Below are positions 1 to 38,249 of a stretch of 38,249 nucleotides of DNA, in pieces. Position 1 is the stretch's first letter. Each line of letters begins with the position of its first letter. The position numbers were made by a program, and so were the translations under genes. Source of the stretch: Gammaproteobacteria bacterium bin55 (lineage in GTDB: Bacteria > Pseudomonadota > Gammaproteobacteria > Pseudomonadales > Azotimanducaceae). The notes below the pieces were generated by a model, which was given only the letters and a program-made list of their open reading frames with translations, had not been told where the DNA came from and made no database searches. The stretch lies in NCBI GenBank assembly GCA_002238665.1, contig MPMU01000014.1, positions 1 through 38,249 of the forward strand, in the 5' to 3' direction.

Positions 1-356
1 GCCAACTTGGTCACTTTTCGGGTGGAGACACCTTGTATGTACATCTCCGTAATCGTCGACACCAACGCCTTCTCGGACCGACGGTAATGTTCAAACACCT
101 TGGTACAGAATTGACCAGCGCGGTCCTGGGGTACCCGCAATACAACAGTCCCCACCTTCATGTGCAACTTGCGTTTGTAGTAACCCGACCGATAACCCCG
201 CCGCGCGGTCGATCGTTCGCCTTTTGCAACCCCAAGAAGCTCGGTCATTTCAGCTTCGAGCACATGGTTCAGCGCTTCCGCCACCACATTCTTCGCGAAG
301 TCAATGTCGTCAGAAAGATAGCTCTTAATCAGAGCCTTAAACTTCTTCTTGTTCAT
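1..356 (-). CDS. IS256-family (mutator-type) transposase, N-terminal part cut by window edge
   Basis: Reading the minus strand from an ATG at 356 gives about 118 residues with no stop before the left edge. The product begins MNKKKFKALIKSYL and contains AEALNHVLEAEMTELLG, then RRGYRSGYYKR and VLRVPQDRAGQF, then a helix ending TEMYIQGVSTRKV. That order (EMTEFLG-like helix, RNGYR-like segment, PRDR-like strand, MY..G.STR) is the N-terminal region of IS256/mutator DDE transposases. The catalytic DDE domain lies outside the window. No frameshift is visible in the part present, so the element may be intact. A 9-bp-arm hairpin at 389-418 sits just upstream and may mark the IS end. Confidence 0.88.
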   Translation of the reverse strand, partial: MNKKKFKALIKSYLSDDIDFAKNVVAEALNHVLEAEMTELLGVAKGERSTARRGYRSGYYKRKLHMKVGTVVLRVPQDRAGQFCTKVFEHYRRSEKALVSTITEMYIQGVSTRKVTKL

Positions 357-388
357 TTCTTAATCCTTATTAACGAGTGGAATGAACA

Positions 389-418
389 GCGTCCGAATGT
401 GTGATTGCGTTCGGACGC
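389..418 (+). terminator. Hairpin plus T-tract next to the IS256 end
   Basis: Perfect 9-bp arms gcgtccgaa (389-397) and ttcggacgc (410-418) flank a 12-nt loop and are followed by a run of Ts, the form of a Rho-independent terminator reading rightward. It lies 33 bp upstream of the transposase start. It could also be part of the terminal inverted repeat, since IS ends often fold to block read-through; the other end of the element is not in the window to compare. Confidence 0.5.
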
Positions 419-592
419 ATTTTTTTATTAGATGAAATTGCAGAAGAATTTTGCCACAACCTAGCTGTGTAAGGTTTACACCTAGATATCTGCACGGGTA
501 ACTGACTACTTCAATGTGCAATGTTATCCATAGAGATTGACCAGCACTACCAGTGAGTGACTTGAGATTACGCGAAAATGTAGAGGCTCGAT

Positions 593-1744
593 TTGTCAGA
601 GACAATAGTTAGACAAGACCTGTTCATATCTCGAACAAAAGGCTACTACACATACCGAATACCAGGGATTGTGGCAACTAAGGAAGGTACTCTGTTGGCT
701 TATTGCGAGGCGAGACTTGGCAGAGGCGGCGACTGGGACCCCATAGATATCTGTATGAGACGCAGTTTCGATGACGGACATATCTGGACAGATCCAAAGG
801 TCGTGGTCGATCATTTAGATTTCGAAGAAAACGAACCAACCAATAATTTTGTTTGCATCGTCGATCGAATCAACAACACAGTACATACACTCTTCTGTCA
901 AAACTATGCTCGCGTGTTCACGAGTAAGAGTTCTGATGACGGTCAGTCGTTTACTGCACCTCGAGAAATTACTCACTATTTTGAATCCCTTCGAGAACAC
1001 TATCCCTGGCGAGTGATTGCAATAGGTCCAGGTCATGGCATCCAGCTTTCTACTGGTCGTTTGCTTGCTTCACTTTGGATGTCTGACGGAACTGGAACGG
1101 AATTTGGTCCAAATCGTTTGGGACACCGCCCCTCCGAAGTGGGTGTTGTATATTCGGACGATCACGGAGAGACTTGGGAATGTAGCGGGATCGTCGTACC
1201 CAACAAGGGTCCCATTCGCAATCCCAGTGAAAGTTGCTTGGCTGAATTACCTGATGGACGTGTCATTCTGAATACTAGGTCTGAGTCATACCAACATCGA
1301 AGACTTGTGTCTCTCAGTGACGATCATGGTACAACATGGAGTAATCCAGAATTCGACGACCAACTGTTAGAGCCAATCTGTATGGCGAGCATGGTCAGTG
1401 ACAACGAGAGCCACTCCCAAGACTTGATTTTTGCAAACCCGGGTGTGTTAGAGCGAAGTTTTCAAAAAAACGCTTCTGACAACAAGACTCTTCTGACGAA
1501 AAAAGGGATACCCTACGACCGCAAGCAACTGACCGTCCGCCAGAGTAAAGATATGGGAGATTCCTGGGCACATTCACGAGTTCTTGAGAGTGGTCCAAGT
1601 GGATATTCAGACCTCGCTGTTCTAGGGGATGACATATTCTGTCTGTACGAATGCGGTATGAACGAACGAATGTACGACACCAAGTCACTGCGACTGGCAA
1701 GATTCAATCGAGATTGGATATTGGCGACGGGATCAATGGGTTGA
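593..1744 (+). CDS. Sialidase-like (exo-alpha-sialidase / BNR repeat) protein
   Basis: A 383-residue six-bladed beta-propeller candidate of the GH33 sialidase superfamily. An RIP motif (YRIPGI, R22) lies near the N-terminus. Five Asp boxes of the S-x-D-x-G-x-x-W/F type start near residues 58, 113, 188, 242 and 318. GYSDLAVL near 337 carries the tyrosine expected as nucleophile, and E213 and acidic residues at 47-49 are in the places sialidases use. Sialidases cleave terminal sialic acids from glycans. There is no signal peptide, so the enzyme would be cytoplasmic, acting on imported sugars or on another substrate. The start must be TTG at 593: a stop is in frame at 581 and the next ATG is about 53 codons in. 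It stands alone, downstream of the IS256 end. Confidence 0.8.
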   Translation: MSETIVRQDLFISRTKGYYTYRIPGIVATKEGTLLAYCEARLGRGGDWDPIDICMRRSFDDGHIWTDPKVVVDHLDFEENEPTNNFVCIVDRINNTVHTLFCQNYARVFTSKSSDDGQSFTAPREITHYFESLREHYPWRVIAIGPGHGIQLSTGRLLASLWMSDGTGTEFGPNRLGHRPSEVGVVYSDDHGETWECSGIVVPNKGPIRNPSESCLAELPDGRVILNTRSESYQHRRLVSLSDDHGTTWSNPEFDDQLLEPICMASMVSDNESHSQDLIFANPGVLERSFQKNASDNKTLLTKKGIPYDRKQLTVRQSKDMGDSWAHSRVLESGPSGYSDLAVLGDDIFCLYECGMNERMYDTKSLRLARFNRDWILATGSMG

Positions 1745-2398
1745 ATGATCTGTAAGGGAGACTGTTAGAGCTTTCGGCGAGCATGCTTGCAATGAAGCAT
1801 AACCAGAACCCATTCCTAGTGATCCTGATCTTCAAATGACCCATTTCCTTAGTTTGAGTATGCCAATCTGTCAATGGGCAAAGCTCGCCTTTTAGCGAGT
1901 GTAGTACTCCTTGTGAAACGTCCTAAATTTAGGAAGAAAAGCACGTAAACGAAGCGTGCGGTAAGCGCTTTCTTCCATCTCTCCATCTCAACAGACAGTT
2001 CGATCCGGGAACGATTACGACCATCCAGTGTACGATGTTGTGCGAATCCTTCTTCTAGGCCACCTGGACCGGAACAGAGCTCGATTTCTGGAATGGGATT
2101 CATCATCGTTTTCTGGTATGAATAGTGTCGGTCGCGCAAAATGAGACATTCTGCATCGATAGAAGGTTTGGACCGTTCATCCAGAACGCGATTATCGGAT
2201 AATTACGTTTTTCTTAAGTTCTAATCGAAAACGAGCCCATGAAGCACTTTAAGATTTTCAGCTCTATAGGTAGTCTCGCATATATGCCCCATCGATAACG
2301 ACGGGACAACGAGATGCTCGTTGAGTGCCTGTTTTTAAAGATTCTTGGCACCAAGATTGCGATTAGATCACATCTCATCCTCAAAAATTCAGAGCGGT
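1745..2398. other. 654-bp gap with no recognisable gene
   Basis: No gene could be assigned. A 96-codon frame is open on the minus strand (1849-2139), and the same frame upstream is broken by stops. Its arginine-rich product (LEEGFAQHRTLDGRNRSRIE and onward) weakly recalls transposase C-termini, but I could not place it in a family. A perfect 14-nt palindrome, TCCTAAATTTAGGA, lies at 1921-1934. Degraded mobile DNA is the most likely content. Confidence 0.4.
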
Positions 2399-3712
2399 AT
2401 GTCAATACCAATGCAAATTAAGTTTCTGTCGCGTCTTCGTGAAGATGAACTAGAACAAACACACTCATATTTAACACGAAATGAACGTCTCCCACTAATT
2501 GTATTTGAGGGACGACTTGATGAGAGAGCACACATCAAGGATCAGATTGCCGCCGTTCAAAAGTCAGGTAAACCTATCTGTAGTACAGTCGTAATTGAAG
2601 GAGCACCTGGTGCGGGTAAAACCAGTTTACTCAATCAAATTGAGAAGGAAAACCTGGACGGTCCTATTAACAGTGGCGTCATCCCTATCATGATGGAAGT
2701 AGAAGTGTTCAATGATCCCGTTCTGTTCCTGGAGAAATTCTTACTCCATAGAGAAGTCAATTTCGAGGCGTTATCTAAATCCTATACCCAAGATGGTAAA
2801 GGCAAAGTTGACTTGAAATTACTTGAACTAGGTGGTGGTATCCAATCTCATTTACCTGCTCTAGATACCCAAATAAGAGAATCTCCTGGCAGGATCTGGA
2901 ATGTGATTAGGCAGTCTTTATATCCGAGCGACGATCCAATATTTCTCTTGATGGTGGACGAGGCGCAACGGATTGAACCTAATAGTGGAAGCAAAAATAC
3001 GCTCGTCAGTAATTTACATGGAGCGGTAGATACCTCCGGATTGAAGATCATTGGGGTGTTCGCAGGGCTGAGTGATACAGGGAAATGTTTAGAGCAAGTT
3101 GGAATCACCAGACGGTCGAGAGAAGACTTTATGCTGAGTTCGTTATCACACGAAGAAGGTCGGCAAGTATGTACTGCAACTATTGAAAAATTGGGCTTGG
3201 AAAAACTCTTCACGCCAAGTCAAATAGACCATATTGCGCATAGTCTTGATATAGCAAGCGACAGCTGGCCGAGGCACTTACACCGTTATTTACAAACGCT
3301 TGTTAAGGAGGTGGCAAACAGCCATCTAAAAGGAACTTCCTATTTAGACCTTAATCAAGTTCTTGATGAAGGGCATGCCATTCGAATCCAATATTACCAG
3401 ACCCGTTTACAGGTTAAAGGTCAAAGACAATTCGACAAAGAATTAAATCAGATTGCAAAAGATCATCAAACTGAAGGGAAAAAGATTACTTATGAAAAAC
3501 TTTCCGGGTGTTTTTTTGAGAAAGTGACCAATCTCAAGGAAGTAGAAGAAATCATTGATTCATACGTCCATAATGGAATCCTTGATGAATTGCTGGACGG
3601 ATCGTATGTGTTCCCTATACCCTCGCTTGAGACATTTCTTGCGAGCGGAAGAGACGTGGATAAAACCAAAGAAATGCTACGAAGTAAAGTGAGAGAGGCG
3701 ACGGGAGGTTGA
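2399..3712 (+). CDS. AAA+ ATPase (AAA_16/ORC-like), unknown role
   Basis: A 437-residue P-loop ATPase. Counting from ATG 2399, Walker A is GAPGAGKTS at about 68-76 and Walker B is FLLMVDEAQ with DE near 187-188. A possible sensor-1 strand (IGVFAGLSD) and an arginine-bearing WPRHLHRYLQ sensor-2-like helix follow. The last 100 residues look like a winged helix (TYEKLSGCFFEKV...YVFPIPSLETFL). The frame is open from TTG 2345, but ATG 2399 gives the more natural start, MSIPMQIKFL. The layout resembles ORC1/Cdc6-like or transposition-helper ATPases, which load or recruit partner proteins on DNA. No partner nuclease or transposase lies beside it, and both flanks are long gaps, so it is probably accessory DNA. 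No specific function can be given. Confidence 0.8.
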   Translation: MSIPMQIKFLSRLREDELEQTHSYLTRNERLPLIVFEGRLDERAHIKDQIAAVQKSGKPICSTVVIEGAPGAGKTSLLNQIEKENLDGPINSGVIPIMMEVEVFNDPVLFLEKFLLHREVNFEALSKSYTQDGKGKVDLKLLELGGGIQSHLPALDTQIRESPGRIWNVIRQSLYPSDDPIFLLMVDEAQRIEPNSGSKNTLVSNLHGAVDTSGLKIIGVFAGLSDTGKCLEQVGITRRSREDFMLSSLSHEEGRQVCTATIEKLGLEKLFTPSQIDHIAHSLDIASDSWPRHLHRYLQTLVKEVANSHLKGTSYLDLNQVLDEGHAIRIQYYQTRLQVKGQRQFDKELNQIAKDHQTEGKKITYEKLSGCFFEKVTNLKEVEEIIDSYVHNGILDELLDGSYVFPIPSLETFLASGRDVDKTKEMLRSKVREATGG

Positions 3713-4180
3713 GAGGGAACTCCCGCAGTCGGACAAATGACTTCCTCTAACGAAGGCAGACTCGATTAACTTTGACACAGTGTCATCTTTTCTTCAGCCA
3801 CTCGGAGTCTGTCTTATAACGGGTTTTCTCGATAGACTCCGAGATTGAGAAGGACGCGTTTTAAGTGCACAGCCTACGACTTTAGCGTGTTTATAACCAA
3901 GCTGCCTCTTGCATTTACGAAGATGTAGTTGTCTCGGATAACTAATTGGATTGATGCGGAACAATTCAATTTCGAGTACATCTAAAATACCCAACGCTTA
4001 ACCCCTCCAGAGGAACTGAAATGCTTGAGATACGTTTGCACTCCAACAAATTGATGTAAGTCAGCGAACGGCTTAAGCTTTTCTTGCCGCTCGCACTTAG
4101 AGCGGCACTCCTTAAAAGTTCATGGCAAGTGCTTGCTCTGACAATCATCAAGCCCTTGATCTAATTGAATTAACTTGTCA
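3713..4180. other. 468-bp gap; inverted repeats, no assigned gene
   Basis: Two minus-strand frames of 60-66 codons (3794-3994 and 3966-4151) are open but match nothing I recognise. The stretch holds a palindrome tgacacagtgtca near 3773-3785 and a 10-bp-arm inverted repeat described separately. A degraded gene is possible. The promoter for the ABC exporter pair must lie in its right half, but no convincing -35/-10 pair was seen. Confidence 0.4.
3801..3843 (+). terminator. Long-loop inverted repeat downstream of the AAA ATPase
   Basis: Arms ctcggagtct (3801-3810) and agactccgag (3834-3843) are perfectly complementary over 10 bp with a 23-nt loop. It lies about 90 bp past the ATPase stop. No clear T-tract follows, so terminator is only one reading; it could also be a protein-binding site or an end of a lost element. 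Confidence 0.3.
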
Positions 4181-6001
4181 ATGAACTTGAATACTCAAAA
4201 AACACATTCTTACCAAAACCTTTGGCTCGCTACGCGTGGGCAACGGGTTAGGTACGCCAATTCAGTGGTGTTTGCAACACTCTCCAATATCTTCCTCATG
4301 GGCGCACCTCTGATTTCAAAATACGCCATTGATGTAATCACTGAAGAAGATTTTGCAGTAGGTCATAGCTGGGTATTGGCGATTTCAAGCTGGTTTTCGT
4401 CTGAACCTTCCTACGTTGGTTATTTATTGATCTCTGCGGCGATCGGTGTGTTTGCAACTGCTTGCACAGGTATATGCCAGTTTATTCGTGACCGACTGTC
4501 CGCCGTTGCGTCAGAACAGATCTGTCTACAGATTCGTGAAGCACTATTTTCACGTCTACACCATGCTCCAAATCAATTCTTCGACGAGTCTGAAACCGGA
4601 GATTTAGTTCAGAGATGCAGTTCAGACATCGAAACTGTTCGCGTCTTCATGCACGCAGATGTCGACGAGTTTGGCAGAGCGATACTGTTCCTCGGGTGCA
4701 TGATTCCTATTCTGCTGTACTTCAACCCGCAGCTCACGTTGGTCTCCCTCTCCCTTATGCCATTCCTTATCGGCAGTCTTATGTATTTCTTCTACAGGAT
4801 CAAGGACTTATTTTTGATCACTGATGAGGCTGAAGCCGCTCTCACCACAGTTATTCAAGAGAATTTGACTGGTATCCGAGTGGTACAAGCTTTCGCTCGA
4901 CAGGACTATGAGCAAGCGAGATTCGATAAGGAGAACGCCAATTTTCGTGAACACTACTACAAGCTAAATCGGACGATGGCCTTCTTCTGGGCAGGGGGTG
5001 ACGTGATCTCTCTAATTCAGGTTGCGTTGGTGTTAGTAGTAGGCTCATATTTTGTGATGCTTGACCAGCTCACTATAGGTAGCTTGTTCATGTTTTTCAC
5101 ACTCGTGTCTATCGTAGTCTGGCGATTACGGCACTTAGGACGACTGGTCTTTGATGCAGGGAAAGCAGTTGTATCTCTTAAACGTATTCGACACATTTTG
5201 AACACAGAAGAAGAGAGTGTTGAGGAAGAACCTGAAAAAGAGACTGTACGAGGCAAAATCGAATTTAAAAATGTGACACTGAGTTATGGCACTGACGATC
5301 GTGCGTTAGATGGCATCAATTTAACGATCGAACCCGGAGAGTTTATCGGCATCGTCGGAAGTCCTGGGTCAGGAAAATCAACACTTATCAGAGCTCTTCT
5401 GAGACTGTATCCAATTGATTCTGGAGTGATAAGTCTTGATGGCCAAGACATCACGGAAGTTAATCGGAAGTGGTTGCGAAAGAGGATTGGCGTCGTTTTG
5501 CAAGATCCGTTTCTGTACAGTCGGACGATTGAAGAAAACCTACTCGTTGCGGATCCAACTGCAATTGAAGGTCGACTTGTACAAGCAACCACAGATGCTG
5601 CAATTCATAACGCGATTATGGAATTCCCCGACCGCTATCAATCATTGATAGGAGAACGAGGTGTAACCCTGTCCGGTGGTCAACGACAAAGATTAGCGAT
5701 TGCCCGAGCGTTGCTCAAGAGACCTTCGGTGCTTGTTCTGGATGACTCGTTATCGGCTGTCGATACCAGCACAGAACGGTTCATCCTAAATGCGTTGAAT
5801 CAATACCGAAGTCGCCATACCGTGATTGTGATTGCACACCGACTCACATCAGTCATGCATGCAGACCGCATCCTTTACATGGAGCGCGGGAAGATCGTTC
5901 AGATGGGCTCTCACGACGAGTTGTCCACCGTTCCTGGTCCCTACCGCCATCTATGTGAACTACAGGAAACTGACAGAGAGTCAGTTCTGATTTCCGCTTA
6001 G
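4181..6001 (+). CDS. ABC exporter half-transporter, subunit with degenerate Walker B
   Basis: A 606-residue type IV ABC exporter half: six membrane helices in about residues 25-310, then a nucleotide-binding domain. Walker A is GSPGSGKST near 392, the Q-loop is LQDPFLYS, the signature is LSGGQRQR near 497, and the H-loop is VIAHRLTS. Walker B reads LVLDDSLSAVD: the catalytic glutamate is aspartate, which marks the degenerate-site subunit of heterodimeric exporters such as TM287/288 or BmrCD. The frame opens at TTG 4175, but ATG 4181 two codons on is the better start; the ribosome site is weak. The partner gene starts 22 bp downstream, so the two are almost certainly co-transcribed. The substrate (drug, lipid or peptide) cannot be told from sequence. 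Confidence 0.92.
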   Translation: MNLNTQKTHSYQNLWLATRGQRVRYANSVVFATLSNIFLMGAPLISKYAIDVITEEDFAVGHSWVLAISSWFSSEPSYVGYLLISAAIGVFATACTGICQFIRDRLSAVASEQICLQIREALFSRLHHAPNQFFDESETGDLVQRCSSDIETVRVFMHADVDEFGRAILFLGCMIPILLYFNPQLTLVSLSLMPFLIGSLMYFFYRIKDLFLITDEAEAALTTVIQENLTGIRVVQAFARQDYEQARFDKENANFREHYYKLNRTMAFFWAGGDVISLIQVALVLVVGSYFVMLDQLTIGSLFMFFTLVSIVVWRLRHLGRLVFDAGKAVVSLKRIRHILNTEEESVEEEPEKETVRGKIEFKNVTLSYGTDDRALDGINLTIEPGEFIGIVGSPGSGKSTLIRALLRLYPIDSGVISLDGQDITEVNRKWLRKRIGVVLQDPFLYSRTIEENLLVADPTAIEGRLVQATTDAAIHNAIMEFPDRYQSLIGERGVTLSGGQRQRLAIARALLKRPSVLVLDDSLSAVDTSTERFILNALNQYRSRHTVIVIAHRLTSVMHADRILYMERGKIVQMGSHDELSTVPGPYRHLCELQETDRESVLISA

Positions 6002-6023
6002 CGAAACTACAACGACGATAGAA

Positions 6024-7904
6024 ATGACAGAAATTAGTACTGATTTTGATCCAATCGATGAGTACAAGGACGCCACAGGTGCGTCTATCAACATAGAGTT
6101 ATGGAAGCGATTATTCAGTTTCACCAAACCCTACAAGAAAGTAATAAAGACTCTCATTTTCTTTGCCGCATTGACCGGCGTGTTCGAGATGATCTTCCCG
6201 CTTATGACGAAATGGATCATCGACGACGTTCAGCAAAATGGCACAGATGCCAATTTAGTCATGTGGTTCCTTCTTTACGTAGCGATGGCAGTAGGTCTCG
6301 CGCTATGTACAGGAACATTCATCTGGTTGGTTTCCAAGCTACGAGTCTACACGAGTCATGACATCCGTAAGGCCGCATTCGAGAATCTTCAGAGACAGTC
6401 TTTTGCGTATTTTGATTACCGACCTGTAGGTTGGATCGTTGCACGGCTAACTTCAGATTGCGAACGTCTCACAAACATTTTGGCTTGGGGTTTATTCGAT
6501 CTGATTTGGGGTACGACGATGATGATCGCAGTCAGCACCGCCCTCATGATCATGCATTGGAAGCTAGCGCTTCTTGTGCTAACGATTGTGCCTGTAGTCT
6601 TCTGGATTTCCGCGAAAATCCGAAAGACGATTCTGCACTCTGCGCGAGAAGTTCGAGCGACAAACTCAAGAATTACTGGTTCGTATAACGAAAGTATCAT
6701 GGGTGTAACAACCAGTAAGGCGTTCACTCGTGAACACGAAAACTTAAGGGATTTTCAAGTGCTTACGAAGCGAATGTACTCAGCATCTGTTAAGAACCTG
6801 ACTTTAGCTGCAATCTATGTACCAATCATTCTCGTCGCTTCGAGTGTCGGTGTAGCCATGGCGCTCGCTTATGGTGGCAGTGAACTCTTGGCAGGCATTA
6901 TCACAGCTGGGTCACTCATTGCAGCCATGACCCTGGTTCAACATTTTTTCGACCCGGTTGAATTTATGGGCCACTGGTTCGCGGAAATGCAGATGGCTCA
7001 GGCATCTGCTGAGAGAATACTTGGAGTCATCGACGCTCAATCTGAGATTGAAGATTCAACCTTGGTCAAGCTGAAGAAAGAACTGGTTGCTCTACAGAAT
7101 TCCAATCCATCAACTGAAATCGCCGAAGACGGCGGAACAAATGACATTTCGTCCATTGAGCTCCAAAACGTTGACTTCGGCTATCAGCAAGATGAACCAG
7201 TGTTGCACGACATTAACCTAACAGTTCATCGCGGCGAGACCATCGCCTTCGTAGGACCGACCGGAGGTGGCAAAACCACCCTAGTCAGTCTTATTAGCAG
7301 GTTCTATGAGCCTACTAGTGGTAGAGTCTTGCTTGACGGCGTTGATTACCGCAATCGCAGTCTTCGTTGGTTACAGTCGAAACTCGGAATCGTTCTGCAG
7401 ACAGCGCACGTATTCAGTGGCACCATCATGGAGAACATCAGATATGGTCGACTAGATGCAACCAATGAGGAAGTCAAGGAAGCCGCGAAACTAACAGGCG
7501 CTGAAGACTTTATTCTCTCGATGCCGGACGCGTACGAATCTGAGGTTGGCGAAAGCGGAAATCGATTATCTTCGGGTCAAAAACAGTTGTTGTCGTATGC
7601 TCGTGCCGTACTTGCTGATCCGTTGATTCTGATACTGGATGAAGCCACTAGTTCGGTAGATACCGAAACAGAGCAGAAAATCCAGAAGAGCATGGAAAGT
7701 CTGGTCAAAGGACGTTTCAGCTTTGTGATTGCACACAGACTGTCTACGATTCAGAAAGCCGACAGAATCTTCTTTATCAAGCAAGGACATGTGGTCGAGG
7801 AGGGAACTCACAGTGAGTTGCTTGCACTTAATGGTGAGTACGCTGCACTCCAATTTAATCAGCACTTCGTCGTCGATCAGTCTGTTGGTTCAGAAGGCTC
7901 TTGA
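6024..7904 (+). CDS. ABC exporter half-transporter, subunit with canonical Walker B
   Basis: A 626-residue partner of the preceding ABC half-transporter. The membrane domain covers about residues 40-330. The nucleotide-binding domain has Walker A GPTGGGKTT near 411, Q-loop LQTAHVFSG, a non-canonical signature LSSGQKQL near 514 (second G of LSGGQ is S), Walker B LILDEATSSVD with the catalytic glutamate intact, and H-loop VIAHRLST. This is the reciprocal of the upstream subunit. Its Walker B works with the upstream LSGGQ as the active site, and its LSSGQ pairs with the upstream DD Walker B as the inactive site. Extra residues at about 350-375 link the domains. It ends 41 bp before the convergent PhyH gene. 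Confidence 0.92.
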   Translation: MTEISTDFDPIDEYKDATGASINIELWKRLFSFTKPYKKVIKTLIFFAALTGVFEMIFPLMTKWIIDDVQQNGTDANLVMWFLLYVAMAVGLALCTGTFIWLVSKLRVYTSHDIRKAAFENLQRQSFAYFDYRPVGWIVARLTSDCERLTNILAWGLFDLIWGTTMMIAVSTALMIMHWKLALLVLTIVPVVFWISAKIRKTILHSAREVRATNSRITGSYNESIMGVTTSKAFTREHENLRDFQVLTKRMYSASVKNLTLAAIYVPIILVASSVGVAMALAYGGSELLAGIITAGSLIAAMTLVQHFFDPVEFMGHWFAEMQMAQASAERILGVIDAQSEIEDSTLVKLKKELVALQNSNPSTEIAEDGGTNDISSIELQNVDFGYQQDEPVLHDINLTVHRGETIAFVGPTGGGKTTLVSLISRFYEPTSGRVLLDGVDYRNRSLRWLQSKLGIVLQTAHVFSGTIMENIRYGRLDATNEEVKEAAKLTGAEDFILSMPDAYESEVGESGNRLSSGQKQLLSYARAVLADPLILILDEATSSVDTETEQKIQKSMESLVKGRFSFVIAHRLSTIQKADRIFFIKQGHVVEEGTHSELLALNGEYAALQFNQHFVVDQSVGSEGS

Positions 7905-7945
7905 CGACACAGTTTCGCCACAGACAAGGAAATGAACTTACCGGT

Positions 7946-8905
7946 TTAATTCAGTTTCAACCCGTGTGCTCCGGGACGTAAAACGTCGTAATCTTCACGC
8001 AGGGCTACTTCAGGAGATAAACAGTCAGCGAAGTAGTTCAATGCGACTCCGGGCTGGGAGTAACCAATGAGTTTTTGCATCTCCGGGGAAAGCGTTCGTG
8101 CAATGTTCGGCGGACATGCAAGGAATTGGTTTTCTTCCTGGGCCAAGAAGGAAACTCCATAGTCAATATTCATACCGACCCTGCGCTCATTTGAGAGATT
8201 TGCACCTGCCCCGTGCACGGTCCACCCAGTCCAAATCAGAACACTTCCTTTGGGCATTGTTGCACGGATAGTTTCCTGAGGTGGAGGACCGAACCAAGTC
8301 GTAGTACCAGGATCTTTGTCTGCATCGTAGACATCTTCCCAAAGGTGACTGCCTAAGATCACATGTGTTGCGCCATTCTCTTCCGTGAAGTCAGTCAGCG
8401 CCCACATTGTCTCGACCTGAGGATCAAATCCACAACCCGCTAAATCGTGAACCCATAGACCATTTCCCCGATGTACACCTTGCTGTTCCTGGCCAGGACC
8501 TACGTCGATGATTTGCGTTAAAGTCAATCGCCACGGATAGGTACCCTTCCCTTTCGGACTATGGGTACGACGTACTATCTTGTCTTTATTCTGCTGCTCG
8601 CCGAGCACGGCTTCGCAGGCATCGAGTACTGCGGGATGGCTTATAGCTTTGTGAGATGCGGGAGAACGCGCGACTAGCGCACCTATTCTGCGAGATTTTT
8701 CTAATCCGTGGAGACCATGAGGGGTACTTTCTATATATGGTGCCATCTCCCGACGGATGTCGTCGACATCCACTTCAGTTAGTGCATTTTCAACTATGAC
8801 CGCACCATCGACCGCAATTGCTTGGCGAGTCTTCTTATGGAAATCCGCTATGTCACCAATTTCCAGTGACTTCGCATAGTCGAACCGACGTATAGAAGTG
8901 GTCAT
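7946..8905 (-). CDS. PhyH-family Fe(II)/2-oxoglutarate enzyme with HxG in place of HxD
   Basis: A 319-residue member of the phytanoyl-CoA dioxygenase family, soluble, starting at ATG 8905. The family core is clear: the proximal iron motif is followed by VETMWALTDFTEENGATHVI, and the distal histidine is H231 (WTVHGAG) with the likely 2-oxoglutarate-binding arginine at 241/242 (NERRVGMNI). The proximal motif reads H145-R146-G147 (codons CAT CGG GGA), where the family normally has H-x-D. Loss of that carboxylate, by change to Gly or Ala, is the hallmark of non-haem iron halogenases (SyrB2, WelO5, BesD), which bind halide there. The enzyme may therefore be a halogenase, another atypical 2OG enzyme, or inactive. 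It converges on the ABC exporter pair and stands alone on its strand. Family assignment is sure; chemistry is not. Confidence 0.87.
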   Translation of the reverse strand: MTTSIRRFDYAKSLEIGDIADFHKKTRQAIAVDGAVIVENALTEVDVDDIRREMAPYIESTPHGLHGLEKSRRIGALVARSPASHKAISHPAVLDACEAVLGEQQNKDKIVRRTHSPKGKGTYPWRLTLTQIIDVGPGQEQQGVHRGNGLWVHDLAGCGFDPQVETMWALTDFTEENGATHVILGSHLWEDVYDADKDPGTTTWFGPPPQETIRATMPKGSVLIWTGWTVHGAGANLSNERRVGMNIDYGVSFLAQEENQFLACPPNIARTLSPEMQKLIGYSQPGVALNYFADCLSPEVALREDYDVLRPGAHGLKLN

Positions 8906-9036
8906 ACCTTGGTTACAGGTCGTTCACTCTTGTAAAACAAAAATTGATGGTCTTGTATATTAAGCGCGTTAAGCGCGCATCCAATTCACCACCTCTCTTG
9001 GTCGAGAGGGTCGCGTGAAATTCTGTACTGAATAGT

Positions 9037-9571
9037 TTACGTTACCTCTCGTCTTTGGTTCTGTCTCTCGCGGTAAACATCGACTGAGAGGCCATAGTCC
9101 AAACTCTGGTGCCTGCGTGGTTGATAGCAAAAAATGCATCCATTCGCCGACCCTGCGAGTAGCTCTCTGAAATGCTCGACCGCATGTTGATACACGCCTT
9201 CGAAGTTCACCGTACACGATAAGCGGTCGATCATCACATGGTCTCGCCAAACCCCTCTACCGTCCACACTAATTGCAATGCCAGAACTTCTCAACACAAC
9301 TAGACACTCTAAATGCGTGAATTGCGACCCCTAATCGGTGTTGAATATGCCTGGGTATGGATACGTTTAGAGTGCCTCTTTCAACGCCTCTATGCAAAAT
9401 CCGGTGTTTAAAGAATAGATGATTGCCACGACAAAACATGACGACTGTACCAATCCATAGTCGCCTCCAGATAACTGCGTCCCTGGCTAACCTTCCGTGT
9501 CGGATGCAACGGTGTCAACTTCATCGCCTTCATCAAACTTCGAAAATGATGAAGACTGCTGTGGATGCCTT
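9037..9571 (-). pseudogene. Eroded IS3-family transposase (OrfB, rve integrase core)
   Basis: Minus-strand frames give pieces of an IS3-type OrfB in the right order: HHFRSLMKAMKL, YLEATMDWYSRHVLSW, GFCIEALKEAL, IFNTD*GSQFTHLE, ISVDGRGVWRDHVMIDRL, VNFEGVYQHA and YQPRRHQSLDYG. These match the YL.A..DWYSR, NTDQGSQFT and SMDG.GR..DN..(I/V)ERL landmarks of the family. The gene is dead. The NTDQG glutamine is TAG (9331-9333), another stop follows EAL, a frameshift separates VLSW from GFCIEAL, and sequence between the first two blocks is missing. The 3' end used is the stop at 9037. No OrfA or terminal repeats were recognised. Confidence 0.85.
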
Positions 9572-9895
9572 GTGCTCTTAACGCTAGTCGGACTCATCGA
9601 CTAATACGGAAGAGCCGTTTCACATAGGTAACCTTCGGCCTGAATCAAGGCGAAAATAGTCGTTGAGGTGGATTGTTAATCATGTCGACCCCCAATTGAT
9701 TGAAATAACCTGGCTCTAATTCAACTGTAAACCTTCAACTCGAAGTGCCTCATTTTTCGCAACCACCACTCATATCCTCCAGGATTTCCATCGGGGATCA
9801 CCTTCAAAGGACTATTCAGTCGGAAATAGACACCAGCAAAAGTGCTCTCACCTAAAGTTATACTTGTATATTCCAGTTTTGCACTGATGCGGTAA
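9572..9895. other. Gap between IS3 remnant and coiled-coil gene
   Basis: No gene was identified with confidence. A 73-codon minus-strand frame (9721-9942) is open and includes SPLKVIPDGNPGGYEWW, but it overlaps the start of the plus-strand coiled-coil gene and matches no family I know. The promoter of that gene should lie here. Confidence 0.35.
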
Positions 9896-10429
9896 ATGAC
9901 ACCAGAAATTCTGACGATACTTGGCATAGCTATCGCGATCATAGGATTACTGTTAACTCAGCAATATCGCATTACCAAGTCCTTGCACGGAATCAATTCG
10001 CGTATAGACAACATGAATGAACGCATGGACACCATGAATGAACGCATGGACACCATGAATGAACGCATGGACTCGATGAACGAACGCATCGACTCGATAA
10101 GTGAACGCATGGACTCGATAAGTGAACGCATGGACTCCATGAACGAACGCATCGACTCGATAAGTGAACGCATGGACTCGATAAGTGAACGCATGGACTC
10201 CATGAACGAACGCATTGACAGCGTGAATGATCGTATGGACAGCATGAATGATCGCATAGACACTACCAATGCTGGTACGAATAGTCGTATTGATGATCTC
10301 CGCGACCATGTAGATCAACTTCACCGAGATTCCATGACAGAAAGTAGCCAATTGCACGGACGCGTGGCCAAGGTTGAAGGATTGCTCGAAGGCATTCGGG
10401 ATGCCATCACCAAACCGCAAGCTGCTTGA
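9896..10429 (+). CDS. Membrane-anchored heptad-repeat coiled-coil protein
   Basis: A 177-residue protein from ATG 9896. Residues 5-21 form one hydrophobic helix (ILTILGIAIAIIGLLL), which should anchor it in the inner membrane. Residues 39-122 are twelve near-perfect heptads of the type xMNERMD, ideal for a parallel coiled coil with Met/Ile at core positions and paired E, R and D outside. A less regular coiled coil follows (RIDDLRDHVDQLHRD...), then a short tail ending KPQAA. The heptads are encoded by 21-bp tandem repeats, including two identical 63-bp units. The fold suggests a spacer, scaffold or sensor stalk, as in small phage or Bdr-like proteins; no enzymatic domain is present. The repeats leave both other frames open antisense, which are shadows. 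Function unknown. Confidence 0.72.
   Translation: MTPEILTILGIAIAIIGLLLTQQYRITKSLHGINSRIDNMNERMDTMNERMDTMNERMDSMNERIDSISERMDSISERMDSMNERIDSISERMDSISERMDSMNERIDSVNDRMDSMNDRIDTTNAGTNSRIDDLRDHVDQLHRDSMTESSQLHGRVAKVEGLLEGIRDAITKPQAA
10010..10261 (+). repeat. Twelve tandem 21-bp coding repeats, with a duplicated 63-bp unit
   Basis: Each 21-bp unit encodes one heptad (consensus codons for MNERMDS). Units 10076-10138 and 10139-10201 are each 63 bp (three heptads: NERID, SERMD, SERMD) and are identical base for base. Outer copies at 10202-10261 have diverged (NERID, NDRMD, NDRID), which suggests old copies at the ends and recent expansion in the middle. Confidence 0.95.
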
Positions 10430-10696
10430 ATTGTATTTGACGGAACTAGATGTATCAGTCTCCTTCACATTGGCGACTAGTCTAAAGTACCTGCCTTTAC
10501 AACCCGCCATACCTACGCCATGCTGTTAGAGGTATCGCGTACTCGCGGACGACTTGAGATCTAGTAAGGGATTCCGGTGCGAGATCGCTGAAAACTCAAT
10601 TGGACATATTCGTAGGTTACTTTGATCCGCGCAAGTACCTCTTGAATGTACGACTAGATTCCCCAGAACAAATAGGAGCTTGCTAGCAACTCTGGT

Positions 10697-11227
10697 TTAG
10701 GATTGCATGTCCTTTTTCAAGGTTTCTATGATCGATAGTTTGTGAGCTACTGCGTGCGGTAAATCTGAAAGTCCGCAAGTTTTTGCAGGTGCTTTGAGTC
10801 TGTTGAGCGATATGGACTTCTGTTTTGGTGGGAGATTGGATTCTGCAACTACAAGAAATACCCATTGCGAAGGATCACGTTGGTCTACATCCTTTTTCAA
10901 TCCGTGCCAAGCAAAGACGTATAGGTCTGCCGGTCGATCATGTGGCCAGATGCGTTTACGCGGCGCAATATCAAATCTAGGAACTCTTTGTGCGTCGTTC
11001 GATTCCTGCGTCCAATTTTGTACAGCGGCAGATTGCTTAATTTCGATCCTCGCCCCGCTTGGCTTGTGTTCGCAGTCCCATGAATCCCACGTCCCCGTAA
11101 GCTGCCACTCGGGACCCAATGCAAGCACAATCATGCACTCAACATATTCCGCGCGGATAACGTTGTTCATCACCGCCTGATCGTAGCGTTGCACAACCAA
11201 TTCCATTATTTCCTTACTTGAAATCAT
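10697..11227 (-). CDS. PD-(D/E)XK-like hypothetical protein
   Basis: A 176-residue soluble protein starting MISSKEIMELVV at ATG 11227. The segment WDSWDCEH followed by ARIEIKQSA gives D51, E62 and K64, the D...(D/E)xK spacing of PD-(D/E)XK nuclease folds, with E30 in the preceding helix as a possible fourth acidic residue. A WPHDRPADLYVFAWHG strand and helix come after, as in restriction-like folds. Related small proteins are usually left as hypothetical. It could be a solitary restriction-type nuclease or a non-catalytic relative; no methylase is adjacent. It lies 4 kb from the sigma-like gene and about 6.5 kb from the methylase/endonuclease pair. The function is inferred from motif alone. 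Confidence 0.7.
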   Translation of the reverse strand: MISSKEIMELVVQRYDQAVMNNVIRAEYVECMIVLALGPEWQLTGTWDSWDCEHKPSGARIEIKQSAAVQNWTQESNDAQRVPRFDIAPRKRIWPHDRPADLYVFAWHGLKKDVDQRDPSQWVFLVVAESNLPPKQKSISLNRLKAPAKTCGLSDLPHAVAHKLSIIETLKKDMQS

Positions 11228-11919
11228 TCTCTTAGTATCTTTGAGGTTGAACTAATGTCCCGGGTCAGCGATATGTGAGTACTCGCCCAATCCTAGGCAA
11301 CGATAGCTGTCACGATATCCTAAAGCCTTCAACCTCATCTTTGGCAAGTCCAAACGATGAATCAAAGCGTCGACGGTATTAAATCAGTTTTAATACGGGT
11401 ATGCATCGTTTTGTGACGATGATTTCCCTATTTTCCTGCGCTACTTCGCCCATCAACCATAACAATCAAGGTTCATTGATATTTCCGTGTGATACTCAAA
11501 ATACAACAGTATATCAACGAAATAACACTCCTATAGATCAAATATTTCAATCGATGCTGGAACCGTACGAACGAGCGGAAGTATCGCCAGCCGGATGGTT
11601 GGAGAATGAGTGCTTCTCCTAGGATCAGAGGAGTGGCGAAAACCCGAGCCCATCTTGTCTCTCCTCCTACTGTTCACACTACCTGACACGAATCCCGAAT
11701 CATGCATCTGTGAGCGTCGCGAGGAAAGGATCCTGTTCGAGATTACCTGAATATCACAAAACTATAAATGAGTCAATTGAGTCAACTGCAATCTCGTCGC
11801 CTCTCAAATACAATCTGAGGAGGCATCTCTGCAAAAAATCGCACCAAGGCATGAATTGATTTTTCATTCGAGGGGATTGAGGATTAAGTAAGAAAATCGA
11901 CTCTTTACAATAACGAGCG
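11228..11919. other. Gap with small inverted repeats; one doubtful small ORF
   Basis: About 690 bp with little coding signal. Palindromes cluster at 11376-11396 (gtattaaa and tttaatac around a 5-nt spacer) and 11403-11420 (catcgt and acgatg), just before and over the start of a doubtful 73-codon ORF at 11401. No mobile element or RNA gene was recognised. Confidence 0.35.
11401..11622 (+). CDS. Doubtful small hypothetical ORF
   Basis: An open frame of 73 codons from ATG 11401 beginning MHRFVTMISLFSCATS, which loosely resembles a lipoprotein leader (LFSC is a poor lipobox). There is no good ribosome-binding site and the start lies inside a small hairpin (11403-11420). It may be a shadow in non-coding DNA; it is listed because nothing else explains the stretch. 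Confidence 0.25.
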   Translation: MHRFVTMISLFSCATSPINHNNQGSLIFPCDTQNTTVYQRNNTPIDQIFQSMLEPYERAEVSPAGWLENECFS

Positions 11920-12312
11920 ATGGAACGGACAAATTTGACTCTCTTGCTCGCGAAGCCTCTGGAGGAGATTAAGCAACGCAGTCGAATTACTGAACATCTC
12001 ATTGACAAGAATAAGTACGAGCTCTATCTAACGACCTTGTGGATGAACATCGTCCTAGAGATGGAGGATATCGGACTAGCGCAAGCTGATCTTGAGCCTG
12101 CTCTCGAAATCATCAATAAGAGTGCTCAAGACGTACTAGGTGTTCAAGAACCAGTGATCGAGGCTTTTCGCCATCTGACGACCAAAGAAGGCGAACAACT
12201 CATGGAGAAAGAAAATGTCTCCACTCGACACAAGCAAATGCTTCTCTACCTTGCTTCAATCATCTTAGACCCCGAAGGGCACAAACGCTGGATGGAAACG
12301 GTTACTCAGTAG
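11920..12312 (+). CDS. Hypothetical helical protein, 130 residues
   Basis: An ATG-initiated frame beginning MERTNLTLLLAKPLEEIKQR. The product is soluble, charged and mainly helical by eye (LWMNIVLEMEDIGLAQADLEPALEIIN; SAQDVLGV; HKQMLLYLASIILDPEG). No signal peptide, membrane segment or catalytic motif was found and I do not recognise a family. It converges with the Tat-signal gene ending at 12355. Composition and length favour a real gene. Confidence 0.6.
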   Translation: MERTNLTLLLAKPLEEIKQRSRITEHLIDKNKYELYLTTLWMNIVLEMEDIGLAQADLEPALEIINKSAQDVLGVQEPVIEAFRHLTTKEGEQLMEKENVSTRHKQMLLYLASIILDPEGHKRWMETVTQ

Positions 12313-12354
12313 CGGCCAGAAGAAACTTGACTCGTCAGATCCTTAGTCTGCAAA

Positions 12355-12849
12355 TCACGATTCTGCAGAGAGATCCGAGTACTTCAGAAGAATACGTGAG
12401 CCGTCTTCCAAGCCGTTCTTGAATCGTGGTCCCCAGGTGGGCCATTCATCGCTGTACTTTTCGCCAAACGCAGGATATACGGATTCCCACTCAGCCGAAT
12501 CGGAGACCACTGACCCTGTACCATGCAGTCGCGGCAAATCTTTGTAAGCGCCTTCCGCTCTCTTCCACATACCAACGTCACCCACCCAAATCCGCGCACC
12601 TGTCAGGCCCTTCTTGATTGCATTAGCTCGCCATGCCTCCATTTGAGTGTTTACGTAAATTGCATTATTGTGGTAGACGTACCACACCTCGCCTTGGCAA
12701 GTACTCTCCGTACCGTCTGATTTCAGAGGGGTCAGGTAGATAAGTCTGGAGCTACCTAGATCTGTCTGGATACTATCCGAGAGAGTTTTCGCAAACGCCG
12801 GAAGCGCAGGAATAAGTAGTGTTCCAATGAGCAGTTGTCGTCTTTGCAT
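12355..12849 (-). CDS. Tat-type exported protein, possible flavin split-barrel
   Basis: A 164-residue protein with a clear ribosome-binding site (aaggag, about 7 nt before ATG 12849). The N-terminus MQRRQLLIGTLLIPALPAFA is an RR-containing, twin-arginine-like signal with an AFA cleavage site, so it acts in the periplasm. The mature part has GEVWYVYHNNAIYVNTQ and ARIWVGDVGMWK, a pattern of paired beta strands that recalls pyridoxamine-5'-phosphate-oxidase-type split barrels. Tat export would fit a cofactor-bound protein. It lies 80 bp downstream of the BNR-repeat gene on the same strand and is probably co-transcribed with it. The family call is tentative. Confidence 0.72.
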   Translation of the reverse strand: MQRRQLLIGTLLIPALPAFAKTLSDSIQTDLGSSRLIYLTPLKSDGTESTCQGEVWYVYHNNAIYVNTQMEAWRANAIKKGLTGARIWVGDVGMWKRAEGAYKDLPRLHGTGSVVSDSAEWESVYPAFGEKYSDEWPTWGPRFKNGLEDGSRILLKYSDLSAES

Positions 12850-12929
12850 GTTGAGCTCCTTCGTACTAAGGATGGAAGTTTATTTCAAGAAATTAGATAA
12901 GCGGATTGTGCCGCCTGTCGAAGCGCTCC

Positions 12930-13889
12930 CTATTCCGTCGGTTGCCAAGCGATCGTGCGAATTTCTCCAAACTCTCGAGCTAACTTCGTCCAGCATTCAC
13001 CACCATCCTCGGATTTGTACATCTGACCTAGGTTTGTACAACAAAACAATAAGTCTGGATCAGCATCATTCGTCGCTACCGTCCAAGGGGTGGAATTAGT
13101 TTGGCCAGGTAAATGCGCATCCGACCAAGTCTCACCCCAGTTCCTGCTTCTCAACAATCTACCGCGTGAGCCTGGAGGACCATTACCGTTACATAGAAAT
13201 ACTGTCCCGTTTCTGTCAGCTCTCGGTTTTATCCCTCTTGTGTACTGCCAAGGTGAATCCAACTCTTGCCACTGCCAGCTAGCCGCGTCGTCCTCCGAGA
13301 CATAGAGACCAAGTGCAGTCGCAGCCAACAGCTTGCGCTCGCCTTCCATATCTGCAATGGCTACATCGTGAATATCAGGAAACTTGAAGCCTTCTTCTGA
13401 TCTTTCCCACGTAGTGCCTCGGTCACGAGACCGGTGCACCGCATCAATCTCCGCCGACACCCATAACGTATCAACATCAATCGGATCCGGTCGAATGCGT
13501 GTGATTCGAGGTTTACCAATCGGGCATTCTTCTACGAGCTGAATCGGCAGTTCATCCCAACTTTGGCCGCCGTCAACGGTCTTGTAAAGCGCACCGGGAT
13601 TTGTACCCAAGATCATTTCCTTGGGATCGTCCTTATCTTGATGGATTGCCCATATCTGCTTACCGTCCGCAGGAGATTTGACTCTCTTCGCTTGTCCTGT
13701 GGAATCCTGACGTAACAATCCAATGTCCGAACCCGCCCATGTAACACCAGGTTCGAGAGCGTGGGAAGACAGAGACCAGATACGACACTCCGGTGAGACA
13801 CCTTCAAAAGCAAACCGCCATTGCCGTCCGGCATCGTCAGAACGCCAGACACCCCAACCTACTGTTCCTGCGTAAATTGAATAGTTCAG
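12930..13889 (-). CDS. BNR/sortilin-like beta-propeller protein, probable CTG start
   Basis: A propeller protein with repeated Asp-box-like blades: SDDAGRQW, TVDGGQSW, SRDRGTTW, SEDDAASW, SRNWGETW and SEDGGECW. This is the WD40/YVTN/BNR-like 'glycosyl hydrolase' group, often without known activity. A TTG at 13718 would give 262 residues, but the same frame stays open upstream and encodes another blade (NYSIYAGTVGWGVWRSDDAG). The only plausible start for that is CTG at 13887-13889, preceded by GAGGAG at 13896-13901 with a 6-nt spacer; a stop is in frame further up and no ATG, GTG or TTG lies between it and the CTG. The full product is then about 319 residues and has no signal peptide. It is followed by the Tat-signal gene. 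Confidence 0.75.
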   Translation of the reverse strand: MNYSIYAGTVGWGVWRSDDAGRQWRFAFEGVSPECRIWSLSSHALEPGVTWAGSDIGLLRQDSTGQAKRVKSPADGKQIWAIHQDKDDPKEMILGTNPGALYKTVDGGQSWDELPIQLVEECPIGKPRITRIRPDPIDVDTLWVSAEIDAVHRSRDRGTTWERSEEGFKFPDIHDVAIADMEGERKLLAATALGLYVSEDDAASWQWQELDSPWQYTRGIKPRADRNGTVFLCNGNGPPGSRGRLLRSRNWGETWSDAHLPGQTNSTPWTVATNDADPDLLFCCTNLGQMYKSEDGGECWTKLAREFGEIRTIAWQPTE

Positions 13890-13895
13890 TTTTCT

Positions 13896-13901
13896 CTCCT
13901 C
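13896..13901 (-). promoter_or_regulatory. Strong Shine-Dalgarno site supporting a CTG start
   Basis: The minus strand reads gaggag, 6 nt before CTG 13889. Its spacing is ideal, and the coding blade directly downstream matches other blades of the protein, so this site decides the start of the BNR-repeat gene. Confidence 0.65.
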
Positions 13902-14096
13902 AAGATTTTGTTTTTTGATAAATAGTATTTATCATTACAATTGTATTTACTCGCAATAATCGCAACCGCTTATTGCATATCAATATTAGTTTCGCAACTA
14001 TGAACACAGAGATAGCTTAGCTTAGCGCTGTCCATATGCTAACCGACATTCTGCGAGTAATTTGAAACCCACTAAATCTTTAGAGGTATTAGATAC

Positions 14097-16325
14097 ATGA
14101 GTACAGCTCGTTGGGACCTCCTCCGATATCAGAGTCCTGTCAATTGGGGCGAGGCACCTGTGCCTTTAATTCCAAGTACTCTCCGAGCAAAATTTGGAGA
14201 AGAAGATGCTCCTCTCTCAGATGAGCTTCTTACGGAATTCCATCTTTGCGTCCGTGACTTGGACACAACATTTTGGCAACGAAACATCTCACTTAGTGCG
14301 ACAGATTTGGGCCAGCTCCTACGTTGGATCGAAAATAAGTTGAGCTCTGTTGCAAATGAAATGCTACTTCACAAAATGAACGCTAAGAGAGTTGAGATTC
14401 ACTCACTAGCGTTGCCTACTCAGCAATTAGATGTACTACGACGCATACTGGATGCCAAGTACATCGATGGATCAGAAGTGCAATTTGAGAAATTACTGAC
14501 TCGATTTGAGTTCGAATATCAATCCATCGCGAAGTTGGCGTGTTTGCTTGAAGCCGCGCAACCTCATCCGCTAGACACTCAGTTTGTGTCTCGTGCAGGC
14601 GACAGCCGAACAACCGCCGGACAAATTTCGCATTTCGTCGAAAGTGGAGCGCGCCTGACCGGAAATCGGTCGGAAGCAACGGCATCACGTGATACCCAAC
14701 CAGGTGCTCCTTCAACACAATACGATTTACGATCCAGTGTAACATCGTCCCTGTATCCGTACGCAGACTTAGGATTGGATCTAGCGGCGGTGCTCGAGAT
14801 GATCCGCTCCCTTAGGGATTCTGCAAAAGATCGGAGAATTATCGACGTGCTGATGACCAGAACATTAGTCACTTCCGGTCGCAAGTCCATGTCCGATATC
14901 TCCAAACAATTCAATATCACCGATGATCGAACGCGTCAGTTGGACATAGACGCCAGAAATCTGATCTACCGAACTAGATCAAGTAAACACTCACTTCTAG
15001 TCAAAGTTGCAGACGTGCTGAAGAAGCGACTCGGTTCGGCGGTACCTGCCAATTCCCAACACCTGCACAATGAAATGACCCTCGCGATTGACGATACGGA
15101 TGATCCTTCACTCCATAAATTTGCGCGTTTGGTATTGCTATCTCTGGCCGGACCGTTTGTAGAGAGACAAGGATGGCTAATCAGTGACCGTAAACTCTGG
15201 TTGAAAACGCCTGTGGCAGTCGAGAAAAAAGTAGCAACAAATGGTTACTTGCGTCCAGAGGATTTAGCACGCACACTAAACGATCTCGGGATCCGAGAGC
15301 AGTTCCATAGAGAGTGGCTTAATAGTTTCGACGAGCTGGTACCTGTCGAGGAAGGTGAGGATAAAGGTGGTTATCTGTACTGTGCAGGAGAGTTCCTAGA
15401 TCGAATTCATACTTTAATGAGCTACTATCCTCGTCCGTTTTCCACGGACGAAATCGTACAGAAACTTGGTAAGCGAAACACCCGTGGCATCCGATTTAGG
15501 ATGTTGAACGACAAGCGTTTCTGGCGAATAAACAAGCAAGCAGATTTTGTACTGGCAAATGCTCCTGGACACAGGCAATACCGAGGCATTACCATCGAAA
15601 TAGAGAACGAAATCAAAGAATCGGGCGGGATGTCAACCGTTGACGAGATCGTTAACAAGCTACATGAGACATTCGGTGTAACTCCGAACTCTGTACTTGC
15701 TTACGTGAGGACTCAATACTTCACCATCGATCCAGACACAAAGCGAGTCTCGAAGAACGAAAAGTCAGATCAACCATTCCACAAGAGTCTAGCGGATACG
15801 GGCAAGTGTTTCTACGTGAACGGACAATGGACGTGGCGAATAACAGTCAACGCCGACTGGTTACGCGGTAGCGGTCGCACCTGTCCGGATGGTTTTGCAT
15901 TGGAATTAGGTTGCGCAGCTGGAGGGATGAAGAGAGTTCCCTCTGACTACGGCGACATAGCAGTCGCGTGGAAACTAAATAGTCCTAGTGGTGCACATAT
16001 CGGGTCGTTGAAGAAAGTCATTGATGACATGAATCTAGATACTGGTGACCATCTATTTGTCCGGAAGATCGGTGAGAAGATCGACTTTTACCCGTTGTTA
16101 GCTACAACGGTTGAACAGAAGGCTACTCGGTTTGAAAAAGCTGCTTTGCTTGTAGGATTTCAAAGTAGTGAAGATATTACTAGCATGGATTGGGGGAAGT
16201 TAGGAGGTGCCATCGGACTCAATGATGAGAATGTCGATGAAGACACCATATACCAACGGTTAGTGAAACGAACAGATCGAGAAGTCGCTGCGCTCTGGCG
16301 AGAGGACGAGGTAATACCACTCTAG
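14097..16325 (+). CDS. Sigma-70 region-4-like HTH protein, probable defence-island regulator
   Basis: A large 742-residue soluble protein. Residues about 250-300 (RRIIDVLMTRTL...KSMSDISKQFNITDDRTRQLDIDARNLI) match the sigma-70 region 4 helix-turn-helix pattern, with the arginine-rich recognition helix TDDRTRQLD in place of SRERVRQIE. No region 2 was seen, so it is not a full sigma factor. Later segments (FSTDEIVQKLGK..FWRINKQADF and STVDEIVNKLHETFGV..YFTIDPDTKRVSKN) look like winged-helix/HARE-HTH modules. Long proteins of this sort occur next to restriction-modification genes, where they may act as DNA binders or regulators. It converges on the endonuclease gene with a 270-bp spacer holding a perfect hairpin. 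The start is ATG 14097. Domain calls are by eye. Confidence 0.75.
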   Translation: MSTARWDLLRYQSPVNWGEAPVPLIPSTLRAKFGEEDAPLSDELLTEFHLCVRDLDTTFWQRNISLSATDLGQLLRWIENKLSSVANEMLLHKMNAKRVEIHSLALPTQQLDVLRRILDAKYIDGSEVQFEKLLTRFEFEYQSIAKLACLLEAAQPHPLDTQFVSRAGDSRTTAGQISHFVESGARLTGNRSEATASRDTQPGAPSTQYDLRSSVTSSLYPYADLGLDLAAVLEMIRSLRDSAKDRRIIDVLMTRTLVTSGRKSMSDISKQFNITDDRTRQLDIDARNLIYRTRSSKHSLLVKVADVLKKRLGSAVPANSQHLHNEMTLAIDDTDDPSLHKFARLVLLSLAGPFVERQGWLISDRKLWLKTPVAVEKKVATNGYLRPEDLARTLNDLGIREQFHREWLNSFDELVPVEEGEDKGGYLYCAGEFLDRIHTLMSYYPRPFSTDEIVQKLGKRNTRGIRFRMLNDKRFWRINKQADFVLANAPGHRQYRGITIEIENEIKESGGMSTVDEIVNKLHETFGVTPNSVLAYVRTQYFTIDPDTKRVSKNEKSDQPFHKSLADTGKCFYVNGQWTWRITVNADWLRGSGRTCPDGFALELGCAAGGMKRVPSDYGDIAVAWKLNSPSGAHIGSLKKVIDDMNLDTGDHLFVRKIGEKIDFYPLLATTVEQKATRFEKAALLVGFQSSEDITSMDWGKLGGAIGLNDENVDEDTIYQRLVKRTDREVAALWREDEVIPL

Positions 16326-16477
16326 GCATATTGGATCAACGAAGATCAAACAACCTTATCTGAGTTGGATGAGTTAAGAAAAGTTCAAACATTTTCGTCT
16401 CTTCAACTCTCAACAGTTCGATCACTATTCAATATTTGGAGCTTGGTAAGTACTGGTCTGGGAAGCTCTCAAAATGA

Positions 16478-16505
16478 GGCTATCGTGAGTACATTCACGA
16501 TAGCC
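16478..16505. terminator. Perfect 11-bp-arm hairpin between convergent genes
   Basis: Arms ggctatcgtga (16478-16488) and tcacgatagcc (16495-16505) flank a 6-nt loop, gtacat. It lies between the 3' ends of the sigma-like gene and the endonuclease gene, where a bidirectional terminator is expected. No T-tract follows on either strand, so it may instead be a binding site. Confidence 0.5.
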
Positions 16506-16595
16506 AGTCTCCAGTCAGGTGCGCGGTCTTGGCTTTTCTTAGTGTCTCTTGAGCCCAAAGAGCTTCTTTACTGTTGAGAGTAGCAGAAGAAAGAT

Positions 16596-17888
16596 TCAAC
16601 GCTGAGAAAGATTACGCTCAAAAAAACGAATCCAGGCTCGAATCGACTGAATTCGTCGTTCCTGTGTATTTTGGGCGAGTGAGTACGGTTTCCAGTCCCG
16701 ACTACCCGGATCTCGACCCCCCAGGAGGCTGTTAGGAACCGATTCTGAGAAGATTTTCTCGGCAAGCTCAAAAAGTAATGCCTTGTCTGCAAGACGATTG
16801 AGGTTTCTTCCATAGTCAGTAAGAACCAAGCCTTCAGAGCGCCTCTCGGCAAGTCTTAACCACCTAAGTACATTCCAGTAGTAATCATGCTGGCGTGGAG
16901 TCAAATCGTACTTAGTAAAGAGGTCATATAACGTGATCGGTTCTGAGTCACCTAGCAATCTAAAACTGTCAAGAATCTTCGCAAATTCGTCTGCTTGTGG
17001 AAATGGAACTTTGGTGTCAGCAAAACCTGGGACCGCTGGTAAGGACTTGATTTCCTCCCAATAGTCAATCTGCTCATCCACCGACGGCGCAATCCTTGCT
17101 CGTCTGTATTGAGAGAAGTCAAACTTGAAAATTCCTTGTGTCTCGGCATTTTCAAGCACGAACGGAACGAAGTGATAGAGACCCGTACACGATTCATAAA
17201 ACAGAATGAATGTGTGGACAGGTTTTCCTTTTACGACATAGTTTTGGTAGTGGAGTTGTGGGTACAGGAGTTGTCGAAGGTTCATGTTGTTCTCTACCAC
17301 ACTCTTTACTTCTACCAAATAAAGACCGTTCCGTCCTTCGTATCCGCCATCCACCTCAATCTGAACATTTCCAATTTCGTATTCAACTGTTTGCAGGCGT
17401 TCGGGAAGACGCGGAAGTGAAAAGTGAAACTCGCGAGAGTACTCTCTACCGCGTAGGACTAGCTCAACAGATTCTCCAAATACCCAATCCAACATGCCGC
17501 TTATATGTGCAGCATCCAGTGCCTTGGATTCTGATGAGTACCCTCCTCCAGCCAGGACCTGAATATGAGCTGGAACGCTAAATTCGCTCATTTCAATTGG
17601 GTCTTCATCGGTAAAGAGCGAAGGATTAATATCGAGAAACGGATCTGTCTTAGCAATTCGGTAGACGCCGTTTCTAATTGCCAAAACCGACAGATTTTGA
17701 TCACTGAGTGACTTCGGGACATGACCTCTAAAGTCAAGCTTGCAGGCGATACGTGGCTCTATGTGTCGTTCTTTGATCATAGAGGCATCTAGGTCATAGA
17801 AACCTGAACGATTGATGGTTTCAACGATCTTGGGTTGCGACTCAAACAAGCCTTGCCAGAACGAATTGACGGTAGTTCTGGGAGCCAT
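16596..17888 (-). CDS. Type II restriction endonuclease, PD-(D/E)XK fold
   Basis: A 430-residue protein from ATG 17888. IEVDGGYEG followed by LYLVEVKS supplies D180, E193 and K195, the PD-(D/E)XK nuclease active site. The N-terminal part (SESKALDAAHISGML) and the C-terminal winged-helix-like part (YDLFTKYDLTPRQHDYYWNVLRWL) look like DNA-binding segments. This architecture belongs to a group of restriction enzymes found beside Dam-like methylases. Its gene starts 17 bp after the methylase stop on the same strand, with a GAGG site within the gap, so translation is probably coupled to the methylase. Cleavage at GATC is inferred only from the partner and not shown by sequence. Confidence 0.82.
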   Translation of the reverse strand: MAPRTTVNSFWQGLFESQPKIVETINRSGFYDLDASMIKERHIEPRIACKLDFRGHVPKSLSDQNLSVLAIRNGVYRIAKTDPFLDINPSLFTDEDPIEMSEFSVPAHIQVLAGGGYSSESKALDAAHISGMLDWVFGESVELVLRGREYSREFHFSLPRLPERLQTVEYEIGNVQIEVDGGYEGRNGLYLVEVKSVVENNMNLRQLLYPQLHYQNYVVKGKPVHTFILFYESCTGLYHFVPFVLENAETQGIFKFDFSQYRRARIAPSVDEQIDYWEEIKSLPAVPGFADTKVPFPQADEFAKILDSFRLLGDSEPITLYDLFTKYDLTPRQHDYYWNVLRWLRLAERRSEGLVLTDYGRNLNRLADKALLFELAEKIFSESVPNSLLGGRDPGSRDWKPYSLAQNTQERRIQSIRAWIRFFERNLSQR

Positions 17889-17905
17889 CGCCAGTGTTCC
17901 TCAAC

Positions 17906-18760
17906 CTAGCGGTAGTTACGAACGATGATTTCTGGCACTGGACCTCGTCCGTGTCCCTGCGAATTGACTGACCTCTTCGCTGAAACCGTAATCACGTTGA
18001 AGGCTTCCTCTTTCTCATACAGTGCTTTTATCCATGGTGCACTCGAATTTGAAAGCATGAATTTGACTTTCCTCTTAGTCAAGCGCTGGCAGAATTCAAA
18101 CAACCTAATCTGCTCCGCTTTATCGAAGCCTGTATTCGTATAACTCCGGAAGCTAGAGCTCTCGGAGATTGGTTCGTAGGGAGGATCGAGATATACGAAC
18201 GATTGTTTGTCGAGCATGTCTAACGATTCGCTGTAGTCGAACTGCGTGATCTTTACATTCTCAAGCGCTTTTGCACATGCCCGTAGAGTGCTCTCTGAGA
18301 CGATATTTGGTTTCTTGTAATTACCAAAAGGGGTATTGAACTGTCCTTTTGAGTTAACGCGAAACAGACCGTTAAAGCAGGTCTTATTCAGATAGATCAT
18401 CCTGCTCGCTCTTTCTACAGGAGACAGTGCGAAAAAGCACCTCTCTCGGTCTAGAGCGCGGATTTGGTAGAAGTACTCGGGAGTGTTTTGGTGTTTCTCT
18501 AGTGACTCGATTAATGCATCTACGTTATTCTGTACAACGCGATAGGCATTTATGAGTTCAAGGTTTGAGTCATTGAGCCAGAACCGGAGATCGGGACATT
18601 TTCGGACCAGCGAAAAGAGCATTGCCCCCCCCCCGACAAAAAGCTCAATATACGATATAAACTTCGATGTACATGGTATCAGTTGGTGCAATTCATGTAA
18701 TAATTGGTTTTTACCTCCAACCCACTTCAAAAATGGTCGAGGAATTGGATGGGAAGACAC
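17906..18760 (-). CDS. Dam-like DNA adenine methyltransferase with internal G10 tract
   Basis: A 284-residue class alpha N6-adenine methylase. Motif X is PFLKWVGGKNQLL (9-21), motif I is IELFVGGGAMLF (39-50), motif IV is VYLDPPYEPI (DPPY at 192-195), and the Dam-type segment TCFNGLFRVNSKGQFNTPFG lies at about 128-146. These are typical of GATC methylases (Dam/DpnM type). The start is GTG 18760; a stop is in frame 30 nt upstream and the first internal ATG is at residue 47. The three glycines of motif I are encoded by an unbroken run of ten Gs (plus strand Cs 18625-18634), which is likely to slip. Three GATC sites lie 50-80 bp upstream. The enzyme protects the host from the endonuclease encoded just downstream. 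Confidence 0.93.
   Translation of the reverse strand: MSSHPIPRPFLKWVGGKNQLLHELHQLIPCTSKFISYIELFVGGGAMLFSLVRKCPDLRFWLNDSNLELINAYRVVQNNVDALIESLEKHQNTPEYFYQIRALDRERCFFALSPVERASRMIYLNKTCFNGLFRVNSKGQFNTPFGNYKKPNIVSESTLRACAKALENVKITQFDYSESLDMLDKQSFVYLDPPYEPISESSSFRSYTNTGFDKAEQIRLFEFCQRLTKRKVKFMLSNSSAPWIKALYEKEEAFNVITVSAKRSVNSQGHGRGPVPEIIVRNYR
18625..18634 (-). repeat. Homopolymer G10 inside the methylase SAM motif
   Basis: Ten consecutive Cs on the plus strand read as GGG GGG GGG G in the methylase at residues 43-46 (V-G-G-G-A). In the length seen here the gene is in frame. Loss or gain of one G would cut the protein at about residue 45. Confidence 0.95.
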
Positions 18761-18810
18761 TTGGTCGGTTCTATAGAGAACTAGGAGTTACATGGGTTGT
18801 CGAACGAATT

Positions 18811-18839
18811 GATCCTACACGATCATGTGTGAGATGATC
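18811..18839. promoter_or_regulatory. Cluster of three GATC sites upstream of the methylase
   Basis: GATC occurs at 18811, 18821 and 18836, within 29 bp, in the leader of the Dam-like methylase. Chance density is about one per 256 bp. If the enzyme methylates GATC, this could give methylation-sensitive control of the operon. Confidence 0.5.
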
Positions 18840-18998
18840 GCAACCACTTTGTCCTATCGGGTATCTGAGATGTCATTAGGCTTTACAAAGCGATGACATT
18901 ACTTTGAACTCACTGTTTGTGTTTGCAAATCAGGATGCTGAAACACCATAATCTTCTGCACAATTAACCGTGCTGAATCAGAGTCGTAGAACACATCC

Positions 18999-19580
18999 AT
19001 GAATATTCGTGATCTGCGAAAGTACCTACCGACCCGAGAGGACATAGCAAAGTCTCGAGTACTGCGACCAATACATCACTGGTTAGTAGATCCAAATCTT
19101 TGGCACATGAATCGCGATAGCGTGCCAAAAGCAGCATTCATCGGAATCTTTTGCTCGTTCATTCCGATTCCAGCACAGATGATTCTGGCAGCATTGATTG
19201 CGATACCTTCTCGAGCCAATTTACCACTGGCACTTGCAGGTTGTTGGCTGTCGAATCCTCTCACGTTTGCTCCGATCTTCTACTTCTGTTATCAAGTTGG
19301 TGCACTCTTTGTTGGTAAACCAATGGATGTCAGCGAAGGGGAAATGACCGGTTGGACTTGGATTTTCGAAAGGCTGGAGCTGATTTGGCAACCGTTTCTA
19401 CTCGGTTCCTTTGTCTGTGCCTGGGTCGGAGGTCTTACTGCGTTGACAGTAGCAAGGTTCTTGTACCGGATGGAGGTTGCTCGAGCGTTTAAGAATCGCT
19501 GGAAAAAACACTTGGAAGCTGGTCGGTTCCGTACACCTCGGCACGGAAGCCATCGAAAAACTAAAGACGAATCTAGTTGA
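18999..19580 (+). CDS. DUF2062 membrane protein
   Basis: A 193-residue inner-membrane protein with the DUF2062 core: SVPKAAFIGIFCSFIPIPAQMILA, then RANLPLALAGCWLSNPLTFAPIFYFCYQVG, then a third hydrophobic segment (FLLGSFVCAWVGGLTALTVARFLY). The N-terminus (LRKYLPTREDIAKSRVLRPI) and basic C-terminus are cytoplasmic. The family is common in gammaproteobacteria, often near lol or comEC genes, and its role is unknown. The start is ATG 18999. Its 3' end overlaps the convergent lolE stop by 8 bp, so the two messages are complementary at their ends. Confidence 0.88.
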   Translation: MNIRDLRKYLPTREDIAKSRVLRPIHHWLVDPNLWHMNRDSVPKAAFIGIFCSFIPIPAQMILAALIAIPSRANLPLALAGCWLSNPLTFAPIFYFCYQVGALFVGKPMDVSEGEMTGWTWIFERLELIWQPFLLGSFVCAWVGGLTALTVARFLYRMEVARAFKNRWKKHLEAGRFRTPRHGSHRKTKDESS

Positions 19581-20745
19581 GCTCCTCGACTGGGTCCAGC
19601 TGAATCAGCCTCCACACGGGTTGTACCACAGCTACCACTGAGAGTAGCAATGCAACGAATACACCGATAACAACATCCAGAGGTTTTACCTTTGAAGGCA
19701 TCGAGCTAAACCCAGTTCCTTCCAATAAGGGAATGTTCAATGCTTCGTCGAATAGATCAAACAAAACGTCGATGTAGTTGGCCATAACGATTCCCAGTAA
19801 AGTACCTAGGACTACACCAAAGAACGAAACTAGCAGACCTTGATACGCAAGAACTTTTACCATGAGACTGTGTGGTGCGCCCATGGTTGTCATAATGGCG
19901 ATGTCTGCTCGTTTGGTATTCACCATCATCGCCTGCCCACTGACCACATTGAACGAGGCGAGTATTACCACGAGAAACATTAGGCAGTACAACACGATTT
20001 TTTCTAGTTGATAGGCACGGAACAGTTCCTCGTATGTCTGATTCCAGGTCACCAGGTCAGGAAACGCTTGCTCTATTTCCTTGAGATTGGCGGGATCAGA
20101 TATGTAGATTCGTTTGCCGTGACGGCTTGGATCGAACACACCAAGCTCGCGAAGTTGATTGACTGAAATAAATGCTGTGGTGAAGTCAGCCTGACTCTTA
20201 AAAGAAAAGGTACCGACTAGAGGTAATCGTAAGAATCGAGGTTGAATATTCCCACTTTGGAGGGAAATCAGTACGATAAGGACTGATTCTCCTAGCTCTA
20301 TTGATGAGGCAATCTGGGAACTAAGCACAATCCCTTCCGATAGATCTTCATGGTTTCCTCGGACAAGAGCATCCGCCAGATCTTGTGAGGCTCGACCTTC
20401 GTGTCCAGAAAGCAGGACCGCATCTGATCTAGACGGTAACTGCACGAGAACAAGCTCTTCAAAATAATCAACAACATCCAGCACGCGAGGGTGCGCCTCA
20501 AGCTGCTCAAGCAAGGAGTTGGACACAGATTCACTAGGTAAAACAGCATGAGGTATGGAATTCAGCAATCGATCACGAGTTAACTCGTTCAGACCGTTGT
20601 GGACACTTGAAATCACGATAAACAGCATGACTCCTAAGGCCAGTCCGATAACAGATACCCAATTTACGAAGGATGAATAACCTTTTGCACCGGCGAACAA
20701 ATATCGCCACCCCATCCAAAACGCTAGTTTGGACTTAGTCTGCAT
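19573..20745 (-). CDS. lolE: Lipoprotein-releasing ABC transporter permease (LolC/LolE family)
   Basis: A 390-residue FtsX-type permease. One membrane helix follows the N-terminus (about 27-50, NWVSVIGLALGVMLFIVISS), then a large periplasmic domain, then three helices from about 255 (IVLYCLMFLVVILASFNV; LVSFFGVVLGTLLGIVM; VIGVFVALLLSVVAVV). With LolC and LolD it extracts mature lipoproteins from the inner membrane and hands them to LolA. It is the last gene of apbE-lolC-lolD-lolE and overlaps lolD by 11 bp. LolC and LolE are hard to tell apart; the gene order suggests LolE. Confidence 0.88.
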   Translation of the reverse strand: MQTKSKLAFWMGWRYLFAGAKGYSSFVNWVSVIGLALGVMLFIVISSVHNGLNELTRDRLLNSIPHAVLPSESVSNSLLEQLEAHPRVLDVVDYFEELVLVQLPSRSDAVLLSGHEGRASQDLADALVRGNHEDLSEGIVLSSQIASSIELGESVLIVLISLQSGNIQPRFLRLPLVGTFSFKSQADFTTAFISVNQLRELGVFDPSRHGKRIYISDPANLKEIEQAFPDLVTWNQTYEELFRAYQLEKIVLYCLMFLVVILASFNVVSGQAMMVNTKRADIAIMTTMGAPHSLMVKVLAYQGLLVSFFGVVLGTLLGIVMANYIDVLFDLFDEALNIPLLEGTGFSSMPSKVKPLDVVIGVFVALLLSVVAVVQPVWRLIQLDPVEELN

Positions 20746-21418
20746 GTTGGCTCAAGCGTCCATCGTCGAGGTACAGCAATCGATCACTCTGCAGAGCTAG
20801 ATCTTCGTTGTGTGTGACCGTCACAAAGGCAGCGCCATGTTGCTCGCTCAAATCTTTCATGAGTTCGAGAACCAGCTTCTCATTCGCCTTATCGAGGTTG
20901 CCTGTAGGTTCATCTGCAAGTACCAACAATGGTTTAGTCGCAAGTGCCCGTGATAGTGCAACACGCTGTCTCTCGCCACCAGACAATTGAGCGGGACGAT
21001 GATTTAATCGATCTGCTAATCCGACGGATGTTAGTAATTCCGTTGCTCGTCGCTCGGCATTGCTCACTTTCTCTTGGCTAATCAATTGAGGGATGACGAC
21101 ATTTTCAAGCGCAGTGAAATCAGGTAAAAGGTGGTGGTATTGGTACACAAATCCCATCAGATCTCTTCGGATAGCTGCACGATTACTAGGAGTTGCGGAG
21201 GTCATATTTCGATCTCCGATCACAACTTCTCCGCTACTTGGTTCAGTCAATCCAGCCAGGATGTGTAGCAGTGTGCTCTTACCAGCGCCAGATCTACCTA
21301 CCAAACTGACCCTCTCCCCCGCCCCTACACTAAAGTCAAGGTCATGTAGCACGGTCAGGTTCACATCTCCGTCTGAATAATGCTTGGAGATGTTTGAGGC
21401 GACGAGGACCTTACTCAT
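20735..21418 (-). CDS. lolD: Lipoprotein-releasing ABC transporter ATPase LolD
   Basis: A 227-residue ABC ATPase. Walker A is GRSGAGKST, the Q-loop region is FVYQYHHLLPDFTALENV (the Lol-type FVYQ.HHLL.DF.A.ENV), the signature is LSGGERQR, and Walker B is LVLADEPTGNLD. It powers lipoprotein release by the LolC/LolE permeases. The frame extends upstream, but ATG 21418 (MSKVLVASNISKHY) is the natural start, giving normal LolD length and an 8-bp overlap with the lolC stop; its own end overlaps lolE by 11 bp. Translational coupling is likely through the whole operon. Confidence 0.94.
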   Translation of the reverse strand: MSKVLVASNISKHYSDGDVNLTVLHDLDFSVGAGERVSLVGRSGAGKSTLLHILAGLTEPSSGEVVIGDRNMTSATPSNRAAIRRDLMGFVYQYHHLLPDFTALENVVIPQLISQEKVSNAERRATELLTSVGLADRLNHRPAQLSGGERQRVALSRALATKPLLVLADEPTGNLDKANEKLVLELMKDLSEQHGAAFVTVTHNEDLALQSDRLLYLDDGRLSQHAD

Positions 21419-22658
21419 AGCGCAATACGTCAGACGGTAAAAGTTTCGAGACACGATAGGCTGGGTATAGCGCGCCCAACATCGCCAGTCCACTCCCAAC
21501 TAGAAACACTTTTAAGAAATCTGCAATCTGGAACCGCATTTCGAATGAACGAATGAAAATCACATCAATCTCGTCAAGACTCATAAGTTCAACAATCCAT
21601 GGAAAAATCCATTCAAGTGCATATCCAAGTATCCACGAGAGCAAGGCACCTAGACTTATCCCTATCAGAGCGATCAAGCCAGCCGTTAAGGTAAAGGTTG
21701 TGGTTAATAACCAGGTCTTTGCTCCTATGGTCCGAAGAATCGCAATGTCACTTTGACGCTCGTGAACCATCATGATCATGGTCGAAACCAAGTTGAAAGA
21801 TGCGACTGCTACTAGCAAAGATAGCAACAGGAAAAACACATTCTCGATTACTTTCAGGAAACTGTATTGAACACCCATCATTGACGACCACGTAGAGACG
21901 CTTAGCCGTATGGAGTGTTGCAGTCGTAAAGTGTCAGCGACAATGTAGACCACACCGCGTAATTCCAGAGGATCTTTTACGCGGAAGAGAATGCGATTAC
22001 CGATCTTGGCAACCCCAACCATCTTTGCGAGGTCTTCACGGTGGACATACACAATCAAGTTGTCGAGTACGCTCTCCGTATCCACGATGTCAGACACCTT
22101 AAATCGCTTGCTTTGTGGTATCACGCCAAGCGGCGTTACCTTGAAATTTGGGTTAAAGACTTGAAGCTCATCTCCTACCTCAAGATCCAATCTTCGGGCA
22201 ATCTGTTTACCCACGACAACTTTGAACACGCCTGCTTCTATTGACTCAGAAAGATCTCGTTGAGTAAATCTGCTTAAATCAGAAACCTGATCGAAAGTAG
22301 CCGGGTCAATGCCAATCACGCGACTCTGGGTTACTTGATTGTTTGCGACCAATGCCAAAAGAGCATCCGTCGATGTGCTCCACCCCAACAGATCTGACTC
22401 CACTGCAACCAAGCCGTCAATAAACTCACTAGGTAAGGAATCCTCACTGTGGTGGAATGAGATGTGTGGATAGACCGACAACATTCGATTTTCCATCTCG
22501 GTTTGAAACCCCGAAACCAACATCTGGACGAGGTAGAGAACAGCAATGGCAAGTGCAAGTCCCAAAATCGAAAATCGCGCGACCAGGACCAATGATTTCT
22601 GCCGAGACCTGAGATACCTTGTACTCAAACTCCAAGGTAGGTTTGCAAATCCTCTCAA
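21411..22658 (-). CDS. lolC: Lipoprotein-releasing ABC transporter permease LolC
   Basis: A 415-residue FtsX-type permease. The N-terminal cytoplasmic segment LSTRYLRSRQKSLVLVARFS is LolC-like and leads into the first helix. After a periplasmic domain come three helices (VFFLLLSLLVAVASFNLVSTMI; LTAGLIALIGISLGALLSWIL; FLVGSGLAMLGALYPAYRVSK). It partners LolE and LolD in lipoprotein sorting. The only start near the 5' end is TTG 22658, three bases after the apbE stop, so translation probably depends on the upstream gene. It overlaps lolD by 8 bp. Confidence 0.9.
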   Translation of the reverse strand: MRGFANLPWSLSTRYLRSRQKSLVLVARFSILGLALAIAVLYLVQMLVSGFQTEMENRMLSVYPHISFHHSEDSLPSEFIDGLVAVESDLLGWSTSTDALLALVANNQVTQSRVIGIDPATFDQVSDLSRFTQRDLSESIEAGVFKVVVGKQIARRLDLEVGDELQVFNPNFKVTPLGVIPQSKRFKVSDIVDTESVLDNLIVYVHREDLAKMVGVAKIGNRILFRVKDPLELRGVVYIVADTLRLQHSIRLSVSTWSSMMGVQYSFLKVIENVFFLLLSLLVAVASFNLVSTMIMMVHERQSDIAILRTIGAKTWLLTTTFTLTAGLIALIGISLGALLSWILGYALEWIFPWIVELMSLDEIDVIFIRSFEMRFQIADFLKVFLVGSGLAMLGALYPAYRVSKLLPSDVLRYE

Positions 22659-22661
22659 GAC

Positions 22662-23663
22662 TCAACCACTTGCAAGATACGGTTCCATGGCACTGGATGG
22701 CACAACCTTGTACGAATCCTTTTCGTCACGCTTGGTGATAAACAACACAGGTAGTGCCTCGCGTTCTGCCAATGCACTTCCCTTTTCAAATCCCAACGCG
22801 AGAAGGGCAGTTGCCAACGCATCTGCGTAGGCTGCACTCGAATCTAATACTGTCACGGCGACTAAGTTGTGGTTTACTGGGTATCCGGTGAGAGGATCAA
22901 TAACGTGACTGTACCTAACTCCTTCTATTTCTCGAAAATTCTGATAGTCGCCAGATGATGCTACACCGATGTCCGTCAGTTGTAGGCCGTCCAATACAGC
23001 ACCGCTTCCGTCCGGTACTTCCACGCCAATTTGCCAAGGATTCGAAAATCGGTTTTGACCTTTGACCTTAATCTCACCACCAATGTCCACTAAGTAATTT
23101 TCACAATCAAGATTTTCAAGTAAATCTGCGACCTGATCCACCGCATAGCCTTTGGCGATTCCTGATAGATCAACGGACAACGGTTTCAGTTTTAGGAGAG
23201 AAGAAGGCTGTTCACGAAGTTCAAGATTCTGCCAACCAACCTGTTCAAGCAAAACGTGAATTTCCTCCTCGCTAGGAATTCCTCGTACCTCTTCAGAACC
23301 AAATCCCCATGCATTCACTAGCGGTGATATGGTGACATCGAAGCTACCTCCGGATAGTTCACTGACCGACTGAGATATTTTTACAAGATCAAAGAACTCT
23401 TGAGAGACGCCTATCCGCCGATTATGAGTAGCTACATTGAATCGAGAAATTTCAGAATCCGATTGCCACGTCGAGAACACTGAACTGATGCTCTCAAGAG
23501 CACCTTCGATTTCGCTCTTCGAGACTTCACGCTCGCACTGACATTGCACTTTATAGTACGTGCCCATGGTCTCGCCAGAGATTGTCGTAAAGTCTCTTGA
23601 CGTACAAGATGCCAGAAACGACACAGCCATGATTGCACAAAAAGATTGAAAAATAACCCTCAT
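22662..23663 (-). CDS. apbE: ApbE family FAD:protein FMN transferase, lipoprotein
   Basis: A 333-residue periplasmic lipoprotein. The leader MRVIFQSFCAIMAVSFLASC ends in an LASC lipobox. Then GETMGTYYKVQC (the ApbE start motif), SRFN, SGGSFDVTISPLVNAWGFG, VDLSGIAKGYAVDQ, YLVDIGGEIKVKG, IGVASSGDYQNF and HVIDPLTGYPV follow in family order. ApbE transfers FMN from FAD to threonines of flavoproteins such as NqrB/NqrC and RnfG. No such target is in the window. It is the first gene of the lol operon, which is an uncommon placement; as a lipoprotein it would itself be a Lol substrate or retained in the inner membrane. Confidence 0.92.
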   Translation of the reverse strand: MRVIFQSFCAIMAVSFLASCTSRDFTTISGETMGTYYKVQCQCEREVSKSEIEGALESISSVFSTWQSDSEISRFNVATHNRRIGVSQEFFDLVKISQSVSELSGGSFDVTISPLVNAWGFGSEEVRGIPSEEEIHVLLEQVGWQNLELREQPSSLLKLKPLSVDLSGIAKGYAVDQVADLLENLDCENYLVDIGGEIKVKGQNRFSNPWQIGVEVPDGSGAVLDGLQLTDIGVASSGDYQNFREIEGVRYSHVIDPLTGYPVNHNLVAVTVLDSSAAYADALATALLALGFEKGSALAEREALPVLFITKRDEKDSYKVVPSSAMEPYLASG

Positions 23664-23755
23664 CCCGTTACTTTACCCGGTAGAAGCACTTCAATAGAGA
23701 GAATTAGTTAGAGAATGGAACGGCATAGTTTTAGATTTTTGACGAAGGAGCTCCC

Positions 23756-25021
23756 ATGACCGATAAATACCTTTTCCCGGCTGTCATTGTAGCTGCAATA
23801 CTTGGGTGGCTTCTCGCACTGATCCTAGGTGAAGCTACTTGGATGTTGGACTTGATGAGAGCACTTAAGACATTGTTCTTATCGGCCTTGAAAATGATCA
23901 TGGCTCCGCTGATTTTCTTCTCCCTTATCGCCGGCATTTTGAAAATGGGCTCAGCAAACCGTCTCGGTCGAACTGGTGGTCTGGCTGTAGGTTACTACCT
24001 AACCACAACATCCATCGCCATATCCATTGGGTTGATTTGCGTATTTTTCATTCAACCCTGGACCCTTTTTGAACCACTGTCTGACACCAGTCAATTTGAC
24101 ATCGATTTTGATCGGATTGAATCACTCGACGGCTCCGGATTGGCGGTATTAAGTCAGATACTAAAAGAAACGCTGGTATCGCCTTTCACCGCACTAGCCA
24201 ATCTCAACATCTTAGCTATTGCGATTAACGCAGTTTTGATCGGATTAGCACTGCTACTGGTAGCCGGCAACAATGCAGCAGTCGTCAATGTTGTAGACAC
24301 AATCACCAATATCTTCTACAAAATCACGAGCTGGGTCATTTGGGTTGTTCCTCTAGGTGTCTTGGGTATTGTGTACGAACTAACCGTATCGGCTGAGCTT
24401 GAACTCATCAAGCAATTGGTTGTATTTTCAATCTTGGTAGTTGTTGCAACCTGCATTCATGGATTCGTGGTCATTCCTTCAATCGCATATTTCGTAGGCA
24501 AGGCGGATTTACGAGAACTGTTCAAACACGGAGCGAGACCTCTCATTGTTGCATTTACGACTTCGTCGAGTGCTGCCACTATCCCTGTGACACTCACAGC
24601 CGCGCAAAATCTAAAGATTTCCGACTCCACTCGGACGTTCATTATTCCATTCGGAGCCACTGCCAATATGGATGGCTCAGCACTTTTTGAAGGCATTGCA
24701 GCTGTATTCATTGCTTATCTATTCGGTGTTGAACTAACCGCCACGATAGTCGTACTGATTTTCTTTGCATCGATGCTTGCGTCGATAGGTGCACCAGGTA
24801 TCCCTAGTGGTTCAATGGCAGGGATGCAAGCAGTTCTTCTGATGGTTGGACTACCACTAGAGGGCGTGTTAATACTATTGATTGTTGAGCGCCCTTTGGA
24901 CATGATCCGTACTTCAATCAATGTCTTTGGTGATCTCGTCGGTTCATTAGTTGTCGACCGGTTTAGCCAAAGTGAGGAGCCAATGATTGAGCCACAAGAT
25001 TCTGAAGCAGTTGCGAGTTAG
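23756..25021 (+). CDS. Dicarboxylate/amino acid:cation symporter (DAACS family)
   Basis: A 421-residue inner-membrane secondary transporter of the GltP/DctA/GltPh fold. Hallmarks include the early helices KTLFLSALKMIMAPLIFFSLIAGIL, the serine-rich hairpin TSSSAATIPVTL near 265-285, and the GATANMDGSALFEGIAAVFIA signature, followed by GAPGIPSGSMAGM near HP2. These proteins couple uptake of C4-dicarboxylates or acidic/neutral amino acids to Na+ or H+; the exact substrate is not clear here. An SD-like aaggag lies about 7 nt before ATG 23756. It is divergent from apbE. Confidence 0.93.
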   Translation: MTDKYLFPAVIVAAILGWLLALILGEATWMLDLMRALKTLFLSALKMIMAPLIFFSLIAGILKMGSANRLGRTGGLAVGYYLTTTSIAISIGLICVFFIQPWTLFEPLSDTSQFDIDFDRIESLDGSGLAVLSQILKETLVSPFTALANLNILAIAINAVLIGLALLLVAGNNAAVVNVVDTITNIFYKITSWVIWVVPLGVLGIVYELTVSAELELIKQLVVFSILVVVATCIHGFVVIPSIAYFVGKADLRELFKHGARPLIVAFTTSSSAATIPVTLTAAQNLKISDSTRTFIIPFGATANMDGSALFEGIAAVFIAYLFGVELTATIVVLIFFASMLASIGAPGIPSGSMAGMQAVLLMVGLPLEGVLILLIVERPLDMIRTSINVFGDLVGSLVVDRFSQSEEPMIEPQDSEAVAS

Positions 25022-25039
25022 CGATTCTCGCTGCTAACT
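25016..25039 (+). terminator. Weak stem-loop after the symporter gene
   Basis: Arms agttagc (25016-25022) and gctaact (25033-25039) span the symporter stop and are followed by cccttt. It could attenuate transcription before the enoyl-CoA hydratase gene. The T-tract is poor. Confidence 0.3.
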
Positions 25040-25087
25040 CCCTTTAAAATGAAAACACTCTGAATTCCACTGATCTAAGGATTTTTC

Positions 25088-25858
25088 ATGCTTGAGTTTT
25101 GCAAAGTCGATAAAAAAGACCATGTTCTGACCGTCACCATCAATCGTCCCGAACGATTGAACGCGCTACACCCACCAGCAAACGCGGAACTGGGGGAAGT
25201 ATTCGATGAATTCGCGGCAGACTCCGATATGTGGGTTGCGATTATCACCGGCGAAGGTCGGGGATTCAGCGCAGGTAATGACCTACGACACCAAGCAGAA
25301 GGTGGTGTCAGAGTCCCAACCCCGAGAGGATTCGGTGGACTTACATCAAGATTCGATCTTACCAAACCGGTAGTCGCTGCAGTGAACGGTGTCTCCATGG
25401 GTGGTGGTTTCGAAATCGCATTGGCCTGTGACTTGATCATTGCATCTGATCGCGCGGTTTTTGCACTGCCGGAACCCAAAGTAGGCTTGGCAGCACTTGC
25501 AGGTGGATTACAGCGTCTGCCTCGCCAAATCGGAGTGAAACGAGCTCTAGGTATGATCCTGACTGGTCGACACGTAACCCCTGAAGAAGGCTTGCAGCTC
25601 GGTTTCGTCAATGCCGTTGTTCCACACGACAATCTCATGGAAGAAACACATCGTTGGGTCGACATGATCCTCGAATGTGCACCTTTGTCGATTCGTGCGA
25701 GTAAGGATGTTGTGTACCAAAGTCTTTCAATGGAATCCTTAGAAGGATCGATGAAAGTTCGCTATGACTCAGTTGCGACGTTATCGAGTAGCGAAGATTA
25801 CATAGAAGGCCCCAGAGCGTTCTCCGAGAAGCGAAAACCAAATTGGCAAGGTAAGTAA
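25088..25858 (+). CDS. Enoyl-CoA hydratase/isomerase (crotonase family)
   Basis: A 256-residue crotonase. Oxyanion-hole segments are GRGFSAGNDLRHQ (about 57-69) and NGVSMGGGFEIALACDLI (about 100-118). Both glutamates used by hydratases are present: in GGGFEIA and in LPEPKVGLAA. Such enzymes hydrate trans-2-enoyl-CoA in fatty-acid or carnitine-type catabolism; the segment AALAGGLQRLPRQ differs from the GAGGTQRL of classic enoyl-CoA hydratase and is closer to carnitinyl-CoA dehydratase-like members. The start is ATG 25088. It lies 25 bp upstream of the GGT gene and the two are probably co-transcribed. Confidence 0.92.
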   Translation: MLEFCKVDKKDHVLTVTINRPERLNALHPPANAELGEVFDEFAADSDMWVAIITGEGRGFSAGNDLRHQAEGGVRVPTPRGFGGLTSRFDLTKPVVAAVNGVSMGGGFEIALACDLIIASDRAVFALPEPKVGLAALAGGLQRLPRQIGVKRALGMILTGRHVTPEEGLQLGFVNAVVPHDNLMEETHRWVDMILECAPLSIRASKDVVYQSLSMESLEGSMKVRYDSVATLSSSEDYIEGPRAFSEKRKPNWQGK

Positions 25859-25883
25859 GATCACCTACTAACCCTACTCTAGG

Positions 25884-27473
25884 ATGGATCGACCACTTCG
25901 GTGGGAGTTTCCCTACCCTTCACAGAGAGCGCACGTATTTGCTCGTAATGTAGTTGCGAGTTCACAACCTCTAGCTACTCAAGCCGGAGTCGAGGTTCTC
26001 AGAAAGGGTGGTAACGCTGTCGACGCAGCACTAGCGACCGCAATCACACTTACGGTTGTAGAACCATGCAGCAACGGTGTGGGTAGCGATTTATTCGCCA
26101 TTGTGTCAGACCAAAAAGGTCTACAAGGTTTGAATGCGTCAGGCAGGTCTCCACGCGCGCTAAATATGCAGAAATTCGAAGGCCTTGAGTCGATGCCTAT
26201 ATCAGGATGGGACTGTGTCACCGTACCCGGTGCAGTTAGCGGCTGGGTTGCCTTATCAGATAGATACGGTCATCTACCTTTCCGGGATCTCTTTGAATCG
26301 GCTATCCAATACGCTCACGATGGCTTTGCAGTAGGTTCGATCACTGCCCGAGCATGGGACCTGTCAATAGATCGTCTTGGGAGGTACAACGGATTCAGGC
26401 AACACTTTCTCTCCGACGGTCGTGCACCTAAAACCGGAGAGCTTTTTAAGCGACCAGATCTAGCACGAACTCTAAGCTCAATCGCCGACACGAAGGGCGA
26501 CTCCTTCTACCAGGGAGAATTGGCATCCGCCATAGTCGCTCAATCAAGCCGTGAGGGTGGCGACTTCAGTGTCGAGGACCTACGCGACCACGAAATCGCC
26601 TGGGTGAATCCAATCGATCAACCATATAACGACGTTCGGCTACATGAAATCCCACCAAACGGTCAAGGATTAGCCGCACTGATCGCGCTAGGCATTCTGC
26701 AACACCTAGACACCGACTCTTTGAAGCCGAACTCAGCGGATTGGGTACATCTCCAGGCTGAAGCCATGAAAATTGCGATACGTGCTGCTTTTGATCACAT
26801 TTCAGACCCAAAGTACGCACAAACTTCGGTTGAGGAGCTACTAGACCCTAGGAGCTTAAAAAAGGCGGCAGAAACAATCTCGAATCGAGCCTCAGATCTT
26901 CCACCACTCAGCCTACCAACCAGTCAAGATACTGTTTATCTGACTGCGGCTGACAAAGACGGACAAATGGTGTCATTGATTCAATCCAACTATATGGGAT
27001 TCGGATCTGGAATAGTCATTGAAGGAACCGGCATATCGATGCAGAATCGAGGTGCTGGATTCAGCTTGGAGAAAGCTCATCCAAACGAACTAGCAGGTAA
27101 CAAACGACCGTTCAATACGATCATTCCTGGATTTGTCACGAAGGATGAGCAAGCGAGTATGTCGTTCGGAGTGATGGGCGGACATATGCAGCACCAAGGT
27201 CACGTTCAAATGGTTACCCGGATCTACGATCACGGCGAAAATCCACAATCCGCATCGGATGCACCTCGATGGCACTTAACTAAAGACTTTGAGCTTATTT
27301 TGGAAGCAGGATACGATCCTGCCACAGCGCGGAAGCTGTCAGACCGTGGACACAATGTATCGCTATCAAACAACCGAGATCTATTCGGCGGCGCGCAATT
27401 GATTTACCGCATGGAAGAGGGATACTGTGCTGCTTCAGACCACCGTAAGGAAGGCATGGCGGCAGGATTCTGA
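25884..27473 (+). CDS. Gamma-glutamyltransferase family Ntn-hydrolase
   Basis: A 529-residue precursor of the GGT/cephalosporin-acylase family. The start of the large subunit (ASSQPLATQAGVEVLRKGGN AVDAALAT) and the VEPCSNGVGSDLFAIV strand are typical. The autoprocessing and nucleophile threonine should be T350 in DTVYLTAADKDG, aligning with TTHYSVVDKDG of E. coli GGT; the small subunit continues with VSLIQSNYMGFGSGIV and GTGISMQNRGAGF. The TVYLTA form marks the soluble, YwrD/acylase-like branch. No signal peptide is present, so it probably acts in the cytoplasm on gamma-glutamyl or acyl substrates. It ends 4 bp from the convergent msrB stop. Confidence 0.92.
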   Translation: MDRPLRWEFPYPSQRAHVFARNVVASSQPLATQAGVEVLRKGGNAVDAALATAITLTVVEPCSNGVGSDLFAIVSDQKGLQGLNASGRSPRALNMQKFEGLESMPISGWDCVTVPGAVSGWVALSDRYGHLPFRDLFESAIQYAHDGFAVGSITARAWDLSIDRLGRYNGFRQHFLSDGRAPKTGELFKRPDLARTLSSIADTKGDSFYQGELASAIVAQSSREGGDFSVEDLRDHEIAWVNPIDQPYNDVRLHEIPPNGQGLAALIALGILQHLDTDSLKPNSADWVHLQAEAMKIAIRAAFDHISDPKYAQTSVEELLDPRSLKKAAETISNRASDLPPLSLPTSQDTVYLTAADKDGQMVSLIQSNYMGFGSGIVIEGTGISMQNRGAGFSLEKAHPNELAGNKRPFNTIIPGFVTKDEQASMSFGVMGGHMQHQGHVQMVTRIYDHGENPQSASDAPRWHLTKDFELILEAGYDPATARKLSDRGHNVSLSNNRDLFGGAQLIYRMEEGYCAASDHRKEGMAAGF

Positions 27474-27477
27474 CGGA

Positions 27478-27894
27478 TTAACCAGTGTTTTCCTTGGCCG
27501 ACTCAACGGCGTCCAGCTTCAATGAGAGAGAATTGAGGCAGTACCTTAATCCAGTAGGTACCGGTCCATCTGGGAACACATGGCCAAGATGCGATTCACA
27601 TTTCGCACATAGGACCTCGACTCTTCGCATAAACCAACTACGATCTTCCTTTGTTTCGACCGCGTCTTCGTCCAGAGGTTGGTAGAAACTAGGCCAACCA
27701 GTGCCTGAGTCAAACTTCGTATCAGACGAAAATAACGGTTCACCACAAGCTCGGCAACAGTAAGTACCAGTAGTCTTGGTATCCCAATACTCGCCTGTAA
27801 AGGCTCTTTCAGTTCCTGCCTTTCTGAGGACTTGGAATTCGTCGTCCGAAAGTTCGTTGCGCCATTCTTGGTCTGTTTTATCTATTTTTGCCAT
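27478..27894 (-). CDS. msrB: Peptide-methionine (R)-S-oxide reductase MsrB
   Basis: A 138-residue complete MsrB. Zinc-binding CxxC pairs are CRAC and [14 protein letters not shown] is the substrate loop, [22 protein letters not shown] follows, and the catalytic cysteine is in RYCLNSLSL near the C-terminus. It repairs R-methionine sulfoxide with thioredoxin. No signal peptide, so it is cytoplasmic. The start is ATG 27894. Confidence 0.96.
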
Positions 27895-28237
27895 CTTCTG
27901 AAATTCGTTTGAAGAGATACGAGAGAAATAAGTCTACTAGGTATCACACGACACACGCATTCTTGACTGCTTGCGTCGAACTTTGCAAGAGCAACTATTG
28001 GAGGGACTCGCGGACATCGACTAAGGGCTCATACCCACTTGGCAAAGACGAGGTGTGGGAATGTTGACAGCACTTGCTTAGTCCCTGGGCAACCATTATT
28101 CGGGTTGCTTGATGTAACCAGAGTAGCTTCTATTGTTGACTAACCAAACCTTAAAAAAAACGGACAGATCACTGACCTGTCCGTTATCTGTATTGAACTT
28201 AGTCACCCGTAAGCATTACCGGGTGAGTTAACTGATA
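27895..28237. other. Intergenic region with two hairpins
   Basis: No coding frame of note. It must hold the msrB promoter at its left and the 3' signals of the molybdenum hydroxylase operon at its right: a terminator at 28159-28185 and a second small hairpin with arms tcacccg (28203-28209) and cgggtga (28220-28226). Confidence 0.6.
28159..28185 (-). terminator. Rho-independent terminator of the molybdenum hydroxylase operon
   Basis: Arms aacggacag (28159-28167) and ctgtccgtt (28177-28185) form a 9-bp stem with a 9-nt loop. On the minus strand the stem is followed directly by a run of eight Ts, the classic intrinsic terminator. It lies about 50 bp beyond the stop of the large subunit gene. 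Confidence 0.88.
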
Positions 28238-30475
28238 CTAAGCGATTGAATAACCCTCTTCACTAATTGGTAACGTCCGAACTCGATGCCCTGTCGCTGC
28301 AAAGATTGCATTACAAACAGCAGGTGCTAGAGGCGGAAATCCAGGCTCACCTAGTCCTGTCGGTGGATAGTCACTTTCGACAAAGTGAACGTCAATCTCT
28401 GGTGTATGAGACATTCGTAATATGGGGTAGCGATGGAAATTAGATTGTTCTACCCGCCCATTCTCAAATGTGACTGAAAGACCAAGCATAGTGGATAAAC
28501 CATCAACGACAGATCCCTGCAATTGATTTTCTGCACCACTTAGGTTAACGATAGGACCAACGTCGGCGGCGACAGTTACTTTATTTACGCGCACTTTCTT
28601 ATCGCTATCTACACTGACATCCGCCACTTCTGCGATGTGACCCGCATGGCTATAGTAGAACGCGATACCCATGCCGCGATTCGATCCGAGATCTTTACCC
28701 CATCCGGCTTTTTTGGCTGCAAGCTTGACCACTCCTGCAGCTCTTCCGGTGTGCATTCCTCGCGCGCCAAGTTGTCGTGGCTCACCTAGTACTTCAAGCA
28801 ATACCTCAAGAGAATCCCTACCTGCCGCTTGGGCTAGTTCATCCAGGAAACTCATGACCACGAAACCGAACACATTAGAACCAGGCGCTCTCCATGCGGC
28901 ACAACGAGTCTTCCATTCCAATGCGGTTTGCTCGACACTCAAATTCTCAAGCAAGCCACCGGGGAATACGCCTGCTGACATGCCACCGCCGCTTACTGGT
29001 CGGCCGCCACCATTTGTGAACGTGGTAAACCGATCTCGCCAGCCTGTGATTTTTCCTTCCGAGTCGATGGAACCATCCATTTGGTGAAAACCACCTGCTC
29101 GATACAGGTCATAGGCCATATCGTCTTCTCTAGTCCACTGCAACTTCACGGGTACGCCTGCCTGTTTTGAGATAGCTGCTGCCTCACAAACGAAATCGTT
29201 GTAAAGGCGACGACCGAACCCACCGCCGCACCTAGTCTGATGCAAGGTCACCATCTGCGGTGAAATTCCAACCACTTTAGCAGAACTCATAACCGCTTGA
29301 CCTGGTGTTTGAGTTGGCGCTCTCAGTTCGAGTTGACCGTCGTGATACCAAGCCGTGCAATTTTGGGGTTCTAAGTTTGCATGGCTGACGAAATGGTAGG
29401 TGTATAAACCACTTACTTGCTGCGCACTATTCTCGAATGCAGCATCTACATCCCCTGCATTGACGACGCTTGACCCTGATTTCTCACTTATCTCTTTAGC
29501 TGAGGCTTGTGCTGCAGACCAGCTATCTGTACACGCTTCAGTCTCATCCCATTCGATCTTTAGATTGCGCTTTGCTTGTAGCGCGGCCCAAGTGTTATTC
29601 GCAACTATCGCCACGCCTGGCATGACTTCCATGGCGTTATTCGTACCTTCAAGAATGAATGCATCGTGAATACCTGGCAATGCCTTAATTTCATCCAAAT
29701 TTGCAGAATTAGGTTTCCCACCTATTGCTGGGCACTTCTCATAGACAGCATATTTCATACCAGGGATCGACTGATCGATACCAAACAAAGGCTTTCCTTG
29801 GACGAGGTCTTGATTGTCAACGCCGGTAATTCGTTTACCTAGTAGATTGAACTGATCCTTGCTCTTTAGTTTGACTGACGCGGGATCAGGCACAGGCATC
29901 TCTGCCGCGGCAGATGCTAGTTCCATGTAACTGGCTTTTCGTCCGCCCATAGCGTCGATAACGTAGCTGTCCTTGGTAGTAAGAGTTGAAGGACCTACAC
30001 CCCATTGTTTCGCAGCAGCACCGACAAGCATTGCTCGAGCAGTCGCACCTGCACGACGGAGAGAATCCCAATTCATAGGTATCGACATCGATCCGCCTGC
30101 AAACTGCATACCATATTTCGTTTGGTCAATCGTCGACTGCACGACGTTCACCTTTGACCAGTCGGCATCCAATTCTTCAGCCACGATCATCGGGAGTGAA
30201 GTCTTGACTCCTTGACCGATTTCCGGATTTTTGGCGTACAGGGTGATCCCATTCTCATCAATGTGTACGTAACCGTTTGGATTCAGAGGACCTGCAGAGG
30301 CGCGCGTTTTCGGTGCAGCAACTGCTAACATGAGACCGCCACTGACAATACCTGTTAGTTTTAAAAACTGACGTCGATCCAGTTTGAAAATCTGAGACGC
30401 GGAATTCTCTGCGCGCTGAAATTCGCGATCCAGACCAGGTACTACTTTGCCAATATCTTCGTAATTTAAGCTCAT
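28238..30475 (-). CDS. Molybdopterin-binding subunit, isoquinoline 1-oxidoreductase (IorB-like)
   Basis: A 745-residue large subunit of the xanthine dehydrogenase superfamily. A Tat-type motif, [15 protein letters not shown], lies internally at about residues 34-50, so the complex is probably exported to the periplasm, as in IorB-type aldehyde/isoquinoline oxidoreductases. Moco-binding segments include [31 protein letters not shown] and WRAPGS. The C-terminal [14 protein letters not shown] holds the glutamate equivalent to the catalytic GE of xanthine oxidase. It hydroxylates N-heterocycles or aldehydes; the true substrate is unknown. The [2Fe-2S] subunit gene lies 12 bp upstream. No CoxM-type FAD subunit is present, as usual for this two-subunit class. 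Confidence 0.93.
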
Positions 30476-30487
30476 TGTGTGTCTCCC

Positions 30488-30958
30488 CTATCCTGCCGAC
30501 TGAAGATTTGTAGCAGCAGTCTTAACTGCCGCCTTAATACGTAAATATGTACCGCATCGGCAAAGATTTGGGTCTAATGCCTGATCAATTTCGGCATCGG
30601 ATGGCTCTGGATTACTACGTAGTAGCGCTTCCGCTGCCATGATTTGGCCACTCTGACAGTAGCCACATTGAGCGACATCTAGATCAACCCATGCTTGTTG
30701 CAAAGCCGATAAGGTGCCGTCTTCGTTCGCAAGTCCTTCGATGGTCGTAACTTCGCTATCACCTACACCTGAAATAGGCATTGAACAGGATTTCGTCGCT
30801 TTCCCGTTCACCAAAACTGTACAAGCACCACATTGACTGATGCCACAGCCAAATTTCGTACCTACGAGGCCAATTTCGTCTCGAAGTACCCATAACAAGG
30901 GAGTGGCGGGATCTAGACCATCTAGGTCGATTGTCTCGCTGTTTACCTTTAATTTCAT
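30488..30958 (-). CDS. [2Fe-2S] subunit of molybdenum hydroxylase (IorA-like)
   Basis: A 156-residue electron-transfer subunit. The plant-type ferredoxin cluster is bound by [15 protein letters not shown] and a cysteine at KSC; the second cluster by [10 protein letters not shown] and [11 protein letters not shown]. It passes electrons from the Moco subunit encoded 12 bp downstream to a cytochrome-type acceptor. It has no signal of its own and would be exported with the Tat-signal partner. The start is ATG 30958. Confidence 0.95.
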
Positions 30959-31136
30959 TGTCTAGTTGTCTCCTGTCTCAACTCCCCGAAAGGAGCTGTT
31001 GTCTTCGTCCTCAATTGTATTACCAATGGGACCTCAATCATCTGTTTACGAGTGCCGGATGATTAACCAATGTGCTTTTCAAACGCTATTGACTAATGCT
31101 CGTTAACAGAAGTGTCGTGTAGTCTGTACTGGTCTA

Positions 31137-32171
31137 CTACCACCCCTTACAAAATTGAGCGATGTCGGCAGCAGCAGATCTACTAAATTCAGGCATCGCA
31201 AGAGGGAAGATCTCTGTAGCGTGGGTAGTACCCATCGCCTGTTTGCAATAGCTAGTGACACCTGCGCGTAGTAACAGACGATAGAAGTTCACTCCCTCGT
31301 CGCGAAGTGGATCACATTCGTTCACACTGATTACAGTAGGTGGCAGTCCCTTGACATCTTCTTCTGTAGCAAACCCCGGCCAAGCTAACGGATCTCTGGC
31401 ATTAAACGCCTCTATTCCATAACCCATTGCCCCACGGTTATTGTGTAAGGTGAGAACGAGTCCCTCGTTTTCAATTGATGAAGGATTCGACTTGCTAGGC
31501 CATTGTCCTGCGATATAGGGACAAAGTGCATATAGGCCTCGGATCAGACCAATGTCGCCGTCTTTCAGCAATTTCATTCCCGTTGCTAGAGTCAGATTTC
31601 CGCCACCACTCTCTCCCGATATTACGATCCTGGAAGGGTCAACGTTTAACTCAGAGCTGTTTTCCACCAGCCAGTGTAATCCAGACACGCAATCATTTAA
31701 ACCAGCCGGAAAAGGTTCAATTTCAGGTACTGAAGAGGCAGACACCGAGTTGCGAAAGTCAACCATGGCTACCTGCACACCTCCTTGAGCGATCATTTTG
31801 CCCCAAGCTCGATAGTTTCCTAGAAAACAGGACATACTCGCCATACCACCACCGTGAATGTAGTAAACACAAGCGCGATCCTCGTCATCGTCGTGCCGAA
31901 TGTACTGTATATTGATTTTGTTGCCATCTGGCTGTGAGATGACCTCCTTCGTCTCAACAACCAATCCCTTTGAGGAAACGATATCAGGCGAATCGCATGC
32001 ATCTAAGAACGCCATGAATCCATCCCGCTGCTTCACAGCCTCCGGCGTATTAGACTCTGCTAAGAGTTGCTCTCGAGACGCTATATCGCCGGGATTGGGA
32101 GCATCTGGCATAACGCCGAAAATCGCCTTGACTCTAGGGTCTATTCGTGGGTCTTCAGAAATTTTTGTCAT
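31137..32171 (-). CDS. Alpha/beta hydrolase, HSL-type esterase
   Basis: A 344-residue soluble hydrolase of the hormone-sensitive-lipase group. YYIHGGGMASMS is the HGGG oxyanion motif; GESGGGN carries the nucleophile serine; the acid is D in ISVNECDPLRDEG and the base H in GTTHATE. These enzymes split short-chain esters or similar substrates. The N-terminal cap (DPRIDPRVKAIFGVMPDAPN) is of a form seen in bacterial acetyl-hydrolase-like proteins. It is monocistronic as far as seen, 178 bp downstream of the [2Fe-2S] gene on the same strand and divergent from the aminotransferase. Confidence 0.92.
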   Translation of the reverse strand: MTKISEDPRIDPRVKAIFGVMPDAPNPGDIASREQLLAESNTPEAVKQRDGFMAFLDACDSPDIVSSKGLVVETKEVISQPDGNKINIQYIRHDDDEDRACVYYIHGGGMASMSCFLGNYRAWGKMIAQGGVQVAMVDFRNSVSASSVPEIEPFPAGLNDCVSGLHWLVENSSELNVDPSRIVISGESGGGNLTLATGMKLLKDGDIGLIRGLYALCPYIAGQWPSKSNPSSIENEGLVLTLHNNRGAMGYGIEAFNARDPLAWPGFATEEDVKGLPPTVISVNECDPLRDEGVNFYRLLLRAGVTSYCKQAMGTTHATEIFPLAMPEFSRSAAADIAQFCKGW

Positions 32172-32431
32172 GATGGTGCCTTCAAAAGTTAGGATTTTCG
32201 TTATGCATGGTGAGAAAATTGCTCGTTTTCATTGGGAAATCCACAATAACGGCAACGATTACGCTTAGATTTGCGTGTCTAATTGTGCACTGAAAGCTAC
32301 TTGCTGATTATCCTCTGGTTAGAATCGTCTTCTCGGATTTCACTAGAGTAGTAAGAATCAACCGTTTTCATCAGTTTTGCCGCATTATTCTTGCAGGTAA
32401 TTTAGTTCTTTGATTAATTTCCTATCTATTT

Positions 32432-33679
32432 ATGACCGTCACAAAATTAGCTCATCCTAGCTTCAAATCTCGACTAATTAACAAGTCGACGAAGTTAGCT
32501 GATGTCTGCTACGAAATCCGCGGACCTATTCTGGAAACCGCTACGCAGCTGGAAGCAGCTGGCGAATCCGTTCTCAAACTCAATATCGGAAATCCTGCAC
32601 CGTTTGGTTTTTACGCACCAGAAACTGTCCTTCGCTCCGTCTCGTCGCATCTCTTTGACGCACAAGGTTACGTAGACTCGAAAGGCATCGTTTCCGCGAG
32701 GCAGGCAGTTAAGAATGAATGTGATAAGTGGGGTATACCAAATGTAGGACTTGAGGACATCTATCTAGGTAATGGCGTTAGCGAATTGATAGTCATGTCC
32801 ATGCAAGGTCTTCTGAATAACGGCGAGGAGGTGCTGGTACCCGCACCTGACTATCCGTTGTGGACAGCGGCGATTACGCTAGCGGGTGGTATACCAGTGC
32901 ACTACACCTGCGATGAATCTTCGGATTGGCAGCCCGATTTAAATGACATTCGCGCAAAAACGAATCACCGAACCGTCGGCATCGTGGTCATCAATCCAAA
33001 CAATCCGACCGGCGCTGTTTATACACGTGAAATATTGCAAGAGATTGCGGATTGGGCTGCTGAGTCAGATCTTGTACTCCTCGCAGACGAAATCTACTCG
33101 AAAATCGTCTTTGACGAAGCGGAATACATTCCCTGCTCCTCTCTTAACGACGACTGTCTCACACTGACCTTCGACGGGCTCTCAAAGGCATATCGACTAG
33201 CGGGTTTTCGGTCCGGGTGGATGGTAATTTCCGGCGACAAACAAAGAGCGGCTGATTACATTGAAGGTCTCAATATCCTTGCATCGATGCGGCTTTGCGC
33301 AAACGTTCCAGCTCAGTACGCTATAGAACAATCTTTGACCGGTCCGCAGAGCATTCTTGACATGACTAAGAGTGAAGGAAGTCTTTACGAAAAGAGAGAA
33401 GTCACCTACGACCTACTTACTCAGATCGAGGGAATAAGCTGCGTCAAACCAAAGGGAGCGTTCTATATGTTTCCAAAGGTAGACATTAGAAATTTTCGGA
33501 TTTTCGATGACGAACAGATGGTACTGGACCTTTTAAATTCGCAGAAAATCCTCGTTGTACATGGGACAGGATTCAATCATCCCACACCAGATCATTTCCG
33601 TCTTGTGTTTTTACCCTCTATACCGGAACTTCGGGACGCCATGTCGAAAATAAAGGTCTTTTTCGAGGGATATCTCTAG
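32432..33679 (+). CDS. PLP-dependent aminotransferase, AlaA-like
   Basis: A 415-residue fold-type I aminotransferase. LKLNIGNPAPFGF is the N-terminal substrate segment, NPNNPTGAVY and LLADEIYSKI hold the cofactor-binding N, D and Y, and TFDGLSKAYRLAGFRSGWM contains the Schiff-base lysine. The N-terminal lead LADVCYEIRGPILETA and overall length match AlaA/YfbQ glutamate-pyruvate transaminases, which make alanine. The start is ATG 32432, although an N-terminal extension of about 20 residues precedes the usual family start. Its stop overlaps the GTG of the VOC gene by one base. Confidence 0.92.
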   Translation: MTVTKLAHPSFKSRLINKSTKLADVCYEIRGPILETATQLEAAGESVLKLNIGNPAPFGFYAPETVLRSVSSHLFDAQGYVDSKGIVSARQAVKNECDKWGIPNVGLEDIYLGNGVSELIVMSMQGLLNNGEEVLVPAPDYPLWTAAITLAGGIPVHYTCDESSDWQPDLNDIRAKTNHRTVGIVVINPNNPTGAVYTREILQEIADWAAESDLVLLADEIYSKIVFDEAEYIPCSSLNDDCLTLTFDGLSKAYRLAGFRSGWMVISGDKQRAADYIEGLNILASMRLCANVPAQYAIEQSLTGPQSILDMTKSEGSLYEKREVTYDLLTQIEGISCVKPKGAFYMFPKVDIRNFRIFDDEQMVLDLLNSQKILVVHGTGFNHPTPDHFRLVFLPSIPELRDAMSKIKVFFEGYL

Positions 33680-34035
33680 TGATTGGAACAAGTCCGATGG
33701 TCATCCACTATGTTCTAGATATGAACAGAGCGGTTGATTTTTATACATTCGTTTTCGAAGTCAAACCCGATTTCGAATCGCCCGGTTGGTCGACGTTTAA
33801 CTTCGAGAGTTTTGTACTTGCGTTACACATTCTGCACGACGGCATGGACGAACAACAGATACCTAACGCAGGTTTGAATTTGATGGTAGACCACATAGAA
33901 ACCATCCAAGTCAAAATCGAGGCTGCGGGTGGAGAACTTTGGGAACTCCGTGAGCCAGATGACTTCGTGCCAGTTAGAGTAGCAAGTTGTCGCGATACCG
34001 AAGGGAACGGATTCGAGTTACGGCAAGAGGTCTAG
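33679..34035 (+). CDS. VOC/glyoxalase-fold protein
   Basis: A 118-residue single-domain vicinal-oxygen-chelate protein: MVIHYVLDMNRAVDFYTFVF, then GWSTFNFESFVLALH, then the second half GLNLMVDHIETIQVKIEAAGG and RDTEGNGFELRQ. Two-module beta-alpha-beta-beta-beta form. Members include glyoxalase I, fosfomycin resistance proteins and dioxygenases; the metal ligands are not certain here. It starts at GTG 33679, sharing one base with the aminotransferase TAG, so it is translationally coupled to it. Confidence 0.85.
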   Translation: MIGTSPMVIHYVLDMNRAVDFYTFVFEVKPDFESPGWSTFNFESFVLALHILHDGMDEQQIPNAGLNLMVDHIETIQVKIEAAGGELWELREPDDFVPVRVASCRDTEGNGFELRQEV

Positions 34036-34151
34036 CCTAGAGCCTGCGAAAAAAACGCAATTCAGTTTCGATCTTCCTTTGATTGACCGGCGTCACAATG
34101 GTAATCCTGCTACCATACACCACCTGAAGGTTGGTTGATTCTCTCAATTCC

Positions 34152-34898
34152 ATGCATCTTTCGATTTATTTTTGGCTTCGGAAATCACTAGCGATCTCTC
34201 TGTTCGCTGTGGCAAGTTTGGCTGCGGTCGCATAGGAATCTGACCTCCCCGAAGAAGCACTGGTCGAGTTGAAACCCATCTGGGATGAAGCGACCGTCTT
34301 TTCCACAACACTCGAAAACAGACTGCAAGTATCTATTTTCGCAGATCACCGCATGCCAATCGTGACCACGCGGATCACATATCACGTAGGAAGCGCACAC
34401 GAAGATGAAGATTCAAGAGGATTGGCTCATCTCTTCGAACATTTGATGTTTGCGAAAACTACCAACTATCCAGAACGTGCGATTTACAAATACGTGGAAC
34501 AATTTGGCGGATCAACGAATGCTTTCACAAGTTTCGATGAGACTACCTACTACGCACAGACGCCACCTCGAAAACACTACCAAGCACTTGAAATTTACGC
34601 GGATGGTATGACCGACCTAGAACTTTCGCAGGATACTTTAGATCGTGACAAGAAAGTCGTACTTGAGGAACTACGAGTTGGCGCACAGAATGATCCATTT
34701 AACCGGTTAACCTTGGACATATTGGCGAAAACAATGAACAAACATCCCGATTCGATTTCGCCTCTGGGTACCGAACAAGATGATGGCAATGCGACGTTGC
34801 CTAAATGTCTTACCTTCTAAGAGAAGTACTACGGGCCTAAAAATGCTCATCTCTTAGTAGTTGGGCCTGTAGACATAAACGAGACGTTTCAATTTATT
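34152..34898 (+). pseudogene. Insulinase-like M16 zinc protease, broken by two in-frame stops
   Basis: One frame runs from ATG 34152 and encodes a signal peptide (MHLSIYFWLRKSLAISLFAV...AAVA), then TAG at 34233-34235, then the M16 domain: GLAHLFEHLMF with the zinc motif HxxEH, FGGSTNAFTSFDETTYY, and VVLEELRVGAQND with the third ligand region. A second stop, TAA at 34818, is followed in the same frame by EKYYGPKNAHLLVVGPVDINET, the usual next M16 segment. Beyond about 34898 similarity ends, so the rest of the gene (normally 400-900 residues) is lost. The intact family acts in the periplasm. The open part alone (34269-34820) would encode 183 residues from a TTG, which is unlikely to be functional. 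Confidence 0.85.
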
Positions 34899-35285
34899 GG
34901 TGCAACCTGTGGCGTGATGGTTTATTTCAAGGATTACATGAAAACAGTTGAACGGAATCGAGAAAAGAAGCAGGTATCTGCATTTGGCGGAACTTTCCGT
35001 TCATCCAGGGTCTCAGTGTGGAAGATCTACTGAAAGGCAAGTTCCCACACATTTTTGGATGGGGACGAGAAGGAGTGCAGCAAGTCGGTTGAAAATCTAG
35101 TTACCAAGTTCGAGACGTAACGTTCTCTTCTGGCATTCTGCATCGAGATCTGCTACCAGCGCGATCTGACTCGAGATTGGAGTGAGCACAAAATCGCTTT
35201 AGGTTGGTAGAGACTTCACCGCGTTCACGATTGAACTAGCGCTCTATTCACTCTAAAATCATTATCAAAATCAACCGGCCTTTTC
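34899..35285. other. Gap after the M16 pseudogene, likely gene debris
   Basis: No intact gene. One plus-strand frame reads FPFIQGLSVEDLLKGKFPHIF and on to GWGREGVQQVG before a stop, which looks like coding sequence but could not be assigned; frames on either side are broken. This is probably the remains of one or two genes at the edge of the GC-richer fic segment. Confidence 0.4.
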
Positions 35286-36353
35286 ATGACGGTCGACTGG
35301 AAACCCATTGAGGATCTGCCTCCTCTCAAGCAATCGACAAGCGTGCGGTTGTTAAACGAACGAACCGAACAATGGGTAAAAGTTCGAGAACAGTTGGAAG
35401 CTCGAGAAATGGACAAGACCCCTCTCGAGATTTGGCTCAGTGAACGCAATCGTAGCTTCGCCATCGGCACAGGTGAAGTCGAAGGTCTCTACACGCTGAA
35501 GCGAGGGATCACCGAACAGCTGATCACTGAGGGACTCCACGGTATTGAGAGTTCCCACACCTTTGAGGACATCGATCGTTCAACCTTGCAAGGCTTGCTC
35601 GCCGATCAGGAAGAGACGCTCAAGACCGTTTTTGACATGGTGAAAAACGACGTTCCGTTGAGTCACTACTCCATTCGCGGACTCCATGCGAAGATAACCG
35701 AGCATCAGGACACCGCGACGGGCATTGACCCGTTTGGACGGCACACCCACATGCCGCTTTTAAAAGGTCAGTACAAACTTAGACCCAACAATCCTCGTCG
35801 TCCGGACGGCGAGATTCACCCCTACTGTCCTCCGGAGCAGACTCACGGTGAGATGGAACGTCTGTTGACCATGCATCGAGAACACGAGAAAGCGAACGTC
35901 GACATGATTGCCGAGGCCGCATGGCTACACCATCGGTTTGCCCAGATCCATCCGTTCCAGGACGGCAACGGCCGTATCGCTCGTCTGCTCATGGCCTATG
36001 TTTTTGTCAAGGAAGGCGGGTTCCCGCCTGTGGTTAGTCCCGCCAATCGCGATCAGTACATCGATGCCCTTGAACGCGCTGACGAAGGTGACCTGCAGCT
36101 ATTCGTTGATTTTCTTGCAGACGAAAGTTCCAGATCTGCTGTTCGCGCGATCACCATTGGTGACAACATCGTCAGGGGAGTCAATCGATATATTCACGCG
36201 AACCGAGGAGTCACGATCGACAATCAGTACTTCCCGCCCGGTACGCCTGAAGCCGACGGCTTACATCTTCCTTTGGAAACCGATATCGAAGAAAAGGAAG
36301 TAACCGATAAAGGAAGACCCAAGAACGACGACGATCACAGCATCGATCTATAA
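35286..36353 (+). CDS. Fic family protein with N-terminal inhibitory motif
   Basis: A 355-residue Fic protein. The catalytic loop is HPFQDGNGRIAR (H222 to R233), a full match to HPFx(D/E)GNGRxxR, so it should transfer AMP or a related nucleotide moiety to a protein hydroxyl. Near the N-terminus TGEVEG (62-67) fits the (S/T)xxxE(G/N) inhibitory motif whose glutamate blocks ATP binding. This makes it an autoinhibited (class II) Fic. The C-terminal tail is acidic and polar. Base composition and codon use look GC-richer than neighbouring genes, which suggests transfer. A tiny HTH gene converges 38 bp away. The target is unknown; it may be a stand-alone regulator or a defence/toxin-type gene. Confidence 0.93.
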   Translation: MTVDWKPIEDLPPLKQSTSVRLLNERTEQWVKVREQLEAREMDKTPLEIWLSERNRSFAIGTGEVEGLYTLKRGITEQLITEGLHGIESSHTFEDIDRSTLQGLLADQEETLKTVFDMVKNDVPLSHYSIRGLHAKITEHQDTATGIDPFGRHTHMPLLKGQYKLRPNNPRRPDGEIHPYCPPEQTHGEMERLLTMHREHEKANVDMIAEAAWLHHRFAQIHPFQDGNGRIARLLMAYVFVKEGGFPPVVSPANRDQYIDALERADEGDLQLFVDFLADESSRSAVRAITIGDNIVRGVNRYIHANRGVTIDNQYFPPGTPEADGLHLPLETDIEEKEVTDKGRPKNDDDHSIDL

Positions 36354-36391
36354 GCGAAATATTCCTTGACGGCGTTTTCTGTACGCGCGAT

Positions 36392-36559
36392 CTAATCGGA
36401 TCGATCGTATTCTTGGAAATACTGATGTGCAGACGATCGCGATATGCCGAATATCTTCGCCAGCTCGCCGAATGACTTTCCAGCCTTCCGCAACTTGGCA
36501 AGACTCTCCGTCTGCCCTAAAGTCACTTTTTTTGGACGACCGGGTTTGATATGGTGCAT
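36392..36559 (-). CDS. Small Hin-recombinase-type helix-turn-helix protein
   Basis: A 55-codon frame from ATG 36559 to TAG 36392. The product reads MHHIKPGRPKKVTL, then LRKAGKSFGELAKIFGIS and RSSAHQYFQEY. This is the C-terminal HTH of Hin/resolvase serine recombinases (GRPxx.T..Q, LR.AG.S...LA..FG.SR.T.Y.Y), here free-standing. It may be a small DNA-binding regulator or the last piece of a lost recombinase. It converges with fic across a 38-bp gap and shares its GC-richer composition. Confidence 0.65.
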   Translation of the reverse strand: MHHIKPGRPKKVTLGQTESLAKLRKAGKSFGELAKIFGISRSSAHQYFQEYDRSD

Positions 36560-36822
36560 GACCTGTGGATATTGATGTTGATAGAGTAATCATACACCAA
36601 CTAAATTACTGTATGGAACGCACTACACTACGTGCCGAGATTTGAGAAAAACATAGTCTGGGCGCGGGTTTCCGTGCCGTAAGACGGTTCAAACCGTCGC
36701 AGTTGAGATATGGCAGAAAGCGACCGGCATTTAACGACGCGGCGGCCGAAATCGGCTTAACTCGCCTCCCATACTTCACCCAAAATTGTTGAACGCATTG
36801 CAAATTTGCACAATCGGAAGTT

Positions 36823-37911
36823 TTAACACAGACACTGGCCTAAGAGCTCGATTACACGTTCGGCGATCGCCAACGAAGCCGTCAAGCCTGGACTTTCGAT
36901 ACCCAGCAACTCGACGTATCCAGCGTGTCCCGTTTCTTGGGGACCATTGATGACGAAATCATTGGCCGGTTCTCCTTGCGGAACCAACTTTGGACGAATA
37001 CCTGTATACCCAGGTTGTAACTTGCTCTCGTCTAGATCGGGATAGTACGAACGGATCGCAGTTGCGAAAGCCTCGAATTGGTCTTCTTCAAAGTCGTAGT
37101 CAATTTCATTGGTCCAAACCACATCCGGTCCAAATCTCGCTTGATGTGCCATATCCAGAGTTACGTGTACGCCTAAGCCACCCGCCTCCGCGATTGGATA
37201 TACCAAGTGATTGAACGGTGATTTCCCGGATAGCGTGTAGTAGTGTCCTTTAGCGTAGTACGAGCGGTAGTCACCACCTGCTTGGACAGCAAACTCTGGA
37301 GCATGAAGTCCTGCCGAATTCACCAGAAACTCAGGTTCAAGCACCATATCCTCGCAGACTGCTTGTAAAGTAGGTTCAAACACGAGTTGCTTTACGTTGG
37401 TGTTGAACGCGATCATGCTACCGTGAGTTTCCAGATCACCTTGAAGACTCAACATGAACGCGTGACTATCAATAATGCCAGTCGTTGATGACCAAACGCC
37501 AGCTAGACAATTCACTGAGGGTTCAAGTGCTTGAACTTGCTCCTTGTCCAACCAATCCAGTTCACCAACACCATTAATTTGCGCTTGTTTCTGATAGTTG
37601 CGAAGTACATCGAATTGTTCCTCTGACGTAGCGACGATCACCTTGCCGATGTTTTCGTGCGGTACGTTGTACTCCTTGCAATGCTTGTAAAGTAGCTTCT
37701 TACCCTTTACACACATTTCTGCCTTGAGAGAGCCCGTCGGATAGTAGATTCCGGCATGAATTACCTCGGAATTTCTACTCGACGTTTCCGTGCCTATGGA
37801 ATCGTGGCGTTCAAGGACGATTACTTCCCTGCCCTCTCGTGCAAGTGCCCGCGCTACTGCAAGGCCAACTACCCCGGCACCTATAACAACACATTCGCAT
37901 CTTTCACCCAT
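36823..37911 (-). CDS. FAD-dependent oxidoreductase, L-2-hydroxyglutarate oxidase-like
   Basis: A 362-residue DAO-type flavoprotein from ATG 37911. CVVIGAGVVGLAVARALAREG is the FAD-binding GxGxxG; SSRNSEVIHAGIYYP is the LhgO/L2HGDH signature around the flavin; GIIDSHAFM, NSAGLHAPEFA and the C-terminal GIRPKLVP and ELLGIESPGLTASLAIAE are also family landmarks. It most likely oxidises L-2-hydroxyglutarate, or a close 2-hydroxyacid, to the 2-oxoacid at the membrane quinone pool. The next gene upstream on the strand ends 39 bp away. Confidence 0.9.
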   Translation of the reverse strand: MGERCECVVIGAGVVGLAVARALAREGREVIVLERHDSIGTETSSRNSEVIHAGIYYPTGSLKAEMCVKGKKLLYKHCKEYNVPHENIGKVIVATSEEQFDVLRNYQKQAQINGVGELDWLDKEQVQALEPSVNCLAGVWSSTTGIIDSHAFMLSLQGDLETHGSMIAFNTNVKQLVFEPTLQAVCEDMVLEPEFLVNSAGLHAPEFAVQAGGDYRSYYAKGHYYTLSGKSPFNHLVYPIAEAGGLGVHVTLDMAHQARFGPDVVWTNEIDYDFEEDQFEAFATAIRSYYPDLDESKLQPGYTGIRPKLVPQGEPANDFVINGPQETGHAGYVELLGIESPGLTASLAIAERVIELLGQCLC

Positions 37912-37950
37912 ATGAGATTAGGTCTGCTCGAGACAATCGGTCCGCGAGTT

Positions 37951-38249
37951 TCAGCTAGGTTCTTTTGTAGTAAGTGTGTTGCACTCAGTCGATTTGAGTT
38001 GGTCAACGTACTCTGAACTCAGAAACTGAGATCCAGCCAACAGATGCTCAATGTACCACTTGGGAGGTAATAACGAATCGTCTATGACGGAATCATTGGC
38101 GATATATGTCCATGCGAGTATGAGGCTATCTTCGGTTTCTACAAACACCAACTCTCTACGATAGTGGGATGGCGCACTCTCAAAAGGATCCATCTTGGAG
38201 ATTTCATGTTCATCCCATAGGTGGTACAGGACACCTTCAACTGAGCTAG
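37951..38249 (-). CDS. Gamma-glutamylcyclotransferase-like (AIG2/GGCT fold), 5' end outside window
   Basis: The minus-strand frame stays open to the right edge: SSVEGVLYHLWDEHEISKMD, then PFESAPSHYRRELVFV, ILAWTYIAN and LPPKWYIEHLLAGSQFLSSEYVDQL. The order (V.G.(L/V)Y.L, D..E....Y.R..V.V, A.TY.A, P...Y...L..GA....(L/S)..Y...L) is that of gamma-glutamylcyclotransferase-like proteins, which release 5-oxoproline from gamma-glutamyl groups. The N-terminal half, including the substrate-binding YGSN loop, is missing, so activity cannot be judged. It is probably in an operon with the LhgO-like gene 39 bp downstream. Confidence 0.78.
   Translation of the reverse strand, partial: SSVEGVLYHLWDEHEISKMDPFESAPSHYRRELVFVETEDSLILAWTYIANDSVIDDSLLPPKWYIEHLLAGSQFLSSEYVDQLKSTECNTLTTKEPS

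Follow-up and report, generated by a model that had tools for sequence, protein, structure and literature searches.

The PhyH family contains members without the aspartate of the iron triad, SyrB2, itself a PhyH protein, being one example. For PrhA, the iron ligands have been reported as His130, Asp132 and His214, and the residues binding alphaKG as Arg72, Gln127, Thr167 and Arg226 (PMC5760668). According to the accessible text of several reports, known 2OG halogenases carry HxG or HxA, motifs that have served as a discovery filter (PMC11186838, PMC4019311, PMC2767507), including in genome mining for 2OG halogenases (PMC11186838). Human AspH is described as a hydroxylase with an HxG motif, and the accessible parts of the reports record no halogenation by it (PMC6817910, PMC13168262). 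The carboxylate site of AspH is occupied by a water that Asp721 holds, the D721A variant is much less active (PMC13168262), and this water has been suggested to impede the binding of halide (PMC13168262, PMC6817910, PMC8252765). The original prediction for the gene studied here took Gly or Ala in place of the HxD carboxylate as the structural mark of a halogenase; both are indeed known halogenase states (PMC11186838), but the hydroxylase AspH carries HxG as well.

The gene lies in a 38,249-nucleotide stretch of bacterial DNA, the whole of which is called the window here. Its active-site codons are located as follows.

Positions 7946-8905, minus strand: PhyH-family Fe(II)/2OG enzyme gene, 319 aa (ORF and translation, PF05721 match, AlphaFold2 model)
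Positions 8465-8473, minus strand: proximal motif H145-R146-G147, with Gly in the aspartate position (codons CAT CGG GGA, 8473-8465)
Positions 8411-8413, minus strand: Glu165 codon, an invariant clade-specific acid on core strand 163-169 and candidate stand-in for Asp (alignment)
Positions 8213-8215, minus strand: distal H231 codon (H in 52/52 alignment rows)
Positions 8180-8182, minus strand: R242 codon, the 2OG-binding arginine equivalent to PrhA Arg226 (R in 52/52 rows; alignment to PrhA)
Positions 8366-8368, minus strand: T180 codon, aligned with 2OG-binding PrhA Thr167 (T in 52/52 rows)
Positions 8480-8482, minus strand: Q142 codon, aligned with 2OG-binding PrhA Gln127 (Q in 10/10 HxG and 20/20 HxD rows)
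Positions 8687-8689, minus strand: R73 codon, aligned with 2OG-binding PrhA Arg72 (R in 52/52 rows)

The window protein matched the PF05721 PhyH profile at 87.5 bits (cut-off 22). With PhyH as the sole Pfam family at E 0.001, it did not fall into the AspH sequence family, and NCBIfam gave no family match at E 1. The canonical HxD...H iron triad is absent, as it is throughout the clade described below, and HRG stands at 145-147 instead. By alignment, the PrhA residues listed above correspond to H145, G147, H231, R73, Q142, T180 and R242; the PrhA chain indices in the alignments equal the published numbers plus 16, an offset deduced from H130 and V150L. The ORF and the alignment thus bear out the predicted HRG motif together with an intact H231 and 2OG arginine (R242).

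In the 52-row family alignment, position 147 is Gly in all 10 HxG rows, Ala in all 22 sister rows and Asp in all 20 outgroup rows, and H145, H231, R73, T180 and R242 are invariant throughout. The Gln three residues ahead of the proximal His is replaced by Leu in 22/22 HxA rows, with an insertion there. Since all the aligned Fe/2OG residues, Q142 included, are retained in the HxG members, these lack the carboxylate ligand only.

Concerning the spread of the motif, a scan of genome contigs yielded 8 relatives at 64-65% identity, all with HRG, and a search of 97 related genomes placed an orthologue in 10 of the 18 genomes of the window's genus, its own included, all ten reading HRGNGLW; the two sets probably overlap in genomes, as L001-L008 seemingly equal some of the G handles and were not recounted. 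The 206 genomes of the bacterial family gave 34 matches at E 1e-70 or better, of which 32 were readable: 10 with HRG, in the window's genus, and 22, in other genera, whose third residue is Ala (21 HRA, 1 HKA). The two unread matches were G129 and G240, both lacking a locus, the G240 copy having one internal stop; three weaker matches in related genomes also had no locus (the second copy of G048, G031 and G024), and L017 and the larger regions L087-L106 duplicate loci that the count includes elsewhere. The next-nearest tier, at 35-41% identity by tblastn, carried HxD in all 18 copies read.

In the 52-row tree, the HxG rows (10, support 95) and the HxA rows (22, support 96) fell on one side of a branch with support 98, against the 20 HxD rows, which include two paralogues of the window genome (L011 and L013); the tree came from a quick search with SH-aLRT support only and a midpoint root. 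A minimum of two changes among D, G and A is needed on it. These data demonstrate that HxG/HxA is a conserved trait of one clade beside HxD enzymes, which answers in the affirmative the question, raised with the original prediction, of whether HxG marks a conserved clade. The best explanation of the pattern includes loss of the triad Asp in the ancestor of the clade, which would have left HxG in the window's genus and HxA in sister genera.

Samples of the order, class and phylum, with few candidates scored per genome, gave no clade member outside the bacterial family at the cut-offs used: 6/390 order genomes matched, all within the family; 1/369 class genomes, the window itself; and 3/398 phylum genomes, of which the two besides the window read HRD. 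A motif pattern search matched 14 of 58 relatives (11 clade genes by position and 3 elsewhere), and a backward control pattern matched once. A literature search covering titles and abstract openings found no description of an HxG/HxA clade.

The window genome is a metagenome-assembled one of 2.93 Mb, 87.8% complete and in 183 contigs, a state that might favour explaining Gly147 as a lone mutation or assembly error. HRG, however, recurs in ten genomes of the genus, with Ala in 22 from other genera. The lone mutant among HxD homologues that would have undone the original prediction was therefore not what was found, as all 32 readable close homologues share the Asp loss, and the chance of such an accident is negligible.

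Further, Gly147 is encoded by three Gly codons over its 10 copies and Ala147 by three Ala codons over its 22. In the HxA branch, dN/dS had a median of 0.14 and a range of 0.06-0.23 in the 104 usable of 231 pairs, so this branch is under purifying selection. Synonymous sites of the HxG copies were saturated, leaving 0/45 pairs usable, and the case against decay in that branch therefore rests on its invariant residues and synonymous codons. It is unlikely that the gene has simply lost its function, since the trait is conserved across the clade, HxG members retain the rest of the Fe/2OG core, codon changes at 147 are synonymous and dN/dS in the HxA branch is low. The earlier argument that the intact remainder of the gene speaks against loss of function is accordingly upheld.

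A conserved PhyH protein without catalytic activity, for example a binding protein or partner subunit, would agree with the report, in its accessible text, that many 2OG enzymes are inactivated once a triad residue is lost (PMC2767507), and with the HxA branch having lost its 2OG-binding Gln. A pseudo-subunit should, however, lose metal residues more freely than is seen here, where the iron histidines and three 2OG-pocket residues never vary. The low dN/dS of the usable HxA pairs also counts against such a protein, as does the absence of another PhyH gene immediately next to the window copy, and we regard this explanation as improbable.

The window genome gave 38 PhyH matches, an unusually large repertoire for 2.9 Mb; with the window protein as query, some family members showed still more first-look candidates, e.g., 93 in G036. 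Loci were obtained for 30 of the 38 matches, and 32 distinct PhyH ORFs were recovered, of which 28 were readable at the motif (4 were not): 26 HxD, the window gene with HRG, and one ambiguous HGG. Gly at 147 is therefore unusual even in this PhyH-rich genome. The ambiguous case is L023 (G000:C143:2238-2852, plus strand), which has LHGGW at the proximal-motif column and is a possible HxG; a nearby YHD makes its alignment ambiguous.

The AlphaFold2 model, built from 28 sequences (the window protein, 8 close relatives and 19 viral-contig PhyH proteins), had a mean pLDDT of 79.1 and a pTM of 0.83; an earlier model from 9 close sequences (mean pLDDT 45.3) was set aside along with its fold search. 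Within the model, pLDDT averaged 92 in the block with strand 163-169, 75 in the motif block 141-150 and 58 in loop 151-160, and was below 50 at 109-121. None of the best 50 Foldseek matches listed is a named halogenase; they include AsqJ, DhiD, PrhA, SptF, OkaE and oxygenases like these, at a TM by query of 0.65-0.70. SyrB2 appeared at E 0.35 only, when PDB sequences were searched with a profile.

Besides position 147, column 165 separates the clade from its relatives: Glu occupies it in all 32 clade rows, against Asn in 19 and Ser in 1 of the 20 HxD rows, and in none of the other 27 readable PhyH ORFs of the window genome is Glu found there. Glu165 aligns with PrhA Asn152, which is reported to hydrogen-bond the substrate (PMC5760668). 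Asn150 of SptF, described as binding substrates (PMC8748661), probably lies in the same column, judging from the L013 alignment and a presumed numbering offset of two. In the accessible text of a QM/MM study of AsqJ, Asn157, Gln131 and Asn70 are named as hydrogen-bonding Asp136, the iron-bound succinate carboxylate, or the substrate (PMC6015105). Asn157 would belong to the Glu165 column, because it precedes the succinate-orienting Thr172 by 15 residues, as in PrhA (152/167) and here (165/180), and the list order in that paper suggests that it is the partner of the third-ligand Asp136. Given these column roles in PrhA, SptF and AsqJ, an acid at 165 is probably near the place vacated by Asp147.

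Glu165 may thus replace the lost carboxylate, either as an iron ligand or as the holder of an iron-bound water. A further Asp or Glu acting as third ligand is what the original prediction had named as able to overturn it; Glu165 is a candidate for that part and the chief doubt about a halogenase. Taken alone, the joint change at 147 and 165 is weak evidence and may be a coincidence, since 52 columns in all show fixed differences between clade and HxD rows. A rebuilt iron site, in which the two usual histidines would be joined by a carboxylate shifted out of the HxD loop onto the adjacent core strand (Glu165), a natural alternative triad reached through Asp loss, is a doubtful proposal; if true, it would make HxG/HxA alone an unsafe mark of halogenases. 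His153 and Asp154 were considered as replacement ligands and rejected, as position 154 is Asn in 3/10 HxG and 3/22 HxA copies and position 153 is Tyr in 3/22 HxA copies.

Our best explanation, to which we give somewhat less than an even chance, is an active Fe(II)/2OG enzyme of the PhyH fold in which Glu165 makes up for Asp147 and which oxidises, most likely hydroxylates, a small substrate; metal binding, the Glu165 role, hydroxylation and the kind of substrate are what we infer here. Iron would be held in its usual place by H145 and H231, while Glu165, on the neighbouring core strand, would bind the iron or, like Asp721 of AspH, keep a water in the vacant site. 2OG and O2 would then give Fe(IV)=O, followed by oxidation, most likely hydroxylation, of the substrate. 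The coincidence of Asp loss and Glu165 gain in the same 32/32 clade rows favours this oxygenase, as does the retention of the 2OG-pocket residues (R73, T180 and R242 in 52/52 rows, Q142 in 10/10 HxG rows). Against it stand the HxA members without the 2OG-binding Gln, the presence of only Gly and Ala at 147, which is what a halogenase needs, and an acid at 165 that could bind a basic substrate and is compatible with a halogenase. For FIH, some activity is reported to survive the Asp-to-Gly change and none the Asp-to-Ala change (PMC8252765); because the clade uses both residues, ordinary hydroxylases in an HxA branch are hard to reconcile with this result, except with help from Glu165.

A 2OG-dependent halogenase (or an enzyme of azide/nitrate transfer) is possible as well, although clearly on the less probable side. 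A halide in the iron site vacated by Asp147 would rebound onto the substrate radical, and Glu165 would bind the substrate, e.g., an amine. Apart from the halogenase motifs themselves, the presence of both HxG and HxA in one clade, each fixed in its branch with synonymous codon variation, supports such an enzyme, and two plant 2OG enzymes are reported to have gained chlorination through a single D-to-G or D-to-A change (PMC12346261). An invariant acid so near the halide site would, however, disfavour an anion unless neutralised. The published record is also divided: besides AspH with its HxG, the D414A and D414G variants of P4H are described as performing neither hydroxylation nor halogenation (PMC2767507), and for a BesD-related hydroxylase, the accessible text states that Gly alone is insufficient for efficient halogenation (PMC13244439). 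From these P4H and BesD-related variants, it follows that the HxG/HxA motif does not suffice for halogenation. The Foldseek matches listed and the marginal SyrB2 score weigh on the same side, as does the result that no NRPS, PKS or carrier protein gene occurred among the chosen neighbour genes scanned. The original prediction of a candidate halogenase rather than a hydroxylase consequently stands as a possibility, strengthened by the conserved HxG/HxA clade, but it is not established, given that AspH hydroxylates with HxG and that Glu165 is invariant. The probability left over by the oxygenase, the halogenase and the non-catalytic protein belongs to schemes not listed here.

Concerning the neighbourhood, the genes of the GC-rich regions were predicted with a simple script, and these calls are rough, the PhyH ORF being missed in L101 and L103. 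In 9 of 21 HxA genomes, all nine of one genus, the PhyH gene has a short-chain dehydrogenase (identified by Pfam on one copy) as its divergent neighbour, the matched ends being ~70-150 bases apart; the count is to be read with the HxA genome G048 (L049) outside the sequences searched and with some HxA contigs ending close to the gene. In one further HxA genome, the dehydrogenase lies ~2.5 kb away. The divergently adjoining dehydrogenase fits an alcohol product, and with it the oxygenase carrying Glu165, slightly better. HxA members are also ~60 residues longer at the C terminus, and the extension had no Pfam match in the two scanned.

Four of the six genus regions (L089-L092) carry, downstream of the PhyH gene and on its strand, a set of genes for an amidohydrolase, a family-5 solute-binding protein, two permeases and a CoA-transferase, and in two of them the set directly adjoins the gene; the families were assigned by Pfam on the L090 copies, the others being grouped by BLAST. 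The amidohydrolase/permease/CoA-transferase set is not beside the gene in the window. As a guide to the substrate, the neighbourhood was not conclusive. In L089 (10358-18222) and L092 (10899-18999), a tandem family of ~612-615-aa proteins lies beside the PhyH gene, and the one L090 member scanned had no Pfam match.

In the window, two consecutive exporter-type ABC half-transporter genes (4175-7904, plus strand) are convergent with the PhyH gene, whose end is 41 bases from theirs at 7904. The window also holds a 177-aa ORF at 9896-10429 (plus strand), made largely of repeated NERMDS/SERMDS-like heptads and probably a coiled coil, and a Fic/DOC-family protein of 355 aa at 35286-36353 (plus strand). 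A type II restriction-modification pair, namely a D12-class DNA methyltransferase and a REase_II/DUF6997 protein, occupies 16596-18760 (minus strand) and is adjoined by a 742-aa ORF (14097-16325, plus strand) for which neither Pfam (at E 0.001) nor PADLOC gave a match.

The window enzyme may halogenate its substrate or bind its iron in an unusual way. The clade is a natural test of the HxG/HxA filter, as it offers both states in one lineage, an HxD sister group and an invariant acid possibly doing the work of Asp. If its members halogenate, they would form a free-standing bacterial PhyH halogenase family, for which the searches here gave no named halogenase relative; if they do not, they would be another natural oxygenase without the motif carboxylate after AspH, or a new triad layout. 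With either outcome, the determinant of halogenation versus hydroxylation becomes testable in a natural series.

Compared with the solved PhyH oxygenases (PrhA/AusE, AsqJ, SptF, TlxJ, EasH and DhiD), the clade is alike in fold, in the two histidines and in the aligned 2OG-pocket residues; it differs in having HxG/HxA where these have HxD (HxE in EasH), and Glu at column 165 where those in the alignments have Asn (His in DhiD). Nearest outside the clade is the HxD sister group of the same bacterial family (L053-L068, L107 and L108), at 35-41% identity, which has the QEENQ-L---P block in common with it and lacks window-protein positions 108-121 in most aligned rows. This group carries Asp at 147 and Asn at 165 (19/20 HxD rows, with L011 and L013 included), in contrast to the Gly/Ala and Glu of the clade. 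With halogenases of the SyrB2/WelO5/BesD type, the clade shares the two-His iron motif and the Gly/Ala for Asp/Glu, which all 32 rows fit; it differs from them in having no notable sequence match, an invariant Glu165 and no carrier-protein context among the scanned neighbours. In human AspH, with which there is no sequence match, Asp721 stands four residues before the distal His, whereas Glu165 is placed elsewhere; the HxG motif and the two-His iron are nevertheless alike, and an acid may lie near the vacant site here as Asp721 does there.
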